In this document: in pieces, positions 1 to 64,000 of the stretch
Position numbering within the stretch: position 1 is the first letter of the stretch
Layout: every line of letters starts with the position of its first letter
IMG/VR virus record: IMGVR_UViG_3300046167_000733
Coordinates: 1-64,000 of that record
DNA: 64,000 nucleotides
Strand: one strand, 5' to 3'
Source: a virus
Program-made: the position numbers and the translations under genes
The notes under the pieces: model-generated
Database searches by the model: none
What the model saw: the letters and a program-made list of their open reading frames with translations, nothing else
Told to the model about the DNA's origin: nothing

Positions 1-11
1 AGGTTTTTATT

Positions 12-305
12 ATGAGAGAAGGTAATCCAAAATACAAATACAGTGAGGACTTGAACCTTGCTGACTTATGGAACTATGTTGATGATACATATGGTCAACA
101 TTATTCTAAGAACAAGTTTCAGGCAACAGAGTTTATTATCGACGGAGGTCATGGAGATGGTTTCTGTATCGGTAATATTATGAAGTATGCCCAACGCTAT
201 GGTAACAAGAATGGTTACAATCGCGATGACATAATGAAGGTACTTCACTATGCATTAATACAACTACATGTTCATGACCACTACGGGAGAGAAGAAGATG
301 AATAG
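12..305 (+). CDS. DUF3310-like small protein
   Basis: 97-residue protein. The central segment (about residues 43-83: GNIMKY, then R-x-G-x-K, then a helical DIMKVLHYAL) matches my memory of the DUF3310 family, small phage proteins sometimes called nucleotide-kinase-like but without an established activity. The start lies only 11 bases into the window, so the promoter is not visible. It overlaps the next gene by 8 bases, which suggests translational coupling in an early operon. Family assignment is by eye from motif spacing. Confidence 0.7.
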   Translation: MREGNPKYKYSEDLNLADLWNYVDDTYGQHYSKNKFQATEFIIDGGHGDGFCIGNIMKYAQRYGNKNGYNRDDIMKVLHYALIQLHVHDHYGREEDE

Positions 306-510
306 AAAACTAAGAAGAACAACTGATGCCGCAATGAGAGGTACATCTGTCATAGATAGAGAACTGGATATGTGGGCAGCAAAATATTCAAGTGGAGGTT
401 CTGTTCCTCGCTCTGTAAAGTTACGAGTTGCAAGACTAGTAGAAGCACGTAAGGTTGCCGGTACAGATGGAAGAAGAGAAGACCGATGGATAGTATTGTC
501 TTACCAATGA
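298..510 (+). CDS. Hypothetical basic protein, 70 aa
   Basis: The ATG at 298 lies inside the stop region of the preceding gene, after a purine-rich GAGAGAAGAAG ribosome-binding region; a longer reading from 268 is possible but has no better site. The 70-residue product is Arg/Lys-rich with no family I recognise. It is probably translated together with the DUF3310-like gene before it, and its 3' end overlaps the first of four micro-genes. Confidence 0.6.
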   Translation: MNRKLRRTTDAAMRGTSVIDRELDMWAAKYSSGGSVPRSVKLRVARLVEARKVAGTDGRREDRWIVLSYQ

Positions 511-581
511 CTATCATATGGACTATTGCTTTTATGGCATTAATCTATATGGCAATATTATTGGGTGATAAAAATGAGTAG
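486..581 (+). CDS. Micro-protein, 31 aa, single membrane segment
   Basis: Predicted 31-residue peptide almost entirely hydrophobic from residue 4 to 26, ending in a short charged tail (GDKNE). It starts inside the end of the preceding gene and overlaps the next micro-gene by 8 bases. No family recognised. Reality is inferred from the regular chain of four similar micro-genes. Confidence 0.5.
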   Translation: MDSIVLPMTIIWTIAFMALIYMAILLGDKNE

Positions 582-657
582 TATTCCGATGGAAGTATGG
601 GCGGCATGTTATGTCTTCGTCTGTATTTTCATCGCAATAATTTGGAAAGACGAATAG
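574..657 (+). CDS. Micro-protein, 27 aa, single membrane segment
   Basis: Second micro-gene of the chain. The 27-residue product has one hydrophobic stretch (residues 8-23) and a C-terminal WKDE tail resembling the WKDD tail of the next micro-protein, so the two may be paralogues. Its ATG overlaps the preceding stop codon. Confidence 0.5.
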   Translation: MSSIPMEVWAACYVFVCIFIAIIWKDE

Positions 658-659
658 TA

Positions 660-755
660 ATGTTAGATTGGATAACAAACCTTGGAACACCTACTCTAGT
701 GAGTGCGTGGATAGGTGGAGCATTACTCGTCGCAATTATGTGGAAGGATGATTAA
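660..755 (+). CDS. Micro-protein, 31 aa, single membrane segment
   Basis: Third micro-gene, two bases after the previous stop. The 31-residue product ends in a hydrophobic segment followed by WKDD, like its neighbour. Probable small inner-membrane protein of unknown role. Confidence 0.5.
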   Translation: MLDWITNLGTPTLVSAWIGGALLVAIMWKDD

Positions 756-827
756 ATGTTGGGATATATTTTTATAGCGGCAGTAGTTACAGCAATACTT
801 GTAAACTATGTAGAAAACTTTATTTAA
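756..827 (+). CDS. Micro-protein, 23 aa, single membrane segment
   Basis: Fourth micro-gene, starting at the base after the previous stop. The 23-residue product is one hydrophobic helix with an NFI end. It lies directly before an early promoter, so it would be the last gene of its operon. Confidence 0.45.
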   Translation: MLGYIFIAAVVTAILVNYVENFI

Positions 828-845
828 AAAAAGTGAAAATAATGC

Positions 846-874
846 TTGACATTCTCTGTTAAGTATGTTACTGT
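846..874 (+). promoter_or_regulatory. Early sigma70-like promoter P1
   Basis: TTGACA (846-851), 17 bp, TACTGT (869-874), inside the long conserved block TGCTTGACATTCTCTGTT found at several other early promoters in this window. It is followed by the recurrent leader AAGAAAGGAAATATTATG. Confidence 0.8.
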
Positions 875-899
875 AAGACATAATAAGAAAGGAAATATT

Positions 900-1052
900 A
901 TGTTTATAGTTAGATGTGCAGATACCCACCGAATGGTATGGGGACTTTTGCAAGAAATCAAAACAGAAGCAGAAGCAATACTTCGTGGACAACAGTTCGT
1001 GGATTGTGGTTTCATTCAGAGATTTGTAATAGAGAGGATAGAAAATGACTAA
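900..1052 (+). CDS. Hypothetical protein, 50 aa
   Basis: First gene after promoter P1, with a strong AAGGA ribosome-binding site in the leader that recurs in the early genes. The upstream in-frame ATG at 846 lies within the promoter and is rejected. The 50-residue product has mixed charge and no recognised family. It overlaps the next gene by 8 bases. Confidence 0.65.
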   Translation: MFIVRCADTHRMVWGLLQEIKTEAEAILRGQQFVDCGFIQRFVIERIEND

Positions 1053-1416
1053 AGAAATACTTTGTCGTCTACTAAGGAAAGACGAACTCGATAAAATACA
1101 CGGAACCTGTAGGATAGGTGAAATCCGAGCAACTCGAAAACAGTTGGCAAAGATACTTGGTAAACCTCGTAAGACTAAGGTGCGTCCTCATATGACAAAA
1201 ACTTTGTTCGAATGGGACTTGGCACTCAAGACCAAAAGTGGTAAAGAGTTCATCGCGACTATACATGATTGGAAGTCGTGGGAGAATGGTATCAAACCAG
1301 AGAACATTACTGAGTGGACGCTTGGAGGTAATCGTAAAAGTGCCAAGAGAACTTCAGATTTATTGGAAGAAGTTCTTTCTGCAGACTCTAGGATTATTGT
1401 TTGGAGGAACGCATGA
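1045..1416 (+). CDS. Hypothetical protein, 123 aa
   Basis: The 123-residue product has an Arg/Lys-rich N-terminal half, then a segment resembling a small beta fold (FEWDLAL, EFIATIHDW), then EWTLGG and a helical C-terminus. I recognise it as the kind of small conserved protein found in T4-like phages but cannot assign a function. It sits between two coupled small genes in the P1 operon, and its stop overlaps the ATG of the next gene. Confidence 0.65.
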   Translation: MTKEILCRLLRKDELDKIHGTCRIGEIRATRKQLAKILGKPRKTKVRPHMTKTLFEWDLALKTKSGKEFIATIHDWKSWENGIKPENITEWTLGGNRKSAKRTSDLLEEVLSADSRIIVWRNA

Positions 1417-1562
1417 TTAGATTATTAGTTGGATTTTTTCTGATGGCAGGAGGAGTAGGTGGTATAGAACAAAATACCGATATGTTCCCTAGTATCTGTT
1501 TCGCGATTGCGGGGTGTCTATTGATGTTCTCTGCAGACTTTGAAAAACTTTCGAAAGATTAA
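1413..1562 (+). CDS. Small membrane protein, 49 aa
   Basis: Starts on an ATGA overlap with the previous stop. The product has two hydrophobic stretches (about residues 3-15 and 27-41) separated by a short polar loop, ending in a charged tail. Last gene before promoter P2. No family recognised. Confidence 0.55.
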   Translation: MIRLLVGFFLMAGGVGGIEQNTDMFPSICFAIAGCLLMFSADFEKLSKD

Positions 1563-1571
1563 AATTAGTGC

Positions 1572-1600
1572 TTGACATTCTATGAAAAATAGTGTATAGT
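1572..1600 (+). promoter_or_regulatory. Early sigma70-like promoter P2
   Basis: TTGACA (1572-1577), 17 bp, TATAGT (1595-1600). It is preceded by AGTGC and followed by the AGAAAGGAAATATTATG leader, as at other early promoters here. Confidence 0.8.
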
Positions 1601-1622
1601 AGTAATATAGAAAGGAAATATT

Positions 1623-1826
1623 ATGTATTCAAGAAGAAGAGAAATAGACGAGATGAAGCATTGTCCTCTTGAGTCAACTATGTTGGCGACTGAGAACTAC
1701 AACCTAATCCGTCCAGAGTTTTATGAATTAGTAGAGAAAACTTTTGGAGACAATATCGTCTACAAAAACTACGCCATTGCCGAGTATAACTTTATACAGG
1801 CAGATATTGATGCGGTAGGTTACTAA
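1623..1826 (+). CDS. Hypothetical protein, 67 aa
   Basis: First gene after promoter P2, with a strong AAAGGA site 8 bases before the ATG. The 67-residue product is rich in Glu and Tyr with no recognisable motif. It shares the last base of its stop codon with the ATG of the next gene (TAATG), so the two are probably coupled. Confidence 0.6.
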   Translation: MYSRRREIDEMKHCPLESTMLATENYNLIRPEFYELVEKTFGDNIVYKNYAIAEYNFIQADIDAVGY

Positions 1827-2134
1827 TGCAACTGTTACATGGTTCAATGACTCACAACATACATGGTCGAAAACGCTCGACCAACGCATGGAAGAAGGCA
1901 AAACCTTACCAACCAAAGGTTAGACTAGAGGATACATATTCTCTGGGCGATGAGGGTAAAAAACATCGTGAGGCATATCCTTCTCTAAGTGAAATGGGCA
2001 TGGACTATGTAACACCAGAAGACAAGTCATATAAGTTGAAGGAATCAAAAAACTACACAGTGGCAATCGGATATAACAAAGGTACATACCAAGTTATTCC
2101 ACAAGACGAAATAAAAAGTATTGGTAGAAAATAA
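1826..2134 (+). CDS. Hypothetical basic protein, 102 aa
   Basis: Starts on a TAATG overlap. The 102-residue product has a Lys/Arg-rich N-terminus (HGRKRSTNAWKKAK) and a C-terminal segment that looks like a small beta unit (YTVAIGYNKGTYQVI). No family recognised. It ends six bases before the late promoter of the tmRNA gene. Confidence 0.6.
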   Translation: MQLLHGSMTHNIHGRKRSTNAWKKAKPYQPKVRLEDTYSLGDEGKKHREAYPSLSEMGMDYVTPEDKSYKLKESKNYTVAIGYNKGTYQVIPQDEIKSIGRK

Positions 2135-2140
2135 GGAAGG

Positions 2141-2148
2141 TATAAATA
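2141..2148 (+). promoter_or_regulatory. T4-type late promoter L1 (tmRNA)
   Basis: Perfect TATAAATA. By T4 spacing (TATAAATA at -13 to -6) the start would be near 2154, just before the acceptor half of the tmRNA. Confidence 0.75.
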
Positions 2149-2152
2149 AGAA

Positions 2153-2530
2153 TATAGTTTGTTAATACGAACTGAAAACTAGGCAGGACGGGGGTGCGAA
2201 TCCCCCCGCCTCCACCATAAGAACTGATGAGACCCACGGAGGGATGCATACCTCTTCGCAATGAGGGCAATAGGTGATACTATCTGACCCCATTTGACCA
2301 GACGCGCAATCGAAAGTCTCTAAACCAATGTCGGTGCATTTGGGTCAGTCTTTTTGATGGGGGCGAATAGTATCGACTGATAGGAATAAGTGAGAGTAGA
2401 ACTATCGTATGACCGCGACATAGGTCAATCTAAACTAACCGCAAATGATAACTCATTCGCACATGAAAACTTTGCCCTAGCGGCATAGTCTTTCGGGGTT
2501 CGGGGACACCTAGCAACAGAAGTCCTCACT
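2153..2530 (+). ncRNA. ssrA: Circularly permuted (two-piece) tmRNA
   Basis: Transfer-messenger RNA for ribosome rescue, in permuted order. The acceptor piece comes first: T-arm GGGGG-TGCGAAT-CCCCC (2190-2206), then CGCCTCC (2207-2213), discriminator A and an encoded CCA (2215-2217). About 140 nt later the coding piece starts with GGGGGCG (2359-2365), which pairs over 7 bp, with one G-U, with 2207-2213 to close the acceptor stem. It is followed by a TATCGACTG element like the tmRNA D-region. The resume codon is GCA at 2441 and the stop is TAG ending at 2488, giving the tag ANDNSFAHENFALAA, with a classic ALAA end. Permuted tmRNAs are known from alphaproteobacteria, some cyanobacteria and some betaproteobacteria. 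The outer ends are approximate. Confidence 0.9.
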
Positions 2531-2549
2531 TATTAATAATGGAGAATTT

Positions 2550-2861
2550 ATGAAAGAATTTATATACAATAGTTGGAACGCAATCTTTGACCACAAGTCA
2601 AACCCCCTGAGAAACATACCCGATATAGGTGTACGCCATATGGTGTTACAAGTACTCGCATGGATGTGGTGTATTGTGTTCGCAGTAATCTTAGGAAGTT
2701 TCCTCGCAGGAGTGTATAGTATGATATTACATATGTTAACACTTGCCGCGATTACGATTACAGTAGGAACCTTTGAAACCGCAAAGAGAAAACCAGAAGT
2801 GTTCATAAGACCTTCTTCAAGTTCAACCTCTTCACGCGGATATGGTGGAGAACACGAATAA
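2550..2861 (+). CDS. Membrane protein with two helices, 103 aa
   Basis: Has a GGAG site before the ATG. The 103-residue product has two hydrophobic helices (about residues 31-53 and 57-75) and a soluble Ser/Gly-rich C-terminal tail. It lies directly downstream of the tmRNA and is probably transcribed with it from late promoter L1, ending at the terminator at 2923-2953. A lysis role (holin-like) is possible from size and topology, but I see no diagnostic motif. Confidence 0.6.
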   Translation: MKEFIYNSWNAIFDHKSNPLRNIPDIGVRHMVLQVLAWMWCIVFAVILGSFLAGVYSMILHMLTLAAITITVGTFETAKRKPEVFIRPSSSSTSSRGYGGEHE

Positions 2862-2885
2862 GGGTTGGTCGCCTAATAGACCCGT

Positions 2886-2953
2886 GAGGTGACATGGTCA
2901 GCACCTCTTTCCTTTCGAGAGTGGGGACATCTTAATTGGTGTCCCTTTTTTTT
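2886..2953 (+). terminator. Tandem hairpins with intrinsic terminator
   Basis: A first hairpin GAGGTG/CACCTC (2886-2891 with 2902-2907) precedes a clear intrinsic terminator: GGGACA (2924-2929) pairing with TGTCCC (2940-2945) and a run of eight T (2946-2953). It separates the tmRNA transcript from the curli-type late unit. Confidence 0.85.
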
Positions 2954-2974
2954 GTGTTTGTAGGATATAATATG

Positions 2975-2982
2975 TATAAATA
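2975..2982 (+). promoter_or_regulatory. T4-type late promoter L2 (curli-type unit)
   Basis: Perfect TATAAATA, five bases before the ATG at 2988. T4 spacing places the first transcribed base on the A of that ATG, so the message would be leaderless. Confidence 0.8.
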
Positions 2983-2987
2983 GGAAT

Positions 2988-3269
2988 ATGGACGCGGTAT
3001 TTACATTAATAAAAGAACTTGGTTTCCCTGTCGCAATGGCAATGATAGGTGGGTTCTTTATGTTTCTTACACTAAAATATATTATGGAAGGTGTTATTGG
3101 ACAAGTAAAAACCCTACATAGTATTACAGGTGCATTAGATAATCGTGTAAAGACTATGAACCACGATATGATAAGGATTGATACAACACTATGTGTCATA
3201 CTTGGATTGAGACCAGACCTTGACAGGATATCAAGGGCAGACGGAAAGAACGACGCAAGAAGAGATTGA
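2988..3269 (+). CDS. Small membrane protein, YvrJ/holin-like (first of pair)
   Basis: 93-residue protein with an N-terminal hydrophobic helix (about residues 10-32) containing LGFPVAMAMIG, then a charged, probably coiled-coil tail. The GFP-hydrophobic pattern recalls the YvrJ and BhlA-type holin-like families. The next gene encodes a clear relative. The start is taken at 2988; the AGGA there is too close to serve as a normal ribosome-binding site. Position at the head of the curli-type unit suggests an accessory in secretion or an independent lysis role. Confidence 0.6.
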   Translation: MDAVFTLIKELGFPVAMAMIGGFFMFLTLKYIMEGVIGQVKTLHSITGALDNRVKTMNHDMIRIDTTLCVILGLRPDLDRISRADGKNDARRD

Positions 3270-3271
3270 TT

Positions 3272-3511
3272 ATGGATGAGATAGTGAACGCGGTAAAGGA
3301 CTTTGGGTTTCCCATAGTTGCCGCAGTTGGAATGTTATATATGATTTACTTTGTATGGAAAACCATTACAGAGGAGATTGAAGCAAAGTTAGGTGACGCG
3401 CACGTTACCCTGATTGGACTTATTGATAGAATAAGAATGTTAGATAACGATATCATAAGACTACAACAGAAGTTAGATACCTGCGATAGAGATGAAGAGA
3501 AAACAAGATGA
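3272..3511 (+). CDS. Small membrane protein, YvrJ/holin-like (second of pair)
   Basis: 79 residues from ATG 3272; a TTG at 3266 is the alternative. It is a paralogue of the previous protein: the same amphipathic start, DFGFPIVAAVGMLYMIYFVW helix and charged helical tail. It ends in an ATGA overlap with csgF, indicating translation coupled to the curli genes. Confidence 0.6.
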   Translation: MDEIVNAVKDFGFPIVAAVGMLYMIYFVWKTITEEIEAKLGDAHVTLIGLIDRIRMLDNDIIRLQQKLDTCDRDEEKTR

Positions 3512-3993
3512 ATAGAGACGATATACTAGATAGAATAAAATACTTCTTTGGAGGTTTGATTATTGCGTGGTTGTTAGTCGCAATACAGAATACGAGTGCT
3601 TGTGCCGCACCTATAGACCATAGGTTCAAGTCACCTTCATTCAATGGACAGAATACATCAAGTCATTACCTAACGATTGAGAACCAAGAACGAACTCGTA
3701 AAGATGCGTTGGAACAAGAGATAGAAGATGCCTTAGAAGAAGCGGCAAGGGAAGCAGAGAATACTACCCTCGCAAGGTTTCTGAGAAACGTGGAGAGTAG
3801 GATTTATTCTACACTCTCAAGACAGTTAGTGGATAGCATGTTCGGAGAAGACCCATCAGATACAGGTGAGTTTTTTGTGGATGGCGCAGGGATTAGTTAT
3901 GTCGTCGATGGCGATAAAGTGGAGTTAACAATTACAGATGAATTCGGGAATGTTACGGTCATTGTTATTCCTATTGGGAATTTTGGTATCTAG
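3508..3993 (+). CDS. csgF: Curli assembly factor CsgF homologue
   Basis: 161 residues. An N-terminal hydrophobic signal or anchor (about residues 14-34, ending SACAAP) leads to a mature start rich in F/S/P/N (HRFKSPSFNGQN), resembling the CsgF N-terminus (FxFRNPNFGGNP) that inserts into the CsgG pore. A Glu/Ala-rich helix follows, then a C-terminal region with YVVDGDKVELTITDE and a V-rich strand that aligns with CsgF's YIVDIANRDGQLQLNVTD. In bacteria CsgF couples the CsgG channel to the nucleator. It overlaps csgG by 56 bases in another frame. Confidence 0.8.
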   Translation: MNRDDILDRIKYFFGGLIIAWLLVAIQNTSACAAPIDHRFKSPSFNGQNTSSHYLTIENQERTRKDALEQEIEDALEEAAREAENTTLARFLRNVESRIYSTLSRQLVDSMFGEDPSDTGEFFVDGAGISYVVDGDKVELTITDEFGNVTVIVIPIGNFGI

Positions 3994-4759
3994 TTGTTCA
4001 AGTCTTGGTATTGAGGAAATCACACTAAGACAAACAGTAGAAGATGCCCAAGTCCAACAAGAGTTACTCTCAGAGAAACTCAAGAATGTTGGAGAACCCG
4101 TTAGGAAACCTTCGGTTGCGATTTATTCGTTTACTGATAAGACAGGACAAAAGAGACAGACAAGTAGTGGTGGTACTTCATTTAGTTCTGCCGTTACACA
4201 AGCACCAGATACTTATCTGATACGCGCGTTGACTCGTGCGGGGAATGGTAAGTTTTTCAAGGTGGTTGACAGGACTCAACTTGAGTCGTTGACAAGAGAA
4301 AGACAACTTATAAGACAGACTAGAAGTTCTTATGAGGGGGAAGGTGCAAAGAAACTACCTGCATTGACTTTTGCGGGTATGATTATTGCAGGAGGTATTG
4401 TGGGTTACGACCACAGTATCGAATCAGGCGGTGATGGTGCGAGGTATCTCGGTATCGGTTCATCGCGTGAGTTTAGTCGTGACACGGTGACTATAAACAT
4501 ACGATTGATAAGTGTCGCGACGGGTGAAGTTTTACTTGATGTAATAACAAGTAAGACTATTTTGTCTACTGCCATTGGCGGTGACATATTTCGTTTTGTA
4601 GAACAGGGTACTAGACTTGTTGAGGTTGAGTCTGGTGTTGCCCGTAACGAGAGTGTTTCGATTGCAACTCAACGTGCTATTGAGACAGGGGTTTTAGAAC
4701 TTATTATTCGGGGAAAAGATAAAAAGTACTGGACTTTAATTAAAGATATAAGAGGATAA
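3938..4759 (+). CDS. csgG: Curli secretion channel CsgG homologue
   Basis: 273 residues. The N-terminus is a lipoprotein signal ending at a VSSC lipobox (Cys near residue 21); the whole signal is encoded inside the 3' end of csgF. The family pattern continues with VAIYSFTDKTGQ, EVVDRTQLESLTRERQ-like spacing, IIAGGIVGYD, ARYLGIG, TVTINIRLISVATGEVL and a C-terminal ESGVARNESVSIATQRAIETGV. All are hallmarks of CsgG, which forms the nonameric outer-membrane pore for curlin export. Length agrees with E. coli CsgG (277). ATG 3950 is an alternative start. Confidence 0.93.
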   Translation: MNSGMLRSLLFLLGILVSSCSSLGIEEITLRQTVEDAQVQQELLSEKLKNVGEPVRKPSVAIYSFTDKTGQKRQTSSGGTSFSSAVTQAPDTYLIRALTRAGNGKFFKVVDRTQLESLTRERQLIRQTRSSYEGEGAKKLPALTFAGMIIAGGIVGYDHSIESGGDGARYLGIGSSREFSRDTVTINIRLISVATGEVLLDVITSKTILSTAIGGDIFRFVEQGTRLVEVESGVARNESVSIATQRAIETGVLELIIRGKDKKYWTLIKDIRG

Positions 4760-4763
4760 TCTA

Positions 4764-5492
4764 ATGGCGATTTTTAAAAATATCGTTTTTGTTATGATGT
4801 TTTTACTGCCTAGTTTTGCGTTCGCGCAGGACAATGAAATCTATATAGACCAATCTGGTGCGGGTGTCACAATCGATATCACACAAGATGGTTCTGGTAA
4901 CAAAGTGGGTGGTTCAGATACTGACTCAACTAAAATGCTAATAAGTGGTGATAATATTGCCCTTAGTATCGATGCGGTTGGAACAGGTAACGACGTGATT
5001 GGTAATATTGTTGGAGACAATAATAGTGTCGATTTAGATGTTGTTGGTTCAACAAACGCAATCAATCTAAACATTGATGCGGCAGATGTATACGGTTCAA
5101 CAGGGGGTTCATTCAATCTAAACCTTGCTGGTTCTGGTAATAATGTTGACCTTGATGTTGCAGGAAATGACCAAGCAAACAACGCAGACTTTGATTGGTT
5201 ACTTGATGGGGATTACAACACCCTTGATTTTGATATCGACGCAAACGACTATACAAGTGAAATGGATATCATAGGTGACAATAATACTTTGACAGTAGAT
5301 GTCGATGGGTATGATGGTCACAGTATGAATATAGATGGTTCGGGTAGTTATTGGGATGTCACTATTGACCAACAATCAACATTACAAACCGATAGTTTGG
5401 AGATAGATTTCAATGGTTCTGGAACAAGTACGACACCTGCTACGATTTGTATTAGTCAGTCTGATTCTGGTACTGCCACAGGTTGCAACTAG
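4764..5492 (+). CDS. Secreted curlin-like repeat protein
   Basis: 242 residues with a clear signal peptide (residues 1-21, AFA/QD cleavage). The mature part consists of about ten imperfect repeats of roughly 20-25 residues built on G-x-x-N and alternating hydrophobic/Asp strands, as in VDLDVVG, LNLNIDA and VDLDVAG. This is the layout of curlin subunits (CsgA/CsgB), here with Asp in place of most Gln. Two Cys occur near the C-terminus. It lies directly after csgG, so it is the likely exported fibre subunit. A calcium-binding beta-solenoid is the alternative. Confidence 0.75.
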   Translation: MAIFKNIVFVMMFLLPSFAFAQDNEIYIDQSGAGVTIDITQDGSGNKVGGSDTDSTKMLISGDNIALSIDAVGTGNDVIGNIVGDNNSVDLDVVGSTNAINLNIDAADVYGSTGGSFNLNLAGSGNNVDLDVAGNDQANNADFDWLLDGDYNTLDFDIDANDYTSEMDIIGDNNTLTVDVDGYDGHSMNIDGSGSYWDVTIDQQSTLQTDSLEIDFNGSGTSTTPATICISQSDSGTATGCN

Positions 5493-6542
5493 TCTAGAAG
5501 ATATAGGTGCTGTTGACCGCGCAGTCGGTTGGCGACAGGTAGTAAGAGAAACAAAAGAGTTAGAACCCAACAAGGGTTTTGACGTTATATCAAACGATGA
5601 CCTTCGTACAGGTGACGGACGAATGCAAGTACGTTTCGTTGATGACAGTAAACTACGGATGACAGAACATACCCGTATCGTCATTGACAATGTTGTGTTC
5701 GACAAAGACCCAAGTAAGTCAGACCTTGCTATGACCTTTGCCCAAGGAACTGCCAGATTTATTTCTGGTGGACTTGGTAAGGTAGACAAAGAGAATATCA
5801 GACTCAAAACTCCGACTGCCACGATTGGTATCAGGGGTACAGATTTTACAGTTACTGTAGATGAGTTTCGGTAAGAGTCTTGATTGTTCTCCTTCCCGAC
5901 ATAAACGGAGTATCCTCTGGTGAGATTATTGTATCCACTATGGCAGGGGAAGTTGTTCTCAATAAACCTTTTGAGAGTACAACGACAACTCTATTTGAAT
6001 CACCACCTTCCAATCCTGCTATCCTAAATTTGAGTTTGGATATGTTGAACAACATCATGATAATAAATCCACCAAAGGAAGAACAGACCTATGCTGACTT
6101 TATGGATACACTCAACGAAAAGAAGAATATAAATCCTCTTGATATTGACTTCCTTGATGAAGCACTATTAGATGAAGACGAACTTGACAGAGACTACCTT
6201 GAGTTTACAGAATTAGATGTAGACTTTTTGAATGTTGATTTCTTACAAGACCTTCTTGATGATTACTCTGACATACTAGATGACAAAGGTTTCCTTAGTG
6301 ATGAACAGAAAGGTGGCGACCTACGCATAGAAGGAACTGAAGAGGGATTTGACACTACTACACAGTTCAACACAATCGTAGATGCCAAGGAAGTAAGACT
6401 ACTTAGAAATGTAAATGATATTGTTGACATAAGTACTGATGTAGAACAATCTACTAGAATAATATATGAGAGTGATGGAATAGAGTTTGACGACATCGTA
6501 ATAAATGGTGGTCAATCTACAACACTAACGATAAAGCAATAA
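5413..6542 (+). CDS. FecR-domain secreted protein (frame broken)
   Basis: Periplasmic or surface protein of about 375 residues once two single-base insertions (near 5866-5869 and 5879-5882) are removed. Signal peptide at residues 8-27; its coding sequence overlaps the curlin gene's 3' end by 80 bases. Residues about 55-155 are a FecR domain: LRTGDGRMQVRFVDDSKLRM, then ARFISGG, then TPTATIGIRGTDFTV. The C-terminal half is very acidic with repeated DFLD/VDFLN units. FecR domains act in envelope sensing, and FecR proteins next to CHASE2 cyclases are a known bacterial arrangement. As written, the reading stops at 5874 and resumes at about 5880. Confidence 0.85.
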
Positions 6543-6543
6543 T

Positions 6544-8369
6544 ATGAAAAACTGGCACGTACTCGTAACACTCGGACTACTTTTACTAGTGAGAATATCC
6601 GACCCATTTATGTTAGAGAGTGCTAGGTTATCTTGGTTTGATGGATTACAGAGAGACCAAGAACCTACTAAGTCAGAACAGATTGTTCTCGTAGATATAG
6701 ACGAACCTACACTGGAGAAGTTAGGGTCAGTATCCTATACCAAGAGATATCCTAGCAGAATATATTGATGAAGCACCAGAGGCACTTATTGGATTGAATG
6801 TCTTGTTATCAGAAGAAGACAGGTTCGGAGGAGATGCCGCACTCGCATCAGCATTGTCCTGGAAGAATAGTGTCCTTGCTATAACTCCTTCAAGTAAAAC
6901 GAATACAAAATACAGACCACCACAAATTGGTACTGCTACATTCGGAGAGAAGGACGCAACGGACTTCCTACCAGAACTCAACGGAATGTTATTTGCGAGA
7001 GAAGAACTTCACGACGCATCACTAGGATATGGTACAATATCTTCATCACGAGATGTGGACGGAATACTACGACGCGCACCTCTACTTGAATACTTTGACA
7101 ATAGAATATATCCCGCATTCGCATTAGATATACTCAGGGTTGCGGCAGGAGATATCTCATATCAAATCAGTCACAGACGATTATGGTATTCAGTTTGTTA
7201 GGATACCTGCCTTCAAGAACATACCTACAGATATAAACGGCAATGTTCAGATAGCATTCTGGAATCAGTTCGAACGATATTCCTTTACAGATATAGACAA
7301 GATACCCGAAGGAAGTATTGCGATAGTTGGTGCGACCTTTGAGGGAAGTCCTGTTGTAACAACTCCTATCGGTAATATGTATCCACACGATATTCAAGCA
7401 AACCTTATCAAGACGATGATAGATGGTGTTGTCATAACAAGACCAGACGAGTTCTTTATATACGAACTTCTCTTTACACTGGTTGTATCTTTACTACTTC
7501 TCTTTGCTCTTGTCAAGTTATCGATATGGGTATCAGGGGTGGGATTTGTTGCGATATCTGTTCTGTCTGTAATGGGTGCTACATCACTCTTCACTAAATC
7601 GTATCTATTGATTGACCCTGTGTTCCCGTTACTCGCATTACTACTTGTATTCTCACACGGAAGTTTCGTTCAGTTCTATACTCAGTTCAAACTAAAACAA
7701 CAAATCAAAGCACAGTTCGGAACCTACCTAGACCCAAGACAAGTCGAACAACTTCAGAAAAATCCAGACCTATTGAAGTTAGGTGGAGAGAGACGCGAGA
7801 TGTCTTATATGTTTACTGACATTATTGGGTTTACTCCTATATCAGAACACTATAAGAACAACGATGACCCCGAAGGATTATGCGAACTTATAAATGAATA
7901 CCTAGATGAAGTCACTCAAATCGTTTTGAATAATGGTGGTATGATTGACAAGTTCATGGGCGACTGCATAATGGCAGTATTCTCCGCACCTATTGTAATG
8001 GAGAACCACGCAGAGATGGCAGTCAAGTCTGCTATAGAGATAGAACAGAAGACCCTTGAACTCAAGAAGTTATATAAAGAACGAGGACTACCCGATATAA
8101 ATGTTGGGACAGGGGTGAATACTGGAACCGCAATCCTTGGTAACATGGGTAGTAGTACACGATTTGATTACTCTGTAATTGGTGATGCCGTCAATCTTGC
8201 GGCACGATTAGAAGCAACTGCGGGTAGAGGAGACTATAAAGACACTCCAACAATCTATTCATCATATACAAAAGACCTCTTACCCGACACAATAAAGTCT
8301 GTCAAGATAGGCGATATCAAAGTCAAGGGTAAAGAAGAACTCATCGAAATATACTCCCCACAAAAATAA
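6544..8369 (+). CDS. CHASE2-domain class III adenylate cyclase (frame broken)
   Basis: About 607 residues after removing two single-base insertions (GGG at 6724-6726; 7164-7169). N-terminal membrane helix, then a periplasmic CHASE2 sensor (FDGLQRDQ, IVLVDIDEPTLEKLG, LLSEEDRFGGD). Three membrane helices follow (about 302-380), then a cytoplasmic cyclase domain (about 415-600). Catalytic features are present: the metal Asp of FTDIIGF, the Lys and metal Asp of DKFMGD, and the transition-state Asn/Arg of VNLAARLEA. It should make cAMP from ATP in response to an envelope signal. It follows the FecR gene by one base, suggesting that FecR, curli-like fibre and cyclase form one sensing unit. Confidence 0.9.
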
Positions 8370-8393
8370 TATCCTTATTATTAAAATAAGTGC

Positions 8394-8422
8394 TTGACTT
8401 TCTCTGTTGTTTGTGATATACT
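8394..8422 (+). promoter_or_regulatory. Early sigma70-like promoter P3
   Basis: TTGACT (8394-8399), 17 bp, TATACT (8417-8422), within AAGTGCTTGACTTTCTCTGTT. An AAAGGA ribosome site for the DUF932 gene follows. Confidence 0.85.
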
Positions 8423-8457
8423 GTAAGTATAGTCAATAATAAAGAAAGGAAAATATT

Positions 8458-9420
8458 ATGGCACATGAACTAGAAATCCGAAAAGGTAAAGCACAAATCG
8501 CATATGCAGGGGATGTCCCTTGGCATGGTATGGGCACAAAGGTAGATTCAAATCTAACTCCCGCAGAGATACAAATCGCGGCAGGTCTTGATTGGGATGT
8601 CCAAAAAGAAACGATGACAACATCATCTGGTGTTGAAATCAAAGGAAAGAAAGCACTCGTTCGTTCGGGTGACAACAAAGTCCTTGATGTAGTTGGAGAC
8701 AACTGGAACCCTGTTCAGAATGACGAAGCATTTGAGTTCTTCTCAGAGTTTGTCAATGCAGGTGATATGGAGATGCACACTGCAGGTTCACTGAAAGGTG
8801 GTAAGATGGTTTGGGCACTTGCGAAAGTGAAGGAATCATTTGATGTACTGAAGGGTGACCAAGTTGATTCATATCTCTTGTTCTCAAATCCTCATATGTA
8901 TGGTAAGTCAATTGATGTTAGGTTCACACCTATCCGCGTTGTATGTAACAATACATTATCTCTCTCACTGGAGATGTCATCTGCTAACGCAACTAAGATG
9001 TCACATCGTAAGGTCTTTGACCCAAGTGAAGTAAAAGAGACTATGGGTCTTGCACACGACAAGTTTGAGAAGTTCAGAGAGACTGCTCAGTTCCTTGCGT
9101 CACGTCAGTTCAATAGTGACTCACTTATAAAGTATTACAATGAAGTGTTCCCAAGAACATACAAAGGTAAGACTGAAGTGAAAGTCAAGTCTGTTGAAGA
9201 CCTAACCAACAATGCAAAGAAAGCATATGACCTTCTTGGTACTCAAGCAGGTGCAGAGTTTGGTAAAGGGTCTTGGTGGTCTGCATTCAATAGTGTGACT
9301 TACTTCACTGACCACGAGATGGGTCGTAATGCGGATACTCGTTTATCCTCTGCATGGTTTGGTGCGAACCAGACACGCAAAGTGAAGGCACTGGAGAAAG
9401 CAGTGGAGTTTGCACTGTAA
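8458..9420 (+). CDS. DUF932 phage/plasmid-like protein
   Basis: 320 residues matching the DUF932 / TIGR03299 phage-plasmid family: an N-terminal WHGMGTKV-type motif, V-D-NWNPVQN, YLLFSNPHMYGKS, RVVCNNTL and a C-terminal tryptophan-rich SWWSAFNSVTYFTDH region. Members are common in large phages and plasmids, but their biochemical role is unknown. First gene after early promoter P3 with a good AAAGGA site. It shares its last stop base with the next gene's ATG (TAATG). Confidence 0.88.
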   Translation: MAHELEIRKGKAQIAYAGDVPWHGMGTKVDSNLTPAEIQIAAGLDWDVQKETMTTSSGVEIKGKKALVRSGDNKVLDVVGDNWNPVQNDEAFEFFSEFVNAGDMEMHTAGSLKGGKMVWALAKVKESFDVLKGDQVDSYLLFSNPHMYGKSIDVRFTPIRVVCNNTLSLSLEMSSANATKMSHRKVFDPSEVKETMGLAHDKFEKFRETAQFLASRQFNSDSLIKYYNEVFPRTYKGKTEVKVKSVEDLTNNAKKAYDLLGTQAGAEFGKGSWWSAFNSVTYFTDHEMGRNADTRLSSAWFGANQTRKVKALEKAVEFAL

Positions 9421-10508
9421 TGTTGAAATCAAAAGTAAATACAAATGAAATCACTGACGAACTCAGTAAGGATTTTGATTACGAGTTTGATGGGACAACA
9501 GAGTTTCAACCTCCTGTCATCACATCACTTGATAGAGCAACTTACCTTGATAAGGAGTTCTCTATCGGGTTGATAGTGGGTGCAAGTGGTTCGGGTAAAT
9601 CAAGTCTTCTCAAAGAGTTTGGAAAAGAAGAAACCATTACTTGGAATGGAGACGAAGCAGTTTGTTCTCATTTTGATAATGCAAAAGATGCAAGAGAACG
9701 ACTAAGTGCGGTTGGATTCAATTCAATCCCTGCTTGGATGCGACCTTATCATCTACTCTCTAATGGAGAACGATTTAGGGCAGACCTCGCGCGTCGTTTG
9801 AAAGACAACGCAGTAATAGATGAATACACATCTGTGGTGGATAGAAATGTAGCAAAGAGTTGTTCACACGCAACTCGTAGATACATAGACAAAAAAGGAA
9901 TCAAGAATGTAATCTTTGCAACTTGTCATTATGATATTGTTGAATGGTTACAACCTGATTGGGTCTATGATACTGCTACAGGTCAGTTCACCACAAGGGG
10001 GTCTCTTCGGCAACCCGAAATCAGTTTGGAAATATTACCTTGCACAACAAAGGCGTGGAAGATGTTCCGCGACCATCACTATCTCTCAGGAGACCTCAAC
10101 CAAAGTTCACGGTGTTATCTCGGAATCTGGAACGACATCATTGTGGGATTTAATGCAGTGATAACAAATCCAAGTGGCACTCTCAAACACGCATGGAGAG
10201 AACACAGAACTGTGATACTTCCAGACTTTCAAGGTCTTGGTTTAGGTACTCGTTTCTCTGATGCGATTGGTGAGATTATGTTGGCAGAAGGTAAGAGATA
10301 CTTTTCAAAGACTGCTCACCCAAGATTGGGAGAGTATAGAGAGGTATCACCTAAGTGGAGACCTACGTCACATAACAAAAAGGCAAGAATGGATTACCTA
10401 AACAGACCGAATGATAACAAATACAGTGACACCTTGAGGTCGAAACATAAAAACCGAATATGTTTTGCTCACGAATATATAGGTGAAAAAAATGAATTAT
10501 TTACTTGA
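9420..10508 (+). CDS. ABC-type ATPase fused to acetyltransferase (COG2401-like)
   Basis: 362 residues from ATG 9420. N-terminal ATPase with Walker A GASGSGKSS (about residues 57-65), an ABC-signature-like LLSNGERFRADLARRL and Walker B-like AVIDEYTSVVD. The C-terminal part (about 200-362) resembles a GNAT acetyltransferase, with LPDFQGLGLGTRFSDAIGE as the acetyl-CoA loop. This domain order matches COG2401 proteins of phages and bacteria, whose target is unknown. The 3' end runs into promoter P4. Confidence 0.8.
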   Translation: MLKSKVNTNEITDELSKDFDYEFDGTTEFQPPVITSLDRATYLDKEFSIGLIVGASGSGKSSLLKEFGKEETITWNGDEAVCSHFDNAKDARERLSAVGFNSIPAWMRPYHLLSNGERFRADLARRLKDNAVIDEYTSVVDRNVAKSCSHATRRYIDKKGIKNVIFATCHYDIVEWLQPDWVYDTATGQFTTRGSLRQPEISLEILPCTTKAWKMFRDHHYLSGDLNQSSRCYLGIWNDIIVGFNAVITNPSGTLKHAWREHRTVILPDFQGLGLGTRFSDAIGEIMLAEGKRYFSKTAHPRLGEYREVSPKWRPTSHNKKARMDYLNRPNDNKYSDTLRSKHKNRICFAHEYIGEKNELFT

Positions 10509-10533
10509 CATTCTCTGTAAAGTATGGTACAAG
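10505..10533 (+). promoter_or_regulatory. Early sigma70-like promoter P4
   Basis: TTGACA (10505-10510), 17 bp, TACAAG (10528-10533). The same conserved TTGACATTCTCTGTAAAGTATG block as P1, with a weaker -10. It overlaps the end of the upstream gene. Confidence 0.7.
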
Positions 10534-10566
10534 TAAGTATAAGATAAATTATGAAAGGAAAAAAAT

Positions 10567-11142
10567 ATGTCTTTTAATATGTTACCAGAAGTAGATTCAA
10601 AGGGTTTGAAGAACTACCCTTGTTTCTCTGGTGAAGGTCGTCACTTGATAGTTGGAGTGGCAGGTGCCTTTGAAAAAAGTTCTAATGAAATGTTCAATAG
10701 CATTTGGCGAATGATTCGTGACAATGAAGTGTTGAACCCTGCGATGACTTCTAGTGGAAGTATGATTGATTCTGTGAATATAGTTTCAGTTGATAGTTCT
10801 GCGACTATGACTGGTTGGAAAAACACTTGCTCAAATGATTTGAATTATCCCATTACTTTTATTGGTGATGTGAACGGAGAGTTTACTCGTAAAATGGGTA
10901 TGAGTACAGTGTTTGCTGATGGTAGTACTAGAAGTTGGTTCTACTTCGCAATGGTCAGTGATGGTTTCTTCGATGTCTGGACTCCTGCTAAAGGATTCCG
11001 TGACGGCACAGAAGTCAACTCGCACTCGCACTCGAACTCAGATGTTATCTACAATGCTTCTAGAAGTTTCCATAACGAAATTCGTGACTTCATTGATGAG
11101 TTGATTGAAGAAGAAGAGTTCAATTCGGTGGCAGGAAAGTAG
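10567..11142 (+). CDS. Peroxiredoxin-fold protein lacking the usual catalytic Cys
   Basis: 191 residues resembling Prx5-type peroxiredoxins: HLIVGVAGAF (usual form VPGAFTPTCS), then a SVDSSATMTGWKNT segment (usual VSVNDPFVMKAW), then GDVNGEFTRKMGMS (usual DPNGEFTKALGL) and TRSWFYFAMV (usual RSKRYAMVV). The peroxidatic Thr-x-x-Cys is replaced by EKSSN, so ordinary peroxidase activity is not expected; a Cys near residue 89 (NTCSND) remains. Early promoter P4 and an AAAGGA site precede it. Fold assignment is by motif order. Confidence 0.65.
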   Translation: MSFNMLPEVDSKGLKNYPCFSGEGRHLIVGVAGAFEKSSNEMFNSIWRMIRDNEVLNPAMTSSGSMIDSVNIVSVDSSATMTGWKNTCSNDLNYPITFIGDVNGEFTRKMGMSTVFADGSTRSWFYFAMVSDGFFDVWTPAKGFRDGTEVNSHSHSNSDVIYNASRSFHNEIRDFIDELIEEEEFNSVAGK

Positions 11143-11145
11143 TAT

Positions 11146-12288
11146 ATGACACACGTAAACTATGATTGTCCCGAAAAGTTTGTTCCTTATATCAAGGGGT
11201 GTCTTGATGTTCTGGGTCTATGGAAATATCCTGACCTAGAACTGACAGTCGTGATGGAACCTACTATTACAGGTGGGGCACATGGATACTGTTGGGGAGA
11301 TACCGAAGAGGTAGAGATTGAAATTGCTACAGACAAAGTTGCGATGGACGAAGTATGCCTAACGATTGCCCACGAACTCATTCACGCAAAACAATATGCC
11401 TCTGGTGTATTAGAAGATATGAACTGGAAAGGTAAGTGTTATAGGGATACTAAGTATTATACAGAGTTACCTTGGGAAGAAGAAGCATTCAGAAAAGAAG
11501 AAGAAGTGATGCGAAAGGCAATAGAGATTATGACAAGGGAAAATATGATGCAGAAAGTGATAGGACTCATACCCGCAAGATGGGAATCAAGTAGGTTTCC
11601 TGGCAAACCACTAGCAGAGATAGATGGCATACCTATGATACAAAGAGTGTATGAGCAATGTCTAATGGCAAAAAAACTCTATTCAGTAATAGTTGTAACA
11701 GACAATGTTGCTATTCATCAATATTGTAGAGATAACTTTATGGAAGTTGTTATGGTAGATGATGATGTTGAAACAGGTACAGACAGGATTGCTCTCGCAG
11801 TACGAAATATGCATGGAGTAAGATACTCAGATATCTTTATCAATATACAAGGTGATGAACCTGTTATCAATCCTGAAGCAATAGACAAGATGGTTGAAAC
11901 CTTTGACCACGAGATTGGTGTATCGGTTGCGTATAGAGTAATGACTGACTATAGTAAATTGAATGATAGAAACGTAACTAAGGTTGTTATAAATGACAAT
12001 GGTCATGCTATGTTCTTCTCAAGACTTCCTGTATCTAAGTTACAGTCACTAGGGTTGTTTGCTTTTAATGCGAAGACACTACAAAACTTCTCAAGACGAG
12101 ATGAGTCACCCGACACTACCGAGAGTATTGAGATGAGAAGGTTCCTTGAACGAGGGCAACTTGTAAAGATGGTAGAGGTACAAGACGAAGGTCTAGCAGT
12201 TGATATACCAGAAGATATAAAGAAGATTGAAGAGTTTCTTAAATTAAAAAGGTTTATAAAAAAGAAAACACTTGACTTACAAGAGTAA
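11146..12288 (+). CDS. HExxH metallopeptidase-like domain joined to KdsB-type cytidylyltransferase
   Basis: 380 residues in one frame. Residues about 1-130 form a small zinc-peptidase-like domain with HELIH (within AHELIHAKQYASG). Residues about 136-380 form a complete CMP-KDO synthetase (KdsB) domain: IPARWESSRFPGKPL, then VTDNVAI, then VEMVDD-like VVMVDDD-VETGTDRI, then NIQGDEPVINP. KdsB activates KDO-type sugars for lipopolysaccharide or capsule. An ATGATG preceded by AAGGGA near 11540 could start a separate KdsB gene, and an upstream insertion error could have joined two reading frames, so the fusion is uncertain; both domains are clear. Confidence 0.8.
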   Translation: MTHVNYDCPEKFVPYIKGCLDVLGLWKYPDLELTVVMEPTITGGAHGYCWGDTEEVEIEIATDKVAMDEVCLTIAHELIHAKQYASGVLEDMNWKGKCYRDTKYYTELPWEEEAFRKEEEVMRKAIEIMTRENMMQKVIGLIPARWESSRFPGKPLAEIDGIPMIQRVYEQCLMAKKLYSVIVVTDNVAIHQYCRDNFMEVVMVDDDVETGTDRIALAVRNMHGVRYSDIFINIQGDEPVINPEAIDKMVETFDHEIGVSVAYRVMTDYSKLNDRNVTKVVINDNGHAMFFSRLPVSKLQSLGLFAFNAKTLQNFSRRDESPDTTESIEMRRFLERGQLVKMVEVQDEGLAVDIPEDIKKIEEFLKLKRFIKKKTLDLQE

Positions 12289-12300
12289 GTGTGATACACT
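12272..12300 (+). promoter_or_regulatory. Early sigma70-like promoter P5
   Basis: TTGACT (12272-12277), 17 bp, TACACT (12295-12300), overlapping the 3' end of the KdsB-domain gene; an AAAGATAAAAT leader follows. Confidence 0.75.
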
Positions 12301-12325
12301 AGTAGGTAACAAAGAAAGATAAAAT

Positions 12326-13004
12326 ATGTTTATACACGAATCAGTAAAACTCACAGAGATGGATGCCGTCACAACCGAGAAGGGTCGTAAATATCGTACA
12401 CCCGAAGGTGTTGACTTGCCCTCTATCACAACAGTACTTTCAATCCTGTCAAGAGATAGTATTGCGAAGTGGCGTAAGAGAGTAGGAGCAAAAGAAGCAA
12501 ACCGTATCTCTGGTAAGGCATCGGGTCGTGGTACTCGCGTTCATGAGATTACCGAGAAGTATATTGACAATAACCCTAACTACAAAGAAGGGTACACCCC
12601 TGATATCATTCATTCCGTTCAATGTGATGAAACCAATCCTTGATGGATTTATTGGTAAGGTCTATGCTCAAGAAGCACCTCTGTATTCCAATCACCTTGG
12701 AGTTGCAGGACGAGTTGACTGCGTTGCTGAGTTTGATGGAGTACTATCCATCATCGACTTCAAGACCTCAATGAAACCTAAGAAGAGAGAATGGGTCAAG
12801 AACTACTTTATGCAGGAAGCGGCATATGCCATAATGTGGGAAGAACGTACAGGTCAACCTATCACTCAACTTGTCACTATCATATCAGTAGATGGCAAAG
12901 ACAAACCACAAATCTATGTAGAACATCGTGATAACTGGATAAACACTCTGAGAGACACAATAAAAAAGTATAATGAGGAAAACTCTAGTTCCGTTTTGTT
13001 ATAA
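12326..13004 (+). CDS. Cas4/RecB-like PD-(D/E)XK exonuclease (frame broken)
   Basis: About 225 residues after removing one inserted base near 12613-12624. It resembles the T4-like-phage exonucleases of the RecB/Cas4 family: LPSITTVLSIL start, HEITEKYI, then AGRVDCVAEFDGVLSIIDFKTSMK, which holds the nuclease core (D...D-x-K), and QEAAYAIMWEERTG, the usual Gln-containing motif IV. Likely role in DNA degradation or recombination. Transcribed from early promoter P5. Confidence 0.82.
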
Positions 13005-13007
13005 ATA
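13000..13007 (+). promoter_or_regulatory. T4-type late promoter L3
   Basis: TATAAATA directly after the end of the exonuclease gene; leader of about 33 nt to ATG 13046. Head of the 13-20 kb late block. Confidence 0.75.
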
Positions 13008-13045
13008 GATGTATAATTTAACTTTATTACAAATGGGACTTATTG

Positions 13046-14335
13046 ATGTTTTCTTTTTTAAATTTTTTATCAGAAGAGGTTTCTAAAAAAGATTTTCCTT
13101 CAGAGATTTTTGGTGAACTTTCTGTCGAAAAAAAATCTGAAAATAGTAAGACCGCAATATTCGTTGTTAGGTCAAATGATAGGTTAGATGACCGTGATGA
13201 AATACTACGTAACCTAGACCAAGCAGGAATCAAAGCAGAAGTTCGAAATAAAACAGGACAATCTGTTGACCCAATCTTCATTGATTCTCATTTTGATGTT
13301 AAGGTGATTCTTCTTATAAAACCTAAATCTGGTGGTATGGGTGAAACAACCCTTAATGCATCTATTACTGAATTGTTTCCACTCATAGCATGGGAAAAGA
13401 ACTACAGGATGGGAACTAGTATTGACAAGTTCTATGACTTCTTATTAGAACAAGAACCAACAACCCTTAAATGTGTTCTTGGTAAAGACTCTAAAGCGGC
13501 AGTAGATACTATTCAAAAAGCATCTGAATCTTCTAAGTTCTCAGAGAAAATGTTAAACGCAATGGGTGTTTATAAATATCTAGTCGATGAGAACAAAGGT
13601 AAACCTATCAAGAATGTTTATTGGGGATATCGTGCGAAACCTACAGGTGTTCCAAAGGGACATCCAGGAGATATCTTTTTAGAATTTAGTGATGGAATGC
13701 TAGGAGTATCACTCAAAGCAGGTGGTAAGAAAACAAAAGAACCTAAACTTAATACCTATGTCAACCCTATCTTCACTGCATTCAACAAAGAACGCAACGT
13801 AATTGCATTACGCAGAAAATTACATACCGAAGTGTATTCTAAGATTGAAGGTATGCCTCCATCTGGTTCATATGATAAGTCCAAGAAAAGAGATACCTCA
13901 AAATTACTTATTAAACTGAATAAAGAAGATAAAGCAAGATATGAAAAACTTTATGACCAACACCTAGAGATTTGTAGACAGAGTGTTATTGACTTATTTA
14001 ATCAAAATAAAGAAAATACTCTCGAATATATTCGTTCTGCAATACTTCGTGATGCACCTTCAGTTCCTACAAAGGTTATAAAAGCAGTTGAAGATAATTT
14101 TGAAGAAGTTACAGAAACAGACGAACTAGGTGTGTTCTTACCTCTTGTTAAGTTTGTAAAAGCATATGCATCAAAAAGTTCTAAACAGAATTGGTTTTTA
14201 GAGTTAAAATCTCGTGAACAAACCATTACGATGGCAATGTCAATTAGAACTAATAAGAGTGGTACCGCAGGAAATAAAAAGTTAGGGCAGTTCTTTAATC
14301 TTTCAGTTAAATACAATTCGTTGAGTACCGAGTAA
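13046..14335 (+). CDS. Conserved late protein, possible PD-(D/E)XK fold
   Basis: 429 residues. No certain family. The segment KGHPGDIFLEFSDG-x7-SLKAGG (about residues 209-232) has the D-x(n)-x-x-K spacing of a PD-(D/E)XK nuclease active site, similar to restriction-type phage endonucleases. The flanking regions are Lys-rich and helical. It is the first gene of the late block behind L3 and shares one base with the next gene (TAATG). A virion-associated nuclease or processing protein is possible; the call rests on one motif. Confidence 0.55.
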   Translation: MFSFLNFLSEEVSKKDFPSEIFGELSVEKKSENSKTAIFVVRSNDRLDDRDEILRNLDQAGIKAEVRNKTGQSVDPIFIDSHFDVKVILLIKPKSGGMGETTLNASITELFPLIAWEKNYRMGTSIDKFYDFLLEQEPTTLKCVLGKDSKAAVDTIQKASESSKFSEKMLNAMGVYKYLVDENKGKPIKNVYWGYRAKPTGVPKGHPGDIFLEFSDGMLGVSLKAGGKKTKEPKLNTYVNPIFTAFNKERNVIALRRKLHTEVYSKIEGMPPSGSYDKSKKRDTSKLLIKLNKEDKARYEKLYDQHLEICRQSVIDLFNQNKENTLEYIRSAILRDAPSVPTKVIKAVEDNFEEVTETDELGVFLPLVKFVKAYASKSSKQNWFLELKSREQTITMAMSIRTNKSGTAGNKKLGQFFNLSVKYNSLSTE

Positions 14336-15566
14336 TGGAAAAGTTTTCATCTTTCATAACAGAGAATAAGAATACTCACATGACTCATATTGAGGACAAG
14401 GTTCTCTATGGAGGTGTGAAGGGTACACGAGAAGCAATCAATGCATTGCGTGAACTAAGAGATATGCTCGCAGGAAAGACAGACGCAAAACTCTCGGTCA
14501 AGTGGGATGGTGCTCCTGCAATATTCTGTGGACAAGACCCAAGTGACGGAGTAGTTCTTTGTTGCGAAAGAAAGGTATCTTCAATGCGAACCCTAAAGTC
14601 TATAAGACAGACGAAGAGATTGATGCAGACACTTCGGGTGAACTCGCAAAGAAACTCAAAGAGGCATTGAAGTATCTACCCTGACCTTGGCATCACGGGT
14701 GTGATACAGGGAGACTTCTTGTTTTCAAAAGAAGATGTTACCAAAAAAGAAACTATTGACGGACAAAACTATACAACCTTTCATCCTAACACAATCATAT
14801 ATGCGGTTCCTTATGACCAAGCAAAGACTGTAAGAGATGCAAAGATAGGTGTTCGTATGGCATACAACCTATACAGGAAAAGACTTTGCATCAATGAGAG
14901 CATCATATGGTGTTGATGTGTCTAAGTTTAAAAAGACTAAGAATGTCTGGTCACAGGATGCGATGTTGACTAATGTAGGTGAAGCAACACTCACCGCCAA
15001 AGAGACAGAAGAAGTAAATAAACACTTGACAAATTGCGGTAAGTTGTTTAATAAGATATCGGGTTCTACATTAAGAGAACTCGAAGGTAATCAAATGCTC
15101 GCACAACACATAGAACAATACAACAATACATTCGTAAGAGAGGGTCAACTCTTACCTCCAAGTGCATCTCATGTGAACGGACTTATTAAATGGATAGATA
15201 AGAAGTATAAGGAAAGAAATGGATAAACGTAAAACAGACAAGGGAAAGAAGACCCAACAGGATAAACTAGACATTATTATGAAGTTTTTCTCTACTACAA
15301 ACAAAAAATCGTTAATAAATATGTTCGATTTACAAAAAAGTATTGTATTGGCGAAGTTAAAACTTATAAATAAACTTAATAGTATAGAAAATACTGATGC
15401 ATTTGTTCAGACCAAAAAAGGTTATAAGGTTAGGACAGGGGCAGAGGGTTTCGTTGCTATTGACAAATTAGGTGGTGACGCGGTTAAGTTAGTTGACCGC
15501 ATGGAATTTTCGTATAATAACTTTAGTCCAGATGTACTAAAGGGATGGGACAAACCAAGGAAGTAA
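14335..15566 (+). CDS. DUF6267-like protein with ligase-type KxDG motif (frame broken)
   Basis: About 408 residues after removing five inserted bases (near 14553-14560, 14566-14573, 14679-14681, 14851-14854, 15212-15217). Each removal joins the pieces exactly. The N-terminal part has LSVKWDGAPAI, matching motif I (KxDG) of the DNA/RNA ligase nucleotidyltransferase superfamily, then FVAKKGIFN and GVIQGDFLF, resembling later ligase motifs. The C-terminal part (about 290-408) is helical and basic, with GYKVRTGAEGFVAIDK. I recall it as a conserved T4-like marine phage family (DUF6267). Nucleotidyl transfer is inferred, not shown. Confidence 0.65.
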
Positions 15567-15567
15567 A

Positions 15568-15969
15568 ATGAGCAATAAACCTCTAGGATTCAATGCATTC
15601 ACTCAAAGTGAAGACCCCGAAGTTGAAACAGAAGCACTCAACATTCAACAAAGACTTGCACGTAAACGTTCGTTCGCAAAGAACAAGGCAAAGATTGCTT
15701 TGGGTCGTAAACGTGCGGCACGTAAAGTTGCGAGTATGGATGTCCTAAAGAAACGTGCAGTCAAAGCGGCACGAAAGAAAGTTGCTCTCAAACTTACAAA
15801 AGGTATCCCTTCATCAGAACTGAGTATGGCACGTAAGATTGATATAGAAAAGAAACTTGAGTCGAAAAAAGGTAAGATACAAAAGATTGCCAAGAAGTTA
15901 CTACCCGCTATCCGTAAAAAAGAGTTAGCAAAGAAACAGAAGAAGGGCACTAACGAGGACGATAAGTAG
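15568..15969 (+). CDS. Highly basic late protein, 133 aa
   Basis: 133 residues, extremely rich in Lys/Arg/Ala with repeated RKRAARK-like units, ending KGTNEDDK. The layout (acidic N-terminus, long basic helical core) suits a DNA-binding or DNA-condensing protein and resembles a conserved family next to DUF6267-type genes in related phages. One base separates it from the previous stop. Role inferred from composition only. Confidence 0.65.
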   Translation: MSNKPLGFNAFTQSEDPEVETEALNIQQRLARKRSFAKNKAKIALGRKRAARKVASMDVLKKRAVKAARKKVALKLTKGIPSSELSMARKIDIEKKLESKKGKIQKIAKKLLPAIRKKELAKKQKKGTNEDDK

Positions 15970-15972
15970 ATA

Positions 15973-17442
15973 ATGATTAAGAATTTTAAAGACTATTTGA
16001 TTGAAGAGACCCGTGAGGTCTACTTCACGTTTGGAAGAATGAATCCACCCTACAATAGGTCACGGAAAAGTATTAGACACGATTGCAACTAAAGCATCTG
16101 GTGCAGACTGGAAAGTCTATGTATCTCATAGTACTGGACCCAAAGACCCATTAACATATTCAGATAAGATTAAACACCTACGCAAGATGTTCCCAAAGCA
16201 TGGTCGTAACATCATAGTCGATAAGAGTGTCAAGAATGTATTCGATATTGCGAGAGTATTATACGACGCAGGATACAAACGCATCAACATGGTAGTTGGA
16301 GAAGACCGACTACGAGAGTTCGATGTACTACTCAATAAATATAACGGCAAGAAAGCACGCCACGGATTCTATAACTTTGAGTCAATCAAGAGTAGTATCT
16401 GCAGGGTCGTAGAGACCCTGATGCCGAAGGTGTAGAAGGAATGTCTGCATCTAAACAACGTGCCAACGCAACAGATAATAACTATCAAGCATTCACTTTG
16501 GGTGTTCCAAAGAATATGAATGATAAAGATACACGCAAACTCTTTAATGACGTAAGGAAAGGTTTAGGTCTTAAAGAACAAACAACATTTAAAAATCACA
16601 TCGACCTTGGTAAGAAAGATGATACTCGTGAGGCATATGTCAACGGGACTCTATTTGAACTGGGCGATACAGTAGCAATAAAAGAGAGCGATGAGATAGG
16701 AACCGTAACCGTATTAGGTGCGAACTATGTTATCGTTGAATGTGGCGAAAGGAAGTTACGAAAATGGTTAGACGCAGTTCAGTTAGTTGAACGACAAGAC
16801 CCTGATGTAAAGGATAAGAAGGGAACACAACCTGCCAAGTATTACGCAAAGGATGCTAAAGGTAAGGAGATGTCTAAGTCTACCAAATCGAAACGCGACG
16901 CCCACTTTAAGAAAGGTACGGCAATGGATGACGATAATCCAAATGCCTACAAACCTGCTCCGGGTGACAAATCAGCGAAGACGAAACCAAGTAAGTATAC
17001 CAAAGACTATGAAAAGATGTTCGGAGAGAACGCAGGGGAAATAGGCACAGACAAACTAAAAAAGAAATACACAGACGATACACCACTAGAAGAAATCTTT
17101 GGAAAGCATATTGACCTATCGGGTCGTCCTTTCCTATCAAACTTTGATGGTGTTGTCAACGGGGATATTCACAGAAAGATTATTCGTAGATGGATAAAGG
17201 ATGTTGCGAGAAAGAAGTTTGATGCAACTCAAGCACAAAAACATTTAGGAGACCTCGTTAGACTCATAGGTGGTAATATTAATAATGTCCAAAAAACACT
17301 ATTTAAAATCTTTGATAGGAAGGCATTGCCCGCGCGTCTTGACTATCGTAAAACAAGAACATTTATGAAGTCAGATGTAACAGTCAATAAAAAAGACCTC
17401 GCAAAGAGAATAACAGAAACACGAAGAAGGTTAAAGAAATGA
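15973..17442 (+). CDS. Cytidylyltransferase-like protein (NMNAT/FAD-synthase type, frame broken)
   Basis: About 488 residues once three inserted bases are removed (CCC at 16048-16050; 16388-16391; GGG at 16404-16406). The N-terminus reads EVYFTFGRMNPPTIGHGKVL, the G-x-x-x-P-x-H-x-GH-type HxGH variant of nucleotidylyltransferases. It continues to MVVGEDR and VSAGRRDPDA, then SASKQRANA, the ISSTRVR-like motif. The C-terminal region (about 170-488) is Lys-rich, with an SH3-like patch (GTVTVLGANYVIVECGERKLRKWL). Substrate unknown. Confidence 0.75.
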
Positions 17443-17675
17443 CATCTAGTTTCAAAGAATTTATTACCGAAGCAGACGAAGCACTCAAGAAGAAGAGTGA
17501 AAAGTCTGGAGTATCTTATGGCGTTTTGAAGAAGGTTTATGATAGAGGAGTTGCCGCGTGGAGGACAGGACATCGTCCAGGAACCACTCCTCAACAATGG
17601 GGATATGCACGAGTAAATGCATTCATAGTCAAAAAGAAAAAAGGTGGTCTGAACCACGATAAGGATTTAGCGTAA
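17439..17675 (+). CDS. Conserved small late protein, 78 aa
   Basis: 78 residues with the highly conserved phage segment GVAAWRTGHRPGTTPQQWGYARVNAFI followed by a Lys-rich strand and HDKDL end. I recall this block from many marine T4-like phages (DUF5824-like), often as a stand-alone gene or at the end of larger structural proteins. ATGA overlap with the preceding nucleotidyltransferase; TAATG overlap with the next gene. Confidence 0.7.
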   Translation: MTSSFKEFITEADEALKKKSEKSGVSYGVLKKVYDRGVAAWRTGHRPGTTPQQWGYARVNAFIVKKKKGGLNHDKDLA

Positions 17676-19199
17676 TGAAAAACATAAACGAAAATGTAAT
17701 CAACAAGATGAAAAAGATTGTCAAGGACAAACAAGCAATGAAGATTGATGGTGTTATGGTTGACCTCTATACTGCCTCTGCGGTTACTAAAATATATGAC
17801 ATTGTAAATCCTGCCAATAAAAAGAAGATGGAAAAGATGTCTCCACAAGGTCTTGCGACTGCCGCGTTCAAGATACTGGGTAAGAAAGAAAGTGTTTCTG
17901 AAGAGAAGGCAACCCCTGAAGAGAAAGCAGAACTTGCATTGAAACATGCTAAAGAAACTGAATCACTCAAAGATAAGCAAGGAAGAGAAAAAGAAACTCT
18001 AATGCAACAGAGAAGATGCCAGTGGTATGAACCCTAAACAGAAAATGAAGTTCGACCAACTTATGAAAAAGTTAAAAGGTGGTAAGGAACATATGAAGTT
18101 CAAACGCATGGCAGATAACCCTGTTGAGGGTGACGACATGTTCCACGGATATGTCAAAGACCTTGCAATGAAAGAAGCAGTAGATTTCTCAGATGCACAA
18201 TTATCAAAAATGAAGAAGGCATACTCAACTCTCAAACACATTGACCCGTCCTCTCAAAACTATAAGAAGTTGAAGACATCGATTCGCAAGTTAGATGTTA
18301 ATAGACTAGAACAACTTGCACGAGCAAAAATTAAGTTTGTGTCTACGATTGCGGCGGGTGAGTACGCAATAAAAAGTGGTAAACGATTACACGCAAGAGA
18401 CTATCTGGAGTCAACTGAACTTGAAGAAAGTGTCAAGATATCTTTCCATAGTAAGGGTGCGAAAACTAAGTGGATGAAGAAACAAGGAGTTGCTTCAAAG
18501 GAAATCATAAACCAAACGCCTACAAGTGTTGAGTTACCTTCTAGATGGAAAGACCTTTCAAAGAAAAAAGACCACGACGAAATCTTCTCAGTTATAACTG
18601 AATATACAACTGTGTCTCCTAAGATGGCAAAAGTATTTGATAGTCTAAAAGTAGGTGATAAAATCGCATACAAAACTAAAAGATATTCCAGTGATGGTCA
18701 TAAAGTCACAAAAAAGGAAATGCTTCGACACAACCAAGCAGGTATAGAACGAATTACTCTTGGAAAAGGTGTATATCTTTTAAAGAATGAAAAGACAAAA
18801 GAAGTGATGATGAAATCAGGTAATATGCCAGTTACAATTATTGATTTGGTAAAAGAATCATTAAACGAAGCACCGAAACCTTTCGGGCGGGTTGGACCAC
18901 CCATACCGAAACCATCACAAGTTCGTTCTGCAATATCAAGAGTTAAAAAACAACTGATGAAAAAGTATAAACAAAAAGGTGGATACGAAAACTTCGGTCA
19001 AAAAGAATTAGAAAAAATGAAAACTCAGTTCAATTACAATCCTTCTGGTGAACCAGATGAAAGAGAAATTGCAAAAATGTTACGTGCATTCGATGATTGG
19101 GCAATGGACTATGATGGTGACATGAGAGAAGGTATAATAGAAAAGGCAATGACTCTTGGTGGTACTAACGCACCTTCTGGGAGAGACATACATGGGTGA
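17675..19199 (+). CDS. Lys-rich late protein of unknown function, about 507 aa (frame broken)
   Basis: One inserted base near 18010-18015 splits the reading; joined, it gives about 507 residues. The N-terminal 100 residues are helical (NKMKKIVKDKQAM, SPQGLATAAFKILGK). The middle is Lys/Met-rich with FHGYVKDLAMKEAV, the C-terminus contains PKPFGRVGPPIPKPSQVRS. Similar peptides (xxLAMKEAVD, SLNEAPKPF) occur in large virion-associated proteins of marine T4-like phages. Function unknown. It overlaps the next gene by 8 bases. Confidence 0.6.
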
Positions 19200-19983
19200 T
19201 AAAGGTATCCAAAAAATGGTTGCACTATCTAAAAAGAATCCTAATATCGAATACACTGTTAAGTCAGACAACTTTGGTGATTTCAAAGCACATTGGTTGA
19301 AGAATGGTAAGTTCGCAAAACGAACTGTTGCAAACATCAACTTTGACATGGATAAAAATGCTGTTCGTGGTGTACCAAAGGGCAAAACTGTTAAGAGTAC
19401 TATCTTTGTATTACGATATAGTGTCAATGAAGGTGTCCAGATGGAAAATGATGAGTATGATAACGAAGGTGGAATGGCACTGAGTCAACTCAGAACTGCG
19501 AAGTCTGCGGTAGAAGATTTAATGTCATCTATAAAAGAGATGGACAATCTACCTGAGTGGGTTCAATCTAAGTTAACAAAAGCAGTTGACTATATGGATA
19601 GTGTCCGTGACTATATGGCAAGTGAAGAAGGTGAAGAACCTGTCGAAGAGTCAATGGCGCGTGCTCGTGCAGATGCGAGACGAGATATGGGTGGTAGAGG
19701 TGCGCAAAAAGGTATGGCGCCCCTGAAGAAAGATGTTGACAATGATGCAACAGACGGAGACCGCAAAGCGGCATCCAAACATATCATACAACAACTCAGA
19801 AAAGCGGCAGACCTACCAAATGGTGCAGAAGTTGAGTTCAAGAATGGTAAAGGTAAAGTAGACCGAAATAGTGCTCAGATGGTTCTCAAGAAATATCTTG
19901 CGATAAAGAAACCTATGGACAAAGAAAAGTTCCAAGCAAACATCAAGTCTCTTTCTGATGTAAAGAAAATATTAGGTAGATAG
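19192..19983 (+). CDS. Late protein of unknown function, 263 aa
   Basis: ATG 19192 overlaps the previous stop. 263 residues: a compact N-terminal domain (VALSKKNPNIEYTVKSDNFG), a helical middle with acidic GEEPVEESMARARADARRDMGGR, and a C-terminal AEVEFKNGKGKVDRNSAQMVLKKYLAIKKP element that also looks structural. Together with its neighbours it belongs to the helix- and Lys-rich set of the 15-23 kb late block. No family assigned. Confidence 0.6.
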   Translation: MGDKGIQKMVALSKKNPNIEYTVKSDNFGDFKAHWLKNGKFAKRTVANINFDMDKNAVRGVPKGKTVKSTIFVLRYSVNEGVQMENDEYDNEGGMALSQLRTAKSAVEDLMSSIKEMDNLPEWVQSKLTKAVDYMDSVRDYMASEEGEEPVEESMARARADARRDMGGRGAQKGMAPLKKDVDNDATDGDRKAASKHIIQQLRKAADLPNGAEVEFKNGKGKVDRNSAQMVLKKYLAIKKPMDKEKFQANIKSLSDVKKILGR

Positions 19984-20511
19984 TTGTTGAAGTTTACGGA
20001 ACATACGAACTGTGGTACATCTGATTGTTGTAATCAATGTTCATCTTTGATTGAAGACAATTGGTATCGTGTAGGTTCCGAGAAGTACTATGAGTATTTC
20101 CGTGAGGCACGAGACAAGTATTATGAAGGCAACCTAGAAGTAACAGGTAATGACCTTGAGATAATAGAGAGTAACCTTGGTGAGTTTGCTACATTCAACG
20201 GAGATAATGTTGCGTTAGATTGTATCTTCGAGGAGGAAGAACCTGAACTGAACAAACCGAAACGCGGTGGACCAAAGAAGTATTACGTACATGTCAAAGA
20301 CCCCACGACAGGTAATATTAAAAAGATTTCGTGGGGAGACACTACAGGATTAAAGGTGAAACTGAATGACCCTGCCGCACGTAAGTCTTTTGTTGCACGA
20401 CATAAGTGTGATACAAAGAACGATAAGATGACCGCAGGGTATTGGGCATGTAGACTACCTCGTTATGCGAAACAACTAGGATTGAGTGGAGGAGGAAACT
20501 TCTTTTGGTAA
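19984..20511 (+). CDS. Cys-containing late protein with viral RHxCD/YWxCR module
   Basis: 175 residues from a TTG start at 19984 (TTG 19987 adjacent). The N-terminus has CGTSDCCNQC, a possible metal site. The C-terminal 70 residues carry KKISWGDTTGLKVKLNDPAARKSFVARHKCD-x(n)-YWACRLPRYAK, a module I recall as recurrent in marine phage proteins (SFRARHNCD...YWSCR). It is adjacent to the previous stop and overlaps the next gene by 7 bases. Structural role suspected only from context. Confidence 0.6.
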   Translation: MLKFTEHTNCGTSDCCNQCSSLIEDNWYRVGSEKYYEYFREARDKYYEGNLEVTGNDLEIIESNLGEFATFNGDNVALDCIFEEEEPELNKPKRGGPKKYYVHVKDPTTGNIKKISWGDTTGLKVKLNDPAARKSFVARHKCDTKNDKMTAGYWACRLPRYAKQLGLSGGGNFFW

Positions 20512-20759
20512 ATCCTTATTGTGATAATAACAATGTAAGAACTTTCTCTGAGGAAGTTGACGAACTTGATTTGATATGGCATCGTGATAGAGAGGACAGA
20601 AGGATTGTAGTTGAGTCTGGTAACGGATGGAAACTTCAAAAGGACAATCAACTTCCTATCGTGATGGAACAGAATAAAGAATACAATATAAAGGCGATGG
20701 AGTATCATCGTATAATAAAAGGGTGCGATGATTTAGTTATTCGCATTTTTGAAGAGTAA
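20505..20759 (+). CDS. Small cupin-like protein, 84 aa
   Basis: 84 residues beginning at TTG 20505 within the end of the previous gene. The core WHRDREDRRIVV-x(5)-WKLQKDNQLP-x(n)-EYHRIIKG-DLVIRI resembles the small cupin-like proteins found in T4-like cyanophages and pelagiphages: paired beta strands with WHRD and YHR metal-site-like His residues. Function unknown; the last gene before late promoter L4. Confidence 0.6.
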   Translation: MVNPYCDNNNVRTFSEEVDELDLIWHRDREDRRIVVESGNGWKLQKDNQLPIVMEQNKEYNIKAMEYHRIIKGCDDLVIRIFEE

Positions 20760-20765
20760 AATAAG

Positions 20766-20773
20766 TATAAATA
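20766..20773 (+). promoter_or_regulatory. T4-type late promoter L4
   Basis: TATAAATA in the gap between two late genes; leader of about 33 nt to ATG 20812. Confidence 0.75.
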
Positions 20774-20811
20774 GAAGTAGAATATTTCTACATCAAATGG
20801 GAAACTGATAA

Positions 20812-21090
20812 ATGGCAGACACACAAAAAGAAAGATTAGACCGTATAGAGTTTAAACTTGACCAGATGGCAGAAGTCATGGTCAGTCTCGCACGAGTTGA
20901 AGAGAAGTTGCAGGCAAGCGAGGAAGTTCGCACGAATGCAGTAGAGAGAATGAATAGGTTCTCTGTGAAACTTGACGAAATAGAGAAGGTCTGTGATAGT
21001 AATCACGGAACAATAAAGGTTATAAATAAAATAGTATGGTTGATAAGTGCCGCAATAATTGCGGGAACTATCAACGTAATCTGGATGTAA
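20812..21090 (+). CDS. XhlA-like coiled-coil membrane protein
   Basis: 92 residues: a long heptad-type coiled coil (about 5-60, EERLDRIEFKLDQMAEVMVSLARVEEKL-like pattern) and a C-terminal membrane helix (about 70-91, KIVWLISAAIIAGTINVIW). This is the layout of the XhlA/hemolysin-type accessory lysis proteins. First gene after late promoter L4. A lysis role fits time of expression and topology. Confidence 0.65.
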   Translation: MADTQKERLDRIEFKLDQMAEVMVSLARVEEKLQASEEVRTNAVERMNRFSVKLDEIEKVCDSNHGTIKVINKIVWLISAAIIAGTINVIWM

Positions 21091-21104
21091 ATAGGGAGAT
21101 ACTA

Positions 21105-22507
21105 ATGAAAACATCTGATATAAACAATCTTGGTAATGCGTATCGTTCTATATACGAAGCAAAGACCAAAGAAGAAGAAGTTTCTGATAACAAAGACTTC
21201 AAACCTCATATGATGTATGACCCTGAGACAGGAAAAGGTTACAAGGCAGAGAAACCTGAAGACCACGAACGTATGTCAAAGATGGGTTATACTCACGAAG
21301 AACCTGATATGGTAAAAGAGAAAAAGTTACCGCGTCAAATGCTTGACCCAAAGAAAGATGTTATGGTCGTCAAGAATAATAAAGTACTTGTGGTTGACAA
21401 GTCCAAAGAAAAAGAGTATCTCAAAAAAGGTTGGGGTCTTGCAGAACAGAAGAAGCAGTATCCCCTGAACAACAAGCGGCAATCGCCATAAACAAAAAAG
21501 AGAAAGAAGAAATGAAAAACGAAGGTAGCGTAAAAGACCTCGCAATGAAAATAGATAAAGTTGTTGCGAAGATGAACAAGGACAGTAAACTCAAATCATT
21601 TGCAAAGAAGTTTGCTTCAATGGCAATGGATACAATGGACATAGAAAAGTCTCTAGAGAAAGTACTACCAAGTTCTGTATCTGGTGCAGTGATGATTGGA
21701 TTACTAGAAGGTAAGACAAAGAGTGAAGATGCATCACAGTTCGTTGCCGCCGCTAGACAAGCAAAGAAAGATGGTAAAGATACTTTTATATTTGCGGATA
21801 AAGAGTATCCTGTTACTTGTAAAGAAGTAGAAGAAGCAGAAAAGAAACTTGACCCTGTTGACGATGCCGCGAACGATAAGAAGTTCAAAGACCGTAAGGA
21901 CAAAGACATTGACAACGATGGTGATGTAGATGATAGTGACGAGTACTTACACAATCGTCGTGCTAAAGTTGATGACGAAATCGATGGTGGTAAGAAACCT
22001 GCTAAGAAAGAAGAAGAAGAAAAAGACCCTAAAAAGAAAGTTGTTGCTAAGTCTCCTAAGACTGCAGAGATTTCTAAGATAGGTGAAGACTTTGTTGCAA
22101 TGTTAGAAGCATCACTTCTTGAGAAAGCAGAACCCGAAGCAATGGATGATAAAGAATCACCAAAAGGTAAAGAGTTCATTGCGAAACACAAGAAGTCTGA
22201 GAAAGACCTTGAGGATAAAGAAGAAGAAGCAGAAGAGGAAACTCCGAAAGCAGGAAAAGTTACCAAAGAGAAATCTGGTAAACGCACTTCAGATAGTACT
22301 GTAGGTGATAAAGAGGTTGTTAAATCAACTGAAGCACCTATAAAAGAAATGACCCTTGTAGATATGGCACGCGCCCATCTTGCAGGAGAAAAGGTTGACT
22401 TCTCAACAGGTAAAGTAGTTAAAGAGAAAAATCCTTATGATGGTCGTATGAAACTTGCAAAGGAATTCATGCAACGTATGGATAAGAGAAAGGGTGTAAA
22501 AAAATGA
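21105..22507 (+). CDS. Acidic/Lys-rich structural-type protein, about 466 aa (frame broken)
   Basis: The reading from ATG 21105 is interrupted at 21443-21453, where two extra bases (or one missing) must be assumed. Joined, it gives about 466 residues. Contents: N-terminal IYEAKTK, a MDPKKDVMVV beta unit, helices, then a DxDGD segment DKDIDNDGDVDDSDEYLHNRR (about 265-285), resembling a single calcium-binding dockerin/EF-hand loop. After that come long Lys/Glu stretches and a C-terminal MTLVDMARAHLAGEKVDFSTGKVV. Virion or scaffolding role is a guess from composition. Confidence 0.55.
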
Positions 22508-22764
22508 TTAGACTTTTAGGAACACAAGCGGCATGTGGCACTACATCTGGTGCGGCATCTACATTTGGTGACTCAAATGTAGTACGTTTGTTTAATGGAG
22601 GAACCGCAGTTCACTTGGTAACTCTTGAAAAGGCAGACGGAACCGATATCGGTACTATCTCAATCAACGCAAAAGCAGATGTATTATTGCGTAAATCCCC
22701 TACTGACAAAATCTTTGCCGCGAATGCCGCAGTATTAGGTGTAGCAGTAGGATTCAGTTATTAA
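22504..22764 (+). CDS. Small conserved late protein, 86 aa
   Basis: 86 residues, low in charge, with NVVRLFNGGTAVHLVTL, IGTISINAKADVLLRKSPTDKIFAA and AVGFSY. I recall a small beta-rich family with the same KxPTDxI core in marine T4-like phages, with no known function; head or neck decoration would fit. It overlaps the previous gene on ATGA. Confidence 0.6.
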   Translation: MIRLLGTQAACGTTSGAASTFGDSNVVRLFNGGTAVHLVTLEKADGTDIGTISINAKADVLLRKSPTDKIFAANAAVLGVAVGFSY

Positions 22765-22780
22765 TTAAAGAGAGAAAATT

Positions 22781-23122
22781 ATGAGCAAGATACAAGCACC
22801 CGCATGGTGTGAACACGCAGTACCAACAGCAAATGGTTGGGAAGACCCAACTAGTGGAGAACTATTCAAGTCAGGTGGTTTTACACCAGAACAAATAGCA
22901 GAATGGCATGGTGACCTACCTGAACCTGCTTCACCCCCACCTTCATTAGAAGAAAGACGTGCCGCATCAATGTTGACAGAAGCACCTGTAGGTAACAGGT
23001 CTCTGGATGAGATGACCAAGGTAGAGTTAGAAGCACTAGGTCGTCAACACGGTATTGAACTTGATAGAAGAAAAAATAAAAAGGTTCTAGTAGAAACTAT
23101 GAAGGACTTACTAGAAGACTAA
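22781..23122 (+). CDS. Late protein with SAP-like C-terminus, 113 aa
   Basis: 113 residues. The N-terminus is a tryptophan/proline-rich domain (AVPTANGWEDPTSGELF) seen at the start of small phage virion proteins. The C-terminal 40 residues (LDEMTKVELEALGRQHGIELDRRKNKKVLVETM) have the helix-loop-helix pattern of SAP/HeH DNA-binding modules. Good AGAGA-type leader. DNA contact in the virion is inferred. Confidence 0.6.
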   Translation: MSKIQAPAWCEHAVPTANGWEDPTSGELFKSGGFTPEQIAEWHGDLPEPASPPPSLEERRAASMLTEAPVGNRSLDEMTKVELEALGRQHGIELDRRKNKKVLVETMKDLLED

Positions 23123-23153
23123 GTAGAAGTATAAACTTTTACTTGGATACATA

Positions 23154-23510
23154 ATGCAACTGACTAAAGACAATATTGTACTCTATGCCGCTAAGAACTA
23201 CCATACTCCTAAAAGCATAGACAGTGAAGAATTCTTTGCAGACTTAAAAAGATTTAAGTACATAAAAAGACTTCTCATTAGATATAGCAACACAGGTGAG
23301 ATATCTGAAAGATTGATATTGAATCACCTTATTGTTATATTCAATGTCTTTGGTTATGAAGCAGGTTTGAATATGTTAGAACTAAGAATAGAGAAGGAAC
23401 ACTGGGTAGCACTAAAACCATTTCTAATCTTTCTTAAAGCAATAAGAAACGATATGTATACCAACATTCATATGGATAAGAGTGTTGTTATGAAACTAAG
23501 AGAGATATAA
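23154..23510 (+). CDS. DUF7207-like conserved phage protein, 118 aa
   Basis: 118 residues, mainly helical, with AAKNYHTP at the start, FKYIKRLLIRYSNTGEISERLILNHLIVIFNVFG in the middle and a helical tail. It matches my memory of a small family conserved across T4-like marine phages (DUF7207); function unknown. It ends directly before the next ATG, so the two are probably co-translated. Confidence 0.65.
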   Translation: MQLTKDNIVLYAAKNYHTPKSIDSEEFFADLKRFKYIKRLLIRYSNTGEISERLILNHLIVIFNVFGYEAGLNMLELRIEKEHWVALKPFLIFLKAIRNDMYTNIHMDKSVVMKLREI

Positions 23511-24128
23511 ATGGGAATATTAAAGAGTGCGGCAGACCTAGTCTACACAATCCGCTTCCTAAAAATGCTCGTTACTCCTTTCGAAAAGATGGGTGCATTC
23601 AAAGCAGGTATCATAGACAAAGACGGTAATAAACTTATAAAAAGTGGTGACCCATTTTTTAATAAAATTGCAAATCGTGAAGCATATTCAGCACACTACA
23701 CTTCATTCATTAGATTAGTAATCAATCTCAAAAAACTCATGGCAAAAGTTCCGGGTGGTAAATCTGTTATCGCAAGGTATGGTGCGGCACTACTTCTCAT
23801 CAAAGAAGATGGTGACCTCTCTGACAAACAAATCAATATGATACATGAAGAGACAGGTATCGACATTCTAGATTGTCTTGTAGAACAAACTCAGTGGTAT
23901 ATGCTAGAGGGTAAAGAACTTTCACAAGGTGTATATCGTTCTAAGTTTGATACTGTAATCACATCGGGTGAAGAGATTGTAACTAGAGGTGATAAGGTTC
24001 GTGTGGTCGAAGGACATGCATTACCTATTGATAGTGTATTGGGTATAGACATATATGAAGGTATTCATCTGAACTCTGGACAGAAGATGTACTTCTCAAC
24101 AGGAGAGATAGAAAATGAAAAACTTTAA
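23511..24128 (+). CDS. Conserved T4-like phage protein, 205 aa
   Basis: 205 residues beginning MGILKSAADLVYTIRFLKML, followed by FEKMGAFKAGIIDKDGNK and a helical block with DILDCLVEQTQWYML. It recalls a family always adjacent to the DUF7207-like gene in related genomes. No enzymatic motif. The ATG directly follows the preceding stop, and the gene overlaps the next by 14 bases. Probably a virion-associated late protein. Confidence 0.62.
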   Translation: MGILKSAADLVYTIRFLKMLVTPFEKMGAFKAGIIDKDGNKLIKSGDPFFNKIANREAYSAHYTSFIRLVINLKKLMAKVPGGKSVIARYGAALLLIKEDGDLSDKQINMIHEETGIDILDCLVEQTQWYMLEGKELSQGVYRSKFDTVITSGEEIVTRGDKVRVVEGHALPIDSVLGIDIYEGIHLNSGQKMYFSTGEIENEKL

Positions 24129-24300
24129 ACAATTTTTAGAACAAACAAATGAGATGACAGGGACAGGTGCGGTAGCAGGGGCAGGAGATGACTCTGAGAC
24201 AGTTCCAGTATATATAGATAAAGAGAAGAAGAAAAGACACAAAGTCTTGAAGAAGTTTATTCAAGCACAAGAAGATAGTAAACAAAAATGGAGTAGATAA
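24115..24300 (+). CDS. Short late protein, 61 aa
   Basis: 61 residues: an amphipathic start (KNFKQFLEQTNE) like the N-terminal tails of several virion proteins in this window, a Gly-rich middle and a Lys-rich end. Preceded by GGAGA. Shares its stop with the next ATG (TAATG). Function unknown. Confidence 0.5.
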   Translation: MKNFKQFLEQTNEMTGTGAVAGAGDDSETVPVYIDKEKKKRHKVLKKFIQAQEDSKQKWSR

Positions 24301-24761
24301 TGCTAAGTGGTATTTTAGGAACTGCTTTAGGTTTTGGAGGTTCTATTGTTCCCGCAATAACAGACCACCTAAAGACTAAGGCAAACAATAAGTTTGAACT
24401 AAAGAAAATGGAAAAGATGGCAGAACTGCGTGCCGCAGGGTTTGACCATGAAATGAAAATGTTCGAGACGCAAGCGGCAGACAACGAACATAAGAGATTG
24501 ATAGAACATGACATATCAATCAATCAGGGTGTAGGGATTATTGCAGGATTGCAAAAGTCTGTACGACCTATCATAACGTATGCATTCTTTGGGTTGTTTT
24601 GTGCAATCGAAGTTACGTTATTGTTAGAGGCAGTCAATCAAGGTTCCTCTATCCAAGACTCACTCGGTATCCTATGGGATGATGATACAAAGGCAATCTT
24701 TGCCGCTATCATATCATTCTGGTTTGGTTCTCGTGCAATAGATAAAAGTCGCGGTAAATAA
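24300..24761 (+). CDS. Holin candidate (3TM holin type)
   Basis: 153 residues: hydrophobic start (residues 2-18), a charged helix, then two membrane helices (about 90-110 and 125-145) ending in FWFGSRAIDKSRGK. This closing motif recalls the 3TM phage holin family (PF11351 type). Such proteins permeabilise the inner membrane late in infection to release the endolysin. It is the last gene of the late block before the nrdA promoter. The nearest endolysin candidate is the M15 peptidase at 30.9 kb. Confidence 0.6.
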   Translation: MLSGILGTALGFGGSIVPAITDHLKTKANNKFELKKMEKMAELRAAGFDHEMKMFETQAADNEHKRLIEHDISINQGVGIIAGLQKSVRPIITYAFFGLFCAIEVTLLLEAVNQGSSIQDSLGILWDDDTKAIFAAIISFWFGSRAIDKSRGK

Positions 24762-24779
24762 AATAAATTAAAAAAAAGT

Positions 24780-24808
24780 TTGACTTTGTTCCATTATTAT
24801 GGTATAAT
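24780..24808 (+). promoter_or_regulatory. Early sigma70-like promoter P6 (nrdAB)
   Basis: TTGACT (24780-24785), 17 bp, perfect TATAAT (24803-24808). It differs from the conserved early block outside the hexamers. Leader of about 70 nt to nrdA. Confidence 0.85.
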
Positions 24809-24882
24809 GGTGGTTCTGAAGATGTGGAAAAGTATAAGTAGTACTACCCCCAAAAAATAAATATGTGTCCTATGGAGATGAA

Positions 24883-26866
24883 ATGACAGTGAAGATTGAC
24901 CGCAAGAAAGATAAACTATTAGCGGATTATGCGGTAGGGATGTTGAAAGATTTCTACCTTAGAGGTAATGAGAAAAGTCCCCAAGACGGATTCAAAAGGG
25001 CATCAGAGGCATGGAGTAAATACCGAGACGAGATAGACGACGAACTCGCACAACGTCTTTATAATTATGTGTCACAGAAGTGGTTCATGTTTGCGTCTCC
25101 AGTATTGTCCAATGCACCTAACGGAACTGGTAAGAGTAAGGGGATGCCTATCTCTTGTTTCCTTACCTATGTTCCTGATACACTTAGAAGGACTTATTGG
25201 TCACACTTCAGAACTTAGATGGTTATCCGTTTATGGTGGAGGTGTCGGTGGTCATTGGTCTGATGTAAGAACAGTATCTGACATTGCTCCTGGACCCATG
25301 CCATTTCTTCATACCGTAGACGCAGATATGATTGCATACCGACAAGGTAAAACTCGTAAGGGTTCCTATGCGGCATATATGGATATCTCTCATCCCGACA
25401 TACTTGAGTTTTTGAATATGCGTATTCCTACTGGAGACGTACAACGTAAGGCATTGAACCTACATAACGCAATTAATATCTCTGATGAGTTTATGACTGC
25501 GGTAGTAGAAGGTACAGACTTTGACCTACGAGACCCCAAAGACAACTCAGTAAAAGAAACTATTGATGCTCGTAAACTCTGGGAAAGAATACTGGAGACA
25601 AGATTTAGAACAGGGGAACCTTATCTAAACTTTATTGATACTGCCAACGCAACTCTACCACAACCCCTCAAGGATTTAGGTCTCAAGATAAATGGTTCGA
25701 ACCTTTGTAATGAGATACATCTACCTACGAGTGCCGATAGAACTGCGGTGTGTTGTTTGAGTTCTCTCAATCTAGAGTATTATGATGAGTGGAAAGATAC
25801 ACCTATCATTCGTGACCTCGTAAGAATGCTTGATAATGTATTGGAATACTTTATAGAGAAAGCACCCGATACTATTACTCGTGCGAAGTATAGTGCTCAA
25901 CGCGAAAGGTCTATTGGTCTTGGTGCGATGGGTTTCCATAGTCTCTTACAGAAACACGGAGTTGCGTGGGAGAGTGAAGCGGCAAGAGATATCAATACGA
26001 CTGTGTTTGAACATATCAATAGAGAAGCACACGCAGAAACAGAGTTACTCGCAGAAGAACGCGGTGAGTATCCTGATGGTATCGGTAGTGGTAAGAGAAA
26101 CTCTCACTTACTTGCGATTGCTCCTAATGCGTCCTCTGGTATTATTCTCAGTACAAGTCCTTCTATAGAACCTCTAAAGGCAAACGCATATACGCATCGT
26201 ACACGGGCAGGTTCCTTTCTCGTAAAGAATAAGTATCTTACACAACTCCTTGATGAGAAGGGTGAGAATAACGATTCAAACTGGACTTCTATTATTACAA
26301 ACAAAGGTTCAGTACAACATCTACCTTTCTTTACGGAAGGAGAGAAGTCAGTATTCAAGACCGCACAAGAGTTAGACCAAATGTGGGTAGTAAAACATGC
26401 CGCAGAAAGACAAGAGTTTATATGTCAAGGTCAATCGGTCAATCTATTTTTCCCATCAGGGGCAGACAAGTCTTATGTAAATAAGGTTCATCTATCCGCG
26501 TGGAAGAAAGGTCTGAAAGGATTATACTATCTACGAACAGAAGCAAAACAACGTGCTGAGAATGTATCGGAGAAAGTAGAAAGAGTTGCCCTTGAGGGTG
26601 ATAAAAGAAATGTAGTCTATGGTAAGAGAAACTGCCCATATTGTCAACTCGCAAAAGAGGAGATGAAGTTGCGCGGTATACCTTATGACTATGTTGATTT
26701 ACAAGAGGTAGGTAAGACTGCCAGAGAAGTAACAGGTCGTGATGTCAAAACTGTACCACAGATATATATCCAAGGAGACTATATCGGTGGGTATGATGAC
26801 TTTATGATTTGGTTAGAGAAACCCTTTGAGAGTGACGACGGAGAATGTCGTGCTTGTGAAGGTTAG
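24883..26866 (+). CDS. nrdA: Class Ia ribonucleotide reductase alpha with embedded glutaredoxin (frame broken)
   Basis: About 660 residues after removing one inserted base at 25193-25196. Start ATG 24883 has GGAG at 6 nt. It reduces ribonucleoside diphosphates to deoxy forms for phage DNA synthesis. Visible catalytic features: PISCFLTYV, SNLCNEIHLP and AVCCLSSLNL (the redox and radical Cys regions) and the YYLRTEA radical-transfer tyrosines. No N-terminal ATP-cone is present, so the dATP activity site is missing. After the core comes a complete glutaredoxin (about 562-645; NCPYCQLAK, KTVPQIYI, IGGYDD), then a CRAC tail that corresponds to the mobile C-terminal Cys pair of NrdA. The glutaredoxin thus sits inside the protein, before the tail it would reduce. 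Confidence 0.92.
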
Positions 26867-26891
26867 ATAAACAAACAAAGAAAGGTGACAC

Positions 26892-27857
26892 ATGTCCTTA
26901 TTAGAATTTTCAAAAACTTATAAACCATTCAAGTATCCGTGGGCAGTAGAACTCACCAAGAAACATGAAGAAATCCATTGGGTAGAAGACGAGGCAGAAC
27001 TCTCTGAAGACGTAATGGATTGGAAGACCAAACTAAACGACGCAGAGAAAGACTTCATCACACAGGTACTTAGATTGTTTACTCAGTCTGACGTACAGGT
27101 AGGTGAGAACTATCACGAGTTACTCATACCCAAGTTTAGAAATAATGAAGCACGCAATATGTTATCCTCATTCGCAAATCGTGAAGGAGTACATCAACGC
27201 GCATACGCATTATTGAATGATACACTAGGATTACCTGATGAGGACTTTCATAAGTTCCTTGAGTATACCGAGATGTCAGATAAGATTGACTTTATGAAAC
27301 AGGGTGACATAAACTCTCATACTGGGTTAGCACTCTCTCTTGCGCAATCTGTATTCAACGAAGGACTCTCTGTGTTTGCGTCATTCGTAATGCTACTGAA
27401 CTTCCAACGCTATGGTAAGATGAAGGGAATGGGCACGATTGTAGAATGGTCTATCCGAGATGAGACACTTCACGTTCAGGGTAACGCAAAGTTATTCCGA
27501 GAGTTTTGTCAAGAACATCCTCGTATCGTAAACGATGAATTGAAGTCCAAGATATATCAAATGGCAAAGGATGTCGTGAAGTTAGAGGATAGGTTTATCA
27601 AACTTGCGTTCAACGGATTAGAGATGGAAGGTCTTACAGAGACTGATGTAAAACAATACATAAGACATATTGCTGACCGTAGATTACTACAACTTGGTAT
27701 GAAACCAAACTTCAAAGTAAAAGACAATCCGTTACCTTGGTTAGATTGGGTACTGAATGGTGCGTCGCATGACAACTTCTTTGAGAAACGAGTTACCGAA
27801 TATTCCGTAAATGGTATGGAAGGTGACTGGGGTTGGGATGTCGAGGACGCGGCATAA
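26892..27857 (+). CDS. nrdB: Class I ribonucleotide reductase beta
   Basis: 321 residues, the usual length for a phage NrdB. It makes the tyrosyl radical used by NrdA. Seen: the first carboxylate region, E-x-x-H-x-x-x-Y in FANREGVHQRAYALL (metal Glu and His and the radical Tyr), a second E-x-x-H in SIRDETLHVQG, and a C-terminal acidic/Trp tail (GDWGWDVEDAA) for binding NrdA. 25 bases after nrdA with AAAGGTG; it shares its last base with the following ATG. Confidence 0.95.
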   Translation: MSLLEFSKTYKPFKYPWAVELTKKHEEIHWVEDEAELSEDVMDWKTKLNDAEKDFITQVLRLFTQSDVQVGENYHELLIPKFRNNEARNMLSSFANREGVHQRAYALLNDTLGLPDEDFHKFLEYTEMSDKIDFMKQGDINSHTGLALSLAQSVFNEGLSVFASFVMLLNFQRYGKMKGMGTIVEWSIRDETLHVQGNAKLFREFCQEHPRIVNDELKSKIYQMAKDVVKLEDRFIKLAFNGLEMEGLTETDVKQYIRHIADRRLLQLGMKPNFKVKDNPLPWLDWVLNGASHDNFFEKRVTEYSVNGMEGDWGWDVEDAA

Positions 27858-27982
27858 TGAACGACGAGGACGAAACCTTTCATATGGATTGTTTCGTCTG
27901 TGAAACTAAGTCTGAAGTTAGAGTATTGAACTCTGACGAACAACCTTTTTTCTGCCCCATGTGTGGGACGGAGATGGAATAA
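27857..27982 (+). CDS. Zinc-ribbon micro-protein, 41 aa
   Basis: 41 residues with two Cys pairs, DCFVCE and FCPMCG, about 30 residues apart, forming a probable zinc ribbon. Starts on the last base of the nrdB stop (TAATG), so translation is probably coupled to nrdB. Function unknown; a link to nucleotide metabolism is only positional. Confidence 0.6.
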   Translation: MNDEDETFHMDCFVCETKSEVRVLNSDEQPFFCPMCGTEME

Positions 27983-28001
27983 AAATATTATATATATCTG
28001 T

Positions 28002-28415
28002 ATGTGGATATATAATAATGAAGAGTTTTCCCCGACGGACGAATTCCTTGAACCTTTTCAAGGGTTCGTCTATTGTCTCACGGAAGAATCAACGGGCAAG
28101 AAGTACATCGGAAAGAAGTTCTTCTGGAAACCCAAGACATTACCCAAGAACAGTAAACGCAAAAGAAAAATAAAGACCAGAGTTCAATCTGACTGGAGAG
28201 ATTACTATGGTTCGTCGGCAGAGGTAAAATTACTCCTAGAAGGGGGCGAGAGGTTCCATAGACGCATCCTGAGACTGTGTTTTTCAAAAGGGGAGTGTTC
28301 ATACTATGAATTACGTGAACAAATGATAAATGATGTTTTGTTGAAACCCGATGAATATTATAATGCTTTCGTTGGAGGTAAGATACACAGAAGGCATGTA
28401 TTGAAAAAAAAGTGA
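28002..28415 (+). CDS. GIY-YIG-like nuclease
   Basis: About 137 residues from ATG 28002 (an in-frame ATG at 27963 would overlap the previous gene). Residues about 19-40 read GFVYCLTEESTGKKYIGKKFFW, matching the GIY...YIG pair of the GIY-YIG nuclease fold. A basic region and GERFHRRIL/CSYYELREQ, with an E in the expected later helix, follow. It resembles small Seg-type homing or phage endonucleases. No clear ribosome site, so the start is uncertain. Confidence 0.68.
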   Translation: MWIYNNEEFSPTDEFLEPFQGFVYCLTEESTGKKYIGKKFFWKPKTLPKNSKRKRKIKTRVQSDWRDYYGSSAEVKLLLEGGERFHRRILRLCFSKGECSYYELREQMINDVLLKPDEYYNAFVGGKIHRRHVLKKK

Positions 28416-28433
28416 AAAAAATGAAAAAAGTGC

Positions 28434-28462
28434 TTGACATTCTCTGTTGAATCTGGTACTGT
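28434..28462 (+). promoter_or_regulatory. Early sigma70-like promoter P7
   Basis: TTGACA (28434-28439), 17 bp, TACTGT (28457-28462), in AAGTGCTTGACATTCTCTGTTGAAT; nearly identical to P1. Confidence 0.85.
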
Positions 28463-28494
28463 AAGGTATAGTTAGATGAAAGGAAAAAAAAACT

Positions 28495-28962
28495 ATGGCA
28501 TATATTTCACAAGAAGAAAAGAAAGAACTCGCTCCCGCAATCAAGGCAGTTGCTAAGAAATACGGACGCAAGGTTACTATCGGTATCAGAAACCACATGG
28601 ATTTAGTTGTAAAGGTAAAAGGTGCTGAAGACATCTACAAAAGACATTATGCAAAAACGGTAGAAGACAGAATACTTGCGGGTCGTGACAAACACGGTGA
28701 CTCAATACAAGATGATATTGATTGGGATGCTCCGATTGACCCATCTGTCTTTTCTAGAATGACTTACCTTGACCCTGAGTTATCTAAGTTTGGATATTCA
28801 ATTAACACACATTGGATTGATGAAAACTACGAAGAGAAAGACCAAGCATTCTTGAATGAGTTACATGCTTCTATGCATAGTAAAGACTTTTTCATCGATG
28901 ACGATGTTTACACAGATTACTTCAGCAGAAGTTATTACACATCAATAGAATTACACAAGTAG
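28495..28962 (+). CDS. LPD29-like protein, 155 aa
   Basis: 155 residues. The start YISQEEKKELAPAIKAVAKKYGRKVTIGIRNH and the end TDYFSRSYYTSIELHK match the LPD29 domain, one of the domains associated with large polyvalent proteins of phages and mobile elements. Stand-alone copies are common in phages with no known function. First gene after promoter P7, AAAGGA site. The middle (DWDAPIDPSVFSRMTYLDPELSKFGY) appears to be an insertion relative to the copies I remember. Confidence 0.75.
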   Translation: MAYISQEEKKELAPAIKAVAKKYGRKVTIGIRNHMDLVVKVKGAEDIYKRHYAKTVEDRILAGRDKHGDSIQDDIDWDAPIDPSVFSRMTYLDPELSKFGYSINTHWIDENYEEKDQAFLNELHASMHSKDFFIDDDVYTDYFSRSYYTSIELHK

Positions 28963-28976
28963 AAAAGGAGAAGAGA

Positions 28977-29231
28977 GTGTCAATAAAAGATGGAAAATGG
29001 GATAAGGATGCATATCCTTTACAGGGGTTTGAAGGAGACCCTGACCGAGAACCACAATGGTGGGATAAAAAGTTCAAATGGGTAGACAAGTTTAGAACAT
29101 ATTCAAAACAAGAACTATTGGATTATGCCAACGAGCACTACAACCCATATGCACCAAGCAGGCAAGAAGACCATGTTTGGGGTGCGATGGAAGAGTTATT
29201 CAGACGATATGGTATTGCGTTCGGGGACTAA
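28977..29231 (+). CDS. Hypothetical protein, 84 aa (GTG start)
   Basis: 84 residues from GTG 28977, chosen because AAGGAG lies 6 bases upstream. Rich in Trp, Tyr and Asp (PQWWDKKFKWVDKF, WGAMEELFRRYG). Follows the LPD29-like gene in the same early operon. No family recognised. Confidence 0.62.
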   Translation: MSIKDGKWDKDAYPLQGFEGDPDREPQWWDKKFKWVDKFRTYSKQELLDYANEHYNPYAPSRQEDHVWGAMEELFRRYGIAFGD

Positions 29232-29306
29232 AAAATCTAATTTATTTTCATACTATATACATCTAGAGAAGAATAAAAGACTATATAGTAATAGAGAAAG
29301 AATAAT

Positions 29307-29720
29307 ATGGAACTAGAAGTATTCGAAATCTTTGAACGATACGCGAAACTAAAAACTCGCAAAGAGAAGATACAGTATCTCAAAGACAACAACATACCCG
29401 CATTACGTGATGTGTGTCGTGGCATATATGATGAACGACTTGAGTTCATTATTCCAGAAGGTAAACCACCTTATACCCCAAATAAACCTGAGAGTGTACC
29501 CTCATCACTGAAAAGAAAACATCGTGACTTCGGTTACTTTGTGAAGGGTGCAATATCAGCAGGACTACCTCAGTACAAGATAGAAAAAATGTATATTCAA
29601 GTGTTGGAATCAATCCACGCAGAAGATGCTGAGATTGTAATTAATATGGTGCAACGTAAAGCACCAAAGGGTTTGACAAAGAAAATAGTAGAGGAGACGT
29701 TTCCGAAACTTTTATCTTAA
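29307..29720 (+). CDS. DUF6433-like protein, 137 aa
   Basis: 137 residues matching the pattern of a family conserved in T4-like marine phages (DUF6433 as I recall): IFERYAKLKTRKEKIQYLKDNN, IPALRDVCRG, FIIPEGKPPYTPN, then a helical IQVLESIHAEDAEI and GLTKKIVEETFPKLL end. Function unknown; the family is usually near replication and metabolism genes, as here. No obvious sigma70 promoter in the 75 bases upstream. Confidence 0.72.
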   Translation: MELEVFEIFERYAKLKTRKEKIQYLKDNNIPALRDVCRGIYDERLEFIIPEGKPPYTPNKPESVPSSLKRKHRDFGYFVKGAISAGLPQYKIEKMYIQVLESIHAEDAEIVINMVQRKAPKGLTKKIVEETFPKLLS

Positions 29721-29775
29721 TCCATTTCGTTATGTTTGTAATGTTGTTTTAACACTAACAATAAAAGGAATGCTT

Positions 29776-29946
29776 ATGCCAAAAAACCAAATAGAGAGAT
29801 TGAAGAATGATTCTAGACAACTAGATAATTATATTCATCGTCTAAGAAAAAGGGGCAAAGACAATCTTGCACATAAGATAACGATGAAGAGAGAATATCT
29901 CAATCAAACTATTACAGAATACGAACAAATGGATTTAACAGCATAA
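29776..29946 (+). CDS. Small coiled-coil protein, 56 aa
   Basis: 56 residues from ATG 29776, chosen over ATG 29770 because AAAAGGA then lies 7 bases upstream. Almost wholly helical with heptad-like Leu/Ile spacing and high charge. No family recognised. Confidence 0.55.
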   Translation: MPKNQIERLKNDSRQLDNYIHRLRKRGKDNLAHKITMKREYLNQTITEYEQMDLTA

Positions 29947-29969
29947 AAAGGTAGGTGATGTATCTCGTG

Positions 29970-29988
29970 GGGGGTGCTAGTCACCCCC
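29970..29988 (+). promoter_or_regulatory. Very stable hairpin in leader
   Basis: GGGGGTG (29970-29976), loop CTAGT, CACCCCC (29982-29988): seven perfect GC-rich pairs ending 24 nt before ATG 30013. No T-run follows, so it is not a simple terminator; an mRNA-stabilising or translational element is likelier. Confidence 0.55.
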
Positions 29989-30012
29989 AACGTTACACAG
30001 AGAGAATATATC

Positions 30013-30249
30013 ATGCCACTATACACAATCATAAATGACAAAACAAATGAGATGGAAGACCTCTTCTGTTCATATGACGAAATGCAAAAGACCCTAAAAG
30101 AAAAGGGCGACTCTTGGAGAAACATTATCGGAATGCCTGCTTTGGTATCCTCTACAGGTAATGTTGTTAATAAAACAAGTGGTGACTGGAAGAACCTTTT
30201 ACAGAAAATAGAAAAGGGTTCTGGTAGAGGGGCAAACTTCAAGACATGA
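30013..30249 (+). CDS. Conserved T4-like small protein (FmdB-like start), 78 aa
   Basis: 78 residues from ATG 30013. It begins MPLYTIINDKTNEMEDLFCSYDEMQ, like a family that precedes phoH in T4-like marine phages and is sometimes called FmdB-like because of its MPxY start, but the zinc-ribbon Cys pairs of true FmdB are absent. Helical C-terminus. ATGA overlap with phoH. Confidence 0.65.
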   Translation: MPLYTIINDKTNEMEDLFCSYDEMQKTLKEKGDSWRNIIGMPALVSSTGNVVNKTSGDWKNLLQKIEKGSGRGANFKT

Positions 30250-30932
30250 CAATGAAACGTCTCAAGGAGGAACACCTCCTTAACTTCGACCCCATAACAC
30301 AAAAACAAAAAGATGCCTTTGATGCATGGGACGACAGGAACCATATGATACTTGCAGGAAGCGCGGGTACAGGTAAGACCTTCATCGGAATGTATCTTGG
30401 ACTTGAAGTAGTACTGGACAAAGACGAACCCCAAAAGAAACTTGTTATCGTAAGAAGTGTTGTTCCCACAAGGGACATGGGATTTCTGCCAGGAGGTATC
30501 GAAGAAAAGATTGACACATACACTGCACCATATAGAGGGATTGCGGCAGAGTTATTTGACCAACAGAACGCATACGAGTTACTAGAGACGCAGGGTGCGA
30601 TAGAGTTTCTCTCAACATCATTCATACGAGGCACCACATTAGACAATGCGGTTATACTTGTAGATGAAATGCAGAACCTCACATTTCACGAACTTGATAG
30701 TATCATAACAAGGGTAGGTCGTAATAGTCGTATTATATTCAGTGGAGACTACTATCAAACAGATTTAAATAAGGATGCCGACAAAAAGGGTATCCTAGAG
30801 TTCCTAAATATAATGGAAGTCATGAATAACTTCACGACAATAGAATTTGGGTGGGCAGACATTGTTCGTTCAGACTTTGTGAGAGACTATATAATGACAA
30901 AAGATATGGTAACACGAGGAGAAATACAATGA
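30246..30932 (+). CDS. phoH: PhoH-like ATPase
   Basis: 228 residues. Walker A AGSAGTGKT (about residues 39-47), Walker B VILVDEMQN (about 137-145), plus KLVIVRSVVPTRDMGFLPG and RIIFSGDYYQTDLN, the hallmark blocks of PhoH ATPases. PhoH is widespread in marine phages. Its cellular role, variously linked to phosphate stress and RNA metabolism, is not settled. Overlaps the neighbouring genes on ATGA at both ends. Confidence 0.93.
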   Translation: MTMKRLKEEHLLNFDPITQKQKDAFDAWDDRNHMILAGSAGTGKTFIGMYLGLEVVLDKDEPQKKLVIVRSVVPTRDMGFLPGGIEEKIDTYTAPYRGIAAELFDQQNAYELLETQGAIEFLSTSFIRGTTLDNAVILVDEMQNLTFHELDSIITRVGRNSRIIFSGDYYQTDLNKDADKKGILEFLNIMEVMNNFTTIEFGWADIVRSDFVRDYIMTKDMVTRGEIQ

Positions 30933-31393
30933 ACCTATCGAAAAACTTTACTCTAAGAGAGTTTACAAAATCACAGACTGCCACTAGACATGGCATCGAC
31001 AATACACCACAGGGTCAACACCTTGAGAGTGCCAAAGAGTTGTTCGAGAAAGTCGTACAACCTGTAAGAGACCACTTCGGGGTAACTCGATTGAACTCTG
31101 GATATCGTAGTCCTGAGTTGAACAAAGCAGTAGGTGGTTCCGCAACAAGTCAACATTGTAAAGGTGAAGCAGTTGATATGGAAGTTCCAGGAGTTCCTAA
31201 CTACGAACTTGCAAAGTGGATAGAAGACAACCTAGAGTTCGACCAACTCATACTGGAGTTCTATACATCTGGAATACCTGATAGTGGATGGGTACATTGT
31301 TCATATAAACAGGGTGGACCACAACGCAAGTCAGTATTAACTGCCGCACGAGTAGATGGTAAGACAAAATATTCTGTAGGATTAATTGAATAA
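30929..31393 (+). CDS. M15-family peptidase, endolysin candidate
   Basis: 154 residues. NSGYRSPELNKAVGGSATSQHCKGEAVDME holds the His and Asp zinc ligands (SxHxxGxAxD pattern), and GWVHCSY the third His region of the M15/PF08291 carboxypeptidase fold. Such enzymes cleave cell-wall peptide cross-links; size and lack of fusion partners suit a phage endolysin. Overlaps phoH by 4 bases. A second M15 domain is at the C-terminus of the baseplate hydrolase at 55.9-58.3 kb. Confidence 0.88.
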   Translation: MNLSKNFTLREFTKSQTATRHGIDNTPQGQHLESAKELFEKVVQPVRDHFGVTRLNSGYRSPELNKAVGGSATSQHCKGEAVDMEVPGVPNYELAKWIEDNLEFDQLILEFYTSGIPDSGWVHCSYKQGGPQRKSVLTAARVDGKTKYSVGLIE

Positions 31394-31408
31394 AAATGCA
31401 ATTTTCTC

Positions 31409-31437
31409 TTGACATTCTCTGTTCTTTGTGATATAGT
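31409..31437 (+). promoter_or_regulatory. Early sigma70-like promoter P8
   Basis: TTGACA (31409-31414), 17 bp, TATAGT (31432-31437), with CTTGACATTCTCTGTT conserved block and GAAAGGAAATG leader. Confidence 0.85.
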
Positions 31438-31464
31438 GATACTATAATGAGAAAGGAAATGTTT

Positions 31465-32049
31465 ATGGAAAACTATGAAAAAGTAATTTTGACAGATGCC
31501 GATGGGGTTCTGTTCAACTGGAAGTATGCCTTCGATGTATATGCCGAGAAACGTGGATACGTTATGGTAGACAAGAACGTCTACGATATCGCAGAGTGTT
31601 ACGGTATAGAAAAGAAGGAAGCAAAACGTCTTGTACGAGACTTCAACGAGAGTGCCGCGATTGGTTACTTACCTCCTTTGAGAGATGCCATACACTACGT
31701 GAAGAAGATTCACGAAGAGTTAGGTTATGTCTTTCACTGCATCACTTCTTTGAGTGACGATGAGAACGCACAAAGGTTGCGTACTATGAACTTGAAAAAG
31801 TTGTTTGGTGAGACTGTCTTCGAGAAGTTCACATACTTAGACACTGGTGCTGACAAGGACGAAGTTCTTGCTAAGTACGAAGGTAAAGATTACTTGTGGA
31901 TTGAAGACAAGGTTGAGAACGCACTTGAAGGTGCAAAGGTTGGACTTGAGGGTTGTGTTATGAAACATGGTTTCAACATTCACGACATCGAACCAAACGG
32001 TTTGACAGGTTTTGCCAACTGGAAAGAAATCTACGAGTACTTAAAATAG
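31465..32049 (+). CDS. HAD-family 5' nucleotidase-like protein
   Basis: 194 residues from ATG 31465, which gives the same AAAGGA spacing as other early genes (ATG 31447 and 31459 are alternatives). HAD motif I is ILTDADGVLFNW, motif II lies at HCITSL and motif III at DYLWIEDKVENA. The order and size resemble 5'(3')-deoxyribonucleotidases, which would recycle nucleotides during infection. Sole gene of the P8 unit before a late promoter. Confidence 0.78.
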   Translation: MENYEKVILTDADGVLFNWKYAFDVYAEKRGYVMVDKNVYDIAECYGIEKKEAKRLVRDFNESAAIGYLPPLRDAIHYVKKIHEELGYVFHCITSLSDDENAQRLRTMNLKKLFGETVFEKFTYLDTGADKDEVLAKYEGKDYLWIEDKVENALEGAKVGLEGCVMKHGFNIHDIEPNGLTGFANWKEIYEYLK

Positions 32050-32050
32050 T

Positions 32051-32058
32051 TATAAATA
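32051..32058 (+). promoter_or_regulatory. T4-type late promoter L5
   Basis: TATAAATA directly after the HAD gene; start expected near 32064, with an AAGGAG site before ATG 32088. Confidence 0.78.
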
Positions 32059-32087
32059 TCCTTGTAATGTAAACAAGGAGAATAACA

Positions 32088-32474
32088 ATGGCACAACAAA
32101 CCGTTGACACACCTACAGGACAAGCAACTGTTGACTTGGAAAAGTACACGGAACTTGTCCTAAAAGTAGATGAAGCACAAGACAAAATAAAAGAGATGGA
32201 GTCTCTCTCAAAAGAACTCAAAGTCGCGACAGCAGTAGCAAAACCTGTACAAAAAGGTTTTCTATCTATATTCCGAGACGAAAATAATATCAATGAAAAA
32301 TCAATTATTGGTTTCGCATCATTTCTCATGATGGTTGCGTTTGGTGTTGTTGACTTAATAACAGGTCTCGATGGTACACCTCTAGAAATATCTGATACAA
32401 TCTATACATCCTTTGTTGTTGTAACACTGGGTTCATTTGGTATTGCTGAAGCAGGAAAAGCATTCGGAAAATAA
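32088..32474 (+). CDS. Late membrane protein, 128 aa
   Basis: 128 residues: a helical, coiled-coil-like N-terminal half (DLEKYTELVLKVDEAQDKIKEMESLSKEL) and two C-terminal membrane helices (about 72-92 and 103-123) separated by a short acidic loop. Expressed alone from late promoter L5. A holin or virion membrane-contact role is possible; similar two-helix proteins of marine T4-like phages lack a known function. Confidence 0.6.
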   Translation: MAQQTVDTPTGQATVDLEKYTELVLKVDEAQDKIKEMESLSKELKVATAVAKPVQKGFLSIFRDENNINEKSIIGFASFLMMVAFGVVDLITGLDGTPLEISDTIYTSFVVVTLGSFGIAEAGKAFGK

Positions 32475-32482
32475 AATAGTGC

Positions 32483-32511
32483 TTGACTTATGTTGCATAA
32501 TGTGATATACT
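32483..32511 (+). promoter_or_regulatory. Early sigma70-like promoter P9 (glycan island)
   Basis: TTGACT (32483-32488), 17 bp, TATACT (32506-32511), preceded by AGTGC. It heads the 32.5-39.6 kb operon. Confidence 0.82.
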
Positions 32512-32544
32512 TAAAGTACTCTTTAGGGAAGGTTGGATATACAC

Positions 32545-32709
32545 ATGAGAACTATCAAAGAAAACATATGGCATTTCGTGTGTTCATCCTGTAAGGGATG
32601 GTTTAGCATTGCTACAATGGATGAATGGAAACCTAAGAAACTGTATTGTCCACACTGTGGAGAGCATCACACATCAGAAGTTTATGATAAATGGAAAGAT
32701 AGAACATGA
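32545..32709 (+). CDS. Zinc-ribbon small protein, 54 aa
   Basis: 54 residues with CSSC (residues 13-16) and CPHC (about 35-38), a zinc-ribbon pattern, plus HH and a charged tail. First gene after P9; AAGG site upstream; ATGA overlap with the glycosyltransferase that follows. Role unknown. Confidence 0.62.
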   Translation: MRTIKENIWHFVCSSCKGWFSIATMDEWKPKKLYCPHCGEHHTSEVYDKWKDRT

Positions 32710-33501
32710 AAAAAATAAGAAGATTGATATACCAAGTAGCAGTTGGTAAACCGAGTAAGTTATATGAACACTGTATACAATCTGTTGCAGACTACTGTGA
32801 CAAATATGATATAGAACATATAGTACTACGTGAACCTAAGTTGCGTATCAAACCAGATGTCTTTACAGATTATCGTAGTAAGGAATCCTATGAGAAACAC
32901 GGAGGGTATCTTCCTATCTATGAGAAAGAGAATGCCTTTGACCTGATTGATAACTATGACCAGATTGGTATCATAGATGCTGACATTTATATAAGACCTG
33001 ACTCACCCAATATATTTACTGAGTTTGGACATGATTGTGCATGGGGTTCAGTAAGTGAACGTGAGATGGATATCAATGATAACTATGTAAGGAAGATACA
33101 AAACTATTCTCATATGCAGTATGCAAGTTTGCATGGTAGACTATGTGACTTTCGACCTAAACAAGAGAGGTTATGAGTTCTTCAATATGGGTATGATACT
33201 TATTAATTGTCAACTCTTCAAACCTTATCTCAAAGGACAGAACGCAAATGACTTTCTAATGAGAGCAGAGTTCAAAGACTTTGTTGATGGTAAGGGTGGT
33301 TGGAAGTGGAGTACAGACCAAACACTCCTGAACTATTTCCTGAAGAGATACAAGATACCTACTAAACATATGGATGGTAAATGGAATGGTCTGTATACCG
33401 CAGTCAATAATATAAAGGATTGTCACTTTGTTCATTTCTTCCTAAAAGATAAACTACCATCTAGTGGAGAGAATATAGAGGAGTTGATGAAAACGATATG
33501 A
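32706..33501 (+). CDS. Glycosyltransferase, GT8-like (frame broken)
   Basis: About 264 residues after removing one inserted base near 33135-33139. GT-A features: a YQVAVG start, then QIGIIDADIYIRP with the D-x-D metal/nucleotide-sugar site, and FFNMGMILIN after the break, as in GT8-type enzymes. C-terminal HFFLKDKLP. Sugar and acceptor unknown. Overlaps both neighbours on ATGA, opening the glycan-modification operon. Confidence 0.72.
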
Positions 33502-34196
33502 AGTTATTTATTCACATACCAAAAAATGGTGGAATGACAATCCGTAAGATTGATGGAATACAAAATAAAGTTATGTTCTGTTCTCACGGTAATCACATCA
33601 GTATGGATTATACCAAAAGACTTGAAGGAAAGATGCATTCTACTAATGACCACCAAGGGTATGAACATGCCCGTTGGAGAGATTGGAGAAAGGATTTACG
33701 AGAACAATATAAAGCATTTGCAATCGTAAGAAATCCTTGGGACAGAGTTGTATCACGATATCTCTTTGCAAAGAAACTAATATTACACGAAGGAACTCAA
33801 CCACCTTCATATGCAGATATATCTTCATTCGAAGCATTTCTTGAGGAGAGACATAAGTGGGGTGATGAAGAGTTTATGTGGCATCGTGCAGTAAGAGGTT
33901 GGTATCCTACCTTTGACCACGTAAGTGATGAGAAGGGTGAGAAAGTAAAGTGCGACATACTAAGGTTCGAACACTATAACGAAGATACAAAATTGTATCT
34001 AGGATTGTTACAAAATCCTAATCCAAGAAATATCACTAGAGTTGCTCATGATAATGGTAGAACAGGATACGGCACATCTTATAAGGATATATACACTAAA
34101 GAGACAATACAGATTATAGCAGATTGGTATAAGAAAGACATCGACTATTGGGGATTTGACTTCGATACGAGCGCAACACGGAACTATTGGAAATGA
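33498..34196 (+). CDS. Sulfotransferase (PAPS-dependent type)
   Basis: 232 residues. The 5'-phosphosulfate loop is KLFIHIPKNGGMTI (residues 2-15; usual FIHIPKTGGTSI) and the 3'-phosphate motif is AFAIVRNPWDRVVSRYLF (about 73-90). Both define carbohydrate/membrane-associated sulfotransferases, which move sulfate from PAPS to sugar or protein. Its place among glycosyltransferases suggests a host surface glycan as acceptor. Start on ATGA overlap. Confidence 0.88.
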   Translation: MKLFIHIPKNGGMTIRKIDGIQNKVMFCSHGNHISMDYTKRLEGKMHSTNDHQGYEHARWRDWRKDLREQYKAFAIVRNPWDRVVSRYLFAKKLILHEGTQPPSYADISSFEAFLEERHKWGDEEFMWHRAVRGWYPTFDHVSDEKGEKVKCDILRFEHYNEDTKLYLGLLQNPNPRNITRVAHDNGRTGYGTSYKDIYTKETIQIIADWYKKDIDYWGFDFDTSATRNYWK

Positions 34197-34822
34197 GTAA
34201 TTTAAGAGATTTATTTGATAAGTATAACTGCGATAAGGGTACAGAGAAACATCATTACTATAAAGAGTATGAACCTTATTTTGAAAACAAGCGAAACGAA
34301 CCTGTAAACATACTTGAGATAGGAACATTGGCAGGAGCATCTACTGCGGCATTCTCAGAATATTTTGGTGATAAAGGAACTGTCTATACAATAGATACCT
34401 TTGAACGCATTCACCCAAGAGACATACCGATACTTGAAAAGGATAATGTAAAGTGGTTGAGAGGAAACTCAATGGATGCATCTCTTCCCAACATTATTAA
34501 GAATACTTGGGGAAAGCATATAAAGTTTGATTTCATTATAGATGATGGTGCACATTACCCTGAAGCAAATAGATTGACCTTTGAAAACTGCTATCCCTTT
34601 CTAAAAAAGAATGGTACTTATTTTATTGAAGATTTCTATCCTATGCATATTATGACAAAACAACAACTTGGTCACTATTGGTTACAGAAACACCCTGATA
34701 GATTCAATATATTAAAACATAATAGATTCATGAATGACCTTGACAATTACAACTATGTGTGTTATGATAGAAGGAAAGAAACTGGTAATTGGGATACCTT
34801 TGTTGTGGCAGTAACAAAATGA
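34193..34822 (+). CDS. Class I SAM-dependent methyltransferase
   Basis: 209 residues from ATG 34193. VNILEIGTLAGASTAAFSEYF is the SAM-binding motif I, VYTIDTFE motif II, and FDFIIDDGAHYPE with NGTYFIEDFYP the later motifs of Methyltransf_24 / rhamnosyl O-methyltransferase-like enzymes. O-methylation of a glycan is the likely job in this operon. ATGA overlaps on both sides. Confidence 0.8.
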   Translation: MSNLRDLFDKYNCDKGTEKHHYYKEYEPYFENKRNEPVNILEIGTLAGASTAAFSEYFGDKGTVYTIDTFERIHPRDIPILEKDNVKWLRGNSMDASLPNIIKNTWGKHIKFDFIIDDGAHYPEANRLTFENCYPFLKKNGTYFIEDFYPMHIMTKQQLGHYWLQKHPDRFNILKHNRFMNDLDNYNYVCYDRRKETGNWDTFVVAVTK

Positions 34823-36166
34823 TTAAACTTATATTATTTGACTTAGATGGTGTATTGATTGACACCAAGAATATTCACTTCATTGCATTGAACAAGGCAT
34901 TGGGAGGAGAGTTCGCAATAACAGAAGAAGAACATCTCTCTCATTATGATGGATTGAAAACAACACAGAAACTTGACCTGTTGACAAAACATAAAGGGTT
35001 GCCTGTTTCTTTACATGAGAGTATCAGTGTGGAGAAACAAAAATACACACGAGACTTACTCACAACACTGAGACCTGTAGAAGAGATACAAAAACTATTT
35101 CAAGAGTTAGAGGACAAGGGATATACTATCGGTGTATGCTCTAATGCTATTCGTAGGACAGTACTGACATCTCTTGCGAAGGTAAAACTTCTGCAACACT
35201 GTTCACTTGTATTGTCTAACGAAGATGTTGTGAACGGTAAACCTCACCCTGAGATGTATTGGAAAGCAATGTCTATGATGAAGGTTATTCCTGAAGAGAC
35301 AGTGATTGTAGAAGATAGTCCATATGGATTGCTTGCGGCACAAAGGTCTGGTGCAAAACATATTCCGTGTAGATAATCCTAGTGATGTGACACGAGAGAA
35401 GATATTTGCGAACCTTACAAGTACACCTATGACTCGTAAATGGAAGAACGAGAAACTCAATGTTCTGATTCCAATGGCAGGTGCAGGAAGTCGTTTCTCA
35501 GAGGCAGGATATACATTCCCGAAACCCCTGATTGATGTAAACGGCAAACCTATGATACAGACTGTAGTAGAGAACCTTGGTCTTGATGCGAAGTATCACT
35601 TTGTAGTTCAGAAAGAACATCGCGAGAAATATAATCTTGATTCTATGTTGAACCTTATCTCCCCTGATTGTAATGTGATTGAAGTAGATGGTATTACAGA
35701 GGGTGCGGCATGTACTGCACTCCTCGCAAAAGAATATATTGATAATGATTATCCTCTTTTCTTTGCCAACTCAGACCAATTTGTTGAATGGGATGTAATG
35801 GAGTTCATGTATTCAATGAACGAGAAGAACGCAGACGGAGGTATCGTTACCTTTGAAGCAACTCACCCTAAGTGGAGTTACGCAAAGATAGATGAACGCG
35901 GTTGTGTTACTGAAGTTGCAGAGAAGAACCCTATCAGTAACAATGCTACTGTAGGATATTACTATTGGAAAAATGGTAAGGACTTCGTGAAGTATGCAGA
36001 ACAAATGATTGAACGCGATATACGAGTAAACAATGAGTTCTATGTTTGTCCAGTATTCAATCAAGCAATAGAGGACAACAAAAAAATATACACTCATACT
36101 GCCGATAAGATGTGGGGACTTGGTACACCCGAAGACCTGAGATACTTTTTGGACAAACACAAATGA
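34819..36166 (+). CDS. HAD phosphatase fused to sugar nucleotidyltransferase (frame broken)
   Basis: About 448 residues after removing one inserted base at 35356-35360. N-terminal HAD (residues about 1-190): ILFDLDGVLIDT, VCSNAIRR, then NGKPHPEMYWKAM and VIVEDSPYGLLAA. The reading then continues FRVDNPSDV and enters a nucleotidyltransferase (about 215-448): VLIPMAGAGSRFSEAGYTFPKPLIDVNGKPMI, FFANSDQFVEWD. A phosphatase plus NTP-transferase pair would activate a phosphorylated sugar, as in heptose or hexose pathways. Specific sugar unknown. The next gene starts on ATGA. Confidence 0.82.
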
Positions 36167-36948
36167 AACTCGCGGTCTGTATAAGTGGTGCGATGGGTAA
36201 GTCTAAAAGATTGAGAGACAATCTAAAGATAAACCAAGACATAATAAGGAAGGCAACCTATCCTTACTTTGAAGTTGATTACTTCCTTGCGACGTGGGAA
36301 AATACAATCAACACTACTCTTGAACCTAACTTTATATATGAAACACCCGAAATGCATTACCATCCTGTAATGGATACCGAACCGTTTCCAACATACAAAC
36401 ACACAAACTATAAGTCAGTGGTTGTAGGTGATGACCCTGTTCATCATTCTCTCAAAGAGAAGACACTACACCGAACAAAACAAATTCTCATTCATAACTA
36501 TCTCATAGAAGAGATTGAACACGATGGATATGATATGGTGATTCGTCTGAGATATGATTCTGTATTGAGTGACAAGATAGATTGGAAAGAACTCATAATG
36601 AAATCTTATTGGTCAAAGAAAGCAATGGGATTTGCGATACGATATAAGAGGTGGACTGATGCTCACAGACTATACGATATTCCACACATATATAATCCTA
36701 AAGACAAAGTACCAAATAATGAAGGAGAAAAGGGTTCACAGGATTGGAACTATTCTATAAATGACCATATGATTATTCATCCAATGTCATTGTGGAGCAC
36801 AAAAAGAGTACACGAGTTACACGAGAATAAAAAGTTACAAGTAGCAGAATGGGGTTGGTATCAAGTTTTGAGTCAACCTTACGGAGACAATCATCATTCT
36901 TATTATGGTGGTGTCACATTAGAAAGACATTTTAAGTATACGATATGA
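36163..36948 (+). CDS. Putative glycosyltransferase, 261 aa
   Basis: 261 residues: LAVCISGAMGKSKRLRDNL start, FEVDYFLATWEN, later HDGYDMVIRLRYDS and SINDHMIIHPMSLW. This order resembles the short GT-like proteins of marine phages that begin with a Rossmann-like IxGxM region and carry an RxRYDxxL motif. Catalysis is not proven. ATGA overlaps on both ends place it firmly in the glycan operon. Confidence 0.6.
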   Translation: MKLAVCISGAMGKSKRLRDNLKINQDIIRKATYPYFEVDYFLATWENTINTTLEPNFIYETPEMHYHPVMDTEPFPTYKHTNYKSVVVGDDPVHHSLKEKTLHRTKQILIHNYLIEEIEHDGYDMVIRLRYDSVLSDKIDWKELIMKSYWSKKAMGFAIRYKRWTDAHRLYDIPHIYNPKDKVPNNEGEKGSQDWNYSINDHMIIHPMSLWSTKRVHELHENKKLQVAEWGWYQVLSQPYGDNHHSYYGGVTLERHFKYTI

Positions 36949-37661
36949 TAAAAGGTTACATCATAACACTTGACAACAATCAACCTAGTGTTGAAGCATG
37001 TCATAAATGTATCGGTTCAATCCGTAGTACAAAGAGTGAGATAGACCCTTCTGTATTTGTTGCGACTGTCCCACGACAAATTAAAAGACATCTTGAAGAG
37101 ATTGATATGGGTAACTGTGAATGGACTTACCCTGTCACAAAAGAAGAAGATGGACTTGATATTTTGTCGGGATTATACCTGAGACATTATCCTACCGCAA
37201 ATAATAATAATCGTGTTGCTTGTGCAGTCTCTCATATGCGACTATGGCATAAATGTTCTATAGGTAAGAAACCTATTATCATACTTGAACACGACGCAAT
37301 CTTTACAAGGAAGTTTGTGTTTGAACCTTTGGAAGAAGAGTTCAAGGGAGGGATACTCGGATTGAATGACCCACGAGGTGCAACAAGACGAAGTAATGTA
37401 TTCCATAATGTTGCGAGTTCTAAGATGGGGTTACAACCTGTACCGACAGTAGATGACATGGAAGTCCCACAAGGTCTTGCAGGAAACTCTGCATATCTTA
37501 TCACACCAAAGGGTGCTAAGAAACTACTAGATAAAGTAAGAGAAGTTGGAATATGGGCAAACGATGCTCTTATGTGTAAACAGTTTTTCCCTTGGATGCA
37601 AATAGTGTATCCATACTATACAACAATACAAAGAGGATTGAAATCAACAACTACATCATGA
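36945..37661 (+). CDS. GT25-family glycosyltransferase (first copy)
   Basis: 238 residues. GYIITLDNNQPSVEACHKCIGSI start, CAVSHMRLWHKCSIGKKPIIILEHDAIF (the GT25/LPS-biosynthesis signature with the EHDA acidic site), and AGNSAYLITPKGAKKLL near the end. GT25 enzymes add galactose or related sugars to LPS cores. The next gene is a diverged paralogue. Confidence 0.8.
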   Translation: MIKGYIITLDNNQPSVEACHKCIGSIRSTKSEIDPSVFVATVPRQIKRHLEEIDMGNCEWTYPVTKEEDGLDILSGLYLRHYPTANNNNRVACAVSHMRLWHKCSIGKKPIIILEHDAIFTRKFVFEPLEEEFKGGILGLNDPRGATRRSNVFHNVASSKMGLQPVPTVDDMEVPQGLAGNSAYLITPKGAKKLLDKVREVGIWANDALMCKQFFPWMQIVYPYYTTIQRGLKSTTTS

Positions 37662-38311
37662 CAAAAGCATATGTAATAACAATATTAGAGAATGAAAAGT
37701 CTGTCAAGGTTGCTAACAGATGTATAAGTTCCGCAAAGGTTCAAGGGTTGGAGGTGGAGAAGTTTCCTGCGATTACTCCAAAAGATGACCCCATAAAACT
37801 CTTACAGGATAAAGGCATTGACCCAAATGTATTTGATGAAGTCTACTCACGTAATCTAAATTGTATTGCCGCGTTTCTGTCACACTATTCTCTCTGGGAG
37901 AAGTGCGCAAAGGGTAATGAAAACTTTGTTATATTCGAACACGATGCCTTTGTATTTTCACCTGTTCCTGTCAACGCAAACTTTACATATGTAATGAATA
38001 TAGGTCAACCCTCTTATGGTAGTTATGCAACACCATCTGTATTAGGAATCAATCCCCTGACCACAAAGAGATACTTTGGTGGGGCACACGCATATATGGT
38101 AACTCCTACAGGGGCAAAACTACTTGTAGAGAATGCACCTTTACACGCACGACCTACTGATATCTATATGAACCTTGCAACGTTTCCTTGGTTACAAGAA
38201 TACTATCCCTTTGTTGCTGATGCAAGAGATAGTTTCACTACGATACAAGTAGAACGAGGGTGTACCGCGAAACATAACTACAGAGATGGATATGAGATAA
38301 TCGATGCGTGA
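37658..38311 (+). CDS. GT25-family glycosyltransferase (second copy)
   Basis: 217 residues from ATG 37658. AYVITILENEKSVKVANRCI start, AAFLSHYSLWEKCAKGNENFVIFEHDAFV signature and GGAHAYMVTPTGAKLLV end closely parallel the previous gene, so a tandem duplication followed by divergence is likely. ATGA overlap before it and an 8-base overlap after it. Confidence 0.8.
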   Translation: MTKAYVITILENEKSVKVANRCISSAKVQGLEVEKFPAITPKDDPIKLLQDKGIDPNVFDEVYSRNLNCIAAFLSHYSLWEKCAKGNENFVIFEHDAFVFSPVPVNANFTYVMNIGQPSYGSYATPSVLGINPLTTKRYFGGAHAYMVTPTGAKLLVENAPLHARPTDIYMNLATFPWLQEYYPFVADARDSFTTIQVERGCTAKHNYRDGYEIIDA

Positions 38312-38952
38312 GGTATTTTTAACAGGATGTGATAAAAAAACTGAGTGGCAACTCCCTTGGTTTATAAATAACTTTAATAGGTTTGTTCCTAGCGGAGACC
38401 TAGTGATTGCTGACTTTGGTATGAGTGAAGAGATGTTGAGTCATATCTCAATGTTTGAAGTGATACCTATACAGTCTGGAGAGAAGGGTTGGTTCAAGAA
38501 ACCTCGTGCTATGCTTGCCGCATCTTCTCTACCTAAAGTAAAGAAAGGTATGTTGGTTAGATACTGACTGTGAGATTGCAGGACGTGTTGACCATATATT
38601 TGATTTGAGTGAACCGCATAAACTAGGAATGGTAGAAGACAGACCTTGGACGGCACGAAGAAATGAACTTGGTAAATGGTATAATAGTGGTGTTGTTTTG
38701 ATAGAAGGAACACCCAAGATACTGAAGGATTGGGCAAACGAATGTTTATCTAACCCTGTTCAAGGTGACCAAGAAGTATTGTATCTTATGATGGGAGGAG
38801 ATGAGATAAAGAAACTATCCTTTATCAATCCTTTGCCTCACACATACAATACTTTAAGATTAGACTATATAGATAATATCGCAGTAGAAAACCCAAGAAT
38901 AATTCATCATACTGGTGAGAAGGGAAATCAAGTAATAAGGAAACAGTTATGA
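38304..38952 (+). CDS. Glycosyltransferase-like protein (frame broken)
   Basis: About 215 residues after removing one G at 38547-38548, which turns ...KKGMLVRY-stop into KVCWLDTDCEIAGRVDHIFDL. The restored DTDCE is the D-x-D-type metal site of GT-A enzymes. N-terminal TGCDKKTEWQLPWFINNF and later NSGVVLIEG also fit. Without the correction both halves lack a complete catalytic core. Part of the glycan operon. Confidence 0.7.
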
Positions 38953-39158
38953 AGAACGCACATTTGATAAACGCATTAATAAAGAAACTAGAGGGTGAGA
39001 TTGCAGTTGCAGAAGCAAATGTAAGTGTCTACCTACAGAACCCTGCAGGTATTGGAGAACATTCTGATATCGTGGAATCTATCGAAACAGAAATCGGTAA
39101 GATGGCAGAAGCACAAGATAAGATAGAGGCATGTCAACGAGTACTCTCTAATGTATGA
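38949..39158 (+). CDS. Coiled-coil small protein, 69 aa
   Basis: 69 residues, helical with heptad-like spacing (LINALIKKLEGEIAVAEANVSVYL, ESIETEIGKMAEAQDKIEAC). Similar small coiled-coil proteins accompany replication or nuclease genes in T4-like phages. ATGA overlap upstream; 8-base overlap with the nuclease gene downstream. Confidence 0.6.
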   Translation: MKNAHLINALIKKLEGEIAVAEANVSVYLQNPAGIGEHSDIVESIETEIGKMAEAQDKIEACQRVLSNV

Positions 39159-39600
39159 GTACAAATGTAAGATAGTCAAAATCATTGACGGTGACACTGT
39201 TGATGTTGACATTGACTTAGGGTTTGGTATGTGGGTACATAAAGAACGTATTCGTTTATTTGGTATCGATACCCCTGAGTCACGTACAAGAGACTTAGAA
39301 GAAAAACACTTTGGTCTCAAAGCAAAACAATTTCTTACCGATATGCTAAATGACCCCAAGGGTATTAAACTTGTTACCAAGAAAGATGGCAAGGGTAAGT
39401 ACGGACGCATACTGGGCGAACTCTGGAGATGCGGCAACTTCGGTGACCAATCCATAAATGATTATATGATTGAGAAGGGGCATGCCGCCGCATACTTTGG
39501 TCAATCAAAAGAACTGATTGCAGAGAAACATATAGAGAATAGACTGAAGGTTGACCCTGAGTGGAACCCTGATACCTTTGTGTTTGGTGAAACAAAATAG
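39151..39600 (+). CDS. Thermonuclease (SNase-family nuclease)
   Basis: 149 residues. KIIDGDTVDVDIDLGFG start, RIRLFGIDTPESR with the catalytic Asp/Arg/Thr region, LVTKKDGKGKYGRILGELW with the Lys-x-Tyr-Gly-Arg site, and a G-H-A-A-x-Y motif. This is the complete staphylococcal-nuclease signature. No signal peptide, so it acts inside the infected cell, perhaps in host DNA or RNA breakdown. Last gene of the P9 operon. Confidence 0.9.
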   Translation: MYEYKCKIVKIIDGDTVDVDIDLGFGMWVHKERIRLFGIDTPESRTRDLEEKHFGLKAKQFLTDMLNDPKGIKLVTKKDGKGKYGRILGELWRCGNFGDQSINDYMIEKGHAAAYFGQSKELIAEKHIENRLKVDPEWNPDTFVFGETK

Positions 39601-39603
39601 TGC

Positions 39604-39632
39604 TTGACTTATAACACAAAATAGTATATAAT
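39604..39632 (+). promoter_or_regulatory. Early sigma70-like promoter P10
   Basis: TTGACT (39604-39609), 17 bp, perfect TATAAT (39627-39632), preceded by AGTGC. The expected start coincides with ATG 39639. Confidence 0.82.
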
Positions 39633-39638
39633 GGTAAT

Positions 39639-40268
39639 ATGACAAAACGTGTAAACATACTTGGTAATGGTGATAGTGCAGGAATGTTCAAGAGAGGAAC
39701 CCCTGGGAAACTTCTTGTCTGCAATATGCCTCCGTTTGAGATTACACGTCAAGAAGTACACGCAACTTGTATGGTCGATTTCAAGATGATGAAGTCTCTT
39801 CAAGCAGGTCATCTTCAACTTGATATGTATGATTGGGTATTGGGTACTCGCCCAAAGATATGGATGGAACAACAAGGTTCTTTCTATTTGAGATACTCAC
39901 ATCTTGTAAGAGGTTTTTATACTCACATACCTGAGTATGTTACTGAGATTGCAGGAAGTCCACAACAGGCGGCAACCAACTTCAACTGTGGTCATTTGGC
40001 AACACACTATGCCTGTAATAAAATGAAAGCAGAAGAAGTTCATCTCTATGGGTTTGATAGTATCTTTGATATGAATCTAAATAGTTTCACTGACTTGTTA
40101 TTAGAGTCAGACCGAAGTACAGGGAACACAGTCAGATTGAATAATTGGTGGAGACCTATCTGGGAAAATATGTTTAAAGAGTTCCCTAATACTAAGTTTG
40201 TTCTTCATCATATACACCCTAACATAAAGATTAGGTTGCCTGAGAACTGCAGTATAGAAGTTAAATAA
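39639..40268 (+). CDS. Putative glycosyltransferase/sialyltransferase-like protein
   Basis: 209 residues. The start VNILGNGDSAGMFKRG resembles the nucleotide-binding GNGxS entry of DUF115/sialyltransferase-like GT-B folds in phages, and NCGHLATHYACNKMKAEEVHLYGFDSIF matches the later conserved block. Likely acts on surface glycans like the preceding island. The ATG follows promoter P10 by only 6 nt with no ribosome-binding site, so a leaderless message is predicted. Confidence 0.6.
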   Translation: MTKRVNILGNGDSAGMFKRGTPGKLLVCNMPPFEITRQEVHATCMVDFKMMKSLQAGHLQLDMYDWVLGTRPKIWMEQQGSFYLRYSHLVRGFYTHIPEYVTEIAGSPQQAATNFNCGHLATHYACNKMKAEEVHLYGFDSIFDMNLNSFTDLLLESDRSTGNTVRLNNWWRPIWENMFKEFPNTKFVLHHIHPNIKIRLPENCSIEVK

Positions 40269-40270
40269 CT

Positions 40271-40278
40271 TATAAATA
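40271..40278 (+). promoter_or_regulatory. T4-type late promoter L6
   Basis: TATAAATA right after the preceding stop; AAAGGAG site and ATG 40307 follow. Confidence 0.78.
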
Positions 40279-40306
40279 AATATATTACTAGTAAAGGAGT
40301 AAAAAC

Positions 40307-40507
40307 ATGGAAAAACTAAAAAGTTTAGGAATGAAAATCGGTGCGAAGGTAGATGCCTTACGCGCAACAAGAAAAGGTTTATGGGTCGGTCTAGGACTTG
40401 GCATACTTAACCTTGTAGTAGGTATACCGTCTGGTAATGTTGTTATGATGGTTACAGGTGGATTATTGATTATTGTGGATGGATATGACCTATGGAAGGC
40501 AAAGTAA
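40307..40507 (+). CDS. Small late membrane protein, 66 aa
   Basis: 66 residues with a basic N-terminus and two closely spaced hydrophobic helices (about 27-42 and 45-60). Strong AAAGGAG site. Expressed from late promoter L6; small two-helix topology is holin-like, but there is no diagnostic motif. Its 3' end overlaps the next gene by 16 bases. Confidence 0.6.
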   Translation: MEKLKSLGMKIGAKVDALRATRKGLWVGLGLGILNLVVGIPSGNVVMMVTGGLLIIVDGYDLWKAK

Positions 40508-40719
40508 ATAAATCTAGAGCAGTCTTTGCACCAGAGGATTATCCTGTGATACGCAAAGCACTTCAAATATATTTACATACCGAGAAGAGTGCCCACGAAA
40601 GTCGGATACTCTCTCGGTTACTACATCGATTACATCGTGTAGAGTATGAACACGAAAAGAATAAAAAGAATCAAAATACAGATTATGAACTATTTAACAG
40701 CGAAATGAACAAAAGGTGA
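40492..40719 (+). CDS. Hypothetical basic protein, 75 aa
   Basis: 75 residues, rich in His/Arg/Lys (SRILSRLLHRLHRVEYEHEKNKK), probably helical. Starts inside the preceding membrane-protein gene. No family recognised. Confidence 0.5.
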   Translation: MEGKVNKSRAVFAPEDYPVIRKALQIYLHTEKSAHESRILSRLLHRLHRVEYEHEKNKKNQNTDYELFNSEMNKR

Positions 40720-40722
40720 AAA

Positions 40723-40899
40723 ATGACTAACGAACGATATTATGACTATATGAGAAAAAGAATTATTGAAGAGAGAAGATTAAGAGATGGCGAGGGTCAA
40801 CCCACCATCAGAAATCTTGAGAGTAGAATATCTCGTCTCGAAAGACGCATAGAGTTTTTAGAAGATAAAGACTTCGAAAGATACACAGAGAATAATTAG
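40723..40899 (+). CDS. Small coiled-coil protein, 58 aa
   Basis: 58 residues, strongly helical and charged (NLESRISRLERRIEFLEDKDFERY). Good AAAAGGTGAAAA leader. It ends two bases before the convergent minus-strand gene, with no terminator hairpin visible between them. Confidence 0.58.
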   Translation: MTNERYYDYMRKRIIEERRLRDGEGQPTIRNLESRISRLERRIEFLEDKDFERYTENN

Positions 40900-40901
40900 A
40901 C

Positions 40902-41612
40902 TTACTTAACGGGAGTTCTTTTGAATGAAGTAATACCCTTTTTCTTCATCTCTGCTTTCTTCCAATTTTTGTAGATAGCAGTTGTTGGTTCTTTGTTTAT
41001 CCAAGGTTTAAGTTTCTGCATCGCTTTATTGCATTGAGCAGTTAGGTCTTCTATTGTTGTTGTAGTTGCATTCTCTATCTCAATAAACTGTTTACCAAAC
41101 ATTCTCTTGAAATCATTACGATTTGCCTGAACTCTTTTCCAAGTCTGCGTGACTAACTTTGGTCCAATGGTTCTTTTCCTATTCTTATCTCTTTCAATAG
41201 AAGTCTCAAGTGGGGTGTTGACAAAAATCATACCAACCTCATAACCCATGTCCATCATTGCTTGACACTCTTCTTTCACATCGTCAAGGTCTTTACCTGT
41301 ACCGTCAACTATGAGACCTAATCTACCCTTCAACCATTGTTCCTTTTGTTTATCAGTAAGTATCTTTGCATCTCCACGGATTGCTTGACCCTGTGCTGAC
41401 GCAATATCATCGGGCGTCAATGTAAGTCCTGCCTTTGCGAGCATTCTTTCATAATTGGGGTCACTATTTGATACCTTCATTCCATACGCTCTTAAACCTG
41501 CCAGTGCTATGACAAAACTTTTACCTGACCCTGCGCCACCTGCCATCATGATTGCCTTGAAAGAAGCAGTGTCTTCCAAACCTTCTGATATAAAACTTTT
41601 AAAATCTAACAT
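40902..41612 (-). CDS. Zeta-toxin-like P-loop kinase
   Basis: 236 residues. Walker A is IMMAGGAGSGKSF (about residues 21-33); later VSNSDPNYERM and GLIVDGTGKDLDDV resemble the zeta-toxin/polynucleotide-kinase group of P-loop proteins found in T4-like phages. Substrate unknown (nucleic acid 5' end, UDP-sugar or protein). It shares one base with the preceding minus-strand gene (TAATG), so the two are translated together, in a late operon from L7. Confidence 0.7.
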   Translation of the reverse strand: MLDFKSFISEGLEDTASFKAIMMAGGAGSGKSFVIALAGLRAYGMKVSNSDPNYERMLAKAGLTLTPDDIASAQGQAIRGDAKILTDKQKEQWLKGRLGLIVDGTGKDLDDVKEECQAMMDMGYEVGMIFVNTPLETSIERDKNRKRTIGPKLVTQTWKRVQANRNDFKRMFGKQFIEIENATTTTIEDLTAQCNKAMQKLKPWINKEPTTAIYKNWKKAEMKKKGITSFKRTPVK

Positions 41613-42184
41613 TATCCTACCTTATATATTTGTTCTATGGATTCTATATTATGAAATACTCGTTGGTATTTATCTGTTTCTTTTTGTCTGCTCATATCCT
41701 CGTTGAGAATAATATTAGATACGAGTTGAACATTTTCTCTTGGTAATATTCCACCCTGTAGAGTTCTATCTGAACCCCTGTAGATATCAATCAAGTCAAA
41801 CACTTCAGTACAATGAGGTGAGAAGACTGCTTTTATTTCGTGTAACTTATGTTTACTGTTTGTGAGTGATTCGTTTCCAAGTAGGACAACAGCATCAAAA
41901 GGTTCTCCGTCATGGTTCATTCTAACCTTGTCTTGTCCTAGATGATAGAACGAATCAACTTCTACAATATCAACATCGAGGTCTTCATACAACCCACCAA
42001 ATCTATTCTCTAATCTCTTTGGTGTTGTTACACTCATCTTACCTACTCCATAATTGAACTTATGTATTGCAGGGATAAGATGGTCACCTTCACTGTGTGT
42101 AGGATTACTTGATGTCACAACAAGAATATTCTTATAATCACCTGCAAGTATCATAGCACTCATAACAGAAGCATCACTTATCAA
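41612..42184 (-). CDS. Hypothetical protein, 190 aa
   Basis: 190 residues. The only available start is TTG at 42184; the frame is closed further upstream. Alternating hydrophobic strands (NILVVTSSNPTH, DAVVLLGNES) suggest a Rossmann-like alpha/beta fold, but I recognise no family. Coupled by TAATG to the P-loop kinase gene that follows, so a joint function is plausible. Confidence 0.55.
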   Translation of the reverse strand: MISDASVMSAMILAGDYKNILVVTSSNPTHSEGDHLIPAIHKFNYGVGKMSVTTPKRLENRFGGLYEDLDVDIVEVDSFYHLGQDKVRMNHDGEPFDAVVLLGNESLTNSKHKLHEIKAVFSPHCTEVFDLIDIYRGSDRTLQGGILPRENVQLVSNIILNEDMSRQKETDKYQRVFHNIESIEQIYKVG

Positions 42185-42197
42185 ATCAACAACATCA

Positions 42198-42326
42198 TCA
42201 TCCTTTAAGTGCTTTTATGTATTCTCTTATATTTGCGAGAAGGTCTTTCTTGCGTTGACGATTGTTAATGACAGATTTAAACTCTCCATCAACATATCCC
42301 ATAGGTTGTGTTCTATAGCGTATCAT
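42198..42326 (-). CDS. Small basic protein, 42 aa
   Basis: 42 residues from ATG at 42326, very basic (NNRQRKKDLLANIREYIKALKG). It lies between two minus-strand genes with gaps of 2 and 13 bases, typical of this genome's operons. No family recognised. Confidence 0.5.
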   Translation of the reverse strand: MIRYRTQPMGYVDGEFKSVINNRQRKKDLLANIREYIKALKG

Positions 42327-42328
42327 AA

Positions 42329-42592
42329 CTATCCCTGATATATCTTTTGTATGTGGTCTTCGAACTGTTCTACCTTCTCAAGTCTATTCTGCCACAGGAT
42401 GTAATCTTTCTCTGGGTTCTTCTTGAGGTTATTGAGTAGAGGTGTTATTGCGTTATATAGTTTATCTAGTCTGTCTTGTGTCTCGGATACTGATGTAGAT
42501 ACAGTCTCAACCTTTGCAGTTGCCTGTTGTACTGCTTCTAGTTCCTGTTCATCTACTATCGTAAAACCGAAATCGAATAAATCGTCTGCCAT
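42329..42592 (-). CDS. Conserved T4-like phage protein, 87 aa
   Basis: 87 residues: ADDLFDFGFTIVDEQELEAV start, a coiled-coil middle, then LYNAITPLLNNLKKNPEKDYILWQNR. I recall this as strongly conserved in T4-like marine phages, always small and of unknown function. GGAG site; late promoter L7 lies just upstream on the minus strand. Confidence 0.72.
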   Translation of the reverse strand: MADDLFDFGFTIVDEQELEAVQQATAKVETVSTSVSETQDRLDKLYNAITPLLNNLKKNPEKDYILWQNRLEKVEQFEDHIQKIYQG

Positions 42593-42610
42593 TTGTAAAT
42601 CTCCTAGTTC

Positions 42611-42618
42611 TATTTATA
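42611..42618 (-). promoter_or_regulatory. T4-type late promoter L7 (minus strand)
   Basis: TATTTATA on the plus strand = TATAAATA on the minus strand, followed by CTAGGAG and ATG 42592. Drives the four-gene minus cluster. Confidence 0.75.
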
Positions 42619-42661
42619 TAAAAAATAATTACAAAAAAGTGAAAAAAAATGAATTATTCAC

Positions 42662-42690
42662 TTGACAAAAGATGTTTCATATGTTACTGT
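42662..42690 (+). promoter_or_regulatory. Early sigma70-like promoter P11
   Basis: TTGACA (42662-42667), 17 bp, TACTGT (42685-42690); the downstream TACTGTAAGACATAATAAGAAA is shared with P1. Divergent from late promoter L7. Confidence 0.8.
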
Positions 42691-42727
42691 AAGACATAAT
42701 AAGAAATATATAGAAAGGAAAATTATT

Positions 42728-43018
42728 ATGAATTATTTAAATACTATAACAAAAACTAACGTTGACAGACTGATAGGTTTGCTTGACCCTGATAGTGGTG
42801 TATCAGTAACACGAAATGTGTACCCTGATATGATAAACCCTAAAGGTCATGTTACTCACAAGTATATAGTTGACACTATAAATCGTGATGCTAAACTAAG
42901 TAAACTCAACACTAAAGATAAAACATATCTTAGAAGATTGGTACAGTCAGTCTACGGTTGCTGTTGCTTACGTAAACTAGAATTAGAAAGGAAATATTAT
43001 GAAAAAAATAGATTATGA
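42728..43018 (+). CDS. Hypothetical protein, 96 aa
   Basis: 96 residues from ATG 42728 with the AAAGGAAAATTATTATG leader. A DPDSG turn, several Lys/Arg-rich helices and a GCCCLRKLEL Cys cluster near the C-terminus. Overlaps the next gene by 20 bases. No family recognised. Confidence 0.6.
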   Translation: MNYLNTITKTNVDRLIGLLDPDSGVSVTRNVYPDMINPKGHVTHKYIVDTINRDAKLSKLNTKDKTYLRRLVQSVYGCCCLRKLELERKYYEKNRL

Positions 43019-43256
43019 ATGTGAAGGTTGGGCATCTGGAGTCAATGGCGAAACAGCATCTGCTACCATTGAGTTTACTGCGACAATAGTAAACGGAAAT
43101 GCAGTTGTTGATGCTGAGTCCATTATGGTTTGGGCAGAAGGTATATCTGATTGTTCTGAAACAGTTACTGAAATGCAGTGTCCACAAGATATGATGGAAC
43201 AATGTAATGAGTACTTAGAATTTTTAGGTAATGAAGAAATATATTCATACGCATAG
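42999..43256 (+). CDS. Hypothetical acidic protein, 85 aa
   Basis: 85 residues with its own AAAGGAAATATTATG site inside the preceding gene. The N-terminal half looks like a beta unit (ASATIEFTATIVNGNAVVDAESIMVWAEG); the C-terminal half is acidic with three Cys. No family recognised. Confidence 0.58.
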   Translation: MKKIDYECEGWASGVNGETASATIEFTATIVNGNAVVDAESIMVWAEGISDCSETVTEMQCPQDMMEQCNEYLEFLGNEEIYSYA

Positions 43257-43268
43257 AAAGGAAATATT

Positions 43269-43406
43269 ATGAATAATTTATGTGAAAGATGTGATGGAAG
43301 TGGAACCGAGTGGTTCAACGGAGTAGAGTCAGAAGATGACTGTATGACCTGTGACGGAACAGGCACTCAAGAAGGATGTGATGATTTATTCAGGTCCATT
43401 CGGTAA
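43269..43406 (+). CDS. DnaJ-type zinc-module micro-protein, 45 aa
   Basis: 45 residues holding two C-x-x-C-x-G-x-G repeats (CERCDGSG, CMTCDGTG), the unit of the DnaJ Cys-rich zinc domain, without any J domain. Strong AAAGGAAATATTATG leader. It may bind partner proteins or RNA; function unknown. Confidence 0.65.
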   Translation: MNNLCERCDGSGTEWFNGVESEDDCMTCDGTGTQEGCDDLFRSIR

Positions 43407-43440
43407 AGTAGATTTTAGAAAATAAAATATATTATTTAGC

Positions 43441-43469
43441 TTGACAAAAGATGTTCCGTATGATACTTT
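43441..43469 (+). promoter_or_regulatory. Early sigma70-like promoter P12
   Basis: TTGACA (43441-43446), 17 bp, TACTTT (43464-43469); spacer AAAGATGTT as in P11. Confidence 0.75.
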
Positions 43470-43493
43470 AATAATATAAGAAAGGAACTTATT

Positions 43494-43745
43494 ATGAAAC
43501 TAGTATATGAAACGCAAATCGTAATAGAGAATAAATGTAAAGGTGGCAACATCTTTGTGTTCGATGTCTCTATTGAAGAGGCGCAGTCTGAAGACTACTC
43601 TCGTTTCTATAACGAGATGAACTTGCCAGACGGTAAAGATTATTGGGAATGTATCCGTTCCGAGTACCTCGTGGACGAATGCGATTGGGCAGAATGGTTG
43701 GATGATTGTCCAACATACCTACAGAAAGGAATAATTTATGGGTAA
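43494..43745 (+). CDS. Hypothetical acidic protein, 83 aa
   Basis: 83 residues, first gene of P12 with an AAAGGAACTTATTATG leader. Beta-type start, then a very acidic Trp-rich second half (DECDWAEWLDDCPTY). It overlaps the metallopeptidase gene by 8 bases. No family recognised. Confidence 0.6.
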   Translation: MKLVYETQIVIENKCKGGNIFVFDVSIEEAQSEDYSRFYNEMNLPDGKDYWECIRSEYLVDECDWAEWLDDCPTYLQKGIIYG

Positions 43746-44350
43746 TACACTAAAACTAAAATATCGAAAATATCTAGGTGAGTTTCATCTAAGACAAAAC
43801 CGTGGTGCAAGAAGAACACGCGATACTGAGAAAAGAAAGACTTATCGTGCCGAATGGGCATACACCAGAAACATGGGTGGTAAAGATATGTTCGAATCTA
43901 TTGAAGAAGCAGAGAAGTTTGCTAAAAGAATATACAAGTCTAAGACTTGGAATAAACTTTGGGAAGAAAACTTTAGGAGTTGGCAAACTGAAAATGTAGG
44001 AACTAGAAAACCTATCATACTTGCGGCACAAAGAGAGTCAAAAAGACTTGGTGGACATACAGATGGTCATAGGGTTACTCTTTATAAGAGTGGTCTTTGC
44101 AAGTATACTCTACTTCATGAACTTGCGCATTGCCTCGGTCATATGCATCATGGTCGGTCATTCCGTAAAACAGTCCTTGCTTTGGTAGGAACCTTTCCTA
44201 GGAGCAGACCATAAGAAAGAACTGAAGAGATGTTTCAAAGAACAAGGTCTCAAGTATGGAGACGCAAGGAAACCAAAAACCTTTGAACAATGGCAGAAGT
44301 CTTATACACACATGATGTTGTTGAGACATAGACAAAGGCAAGCAAAATGA
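43738..44350 (+). CDS. Putative zinc metallopeptidase, HExxHxxGxxH (frame broken)
   Basis: About 203 residues once one base is removed from TTTC at 44194-44197. The motif HELAHCLGHMH fits HExxHxxGxxH, the extended zinc site of metzincin-type peptidases, near residue 124. The N-terminal part is basic. After the correction the C-terminus reads LGADHKKELKRCFKEQGLKYG, the usual helical tail of small phage peptidase-like proteins. Target unknown. Overlaps the next gene on ATGA. Confidence 0.68.
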
Positions 44351-44511
44351 GTAGAGAACTATATATGGAAAGAATCAAGAATGCCTATGAAGCATCGTAT
44401 CGATGTGAAGGGGGTTCTTGGGGTCGCGGATATTGGAACAGTGTAGTTGAACAACTTCACAGGAACTATTGGCGAGGAATAGAAAAATCTAAAAATGATT
44501 TACACAGGTAA
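44347..44511 (+). CDS. Hypothetical protein, 54 aa
   Basis: 54 residues starting on an ATGA overlap. Rich in Arg, Tyr and Trp (YRCEGGSWGRGYWNSVVEQLH). No family recognised. Confidence 0.52.
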   Translation: MSRELYMERIKNAYEASYRCEGGSWGRGYWNSVVEQLHRNYWRGIEKSKNDLHR

Positions 44512-44517
44512 GAAGGT

Positions 44518-45060
44518 ATGAATATATTTCACGTAGATACTGACCCAAAGATTTGTGCCGAACAGATGTGTGACAAGCACGTAGTGAAGATGGTAATTGA
44601 GACTGCTCAGTTACTATCAACCACGCATCGTGTTGTAGATGGTAAAGAGTATAAGGGTAAGACAAAGTCTAATCGTAATATCAAACGTTGGTTACACCCT
44701 GACTCAGAGATGGAAACAAAACTTTACAAAGCATGTCACGTCAATCATCCCTCTACTATTTGGACAAGAGAAACATCATCAAACTATGAATGGTTGTATA
44801 CACACTTCATTGCGTTGTGTGATGAATACACTCATAGGTATGGTAAGGTACATATGACTGACACTAAGTTACGCAATACATTATCTCGAACACCTCGCAA
44901 TCTTTTACAGGGTGGAGTGACTGAGTTCAAACAATGTATGCCTGACTACTGTAAACGCAAGAACCCTATTGAGGCATATCGCGTTTACTATATTAATGAA
45001 AAGAAAGATTTCGCTAGATGGACGAAAAGAAATATTCCATCTTGGTATATTAGTGCTTGA
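44518..45060 (+). CDS. Pyrimidine-dimer DNA glycosylase-like protein
   Basis: 180 residues beginning MNIFHVDTDPKICAEQMCDKHVVKMVIETAQLLSTTHR, then HPSTIWTRETSSNYEWLYTHFIALCDEYTHRYGK. This matches a phage family I recall being annotated as pyrimidine-dimer DNA glycosylase (PF03013-like, distantly related to T4 endonuclease V), which would repair UV damage. Catalysis is not certain from sequence alone. AGAAGG site; the 3' end runs into promoter P13. Confidence 0.7.
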   Translation: MNIFHVDTDPKICAEQMCDKHVVKMVIETAQLLSTTHRVVDGKEYKGKTKSNRNIKRWLHPDSEMETKLYKACHVNHPSTIWTRETSSNYEWLYTHFIALCDEYTHRYGKVHMTDTKLRNTLSRTPRNLLQGGVTEFKQCMPDYCKRKNPIEAYRVYYINEKKDFARWTKRNIPSWYISA

Positions 45061-45085
45061 CTTATTGTGTAAAGTATGATATAGT
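45057..45085 (+). promoter_or_regulatory. Early sigma70-like promoter P13
   Basis: TTGACT (45057-45062), 17 bp, TATAGT (45080-45085), preceded by AGTGC and overlapping the preceding stop codon. Confidence 0.8.
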
Positions 45086-45120
45086 ATAATATGTAACAAC
45101 TAATAATAGAAAGGTTTAAT

Positions 45121-45306
45121 ATGAATTATAGTTGGGAAAAAAGAAGACGCCGTGAAAACAAGAAAGTGGTTGAGGACATGTTCTCTGGGAACTATGACAA
45201 AGACTACAAGAAAGGCATTTCATGGGGAAATGATAATAAATATGCAGACTCACTCGTAGGTGATATCTGTCGTAATACAAGAGCATACGAAAATGACTGG
45301 AATTAA
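45121..45306 (+). CDS. Hypothetical basic protein, 61 aa
   Basis: 61 residues; AGAAAGG site before ATG 45121. Arg/Lys-rich start (WEKRRRRENKK) and Asn/Tyr/Gly-rich middle. First gene of P13. No family recognised. Confidence 0.58.
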   Translation: MNYSWEKRRRRENKKVVEDMFSGNYDKDYKKGISWGNDNKYADSLVGDICRNTRAYENDWN

Positions 45307-45307
45307 T

Positions 45308-45568
45308 ATGACATACGAAGAAATAGTAAACACACTCCGAGAGGGTGTAGTAAAGTTATCCTTTACGAAAGTGAAGGATGGTGGCGTTCGTGATATGACC
45401 GCAACCTTGAAATCGGATTTGATACCCGAAGACAAGATGCCTAAAACAGACGCGAACGAGAAACTTCAGAAGAACCAAACTGCGGTACGAGTATTTGATA
45501 CTGACCTCAATGACTGGAGAAGTTTCCGCGTTGATAGTTTACTAACCTTCAATCGCGCCACCGCATAA
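45308..45568 (+). CDS. SH3-like beta-barrel phage protein, 86 aa
   Basis: 86 residues from ATG 45308, one base after the previous stop. LREGVVKLSFTKVKDGGVRDMTATL, LIPED and VFDTDLNDWRSFRVDSL match a small family of T4-like phages annotated as SH3 beta-barrel fold proteins. Role unknown; adjacency to gp33 and replication genes is conserved in my memory of related phages. Confidence 0.72.
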   Translation: MTYEEIVNTLREGVVKLSFTKVKDGGVRDMTATLKSDLIPEDKMPKTDANEKLQKNQTAVRVFDTDLNDWRSFRVDSLLTFNRATA

Positions 45569-45569
45569 T

Positions 45570-46038
45570 ATGGCAAAGAAGAAACGTAAACTCAGCTGAG
45601 GAACAACGTCTTGCCGCGAGTGAACGTCTTGCGAAAGCACGACTTGCTCGTGGGCATGATGGCAGTGCATCGGTTCATGAGGATATACGAGACTTACCTG
45701 AAGACCATGCCTTGCATTGGAAGAAAGTAAAACAGTGGATAAAGAACTGTGAACTTGATATCAAAACAAAGGACATGCGTCTGAAGAGAGACTCAAAGAA
45801 TTGGAAAGAACGTAACGAGTATACGAAACTCCAAGTCTATATTGCTAACATGAAGTCATATCTCAAAACAGGAATGTGGTTAGATATGTTTTATGGTGAT
45901 GAGATGCAACATAAAACAAGATGGACTGTTCTCAAAAAAGGTTACCATGATAATGGTGAAGTGAAACGTGTCACGGGTCTTTGGTATGATGATATCGGAG
46001 TATGGGACAAAACAAAGAAAGAAGAATATGAAAGTTGA
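45570..46038 (+). CDS. Conserved T4-like protein, about 155 aa (frame broken)
   Basis: The reading from ATG 45570 stops after nine codons because of one extra base at 45594-45597; removing it gives about 155 residues, beginning with a basic AKKKRKL. LPEDHALHWKKVKQWIKNCELDIKT and a C-terminal RVTGLWYDDIGVW follow. Family function unknown. The gene lies between the SH3-like gene and gp33 and overlaps gp33 by 11 bases. Confidence 0.65.
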
Positions 46039-46306
46039 TTTTATACAGGGTGGAGCAGATAGTCCTACCGACGAAAAAGAAGAAAGTAATTTCTTAAACA
46101 AAAAAATGTTCAGTAAGTTGATAGAAGATACCGTAAGGAAAATGTCTATGTCTTATATGGATGCCGTAGTATATCTCTGCGAGGAGATGACAATCGAGAT
46201 TGAAGATGTTAAGAAATATCTATCAGTATCTATCAAAGAGAGGATTGAGGCAGAAGCAATGAACCTAAACTTTCTTGAGAAGTCTCACCCATTACCCACA
46301 ACATAG
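46028..46306 (+). CDS. gp33: gp33-like late transcription co-activator
   Basis: 92 residues from ATG 46028. The helical core FSKLIEDTVRKMSMSYMDAVVYLCEEMTIEIEDVKKYLS with NFLEKSHPLP end matches T4 gp33, which binds the RNA polymerase flap and couples late promoters to the sliding clamp. This fits the many TATAAATA promoters here. gp55, the partner late sigma factor, is not in the window. Confidence 0.85.
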   Translation: MKVDFIQGGADSPTDEKEESNFLNKKMFSKLIEDTVRKMSMSYMDAVVYLCEEMTIEIEDVKKYLSVSIKERIEAEAMNLNFLEKSHPLPTT

Positions 46307-46319
46307 GAGATAAAAATGT

Positions 46320-46327
46320 TATAAATA
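46320..46327 (+). promoter_or_regulatory. T4-type late promoter L8 (gp32)
   Basis: TATAAATA, three bases upstream of the -35 box of early promoter P14; both serve gp32. Confidence 0.7.
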
Positions 46328-46330
46328 CAC

Positions 46331-46359
46331 TTGACTTTACAGTCACAATATGATATAAT
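46331..46359 (+). promoter_or_regulatory. Early sigma70-like promoter P14 (gp32)
   Basis: TTGACT (46331-46336), 17 bp, perfect TATAAT (46354-46359); ACAAGGAAAAAT leader to ATG 46403. Confidence 0.85.
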
Positions 46360-46402
46360 ACAAACAATACAAAAAACACAAAACATACAAGGAAAAATAT
46401 AT

Positions 46403-47329
46403 ATGTCTTTTGCTAATCTAAAATCTAATCGTACTGATGTTTCTAAACTCGCTAATGCCGCCGCAGAAATGTCAACCACAAAAAAATCCACAAATAAATA
46501 TGAAGACTTACGGTTCTGGAAACCGACTGTCGATGAGTCTGGCAATGGTTATGCTGTTGTAAGATTTCTTCCTGCAGGGGAAGGTCAAGAATTACCTTGG
46601 GTAAGATACTTTGACCATTTCTTTAAAGGTGCTACAGGTCAATGGTATGTAGAGAAATCTCTTACCACACTGGGTGGACAAGCAGACCCTGTGAGTGAAT
46701 ACAACTCACGTCTTTGGAACTCTGGTATCGAAGAGGACAAAGAAACTGCTCGTAAACAAAAGAGACGACTACATTATGTAACCAACATTATGGTACTAAG
46801 TGACCCATCTAATCCTTCTAACAATGGTAAAGTATTCCTTTACGACTTTGGTAAGAAAATCTTTGATAAGATTATGGATAAGATGCAACCTGAGTATCCT
46901 GATGAAACTCCTGTCAACCCATTTGACTTTTGGAGTGGTGCTGATTTCCAACTCAAGATACGTAACGTTGCGGGATATCGTAACTACGACAAGTCTGAGT
47001 TCAAGTCTCCGACACCTCTATTAGAAGGTGAAGAAACTAAACTAGAAGCAACCTATAATACTATGCATGACATGAGTGAGTTTACTGACCCATCATCATA
47101 CAAGTCTTATGATGACTTGAAGGCACGACTTGAAGTTGTGTTAGGTCAAGCAACTGGTTCTGGTTCTACTATGAAGAATGAATCATTACAGAGAACTGCC
47201 GAGACTGTTGGGTCTAAGTCAGTTGAACCTCAAGTGATACCGTCTGCACCTCAACCGAAGGTCGCGATGGCATCTGAGGGAGATGATGATACATTATCCT
47301 ACTTCGCGAAACTCGCGGCAGAGGATTAG
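46403..47329 (+). CDS. gp32: Single-stranded DNA-binding protein gp32
   Basis: 308 residues from ATG 46403; an in-frame ATG at 46331 lies in the promoter. The N-terminal basic tail for cooperativity is SFANLKSNR. The OB-fold core has EDLRFWKPTVDESGNGYAVVRFLPA, WVRYFDHFF, RLHYVTNIMVLSDPSNPSNNGKVFLYDFGKKIFDKI. The C-terminus is acidic (EGDDDTLSYFAKLAAED) for protein contacts. It coats ssDNA in phage replication and repair. No Cys occurs anywhere, so the zinc site of T4 gp32 is absent. Single-gene unit with early and late promoters and a strong terminator. Confidence 0.95.
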   Translation: MSFANLKSNRTDVSKLANAAAEMSTTKKSTNKYEDLRFWKPTVDESGNGYAVVRFLPAGEGQELPWVRYFDHFFKGATGQWYVEKSLTTLGGQADPVSEYNSRLWNSGIEEDKETARKQKRRLHYVTNIMVLSDPSNPSNNGKVFLYDFGKKIFDKIMDKMQPEYPDETPVNPFDFWSGADFQLKIRNVAGYRNYDKSEFKSPTPLLEGEETKLEATYNTMHDMSEFTDPSSYKSYDDLKARLEVVLGQATGSGSTMKNESLQRTAETVGSKSVEPQVIPSAPQPKVAMASEGDDDTLSYFAKLAAED

Positions 47330-47336
47330 GACTAAG

Positions 47337-47363
47337 GGGAGACTTTCGGGTCTCCCTTTTTTT
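47337..47363 (+). terminator. Intrinsic terminator after gp32
   Basis: GGGAGAC (47337-47343), loop TTTCGG, GTCTCCC (47350-47356), then seven T. Ends one base before the stop of the convergent minus-strand tail gene. Confidence 0.93.
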
Positions 47364-47364
47364 A

Positions 47365-48855
47365 TCACATTCCTTGAATAAGACTACTACCATATCCTCT
47401 AGCAAGTCCAAATCTATCTTCTCTATTAAGTGCATCAGAAATCATACCCACGAGACTAAATCCACCACTGCTATTATGGATTTGACTATTGTCGGTTGTT
47501 GGAGCATTGACTATAATTGGTAGGTTCGTTCCTAACAACTGACTATTTGGTCCTCTTTCTAATAAATCTTCCAAGTTTTTAAGGCGTATTGCCTGTTTCT
47601 CCAAGTGTCTTATTCTGTCAATTTCTATCTGCTCAAGTCTATCATAAATTTCTGGGTTAGGTAATAATTTTAATCTACTAAACTCATCAAGTTCTGTTTG
47701 AGTTCTACCCGTCATATTAAATTTTGCTAATTGTCTTTCAATCCTCAAATCCCCTATACCTTCCCTACCACTTCTTCTTCCCTTTAGAAAATTTCTTGAC
47801 ATTTCTCCAATTCCACCTGGAAGAATAGTGCCTAATGTCGCAACAGTATCTCCTAAAACATTTGTAACTGGCGCAACTATTCCTTCATCAAATCCAAATA
47901 AAGTCCCTCTGACAATACCCATTTTTTTTATTGCTTTATCTTGTACTTCAAATCTTGCTTTTTGTTCTACAAACTTTGTATTAAAAGATGCTCTCTGTCT
48001 TTCTCTGAATGTTCCATTTTGAATTACGGCATCCATAATTTCTTTTTGTTTGTCTTGAAGTTTTTGACTTTTAAACAGTCTTCCTATAATACCATATGCC
48101 TCAGACTGAAAATTAATTGCCTCATCATTCATTCTTGCCATTAATGCACCAAAACCAAATTGTTCTCTAAATTTTAAAACATTCATTCTGGACTTCTGGT
48201 AAAAATTCATCTCCTCATCAGCAATCTCATTAAACTGTTCACCTCTCTTCTTTGTAGAGGTTATTTTATCTAACGCCAAACCAATACCACGCGCGGCAAA
48301 GTTCAACACAGGGGTACCTTTAAACTTATCTTTTAATCCCTGTTCACTTGCACCCATCCTGCGTGGTTCAATTAAATTTCTTTTTTCTTGAACCTCCTCA
48401 TCACCTACGACTACATCTTTTATATTATCAAGAAGTTTTCTTATTGGTCCAATTGATTTTGAAAGTGCTAATAAAGCAAGACCTATTCCTACAATTCCTA
48501 ATAAGAATAATCCAAAAAACTTCAGTGTTTTCATAGAGAAGAGTTTGAACTTTTCATCACTTTTTTTCTTATCTTTTTTCTGATTCTTGAAGAAACCAAA
48601 TAATTTAGAGAACTTTCCATCAGTCTTTTTATCATTATTCTTTTTTCTCTTTTCACCTTCTGCAGTATCACCTTCTTTAGAGTTTTTGTCTCTTTTTAAA
48701 CCTTTAAACTGTTTATCAAATATTTTTATTTGTGTTACTAATAACTCATTTGTTGTGTCAACCTTTTCCGCAGTTTGCGCGGCAAAAAACGCAGTTTCTC
48801 CGAGTGCCGCTTGTTGTTCATCTCGCATCTTTTCTGTTACATCTTTTAATGCCAT
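47365..48855 (-). CDS. Tail tape-measure-like protein
   Basis: 496 residues. The N-terminal 100 residues are helical and charged with long Lys-rich stretches, followed by a strong membrane-like helix (about 113-135, FGLFLLGIVGIGLALLAL). A long helical region and a C-terminal LPIIVNAPTTDNSQIHNSSGG strand resembling the ends of phage tail chaperone/tape-measure proteins follow. Its place after gp26 and gp51 matches the T4 hub gene cluster, where gp28/29 follow. Tape measure is inferred from context, composition and size. Confidence 0.55.
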   Translation of the reverse strand: MALKDVTEKMRDEQQAALGETAFFAAQTAEKVDTTNELLVTQIKIFDKQFKGLKRDKNSKEGDTAEGEKRKKNNDKKTDGKFSKLFGFFKNQKKDKKKSDEKFKLFSMKTLKFFGLFLLGIVGIGLALLALSKSIGPIRKLLDNIKDVVVGDEEVQEKRNLIEPRRMGASEQGLKDKFKGTPVLNFAARGIGLALDKITSTKKRGEQFNEIADEEMNFYQKSRMNVLKFREQFGFGALMARMNDEAINFQSEAYGIIGRLFKSQKLQDKQKEIMDAVIQNGTFRERQRASFNTKFVEQKARFEVQDKAIKKMGIVRGTLFGFDEGIVAPVTNVLGDTVATLGTILPGGIGEMSRNFLKGRRSGREGIGDLRIERQLAKFNMTGRTQTELDEFSRLKLLPNPEIYDRLEQIEIDRIRHLEKQAIRLKNLEDLLERGPNSQLLGTNLPIIVNAPTTDNSQIHNSSGGFSLVGMISDALNREDRFGLARGYGSSLIQGM

Positions 48856-48879
48856 ATCTTTACCTTATTACTCTAAGAA

Positions 48880-49048
48880 TTATTTATTCTTTTCTGCCTC
48901 TTCTTCAAGATGTGTTTCCAACAATGTCAAATAAACTTCTCTTTCCCAAGGCATCATATGATTGATATCAGTAAGAGAATAATTGAAATGTTGCATCAAC
49001 GCGAAATTAGTTTGATAGTGATTAATTAAACTATCATGTGAGAGGCAT
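48880..49048 (-). CDS. gp51: gp51-like baseplate hub assembly protein (frame broken)
   Basis: 55 residues from ATG at 49048 once one extra base (49035-49038) is removed: MPLTDSLINHYQTNFALMQ, then YSLTDINHMMPWEREVYLTLL and an acidic tail. LMQH...WERExY is the pattern of the short gp51 homologues of marine T4-like phages, catalysts of hub assembly. It starts two bases before the gp26 stop is cleared, as in T4 where 26 and 51 are adjacent. As written it would end after five codons. Confidence 0.72.
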
Positions 49049-49049
49049 A

Positions 49050-49757
49050 CTAAAAAAAATCTGAGAGACCCTCCAATGTTAATTTGTTTTCTCTATTACA
49101 AGCAGAACAAGTCCACTCAATCTTTTTCTGTAGTGAAGGAGTACTATCAATAAACTCTGTAACTTTCTCAAATTGTTGAGTTGTCATAGAGTCAATAAAC
49201 CCTGTTATTTCTTCTGAACTCCACTCCGTTATTCTTTCGTCTGGTGTGTTTATAGAAACTATACAATCCTTTACCATAATCATACCAAACTCTGAACCTG
49301 ACATACCTTCTTTATAATTATTAATAAATGCTAGATAAGTTGGATATCTTAATTCTATACTTATTTCTTCGTTTAATTCGATAGTAGGACTCTTTGGATT
49401 GTCTTGAACAATTTCCACACTCGTCAAGTCAACAACAACTTCTGTACTTGCTTCACAACCTTCCTGTTGACATTTTGCGTTAAAGTTTGAGGTTTCTCCT
49501 ACAGACCTTGCGCGTATTTGAGTAAACAAATATTCAACATCATATGTTGTTAACATTTTTGGGTTTAGTGTATCATATACACATGCAACAATAGTATCTA
49601 TCATTGCCCTCATAGAAAGTTTTTCATCTTTAGACTCAAATGCCTGTAAAAGTATTTTCTCTTCTTTTACGAAATAGGGTCTGAAAGTTATTTTCTTTTT
49701 TGAAGAGGGTATCTCAAGTTCATATCTGATTGATTCATTTAATTTAGGTAGTGCCAT
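49050..49757 (-). CDS. gp26: gp26-like baseplate hub chaperone
   Basis: 235 residues: ALPKLNESIRYELEIPSSKKKITFRPYFVKEEKILLQAFES start and TYDVEYLFTQIRARSVGE, the signature of T4 gp26. Four Cys (KCQQEGC and TCSACNRENK) form a probable zinc finger that joins the N- and C-terminal parts. Works with gp51 and gp27/gp5 in hub assembly. Confidence 0.85.
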   Translation of the reverse strand: MALPKLNESIRYELEIPSSKKKITFRPYFVKEEKILLQAFESKDEKLSMRAMIDTIVACVYDTLNPKMLTTYDVEYLFTQIRARSVGETSNFNAKCQQEGCEASTEVVVDLTSVEIVQDNPKSPTIELNEEISIELRYPTYLAFINNYKEGMSGSEFGMIMVKDCIVSINTPDERITEWSSEEITGFIDSMTTQQFEKVTEFIDSTPSLQKKIEWTCSACNRENKLTLEGLSDFF

Positions 49758-49789
49758 AATATTTATTTTTTCTCCATAGTAATATTATA

Positions 49790-50494
49790 TTAAAAGATTT
49801 TTCTTAGTATTCCACCAAGTAGTGCTTCGCCTAGTTGACTTCCTCGTGTTTTAAAGTTTTTGCTTTCCCAATTTTTGTAAGATAGTTGAACAGTAACTTC
49901 CATCAATCCTCCCTCACCTGTTGCGAGAGGTAATACATTCATTGATGTAGGAAAAGCATTTATAAGTTTACATTCATATACAACATCTTCTGGTAATATA
50001 GCATTGAGGTCAAACTCACCTTGTGCGAAATCTAGAGGTCCAAGTCTCGGTAATCTTCCCCTAATACTTGATGGTATCTTACCTGTATCAAATAATTTTT
50101 TCTTTGCAATAGGAAATGCCACACCTTTTTTGAGTTGTTGTATTGTTACAGTTTTGGTATAGTCGCTATGATAACCTATAGTTTGTGCTTCTTGATTAAA
50201 CGCAAGATTTTGCCATTCTTCAAAATACGACCTTGTTTTGTAATCATTCAAAATATAAAAAGACATCGCAACATCTGCAACTATATATCCATACGCAACC
50301 TTTTCCACTTCAGTTCCTGAACGAGAATCAATCGTTGTTATTTGTCTTCCTGGAAGGTCACATCTAGTACAAAGTATTGTCATTTCTCTTGCATTATCAT
50401 TAATAGGAGGCAACTGAACCCTGAACATATTGCCCATTGCCATACCACCACCAGATGATACCTCTGAAAGGAAATCGTCTATACTTACTGCCAT
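49790..50494 (-). CDS. Tail-tube-like baseplate protein (gp54/gp19 fold)
   Basis: 234 residues: MFRVQLPPIND, LCTRCDLPGRQITTIDSRSG, VAYGYIVADVAMSFYILNDYKTRSYFEEWQ, and VYECKLINAFPTSMNVLPLATGEGGLMEVTVQLSYKNW. This strand order is that of gp19, gp48 and gp54, the tail tube and its baseplate initiators. gp48 is the larger relative at 51.6 kb, so this one is best read as the gp54-type tube initiator, though shorter than T4 gp54 (320). Confidence 0.65.
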   Translation of the reverse strand: MAVSIDDFLSEVSSGGGMAMGNMFRVQLPPINDNAREMTILCTRCDLPGRQITTIDSRSGTEVEKVAYGYIVADVAMSFYILNDYKTRSYFEEWQNLAFNQEAQTIGYHSDYTKTVTIQQLKKGVAFPIAKKKLFDTGKIPSSIRGRLPRLGPLDFAQGEFDLNAILPEDVVYECKLINAFPTSMNVLPLATGEGGLMEVTVQLSYKNWESKNFKTRGSQLGEALLGGILRKIF

Positions 50495-50497
50495 ATC

Positions 50498-51085
50498 TTA
50501 ACCTATCATTTTTCTTGAATCTTTATACGCAGTAAGAGGATTAGGTATCTTAGCAAACTGAGCAATCGGAAGGAATGTTGCAATCTCCCATTCAGGGGCG
50601 GGTACTCTCGCGAACTGACTTTTTACATGGGCAGAAAGGTAATGTTTAAAACACGGTTTGAAATATCTCATACTACTCATACCTTTGAGTCTTTCATATG
50701 TAATATCAAACTTTGCGTTAGGTGATTTCTTACTTGTAGCAACTTCCATTAATGAGTCTAACATCTTTGCCCTTAGTACAGGGGGAAGGTAGTGAAGATT
50801 CAATCCATAGAAACCTTTCTCAGCAGGACCAACTACAACAACCAAAGGAAACTTATCGTAATAAGGTAGTGTATCTTTTGTCTTTGGGTCATAGAAGAAC
50901 ATCTGCATAGAACCAACGATTTCTTGTCCACCTCTTTCGATAGGGTCTTCTTGCATTAGGTCTTTACGATTGATTCCACGTAATGCCTTTGCACGTTGAC
51001 GAAACCACTTACGTGATTCATCGGTACGAGGGTTCACACCCGCGCGGAATGCTTCTCTTGATAGTGTATCGAATATCTTACTCAT
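50498..51085 (-). CDS. Conserved virion-assembly protein, 195 aa
   Basis: 195 residues: SREAFRAGVNPRTDESRKWFRQRAKAL start, then GSMQMFFYDPKTKDTLPYYDKFPLVVVVG, FYGLNLHYLPPVLRAKMLD, and a basic C-terminus. I recall this family in T4-like and other large phages next to gp4-type genes, without a function. The gene has its own late promoter (L9) five bases before the ATG, giving a leaderless message. Confidence 0.7.
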   Translation of the reverse strand: MSKIFDTLSREAFRAGVNPRTDESRKWFRQRAKALRGINRKDLMQEDPIERGGQEIVGSMQMFFYDPKTKDTLPYYDKFPLVVVVGPAEKGFYGLNLHYLPPVLRAKMLDSLMEVATSKKSPNAKFDITYERLKGMSSMRYFKPCFKHYLSAHVKSQFARVPAPEWEIATFLPIAQFAKIPNPLTAYKDSRKMIG

Positions 51086-51090
51086 ACGTC

Positions 51091-51098
51091 TATTTATA
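51091..51098 (-). promoter_or_regulatory. T4-type late promoter L9 (minus strand)
   Basis: TATTTATA on the plus strand = TATAAATA on the minus strand, GACGT spacer, ATG at 51085. The predicted start is the A of the ATG. Confidence 0.78.
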
Positions 51099-51584
51099 CT
51101 ATTTTTTACGACGTTTGTAAGGTTTTATTGGTTTTAATGGTTTGGTTGACTTAGGTATAATAGACTTAAGAGGTTCGTTCTTCTCAGTCCATATCACAAA
51201 CTCCCAACCCCTGTCCTTGGCATATTCTTCTGCCGCTTCCCATTTGTTCACGTTCTTAATATAAGTTAAACTCTCGGTAAGATATCTCTTTGTCCTTCTT
51301 GCCCCCTTGGGAGGTCTTGTCTGTCCATCGGGTTTTATCTCCACAAGGAATGTCTTACCCTGTTTAGTTGAAAGTTTCAAGTCCATAAAGTATCGGTGAT
51401 ACTTCCTATCTACTTCATATAGATAAGGTATAACAACTTCTTCAGATGACCATTTAATTATATTGGGGTTGTCGTCACACCACTTGAAGGCATGTCGTTC
51501 CCATAGAGAACGATAGATGACCTTGGTTGGGTCACCCTCATACTTAGATGGATTTTTTACTGAATATCTTCCAGAATATGCCAT
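51099..51584 (-). CDS. gp4: gp4-like head completion protein
   Basis: 161 residues. YEGDPTKVIYRSLWERHAFKWCDDNPNIIKWSSEEVVIPYLYEVD and HRYFMDLKLSTKQGKTFLVEIKPDGQTRPP match T4 gp4 (gp50/65), the head completion protein with a TnsA-like nuclease fold; the acidic D and E-x-K of such folds are present. It seals the filled head for tail joining. It ends directly before promoter L9; its own promoter is not clear. Confidence 0.88.
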   Translation of the reverse strand: MAYSGRYSVKNPSKYEGDPTKVIYRSLWERHAFKWCDDNPNIIKWSSEEVVIPYLYEVDRKYHRYFMDLKLSTKQGKTFLVEIKPDGQTRPPKGARRTKRYLTESLTYIKNVNKWEAAEEYAKDRGWEFVIWTEKNEPLKSIIPKSTKPLKPIKPYKRRKK

Positions 51585-51592
51585 AAAAACCT

Positions 51593-51600
51593 TATAAATA
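51593..51600 (+). promoter_or_regulatory. T4-type late promoter L10 (baseplate operon)
   Basis: TATAAATA in the divergent gap between gp4 and gp48; TSS near 51606, TAGGAAAA site before ATG 51638. Confidence 0.8.
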
Positions 51601-51637
51601 GACTTGACGAATATAAACTATTTAGTAGGAAAATAAA

Positions 51638-52852
51638 ATGGCGTTTATGACTCCACCAGACATTAACAAACCTAATGAAACTTTAGCAAACTCTCAGAAT
51701 GTTTATGGGGGAGAAGGTAGTGAAGTTATAGTAACTGCACAAATAAATAGAGATATGCAAGACAAAGACCTAAGATATCCTCTTGATGTTGGAGAAACTG
51801 CAGGTTTAGACAGTTATATTGAATTTAGATTAGTTAACGAAGAAACTCTTGATATAGGTAATGTGGTTAAAAGTATTGTAGATACTGCAGTTGCTCTCAA
51901 GAATAAAACAGTTAAACTTGGTAAAGATGTCGGTGGTGCCTTTGTAGCGGGTGCAACTGAAGAAGAGATAAAGATAGGACAAGCGGCAATACGTACTACC
52001 GCTGTAGAGGTTGGAGGTTCCTTTTTAAATACTGGCAATGAGTTGCTAAACACAGTAAGTGCAGGTTTTCAGACAGGAGCAAACACTGCAATGTTTGTAG
52101 ACGATGGTGAGGTAGTATATGTGGAACCCGAAACAAAAGGAAGAACAGTAAAACTTTATATGCCTCCTAGTTTTTCTTATTCTGACGGTGTAAACTATGA
52201 TAATGTTGAATTGGGTGTTGGTGGTGCTATGAGTTTAAATGCTTTAACTAAAGATAGAAAAACAAGCGTACTAAAAGATGCACTATCATTAGGTGCAAGT
52301 ACTATAGGTGCAATGGCATCAGGTAATTCTGAAATGACCTCTCTTGCTTACCAAAGAGTAGCAGGAAAACTTTCTAGTGTTCTAGGTGTTGAACAACTTG
52401 CAAGTGGTACGGGAATGGCAGTAACAAAAGCGGCAACAAGAATTGTTACTAGTCCTAATGTAAGAGTTCTTTTCAACAGTACAAATATGAGAAACTTCTC
52501 TATGACATTTAATCTTATAGCATCATCAAAAAAAGAAGCAGAAGAAATAAAAGAGATTGTAAAACATTTTAGAAAAAATCTTTATCCTATCGCAAAGGTA
52601 GCAAACTTTGGTGGTAAACCTGTAGAGTTGGGATTAAAATATCCAGATAGGTTTCTTATTAATATGATGTTTCAAGGTAAAGAAGTTTTCACTAAAATAA
52701 AACCTTGTTACTTGACAGGTGTTCAAACCGTTTACAATGCTGAACAAACAGGAATGCATGCTGACGGGAATCCTTACAAGGTTGATGTAACACTTAACTT
52801 TGCAGAATCACTTGCTATAAACAGGCAAGATGTAGAATATGGAGGATACTAA
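51638..52852 (+). CDS. gp48: gp48-like tail tube cap / baseplate protein
   Basis: 404 residues. YPLDVGETAGLDSYIEFRLV start; a long variable middle; then SPNVRVLFNSTNMRNFSMTFNLIASSKKEAEEIKEIVKHFRKNLYPI, the conserved gp48/gp54 tube-fold block, and KVDVTLNFAESLAI end. It caps the baseplate and starts the tail tube. First gene of the plus-strand baseplate operon; shares a base with the next ATG. Confidence 0.82.
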   Translation: MAFMTPPDINKPNETLANSQNVYGGEGSEVIVTAQINRDMQDKDLRYPLDVGETAGLDSYIEFRLVNEETLDIGNVVKSIVDTAVALKNKTVKLGKDVGGAFVAGATEEEIKIGQAAIRTTAVEVGGSFLNTGNELLNTVSAGFQTGANTAMFVDDGEVVYVEPETKGRTVKLYMPPSFSYSDGVNYDNVELGVGGAMSLNALTKDRKTSVLKDALSLGASTIGAMASGNSEMTSLAYQRVAGKLSSVLGVEQLASGTGMAVTKAATRIVTSPNVRVLFNSTNMRNFSMTFNLIASSKKEAEEIKEIVKHFRKNLYPIAKVANFGGKPVELGLKYPDRFLINMMFQGKEVFTKIKPCYLTGVQTVYNAEQTGMHADGNPYKVDVTLNFAESLAINRQDVEYGGY

Positions 52853-53610
52853 TGCCTACTTCATATTTCAAAAACTTTGCTACTATAGGTTACAGATTTG
52901 GTGACAATGAACTTCCTGTTGCCTTCAAACAACTTTCTCAATATGTTTCTGTATTAGAAGAAACATTTAATAATGCTACTTTGTTTAATAAGTATACAGT
53001 AATCGCAGGAGAAAGACCTGACACATTATCGTTTAAACTCTATGGAACAACAGACCACTATTGGACATTCTTTCTTATGAACGAACATCTCCGTGAGTCG
53101 GGTTGGGCAATACCGTCTTATGATTTACTTGATGAAGCAAAGTCTCGTTATCCTTATAGAACTGTAACAACAAACACAGATGTCTCTGCAAACTTTCCAG
53201 TAGGTCAAGTCGTGACAGGAGCATCAAGTGGCACAACAGGAACTATCATTCGTAAGATACCTGATTTAGGACAACTTGTGATTGATACAGGCGCAGAACC
53301 TAATACCGACAAATTTAGTTCTACTGAAAACATAACCTATCAAGATACTGATGGTAATATACAATCTGCAGTTCTCATTGCAGAGTCCGAACAATATAAT
53401 TCTGTTCATCACTATGAAGATGCTGATGGAGTTTATCAAGACTTAACATTATTTGATTTTGGAACAGTAGGTGCATCTTTAACGCCTGTTACATATAGAG
53501 ATAGAATTGAATCACGAAACGATGAGTTGAAAGAGATTGTTGTTATCAAACCAAGTGCTATTGATGGAGTATCCCTTCAATTCAAAGAACTTATGAAACA
53601 AAGATTATAA
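52852..53610 (+). CDS. gp53: gp53-like baseplate wedge protein
   Basis: 252 residues: SYFKNFATIGYRFGDNELPVAFKQLSQY start and FNKYTVIAGERPDTLSFKLYGTTDHYWTFFLMNEHLRESGWAIPSYDL, the LysM-like conserved gp53 region. The middle carries an extra beta insert (VTGASSGTTGTIIRKI), and the end resembles VVIKPSAIDGV in cyanophage copies. It joins wedges to the hub in baseplate assembly. TAATG overlap with gp48. Confidence 0.88.
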   Translation: MPTSYFKNFATIGYRFGDNELPVAFKQLSQYVSVLEETFNNATLFNKYTVIAGERPDTLSFKLYGTTDHYWTFFLMNEHLRESGWAIPSYDLLDEAKSRYPYRTVTTNTDVSANFPVGQVVTGASSGTTGTIIRKIPDLGQLVIDTGAEPNTDKFSSTENITYQDTDGNIQSAVLIAESEQYNSVHHYEDADGVYQDLTLFDFGTVGASLTPVTYRDRIESRNDELKEIVVIKPSAIDGVSLQFKELMKQRL

Positions 53611-53616
53611 TATATA

Positions 53617-55052
53617 ATGCAAAATAATAATCAAAAGGCACAATATACAATAACATCTGCTGTCATTCACGCGGATAGGTTTACTATTACGGGTAGTAAA
53701 AGTGAAACGAGACTTATAGACTTTGAGGTTTTTAGTAATTTAGTAGAACTTGTTATCTATGAATCTCTTGACAAATTATATCTTACAGGGCAAGTTTCTA
53801 TTTTAGACAAACAAGGAATTTTTTCAACTATACAATTTCAAGGAACCGAAAAAATAACCTTTGCGATTAGTACTGCAGATGTAAATGATACTCCAATTAT
53901 ATTCAATAAAACTTTTATAATGAGTGAGATTATAAGTCAAACTAAACATAAATCGGGAAAGTCAAGTCTTTTTGTATTCAACCTTATAGACGAGCATGGT
54001 TTTCTTGGTCGTGTTTCTAAGATAAGTAAATCCTATAACGGAAGTCTTGAAACAATTATAAAAAGAATTTTACAAAACGAGTTAGGAAGGACAGTTGATA
54101 TTGCCTATACAGGTGCTAAGAGTGGTGATGAAGAGTTTAGTATTCAAGGAGATATCACATGTATCATTCCAAATATGACTCCAATCACTGCTATAAATTG
54201 GTTGTGTAATAGAATAACAACAGATAATGGCACTCCTTACTTTGCGTATTCAACACTTAATTTACCCAATCAAAAGGGCGAGAGTGACGAATCACAATTA
54301 GATGATGAAGATAAAGAAAAAGGGTAATCTTATCAGAATTGGTAACTTAGATACTATGTTGACTCAAGAGGCATTCAATAATATACCGTTTGTATACAAC
54401 CCCAACTCAAGAAGTGGTTTACAGGTCAAGTGTTATTGAACAACTCTTTAAAATTAAAAACATAAGTTTTGATAGAACATCGAACACATTGAAATTATTA
54501 GAACTTGGGGCAGTTTCATCAGAATACTCAAACACAAATTTAGGAACAGGTGAAGTATTCACAACAAAACATGTGTTGAGTGACCAACTTAGAAATCTAT
54601 CAAGTAATTCTATCATAGGCAAGAATGAAGAAACCACACAGAATGTTTTTGATGAAGAATTATTATTGAAAGGTTCTAGGGTTGAGACATACTCTGCAAA
54701 AAATTATCATACCATTACCTCTACAGGAACATATGGTAATTTGAAAAGTTATCATGACGAGACAGACGAGAATAAATTTAAAGTAAAAATCTCTTCAACC
54801 GCAATTAAAAATGTTCTTCATAAAAATAGTATAACTATTGTTGTAGAAGGGGCATCACTTGCTATTGGTAGAGTTACTGTTGGAGACATTATAAATATTG
54901 TTGTTGTAAGTGATAATGTGGATGACGAAGGTAGGGGTGTACCTGATATGAAAAATTCAGGAAAACATTTAATATACGACCTCAAGCATACCTTTTCAGG
55001 TGAGATACATAATGCTACATTAACCCTTTGTAAATTGGAGTCTATTCAGTAA
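53617..55052 (+). CDS. gp27: gp27-like baseplate hub protein (frame broken)
   Basis: About 477 residues after removing two inserted bases (GGG at 54322-54324 and CCCC at 54400-54403). The first half has DRFTITGSKSETRLIDFEVFSNLVELVIYES and ILDKQGIFSTIQFQGTEKITFAI; then WLCNRIT and, after repair, NLIRIGNLDTML and YNPTQEVVYRSSVIEQ. The pattern fits T4 gp27, the trimeric hub torus that carries the gp5 spike. It sits between gp53 and gp5 and shares one base with gp5. Confidence 0.82.
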
Positions 55053-55864
55053 TGTTAGAATATTATGGTGATAGCACTCGTTGGTTCATAGCAACAGTTG
55101 TAAACTCAACTCCCCCTGCAGGGTATGAAGGGCGAGTAAAGATACGCATACACGGATTGCATAGTTCATCTACACAAGATATTCCAGAAGACCATCTACC
55201 TTGGGCACAATGTGTTCTCCCCACAACAGAAGGTGGAGTATCGGGTATCGGTAAGATACCTCGTGTGTTACCTAGTGCATTAGTGTTCGGAATGTTTATG
55301 GACGGAAAAAGTTCACAGACACCTATTGTTTTGGGTTCACTTCCTAAAATAGAAAGTCCTTCTGAAATACAAAAACTTACAAAACAAAGTAGTGTTGAAC
55401 AAGGTGCGGTTCTTGCAAGTACATTAGATATAAAGAATGCAGTACTTGATGTTCCTGATGCAACAATCAAAAACAACAGGATTGAGTTTTGTTTACAGTT
55501 TTTTCTTAACTTAGGATACAGTTATATTCAAGCAAAAGGTATTACCGAAAATCTTTCACAAAAAGGAATGGTTTCAGGATTTAGGGGAGAAGATGAAAGT
55601 GGTCGGTTTGGTGTTGCAGAATGGTCAGGAGAAAGATTTAAAAATCTAAAAGCATTCTCTGAATATTTTAAACGATTTACAACACAACTTGAATTTATTG
55701 CATTTGAACTAAACGGAACACAAAGGTCTGCCAACATTCGTTTATTACAGACAGATAGGTATAGTGGAGAAAAGGGTTCCTTAAATATATTTGCTAAATA
55801 CTACTTGAAATTAGATTTGCTTCAATTAGAACAACTTGAAAGCAAAGGAGATTATAGTGAGTAA
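55052..55864 (+). CDS. gp5: gp5-like spike base: OB fold and tail-lysozyme domain
   Basis: 270 residues. Residues about 10-100 are the gp5 OB fold (IATVVNSTPPAGYEGRVKIRIHGLH, PWAQCVLPTTEGG, LVFGMFMDGKSSQTPIVLGSLP). Residues about 145-260 resemble the phage tail lysozyme domain: NNRIEFCLQFFLNLGYSYIQAKGITENL, GRFGVAEWSGERFKNLK. The needle beta-helix is missing here but is encoded two genes later. Overlaps the hydrolase gene by 8 bases. Confidence 0.82.
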   Translation: MLEYYGDSTRWFIATVVNSTPPAGYEGRVKIRIHGLHSSSTQDIPEDHLPWAQCVLPTTEGGVSGIGKIPRVLPSALVFGMFMDGKSSQTPIVLGSLPKIESPSEIQKLTKQSSVEQGAVLASTLDIKNAVLDVPDATIKNNRIEFCLQFFLNLGYSYIQAKGITENLSQKGMVSGFRGEDESGRFGVAEWSGERFKNLKAFSEYFKRFTTQLEFIAFELNGTQRSANIRLLQTDRYSGEKGSLNIFAKYYLKLDLLQLEQLESKGDYSE

Positions 55865-58274
55865 AATAATCAATAGTTTAAATACTGAACTAAAAAGAAA
55901 GTCTGATAAACTTGCTCAAAGAACTTTGATGCCTAAAGTTAAAAAGATTAAAAATCTTGATGGCGCAATTAGATATGCGTCAGGATTAGATGAGATTCAA
56001 GTTAATACTAATTTCAATGTTCCTACTTTTGGTGGTGCAAACAGATTAATAGGAACTCAACTTGATAGATTAAATATTCAAACACAATCTATAATAGGAA
56101 ATAACACAGACGGAGAAGTTTTTGGTGGATTTGCTAAGTCAATTGGTAATACAGGTGGTGAAGTAGGTCTTGTTAAGTTTGTGAGTACTGCAGGGTTAGA
56201 TAATGTTGTTACTCCAAACTTTAAAGTATATGCTTCTGGCGCACCACAAGCAATTAGTATAGCAAGTAAAGACATAGAGAAAAAGATAAATGCTCAAAAA
56301 GTAGAAATAAATACTTTTCTTGATAGTCTACCTCAAGTGCTTGGAAGACCTTCAGGTGGTTTCCTTGGTTCCATTCTCAAAGTTGCAGGTATAGCAGGAG
56401 GTTTAAATGGTTTGTTACAACAGATATCTCCTCTTGCAAATATATCAAATCAATTAAATAATATCAAAGACCAAGTTTTAGACCAAACAGGAATAAGCGG
56501 TTTTCTTGACCAAGTTAATGGTCTGGCAGATAATGTAACAAACTATGTTAATACTTCTCTAGATGCAGTTTCAACTTCTCTTGGAGAAGCAATCGGTAAT
56601 CCTTTATCAGAATTAGATAATGCTTTAAGTATTAATATTGGAGAAGAAACTTTTAGCACTAACCTTGGTGGATTCGCGAACGATTTATTAGAAAGTGTTA
56701 CTGGAGACCTTCGTTCTCGTACAAACAATTTTATTTCAGGAGCAATACCTGATGTTGAAATAGGAGGATTAGTTAGTGGTATTGTAAGTGATGATATTAC
56801 GGAAAGAGTATCTTCCATTGGTAGGATAACTCAATATGACAATGTAGTAAGAGAAAACCTTACTTTATTTGAACCTTGGAGTGCTGTTGAAAATGCTTCA
56901 TCTCCAAGGGATGCAATTTTTCAGATAGAAACGAACGGTAAGAAGAACGGAGCAAGTGCGGCAAATATTTCTTATGTGCAAGGTTTATATGCATCAATAA
57001 TATCAAAGACCGAAAATAACACTTTCAACGCAGGACTATCTTCTGTTATTGCTATAGGTTCAAGTCCTTTACTTTCTGTCAATCCATTACCCCTTTCAAA
57101 GAAGTTTACATATGTTTCGTCCATAGAAGAACTTGAACTAGAGATATCAAGTAGACTTGTAGTAAGTGCCGCAAGAGATGTAAGTAGTGTTGTTATTCAT
57201 GCAACCGAAACATTCACAAATAAGAATATAGGTGCAGAAGAAATAGATGCAATACAGAAAAAACTAGGTGAAGATGAAGTAGGTTATCACTATGTGATTA
57301 GAAGAGACGGCAGACTTCAACGCGGAAGACCTGTTGAGAAAGAAGGAAGTCATTGTCCCACAGGCAACTATGATAAAACTTCTATAGGTATTGTAATGGT
57401 AGGGGGTATTAATCGTGCCTCTACAGAACAGTCCTTTGAAACCTCTAGTGCTTCATTTACACGCGCACAATATAACACATTAGAACAATTCCTTCAAGTG
57501 TTTTATAATAACTTTTCTGGTGGAGAAGTATTTGGTCATAGTGATATTGAAACAGATGAACTAGACCCTTACTTTGATGTGAGTGAATATATACTATCGT
57601 TATTTGGTAAAATAAATTCTTCATCATTAGGTGTTCCTGAAATTGAAGGTGATTTTGAACCTACTGCTCCTGAAGGTATAACTGAAGAAACAGGAACAAA
57701 TGCTCCAACAACTCGTGTTCAAGTTACTCCCGAAGAATTAAATGTTGCTCCAGACGAAGTTCCAAAGGATGTTGAAGTTGTGGTTGATAATGAATCTACG
57801 TTTAAAGTTATATATGAACCACAAAAGAAAAACTTCAATTTACCTGTTGACCCTGATGCTTTATTAGATGATATACCAGAAAAGTTACAGAAACTTGCGA
57901 ATTATATGAAAAGAGATATAAGAGTTACAAGTGGATATCGTGACGAAGAACATAATAGAAGGGCAGGTGGCGCAAAGTTCTCTCCACATTTATCACGAAA
58001 GGCAGTAGATATAAGTAGAAGTGATAGGGCACCAACAGTAGGAGGATGGAGATACACATCGTCCTTGATGAGTGATGCCCAAGTTGCTGATTTAGTGCAA
58101 AAAGCATCCGAGTTGGGATTTAAAGGTATTGGAATATATGATGGTTATTTGCATCTTGATACTAGGTCAGGAAAAAAATGTTGGGCAACATCCAAAATAT
58201 TGAGAGTTTCTTCTATTCCAAGATTTGCACAGATAGCAACAGTTCTAAGAAATAATGATTGGGATAATGTATGA
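55857..58274 (+). CDS. Baseplate peptidoglycan hydrolase: amidase plus M15 peptidase
   Basis: 805 residues from GTG 55857 (AAAGGAG 6 nt upstream). The N-terminal 400 residues are a Ser/Asn/Gly-rich structural region with repeated helical pieces. Residues about 445-590 form an N-acetylmuramoyl-L-alanine amidase (Amidase_2): SSVVIHATET, GYHYVIRRDGRLQRGRPVEKEGSHC, SIGIVMVGG, FGHSDI, with His ligands visible. Residues about 690-790 form an M15 peptidase: RVTSGYRDEEHNRRAGGAKFSPHLSRKAVDIS and YLHLDTR. It is placed between gp5 and the spike, so it probably sits on the tail tip and digests the cell wall during DNA entry. Confidence 0.85.
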   Translation: MSKIINSLNTELKRKSDKLAQRTLMPKVKKIKNLDGAIRYASGLDEIQVNTNFNVPTFGGANRLIGTQLDRLNIQTQSIIGNNTDGEVFGGFAKSIGNTGGEVGLVKFVSTAGLDNVVTPNFKVYASGAPQAISIASKDIEKKINAQKVEINTFLDSLPQVLGRPSGGFLGSILKVAGIAGGLNGLLQQISPLANISNQLNNIKDQVLDQTGISGFLDQVNGLADNVTNYVNTSLDAVSTSLGEAIGNPLSELDNALSINIGEETFSTNLGGFANDLLESVTGDLRSRTNNFISGAIPDVEIGGLVSGIVSDDITERVSSIGRITQYDNVVRENLTLFEPWSAVENASSPRDAIFQIETNGKKNGASAANISYVQGLYASIISKTENNTFNAGLSSVIAIGSSPLLSVNPLPLSKKFTYVSSIEELELEISSRLVVSAARDVSSVVIHATETFTNKNIGAEEIDAIQKKLGEDEVGYHYVIRRDGRLQRGRPVEKEGSHCPTGNYDKTSIGIVMVGGINRASTEQSFETSSASFTRAQYNTLEQFLQVFYNNFSGGEVFGHSDIETDELDPYFDVSEYILSLFGKINSSSLGVPEIEGDFEPTAPEGITEETGTNAPTTRVQVTPEELNVAPDEVPKDVEVVVDNESTFKVIYEPQKKNFNLPVDPDALLDDIPEKLQKLANYMKRDIRVTSGYRDEEHNRRAGGAKFSPHLSRKAVDISRSDRAPTVGGWRYTSSLMSDAQVADLVQKASELGFKGIGIYDGYLHLDTRSGKKCWATSKILRVSSIPRFAQIATVLRNNDWDNV

Positions 58275-59959
58275 CAACTAAAAATGACAATTATAAAGCA
58301 AGAACAGAGAAAGAAGGTTTAGGTCTTGGTTCTGAACTATCTGTCGGTGTCCCTGATAATGGAATGCAGAATGCTTCGGGCGATTATCCTAAGAGAGAAT
58401 ATAATTTTGGTTCTTCGGTTAACAAAGCAACAGTTGGAACCAAGGTAAACAAACTCTATACAGGTGGTGGTGAGATTGGTGTTCCATTGAACATACCAGA
58501 ACAGATGCCTTCTCAGTATCCATTCAATCAAGTAGATGAAACTCCAAGTGGACATGTCATTGAGATGGACGATACTCCAGGAGGAGAAAGAGTTCTTATT
58601 AAACATCGTAAAGGTTCGGGCGTAGAGTTACGCGCAGACGGTACGGTTGTAATATCTGCATTGAATAATAAGGTTGAGGTGACAGGGGGAGACCAAACTG
58701 TTATTATTGAAGGTCATGGTAATCTTGTGTATAACGGAAACCTTAATCTCAAAGTAAGTGGTGACTATAATGTTGAGGTTGGCGGTAACTATAATGTAGA
58801 TGTTGCAGGTTATTCTCAAAAGACAATCGGAAGTTTCTATTCCAAAGCGGTTATAGGAGATGTCGCGCAAAAATATATGGGAACTAAAACAGAAAAGATT
58901 CTAGGTAATAGTCTCACTCTTAGATTAGGTGACGATGACTATGTTGTTAAAGGAACAAGGAATGATGTTACTGATGGTAATCATGAAATTTCATCTGGTG
59001 AAAACTTACTCATTTCTGGAGAAAAAACTGCAGAGATGATAAGTAGAAAAACTTCTATTACAGGGTCAGATAGAATAAATGTTCAAGGGTCAGAAGGTAT
59101 AATTGGTGGTGCGTTCGTTAGGTTTACAGGACAAACTTACTCAGGTGCACTCAAGAAAAGAGTTTACGGTGGTGGAGATAATTATGTTACAGGAGGAACA
59201 CCAAGTGTTGATTCAGATGGTAGTGGAAACATATCAATCTCTGGCATTGACAGTGGTTCTTCAGGTGTTTTATCTTCAAGTGATTCTGATGGTGCAGGTA
59301 ATCTTGCAACAACATATTCTTCAGGAGATGACTTTGCTTCAAGTTCGGATTATGAAACTGCTATATTTCACGGAAGTCTTCACGGTGTTGCAAAGAAAGC
59401 ACAAATGGCAGACAATGCAAATAAATCTATTATGGCAACAGTATCAATGAATGCGGTTTCTTTAAATCCATTATTTGCAATTGGTGGTTTGAAAGCATTA
59501 CCAAAAAGTTCTTTATTATCCAACTTCAACTTAGAAGCAGAAGATGTTCTTCATACAACTGTTGAACCCGACAATATTGCTAAAGTTGCACTAGGTAAAA
59601 TACCTCAAAATAATGAAACAAGCGCACATCTAAAAATTCAACCCATACAAGCAGTAAGTATTGACCCTGATGACTATGTACGAGACCTTAGTTATGGTAA
59701 AGAACATTACAATCAGACATTCTTAAAAACACCTAGAACTGCAGAAATAAGAAGTGCGTTCAGAAATAAAGAGACAAGAGAGGATGGTATTTTAGGTGCT
59801 ACTCTTGTTGCGGAAGGACTGTTAAATCGGAACTATAATTCTAAGGTTCCAAGTGCGAAATTAAGTGGAAGGGTTGTTGGTAAAGAAGCAAGTTCAAAAT
59901 ATGGTTATACACCGATAGGTAATTCTATAGAGAATAGAGGAAAAAGGTTTAGAAAATGA
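58271..59959 (+). CDS. gp5 C-terminal-like spike beta-helix protein
   Basis: 562 residues. IPEQMPSQYPFNQVDETPSGHVIEMDDTPGGERVLIKHRKGSGVELRADGTVV is the junction seen before the gp5/VgrG needle. Next come tens of short V-x-G repeats (about 140-210: VEVTGGD, NLVYNG, NLNLKVSG, YNVEVGG, YNVDVAG) that build the triple beta-helix. The C-terminal half is Ser/Gly-rich, then a charged tail. It forms the membrane-piercing needle as a stand-alone gene. ATGA overlaps on both ends. Confidence 0.85.
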   Translation: MTTKNDNYKARTEKEGLGLGSELSVGVPDNGMQNASGDYPKREYNFGSSVNKATVGTKVNKLYTGGGEIGVPLNIPEQMPSQYPFNQVDETPSGHVIEMDDTPGGERVLIKHRKGSGVELRADGTVVISALNNKVEVTGGDQTVIIEGHGNLVYNGNLNLKVSGDYNVEVGGNYNVDVAGYSQKTIGSFYSKAVIGDVAQKYMGTKTEKILGNSLTLRLGDDDYVVKGTRNDVTDGNHEISSGENLLISGEKTAEMISRKTSITGSDRINVQGSEGIIGGAFVRFTGQTYSGALKKRVYGGGDNYVTGGTPSVDSDGSGNISISGIDSGSSGVLSSSDSDGAGNLATTYSSGDDFASSSDYETAIFHGSLHGVAKKAQMADNANKSIMATVSMNAVSLNPLFAIGGLKALPKSSLLSNFNLEAEDVLHTTVEPDNIAKVALGKIPQNNETSAHLKIQPIQAVSIDPDDYVRDLSYGKEHYNQTFLKTPRTAEIRSAFRNKETREDGILGATLVAEGLLNRNYNSKVPSAKLSGRVVGKEASSKYGYTPIGNSIENRGKRFRK

Positions 59960-60558
59960 ATGTACTCCCTGACCCAAAATATAATCCTGACTTACACGGT
60001 TTTGTAACTTCGAAAACAAGACTTGAACGTGGGATAACTATGGCAAAATTCTTAGGTGCATATGGAGACAAAACATCTTTGAATCATATAACAAATGAAT
60101 CTGTACGCAAACGGATTGCTCGTAACCTAACTTTACATGCAAGAGCAATAAATATGGTGAACGGTAATACCAATAGATTTAATGATGTAAGAATTATTGT
60201 AAGTGAAGGAATCTATAATAGACAAGCACTCTCAGATTTTGGTAGTTATGCGATGATAGAAAAAGCATTTGGAGAACTTGTATATTATCAAGTCATAGAT
60301 ACTGATGGTAAGATTGACTTTGAGAAAACATTTGATGTTGCAGAGTATTGGAAAGACCATATAAAATTTAGGGAACTTGTATTAGATTATGATGAGTATA
60401 ATACAGACGGAAGTTTAACAGCACAGATTGGATTGACAATGCCAATTGTTCCAACCTCATATGATATCATTGATTCTGAGTTTAAACAAAACATAAATAC
60501 AGTGTTTAATAATAATATTTTTACTAAAAACGAACTTACTGAAATAATTCCAAGATAA
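59956..60558 (+). CDS. Baseplate-operon protein of unknown function, 200 aa
   Basis: 200 residues: LPDPKYNPDLHGFVTSKTRLERGI start, helical middle, and YWKDHIKFRELVLDYDEYNTDG in the second half. Its place between the spike and gp25 is as in related marine phages, but I do not recognise it. Possibly a spike or hub accessory. ATGA overlap with the spike gene; late promoter L11 follows. Confidence 0.62.
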   Translation: MNVLPDPKYNPDLHGFVTSKTRLERGITMAKFLGAYGDKTSLNHITNESVRKRIARNLTLHARAINMVNGNTNRFNDVRIIVSEGIYNRQALSDFGSYAMIEKAFGELVYYQVIDTDGKIDFEKTFDVAEYWKDHIKFRELVLDYDEYNTDGSLTAQIGLTMPIVPTSYDIIDSEFKQNINTVFNNNIFTKNELTEIIPR

Positions 60559-60572
60559 ACCAATTAAAAACA

Positions 60573-60580
60573 TATAAATA
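60573..60580 (+). promoter_or_regulatory. T4-type late promoter L11 (gp25)
   Basis: TATAAATA, GAACT spacer, ATG 60586: predicted leaderless start of the gp25-gp6 message. Confidence 0.8.
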
Positions 60581-60585
60581 GAACT

Positions 60586-61035
60586 ATGACAAGAAGAGCA
60601 TACTCACAAGAAGACGCAAACTTAGGAACTAACTCAGTTCCTATAGCACGAAAGCGTGAATATAAGGATATAGACCTGACACTCGCGGTCAAACCAACGA
60701 GTGGTGATATCTATAAGAAACTTGATGCGGCGGCAGTTAAGCAATCAGTAAAAAATCTTATCATGACGAACCAACTTGAAAAACCATTTAAACCTAGATT
60801 TGGTGCTAATATAAGAAATTTACTTTTTGAATTGATTGATAATAATTCAGATGCATTAGTTAAGAAAAGACTTTTTTCTGCAATAACAAGGTCTGAACCA
60901 AGAGTAAGAGTATTAGATATCCGAGTATCCTATACTGATAACTATAGCAATACTTTGGATACAACAATAACATTTAAAGTTTTGAACTCACCAGAGGTGT
61001 TTCAAATAACTACAAATCTCGCAAGGTTAAGATAA
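60586..61035 (+). CDS. gp25: gp25-like baseplate wedge protein
   Basis: 149 residues. YKDIDLTLAVKPTSGDIYKKLDAAAVKQSVKNLIMTN, then EKPFKPRFGANIRNLLFELID and RVLDIRVSYTDN, the signature of gp25 (PF04965 type), the lysozyme-related wedge protein that binds the sheath. No ribosome-binding site upstream; the ATG is 5 bases from late promoter L11. Confidence 0.93.
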   Translation: MTRRAYSQEDANLGTNSVPIARKREYKDIDLTLAVKPTSGDIYKKLDAAAVKQSVKNLIMTNQLEKPFKPRFGANIRNLLFELIDNNSDALVKKRLFSAITRSEPRVRVLDIRVSYTDNYSNTLDTTITFKVLNSPEVFQITTNLARLR

Positions 61036-61036
61036 A

Positions 61037-62863
61037 ATGGCAACAACAATAAATTCAACAGACTTAGATTTTGATTCAATAAAAAATAATCTTAAGACTT
61101 CTCTTCAAAATTCTGGAGAGTTCAATGATTATAACTTTGAAGCATCGGGTCTGTCAAGTATATTAGATGTACTTGCATACAACACACACTATAATGGTCT
61201 TATCGCAAACTTTGCATTAAACGAATCCTTCTTGAGTACTGCACAACTTAGAAGTTCTGTACTTTCTCTTGCAGAAGGTATCGGATATGTTCCGAGTTCA
61301 AGAACTTCACCTCAAGCACTCGTAAACCTATCATTAAATTTGAGTGGAGTATCAGGTAGACCTTCAACCATTCAAATAAACGATGGGTTTAAATTTAATT
61401 CAAGTGTTGATGAGATAAACTATGTGTTTCAAACACGAGAAGATTTAACTGCAACTGATGATGGTAATGGAATATATTCTTTCAAAGATGTATCAGGAAG
61501 TGCTGATATAAAAATACTTGAAGGTACACTAAGAACTAAAACTTTCCTTGCATTGAAATCATTAGACAATCCTATATATGTCATACCCGATAAGAACCTA
61601 GACATATCAACTACTATAGTGAGGGTTTTTGAATCACCGTCCTCTTCTTCCTTTGTTACATATGGTAACTTACAGAACGCAAGAACAATAAACGAAAACT
61701 CTACATTGTATATATTAAGAGAAGCACCAAATGGTTTTTATGAATTATCTTTTGGTAATGGTGTTACATTAGGTAAAGCACCTTCTGTTGGTAGTAAGAT
61801 AGAAGTAGAATATCTTTCTAGTGCAGGAACACTTGCAAATACTGCAAAGATATTCTCACCACAAAACTCAATAACAATAAACTCTGTGAACTATCCTGTA
61901 ACGACATCTACTGTATCAAATGCTATTGGTGGTAATGCAAAAGAAACTATAGAGAGTATTCGTAAAAATGCCCCATTCCAATATGCATCACAGAACAGAA
62001 TGGTAACTGCAAGTGACTATGCTTCATTGATACTTAAGAACTATTCTACTTTCATAAGTGATATACAATCCTTTGGTGGAGAAGATGCTCTTGAACCAGA
62101 ATATGGTACAGTATTTGTTTCAATACTTTTCAATGATGATGTTGATGCCGCAACGCAACAAAATATAAAAGACGAGATACTACAATTATCAGACGAGTTG
62201 TCGGTAGCATCATTCAGTACTAAGTTTGAAGACCCTATCACAACATTCGTTGAAGCGCAAACATTCTTTCAATTCAATGATAACCTTACTACACTCGCAA
62301 GAAACACAATACAGAATGATGTAAATAGTGTTATCACAACTTACTTTACAAACAACACAGGTAAGTTTAATCAGTCATTCAGAAGGTCAAATTTATTATC
62401 ATTAGTAGATGCTACAAGTTCTGCAGTATTATCTTCAAGACAAGATGTAAAATTACAAAGAAGGTTTACACCAACTTTGACTGCAGTACAAGACCATAAG
62501 TTAAGATATGCCGCACCCCTTGCAACACCCGATGATATTCACTACAGAGTTACAAGTGACCAATTTACTTTTGGTGGTAATGCATGTATATTGAGAAACA
62601 AATTAAACACAAACAAACTAGAAGTGTTTGATACGGCACAAAATGTTGTTGTAGTAGATAATGTTGGAGATTACTCTGGAGACACTATCAATATAATAGG
62701 TCTAAGAGTTGATGCAATATTAGGTGGAAATGGTTTCGTTAAATTAAGTGCAACTCCTGCAAACCAGAGTGCTATTGCTCCACTAAGACAAGATGTTATT
62801 AGACTTGACGGAGATAAGTCATTCACTTCAATCGTTGATGTAGCAGATGGGGTTATTAGTTAA
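61037..62863 (+). CDS. gp6: gp6-like baseplate wedge protein
   Basis: 608 residues, close to T4 gp6 (660). LDFDSIKNNLKTSLQNSGEFNDYNFEASGLSSILDVLAYNTHYNGLIANFALNESFLSTAQLR is the conserved N-terminal block; FGNGVTLGKAPSVGSKIEVEYLSS and RMVTASDYASLILKNY continue the J-like core. It forms the inner ring of the baseplate with gp25 and gp53. One base after the gp25 stop; TAATG overlap with the next gene. Confidence 0.93.
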   Translation: MATTINSTDLDFDSIKNNLKTSLQNSGEFNDYNFEASGLSSILDVLAYNTHYNGLIANFALNESFLSTAQLRSSVLSLAEGIGYVPSSRTSPQALVNLSLNLSGVSGRPSTIQINDGFKFNSSVDEINYVFQTREDLTATDDGNGIYSFKDVSGSADIKILEGTLRTKTFLALKSLDNPIYVIPDKNLDISTTIVRVFESPSSSSFVTYGNLQNARTINENSTLYILREAPNGFYELSFGNGVTLGKAPSVGSKIEVEYLSSAGTLANTAKIFSPQNSITINSVNYPVTTSTVSNAIGGNAKETIESIRKNAPFQYASQNRMVTASDYASLILKNYSTFISDIQSFGGEDALEPEYGTVFVSILFNDDVDAATQQNIKDEILQLSDELSVASFSTKFEDPITTFVEAQTFFQFNDNLTTLARNTIQNDVNSVITTYFTNNTGKFNQSFRRSNLLSLVDATSSAVLSSRQDVKLQRRFTPTLTAVQDHKLRYAAPLATPDDIHYRVTSDQFTFGGNACILRNKLNTNKLEVFDTAQNVVVVDNVGDYSGDTINIIGLRVDAILGGNGFVKLSATPANQSAIAPLRQDVIRLDGDKSFTSIVDVADGVIS

Positions 62864-63843
62864 TGCCTCACAATAACGATAATACTCTCAAGGATTTAAA
62901 CCGACGTAACCTTGCGTTCGGTAAGTATTCTGTAAAGGAAATTCTTCCAGAATTTTTCCGTACAGAGTATCCTAAACTAATTACATTACTTGATGAGTAT
63001 TATCATTTTGAGAAGTCAGGTGATTCTCCTTCTAAACTTGTCGATGAACTCTTTCTCAGTAGAGATATAACACAGAATGACCTTGACTTACTTACCTTTA
63101 TTGAAGATGAGTTATTGTTAGGTCAGTCTTTCTTTGAGGGTTTCCAAGATAAACGCGCGGCATCAAAATACTCTAATGTATTGTTTAGGTCAAAAGGCAC
63201 AAAGTATTCTATACAACAATTCTTCAGAACATTCTTTGGTATAGACCCCGATATTGTATATACAAAGACTCAAGTATTCAATGTAGGTGATGATATTGGT
63301 GCTGAGAGTCAGAAGTTTATTACTGACAACAAGTTGTATCAGAAACACGCAATACTTATCAGGTCAGAACTTGAGCAGAATACATGGAAAGATGCTTACA
63401 AACTCTTTGTTCACCCTGCAGGAACATTCTTAGGTTCAGAGATACAAATAGTCAGTAGTGTTGTTGATACAGTTATTGCTCCAAATGTTATTATCCAAGA
63501 ACCCGCACCAATCGCGGTATCAAGTGTTGCTAATCTATCACCACTCGCGTTTATTGACCACACATCACTTGTAAATGATTTCAATACTGACTCTTCAGGA
63601 ATACTCAGTAGGATAAGACCAGAACTTGCTAATCCAAGTGAGTTCTCAACGTTCACATTACAAGAGATAAATAATCAGTATGGAAGTTTGCGTGAAGCAC
63701 AGATTGCATCATCACCAACCTTTGATGATTCAGACCAAGACTTCTCAAACAACTTCTCATTCGAAACACTAGACCAAGGAAGACATGTATTTTATAGTTC
63801 AGACTCTGACCAATATTTATTAAATCTTGGACATCTCGGTTAA
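62863..63843 (+). CDS. Baseplate wedge/structural protein (gp7/8-region), 326 aa
   Basis: 326 residues. FGKYSVKEILPEFFRTEYPKLITLLDEYYHFEKSGDSPSKLVDELFLSRDITQNDLDLLTFIEDELLLG is a block I recall from cyanophage and pelagiphage virion proteins encoded directly after gp6. YSNVLFRSKGTKYSIQQFFRTFFGIDP supports this. The position corresponds to T4 genes 7/8, but sequence similarity to T4 is not evident. Its ATG overlaps the gp6 stop. Confidence 0.75.
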   Translation: MPHNNDNTLKDLNRRNLAFGKYSVKEILPEFFRTEYPKLITLLDEYYHFEKSGDSPSKLVDELFLSRDITQNDLDLLTFIEDELLLGQSFFEGFQDKRAASKYSNVLFRSKGTKYSIQQFFRTFFGIDPDIVYTKTQVFNVGDDIGAESQKFITDNKLYQKHAILIRSELEQNTWKDAYKLFVHPAGTFLGSEIQIVSSVVDTVIAPNVIIQEPAPIAVSSVANLSPLAFIDHTSLVNDFNTDSSGILSRIRPELANPSEFSTFTLQEINNQYGSLREAQIASSPTFDDSDQDFSNNFSFETLDQGRHVFYSSDSDQYLLNLGHLG

Positions 63844-63850
63844 AAAAGTA

Positions 63851-63858
63851 TATAAATA
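63851..63858 (+). promoter_or_regulatory. T4-type late promoter L12
   Basis: TATAAATA after the preceding stop; AGGA site and ATG 63883 follow. Confidence 0.78.
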
Positions 63859-63882
63859 GAATAAAGAATTAGGATAATATAA

Positions 63883-64000
63883 ATGGCAAAACAAACATTA
63901 AATAAGGGAAGTTCTGCGAACGACGGTACAGGTGATACACTTCGTGCAGGTGCGCAAAAGATTAATGAGAACTTCACTGAACTCTATGGTATATTAGGAG
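63883..64000 (+). CDS. Tail fibre/structural protein N-terminus (partial)
   Basis: Only the first 39 residues lie in the window. The NDGTGDTLRAGAQKINENFTELY block is the typical N-terminal repeat of large tail-fibre and baseplate-attached structural proteins in T4-like marine phages. The gene continues beyond the window end. Confidence 0.7.
   Translation, partial: MAKQTLNKGSSANDGTGDTLRAGAQKINENFTELYGILG

Follow-up and report, generated by a model that had tools for sequence, protein, structure and literature searches.

The window analysed in this study comprises bases 1 to 64,000 of a 107,776-base linear virus record, which is itself incomplete. A tmRNA gene was found in it upstream of a group of curli genes (Table 1). 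Two Rfam models were matched over their full lengths, RF04321 (tmRNA_permuted; model positions 1-213 of 213) at 2155-2488 with 90.5 bits and an E value of 4e-16, and RF01849 (alpha_tmRNA; 1-355 of 355) at 2118-2530 with 82.7 bits and an E value of 7e-21. Both scores are well over the gathering cut-offs, and ARAGORN independently called a permuted tmRNA ('tmRNA*') at 2125-2579 with the tag ANDNSFAHENFALAA. The half carrying the CCA lies 5' of the coding half. Window 2155-2530 is an intact circularly permuted tmRNA gene, and the match is far beyond chance. The initial annotation had proposed a permuted two-piece tmRNA in a phage at 2153-2530, naming alpha_tmRNA and related Rfam models as a check; these models, ARAGORN and direct reading all confirm it, and its coordinates were correct within a few bases.

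Table 1. Features of the tmRNA locus (window coordinates).
Feature	Position	Strand	Details	Basis
T4-type late promoter box TATAAATA	2141-2148	+	predicted start near A2154, with which the acceptor piece begins	
Acceptor piece	2155-2217	+	5' hairpin; P2 strand 2184-2186; T-arm 2190-2206; acceptor 3' strand 2207-2213; encoded ACCA 2214-2217	RF04321 and RF01849 alignments, direct reading
Intervening spacer, presumed removed	2218-2358	+	141 nt; ends can pair, AAGAaCUGA 2219-2227 with UCAGUCUU 2345-2352	
Coding piece	2359-2530	+	acceptor 5' strand 2359-2365; UCGA region; P2 strand CTG 2377-2379; tag; 3' hairpin region ending CACU	RF01849 match to 2530
Tag reading frame ANDNSFAHENFALAA and stop TAG	2441-2488	+	tag 2441-2485; stop 2486-2488	ARAGORN
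Intrinsic-terminator-like hairpin and T-run	2923-2946	+	end of tmRNA/small ORF unit	
CsgF	3508-3993	+	3' of tmRNA	Pfam PF10614
CsgG	3938-4759	+	3' of tmRNA	Pfam PF03783

Direct reading of the acceptor stem (GGGGGCG with CGCCUCC) gave seven of seven pairs with G3-U70 as the sole G-U, in agreement with the 7-bp stem described initially. This pair is the known alanine identity element, so the lone G-U marks a function and not a defect. The T-stem pairs at five of five positions, and the P2 helix spans both pieces, with CAG in the acceptor piece pairing with CUG in the coding piece. The tag claimed from the letters alone also holds, since in the ARAGORN call the frame is intact, with a resume codon, a stop and a hydrophobic LAA-type end. 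Three near-identical contigs (L002-L004) each carry the same tmRNA gene.

The surrounding genes are those of a T4-like phage, and encode baseplate wedge and hub proteins, a tail tube cap, a head closure protein, NrdA/B, PhoH and endolysins. The best match of the baseplate to a named phage was to phage C48C1 at 43% identity, indicating that the collection searched contains no named phage of which this one is a close copy; similarity to named phages at the DNA level was limited to a 36-base match in Caulobacter phages that spans the T-arm and the acceptor end. On the 3' side of the tmRNA, CsgF and CsgG are followed by a curlin-repeat-like protein (4764-5489) that has a signal-like N-terminus and adjoins them, a FecR-domain protein, and a protein with CHASE2 and adenylate/guanylate cyclase domains (7140-8369). 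The content of 3508-8369 suggests a signalling and secretion cassette. A curli cassette has also been described in pelagimyophages (PMC7029224), and CsgF/CsgG are common to the annotated regions of phages Melnitz and HTVC008M. The FecR-domain protein is split between two ORFs (5413-5874 and 5880-6542) that correspond to residues 10-153 and 176-380 of PHROG 37870, which is a frameshift or an assembly error. An exonuclease (PHROG 298) is likewise found in two overlapping ORFs within 12326-13004, possibly another frameshift or a sequencing error.

This combination of a T4-like phage, a CsgF/CsgG cassette and an alpha-type permuted tmRNA is that of a Melnitz-type locus. Melnitz (MZ577097), a T4-like phage of the Kyanoviridae, likewise has a permuted alpha-type tmRNA upstream of CsgF/CsgG, with a spacer of 142 nt and TATAAATA at the matching place, but its tag is ANDNYVPVDYALAA and its tmRNA is followed by a glutamine riboswitch (RF01739). 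The riboswitch is seen in Melnitz without being stated as a defining feature of such a locus. RF01739 had no match in window 1900-2800 at E values up to 0.1, nor across the window at the gathering cut-off, and the gene is therefore classed as a permuted phage tmRNA that is not riboswitch-linked. The curli-bearing pelagimyophage HTVC008M (KC465899, 145161-145370; L057, L234) shares the permuted form, but has the tag ANFNEYALAA, a 49-nt spacer and no TATAAATA at the conserved place, and its tmRNA is located apart from the curli genes in the deposited record. The HTVC008M tmRNA is absent from the annotation of that record and overlaps the end of a hypothetical ORF. Chromosomal alphaproteobacterial tmRNAs (RF01849, RF04321) share the order of the halves, the stems, the UCGA region, the resume codon, the LAA tag end and the CAACAGAA 3' region, whereas the alpha_tmRNA consensus has CCuGGCAACAGAA where the lineage of the window phage has CCTAGCAACAGAAGTCC.

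The Melnitz study reported the two-piece tmRNA of that phage and counted 53 two-piece forms among 133 unique phage tmRNA structures; marine or aquatic samples were the source of 50 of the 53, and 17 of 47 related contigs had permuted tmRNAs (PMC9004378). The paper on the tmRNA database gives 79 as the number of unique phage sequences over all forms (PMC11915505). In our relative records, related permuted tmRNAs scored over the cut-off in 15 of 49, including Melnitz and HTVC008M. As these two phages already carry permuted tmRNAs, this kind of gene was known before. The present locus is a further well-supported example in the small literature about two-piece phage tmRNAs, and its new details mostly concern the control of the gene, with expression probably late, and the folding of the precursor.

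A set of 87 distinct permuted viral tmRNAs was obtained among the matches listed for loci with CsgG similarity and for DNA patterns. The extraction script accepted only sequences in which the acceptor stem and T-stem pair, position 3 is G and the tag ends in AA, so these features provide no independent evidence. P2 was not selected for, and all three of its pairs form in 73 of 83 phage tmRNAs compared with a mean of 30 and a maximum of 42 in shuffled sets, a contrast whose significance, as with all shuffles here, is overstated because the members are related. The two pieces covary across the 83, with P2 types that include CUG/CAG, CAG/CUG, UCG/CGG and GAG/CUA. CCA is encoded in 86 of the 87 genes. 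There are 72 distinct tags, 79 of the 87 genes have an LAA end, and pN/pS of the tags among close pairs is approximately 0.29 (calculated from overlapping pairs, and after filtering on the tag end). Judged from these sequences, the phage tag is a conserved peptide with a variable middle. One permuted phage tmRNA (L063; G041:203004-203229) has the tag ANDEQFALAA and a 3' end of ACCT, for which the CCA would need post-transcriptional completion. Several other good permuted phage tmRNAs (L059-L062, L064-L066) are found by RF04321 and missed by ARAGORN; their spacers measure 12-81 nt, and ANDNYAHEDYALAA is an example of their tags. Phage counts based on ARAGORN are therefore probably too low.

Spacer length ranges from 11 to 159 nt across the 87 genes, with a median of 62 nt, and this variability is indirect support for the predicted cutting of the transcript into two pieces. 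Although the spacer is drawn unpaired in both RF01849 and RF04321, its ends can pair. Distinct spacers of 24 nt or more numbered 63; in these, the 14 nt at the start and the 18 nt at the end paired at a mean of -10.4 kcal/mol with their own partner and -4.9 kcal/mol with permuted partners, the lowest of 2000 permutations being -6.2. In many precursors, therefore, the acceptor stem appears to be continued beyond ACCA/UGAU by a second helix, and the spacer appears usually to close into a helix directly 3' of the CCA. At -8.0 kcal/mol the spacer helix of the window is weaker than average, and folding of its spacer alone was no better than in shuffles (z -0.5); a few spacers of 11-12 nt leave no room for a closing helix. 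Such a helix may be general, including in chromosomal genes, rather than a phage trait. A known RNA or riboswitch within the spacer was considered and rejected, since besides the tmRNA models only chance-level Rfam matches were obtained.

The box TATAAATA occurs 17 times in the window compared with 5.5 expected, a count reached in none of 100 shuffles. Eleven of the sites precede the start of a same-strand ORF by 3-38 nt, several of them at baseplate genes, and one precedes the tmRNA. Of 86 phage tmRNAs, 35 have an exact TATAAATA at a fixed position, 60-72 nt 5' of the acceptor 3' strand, compared with 0.16 in shuffles. The record also encodes the factors that accompany a T4-type late promoter, namely a gp55-type late sigma factor (record positions 104296-104712; 46% identity to its Melnitz counterpart, E 3e-35) and a gp33-type coactivator (46082-46297, E 7e-9). 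In T4, late transcription starts approximately 6 nt downstream of the box.

An alphaproteobacterial host had been suggested by the initial annotation from the permuted form. The tmRNA is indeed of the alpha type, but as host evidence this is weak, because Melnitz, with an alpha-type permuted tmRNA, infects OM43 (Methylophilales) (PMC9004378), and such a tmRNA is therefore no proof of an alphaproteobacterial host. By exact matching, 37 viral contigs contained the variant GGGGNCNCCTAGCAACAGAAGTCC, and it had no match among 84,980 genomes of bacteria or archaea. This suggests that the phage lineage is an old one and the gene not a recent copy and, together with the Melnitz case, further weakens the tmRNA as a host clue. 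Exact-pattern scans of the 84,980 genomes gave no match by which the tmRNA could assign a host, a plasmid search returned only weak Methylobacterium matches, and a literature search for a Caulobacter-like tag string returned nothing. The case is a warning that an alpha-type tmRNA alone is insufficient to call an alphaproteobacterial host.

Sequence comparison shows the family, the intact frame, both stems, the pairing between pieces and the position of the promoter. For the timing of transcription, processing, charging, tagging and benefit we infer the following course, and consider it highly probable that the gene is an alpha-type two-piece tmRNA of a marine T4-like phage in the Melnitz/pelagimyophage group, and that it is expressed from a late promoter, loses its spacer, and serves rescue with host AlaRS and SmpB, to the benefit of the phage late in infection. 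The T4-type late promoter would start the transcript exactly where the acceptor piece begins, and the precursor would fold through the acceptor stem and the spacer-closing helix. Host RNase P would then make the 5' end of the coding piece while 3' trimming proceeds to the encoded CCA, and the spacer would be lost, leaving two pieces joined through the acceptor stem and P2. Host AlaRS would charge the tmRNA through G3-U70, host SmpB would load it on stalled ribosomes, and ANDNSFAHENFALAA would mark the released peptide for host proteases. SmpB was not found in the phage record (107,776 bases, incomplete), so host SmpB is predicted to be needed. A permuted, phage-borne tmRNA whose tag is intact is supported, and the ribosome-rescue role suggested at the outset is the natural inference. 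The likeliest benefit would be a continued supply of free ribosomes in the late phase of infection, as broken and non-stop mRNAs build up. Concrete predictions from this course are late expression, a transcript that starts with the acceptor piece, and a hairpin in the precursor. More tentatively, marine T4-like phages may have a late phage-specific form of rescue, with a start by the phage late sigma factor, a hairpin precursor and a phage-tuned tag, and with a dual early sigma-70/late site in some relatives. If so, stalled products of the late stage would meet a fate different from that of proteins tagged by the host.

Early expression has been proposed for Melnitz, with tagging of host proteins for amino acid recycling, and that study assigned BPROM-predicted sigma-70 sites to the early class (PMC9004378). 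In 16 relatives including Melnitz a TTGAC-type -35 box (at most one mismatch) is found 17-18 nt before TATAAATA, and in Melnitz this box is perfect (TTGACA-17-TATAAATA), which can explain the early-promoter call of its authors; in such phages one site could serve both early and late. In contrast, the window has no box at this position, the best candidate having mismatches at five of six bases, and no forward-strand sigma-70 site was found 5' of its tmRNA gene. The two closest relatives also have no -35 box. With TATAAATA kept and the -35 box absent, late-only expression is the better prediction for the window phage, and its tmRNA is probably expressed late, unlike what was proposed for Melnitz; read-through from an upstream promoter is possible. 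An early role is accordingly unlikely here.

Two further explanations were weighed. The tmRNA could act as a decoy or inhibitor that would occupy SmpB or ribosomes and so block trans-translation in the host. Such a role has been suggested for the tag-less tmRNA of mycobacteriophage DS6A, a phage-encoded tmRNA-derived RNA, and a tmRNA-like RNA of this sort is reported to inhibit tmRNA (PMC4131195); the SmpB result from the phage record fits a decoy as well. However, the DS6A RNA has little beyond the tRNA-like domain, whereas in the window gene the tag frame is complete and has an LAA end, the peptide is conserved among relatives, and the two pieces are intact, as is the encoded CCA, making a decoy very improbable. 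Even less probable is a passenger without function, whether a chance copy of a host gene or an attachment-site remnant. tmRNA genes are common integration sites (PMC11915505), but this one is full length, is near the curli cassette in relatives too, has conserved stems with compensatory changes and its own predicted promoter, and the viral distribution of GGGGNCNCCTAGCAACAGAAGTCC also argues against a stray host copy.

A further conserved element is located at 2863-2922, where GGTTGGTCGCnnAATAGACCCGyGAG... precedes a hairpin whose stem covaries (GAGGUG/CACCUC, GAGACG/CGUCUC, GAGAGAC/GUCUCUC) and whose loop is conserved and resembles CCACGGUUAG; most copies also have a T-run after it. The window element had no Rfam match at the gathering cut-off. 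Copies were seen at L005:6877, L007:6878, L008:6901, L010:6896, L041:6890 and L230:4076, and the core was matched in 11 viral contigs; the element is possibly a structured terminator or a small RNA.

Follow-up and report, generated by a model that had tools for sequence, protein, structure and literature searches.

Late transcription of phage T4 is a textbook system, in which Shine-Dalgarno leaders are present on the late mRNAs. In the T4 late octamer, the first T is located at -13, and TA occupies -13/-12 (PMC2988020). For leaderless translation, a strong preference for AUG is described in E. coli, with a similar trend in Caulobacter (PMC9031893). The late TATG motif of phage phiKZ resembles the promoters described below in overlapping the transcription start and containing ATG; however, it is read by a phage-encoded polymerase, and its +1 is the G of TATG (PMC4666361). 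TATG itself is thus no leaderless start codon, and phiKZ was rejected as a precedent. Phage P23-45, another candidate precedent, was not confirmed as leaderless in the literature examined. A curli-type gene unit is known in pelagimyophages and in Melnitz, for which 15 late promoters were counted; no mention of a start-codon fusion was found in the same paper (PMC9004378). In the paper describing the Mosig phage, the word "leaderless" occurs solely as a software reference.

Fused late promoters in the G000 record

The DNA analysed here (the window) comprises bases 1-64000 of a 107,776-base IMG/VR virus record (IMGVR_UViG_3300046167_000733), called G000. It is T4-like: gp25, gp2 and gp4 were recognised by PHROGs, and a homologue of the late sigma factor gp55 is located at 104299-104847 of G000 (46% identical to the HTVC008M sigma factor, E 6.5e-39). 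The HTVC008M gp45 query gave no match in G000; the record is possibly a fragment, or the query is possibly too divergent. By baseplate DNA, the nearest named phages are Pelagibacter phage HTVC008M and the Methylophilales phages Melnitz.

The sequence TATAAATANNNNNATG occurs in the window at 2975-2990(+), 60573-60588(+) and 51098-51083(-), exactly where the earlier note had placed it. Three occurrences of TATAAATA-N5-ATG compare with 0.08 expected in dinucleotide shuffles, and 0/100 shuffles reach three. A count over the whole record, which had been proposed as a check, gave four, the fourth being located beyond the window at 95980-95995(+) of G000. If only the frequency of ATG is considered, four or more of the 23 TATAAATA sites would have ATG at a single fixed spacing with a probability of 8e-4. 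All four ATGs open plausible genes, encoding a 93-aa protein, gp2, gp25 and a 70-aa ORF.

At the first site, the late promoter TATAAATA (2975..2982, +) is followed by the five-base spacer GGAAT (2983..2987, +), and T4 numbering (PMC2988020) predicts +1 at the A in position 2988. This A begins the gene of a 93-aa holin-like protein (phrog_18771; 2988..3269, +), predicted to be leaderless. Next come a second member of the phrog_18771 family with a weak holin profile match (3272..3511, +), CsgF (PF10614; 3508..3993, +), CsgG (PF03783; 3938..4759, +), a repeat protein without a Pfam match, a FecR domain protein (PF04773) and, further on, a guanylate cyclase with CHASE2. The promoter had been placed at the head of a curli-type unit; it does precede CsgF and CsgG, but the first gene encodes the small holin-like protein. 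An intrinsic terminator (2923..2954, +; 9-bp stem, T8, fold z -4.3) stops about 20 nt 5' of the promoter, and because the two are so near, the mRNA of the curli-type unit most likely begins at 2988.

Just 5' of this unit, at 2118-2579 of the window, there is a permuted (two-piece) tmRNA of the alphaproteobacterial type with the tag ANDNSFAHENFALAA, likewise present in Melnitz; a copy of TATAAATA at 2141 falls within it. The type of this tmRNA hints at an alphaproteobacterial link. Leaderless mRNAs are reported in alphaproteobacteria, e.g., Caulobacter and Sinorhizobium, and, given such a link, they would be workable in the host.

The promoter fused to gp2 (51091..51098, -) abuts the stop codon of gp4, the upstream neighbour of gp2 (head closure, phrog_218; 51099..51584, -). 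The gp2 gene (DNA end protector, 195 aa, phrog_429; 50498..51085, -), predicted to be leaderless, starts 13 nt after this stop. The same prediction is made for gp25 (baseplate wedge, 149 aa, phrog_261; 60586..61035, +), the promoter of which is located at 60573..60580 (+). The 70-aa ORF of unknown function has its promoter at 95980 of G000 and its ATG at 95993 (+).

Other late promoters of the window can be compared with these. The TATAAATA copy at 21021..21028 (+) is separated by a 7-nt spacer from ATG 21036 of a 151-aa ORF without a Pfam match, so that the 21021-21038 site possibly yields a 2-nt leader. Leadered late promoters are found at 63851..63858 (+) with a 24-nt spacer, at 51593..51600 (+) with a 37-nt spacer and at 42611..42618 (-) with an 18-nt spacer containing AGGAG; the last has GAACTA after the octamer in common. 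At 46320-46359, TATAAATA is directly followed by a near-perfect sigma-70 promoter (TTGACT, 17 nt, TATAAT), 5' of a long ORF that counts 332 aa if read from TTG and 308 aa if read from ATG; late and early promoters may be arranged in tandem here. Elsewhere in the window, at 16384-16454, 71 bases have 88.7% identity to cyanophage ACG-2014b DNA annotated as cytidyltransferase, the surrounding region being otherwise dissimilar.

The extended motif does not distinguish the fused sites. The form TATAAATAG-R-N-N-T-A, which the earlier note had presented as shared by them, is indeed present at all four; however, G-R-N-N-T-A also occurs at non-fused late promoters of G000 (13000, 20766, 76786, 91738, 101516(-) and 42618(-)). 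It is therefore common to leadered late promoters, and G-R-N-N-T was rejected as a mark of the fused class. In relatives, 66 leadered late promoters with Shine-Dalgarno sequences have mostly G/A at -5, mostly A at -4, and A at +1 in 39/66.

Recurrence in relatives and cultured phages

The proposed count in relatives was carried out on 226 loci, a set that is biased, since it was collected via the feature-bearing genes. Spacing 5 was found in 71/293 unique TATAAATA sites, and no site has spacing 1, 3 or 4; with 55 A/T-permuted control octamers, spacing 5 makes up 0.5%. All 71 start codons at spacing 5 are ATG, with no GTG or TTG. The fused geometry was also found at unrelated genes, encoding an Fe-S carrier-like protein and tail-tube-like proteins. 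An independent scan of IMG/VR used patterns of equal letters at four spacings, and its results can be compared as fractions of the matches listed, though not as totals: T4-like late marker genes follow 45/119 of the listed matches at spacing 5, 26/109 at spacing 6, 8/99 at spacing 4 and 8/113 at spacing 8.

Homologues of the individual genes differ in how far the geometry extends. All gp25 homologues that are 55-100% identical and have upstream sequence keep exactly 5 nt, with the spacers gaact, atgat, aacgt, agaat and gtatc, and more distant ones have spacings of 23-25 nt. The gp2 homologues fall into two discrete spacing classes, 5-6 nt or about 25-41 nt. On the gp2 tree, in which long branches lead to the three cultured phages, the fused state has about three changes (four as first scored; three once row L043 is counted as fused). 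For the 70-aa ORF, the same geometry is kept in 23 loci, and farther relatives (52-57% identity) have spacers of 11-16 nt with purine-rich leaders. The holin-like gene mostly has 5 nt in relatives, some members having 7 and some 16-29, and many farther relatives are without a late octamer nearby.

The spacing of five is thus the main one and not the sole one: 6 and 7 also occur, and they would correspond to leaders of 1-2 nt. In one genome, G002 (loci L732-L738; record positions 12635, 58707, 103954 and 132133), four late-promoter genes have spacing 4, all with a pyrimidine before ATG. Under strict T4 numbering, the AUG would be cut there unless the start site is shifted; this observation fits T4 numbering least well and suggests a lineage-specific start position. 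The crude gene caller used in the G002 survey misses the 2988 ORF, most likely due to longer overlapping ORFs on the other strand.

In the cultured phage HTVC008M, all nine ATAAATA-N5-ATG sites are annotated starts: 6280, 7562 (CsgF), 19456, 31132 (gp25), 49760, 75559, 142360, 16007(-) and 18916(-, gp2). CsgF at 7562 is the first of the csgF-csgG-csgB genes, and the full TATAAATA is present at five of the nine sites. Three Melnitz matches fall on annotated starts, at 53573 (cyclase, with a non-T first base), 61011(-), regarded as gp2 from its location and length, and 119793(-); one further match, at 128007, is off annotated starts. The fused sites of Mosig are gp2 at 106670(-), 60990, and 60328(-) with a non-T first base. 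The sole TATAAATA-N5-ATG match of T4 is located behind gene 31, and no annotated gene starts there. The cyanophages Syn9, P-SSM2 and S-PM2, as well as KVP40, have no TATAAATA matches at spacing 5, and the relaxed ATAAATA gave 1-3 matches in the three cyanophages, about as many as the reversed control. HTVC008M also encodes ribosomal protein S21 (KC465899.1 91228-91431, locus L241); a link to phage-encoded S21 was considered, and G000 has no S21 match.

Taken from sequence comparison, the fused promoters are a gene-independent class: the spacing is kept as the spacer diverges, the genes are unrelated, and the arrangement returns in cultured phages. It looks like a selected and recurrent arrangement rather than chance.

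Transcription start and translation of the fused genes

With the octamer at -13 to -6, five further bases put +1 on the A of ATG. The same placement had been made earlier by T4 spacing, and it agrees with the position of the octamer's first T at -13 (PMC2988020); we infer that the RNA 5' end of the fused genes is at this A. It is highly probable that gp55-type late promoters are fused to start codons so as to give leaderless (0-2 nt) late mRNAs. In the proposed mechanism, the ATG of the first gene would have its A at +1 in a subset of late promoters of G000 and its marine relatives. Late in infection, RNA synthesis by the host RNA polymerase with the phage sigma factor gp55 would begin 0-2 nt from AUG. 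Translation of the first gene (2988 holin-like, 51085 gp2, 60586 gp25 or 95993 70-aa) would in that case begin at a 5'-terminal AUG with no Shine-Dalgarno leader, and that of the downstream operon genes would proceed in the usual way. Any benefit might be compactness or suitability for Shine-Dalgarno-independent initiation late in infection.

According to an alternative that is possible but doubtful, RNA begins 1-3 nt before the ATG, or its start varies in position, which would produce an ultra-short leader. Its function would be much alike, and it overlaps the 0-2 nt of the explanation given above. Bacterial RNA polymerase is flexible in its choice of start, and spacings 6 and 7 at homologous genes fit this, whereas the dominance of spacing 5 does not. 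The base before ATG fits initiation at A: among the fused sites, 72/74 have a pyrimidine at -1 vs 33/66 leadered ones, and fused sites outside the queried gene families retain the difference (17/20 vs 33/66, p 0.009). Since the usual initiator of RNA polymerase is a pyrimidine-purine step, this bias suggests that the transcription start of the fused class appears sharpened on the A of ATG.

Less likely, and on the whole improbable, is that the promoters are real but their transcripts serve the downstream genes only, the fused gene being read from read-through mRNA and the -13 position being a by-product of compaction. T4-like phages make long polycistronic late RNAs, and intergenic gaps here are tiny. 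With the gp4 stop only 13 nt before gp2, read-through supply of gp2 is possible, and a polycistronic mRNA from the upstream gene may serve gp2, and likewise gp25, too. Compaction alone, however, predicts a spread of spacings, while in the relative loci the spacings peak sharply at 5, with no site at 1, 3 or 4. Moreover, the octamer is located where a Shine-Dalgarno sequence would be, so a read-through RNA would be without one. Fused gp2 genes begin with ATG in 33/33 cases and have a Shine-Dalgarno sequence in 0/33, whereas among 20 leadered gp2 genes there are 13 ATG and 7 GTG starts, and 15 Shine-Dalgarno sequences; on the gp2 tree, the association of ATG versus GTG with the fused state did not test as phylogenetically independent, the informative pairs being few (sign test p 0.5). 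In HTVC008M, all leadered late entries (6/6) have a Shine-Dalgarno sequence, as do 99/191 of all non-fused genes, compared with 1/5 fused ones, that match overlapping the octamer edge.

Terminators also argue against read-through. Besides the one upstream of 2988, 30/251 fused sites having spacing 5 or 6 are preceded by an intrinsic terminator at no more than 80 nt, compared with 3 in control windows. A terminator directly 5' of a fused promoter leaves almost no space for another promoter and leader. At L224, L231, L261, L291, L318, L327 and L337, often before tail-tube-like genes, the terminator T-run touches or nearly touches the fused TATAAATA, and terminator, promoter and start codon are contained in about 50 bases.

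It is very improbable that the fused ATGs are not true starts and that later in-frame codons are used, such as M17 or M19 of the 2988 ORF. In-frame ATGs do exist further down this ORF; however, homologues align from residue 1, and leadered homologues with a Shine-Dalgarno sequence begin at the equivalent codon (MSNIF in gp2, M-x-x-x-F-x-L-I in the holin-like family). The annotators of HTVC008M picked the same gp2 and gp25 starts. Chance occurrence of TATAAATA-N5-ATG in an AT-rich genome, for which one could cite the mere four copies in G000, has a negligible probability and is refuted by the comparative data, i.e., by the excess over the expected number in the window, conservation in divergent relatives and recurrence in cultured phages.

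The earlier idea, that late promoters joined on purpose to start codons constitute a class of their own and give leaderless mRNA, is supported in part. It holds in every comparison made, the geometry being conserved and recurrent, with ATG only, no Shine-Dalgarno sequence and terminators upstream; the leaderless state itself is predicted from these features. A broader reading is put forward tentatively, at a little less than an even chance: in marine T4-like phages, the gp55 promoter and the start codon may constitute one evolved element. The late sigma factor would thereby govern both the timing and the leaderless, Shine-Dalgarno-independent translation of chosen virion and lysis genes, and the spacing (5, 6, or 4 in G002) would be tuned in each lineage to start-site choice.

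Comparison with known systems

Both components of the arrangement are known, and no description of their systematic fusion in T4-like late genes, nor any paper combining leaderless mRNA with T4-like late promoters, was found in the open-access literature. If the leaderless reading is true, a widespread subset of leaderless late genes would couple the late sigma factor directly to another mode of translation initiation in phages that infect abundant ocean bacteria, and would account for ribosome-binding sites missing from such phage genomes. For phage annotation, a single sequence rule fixes the start codon and the promoter together. HTVC008M, Mosig and Melnitz are cultured, so the arrangement is open to direct testing.

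These three phages, two from Pelagibacter (HTVC008M and Mosig) and one from Methylophilales, are alike in being T4-like, and HTVC008M and Melnitz carry a curli-like unit. All of them share the fused gp2 promoter with G000; HTVC008M also has fusions at gp25 and CsgF, and Melnitz has one at the cyclase gene. The late promoters of T4 itself (gp55/gp33/gp45) are similar in having TATAAATA at the -10 position before virion genes, in line with the gp55 homologue of G000. They differ in that a leader, which usually contains a Shine-Dalgarno sequence, comes after the T4 octamer, and no annotated T4 start is located at spacing 5, whereas a subset of G000 late promoters is leaderless by prediction. With bacterial and phage leaderless mRNAs, lambda cI being the classic example, the fused genes would have in common a 5'-terminal AUG, the lack of a Shine-Dalgarno sequence and AUG over GUG (PMC9031893), a match predicted for G000 from its sequence. 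Unlike the lambda cI type, the predicted leaderless state is here built into a phage-specific class of late promoters and concerns several virion and lysis-type genes.
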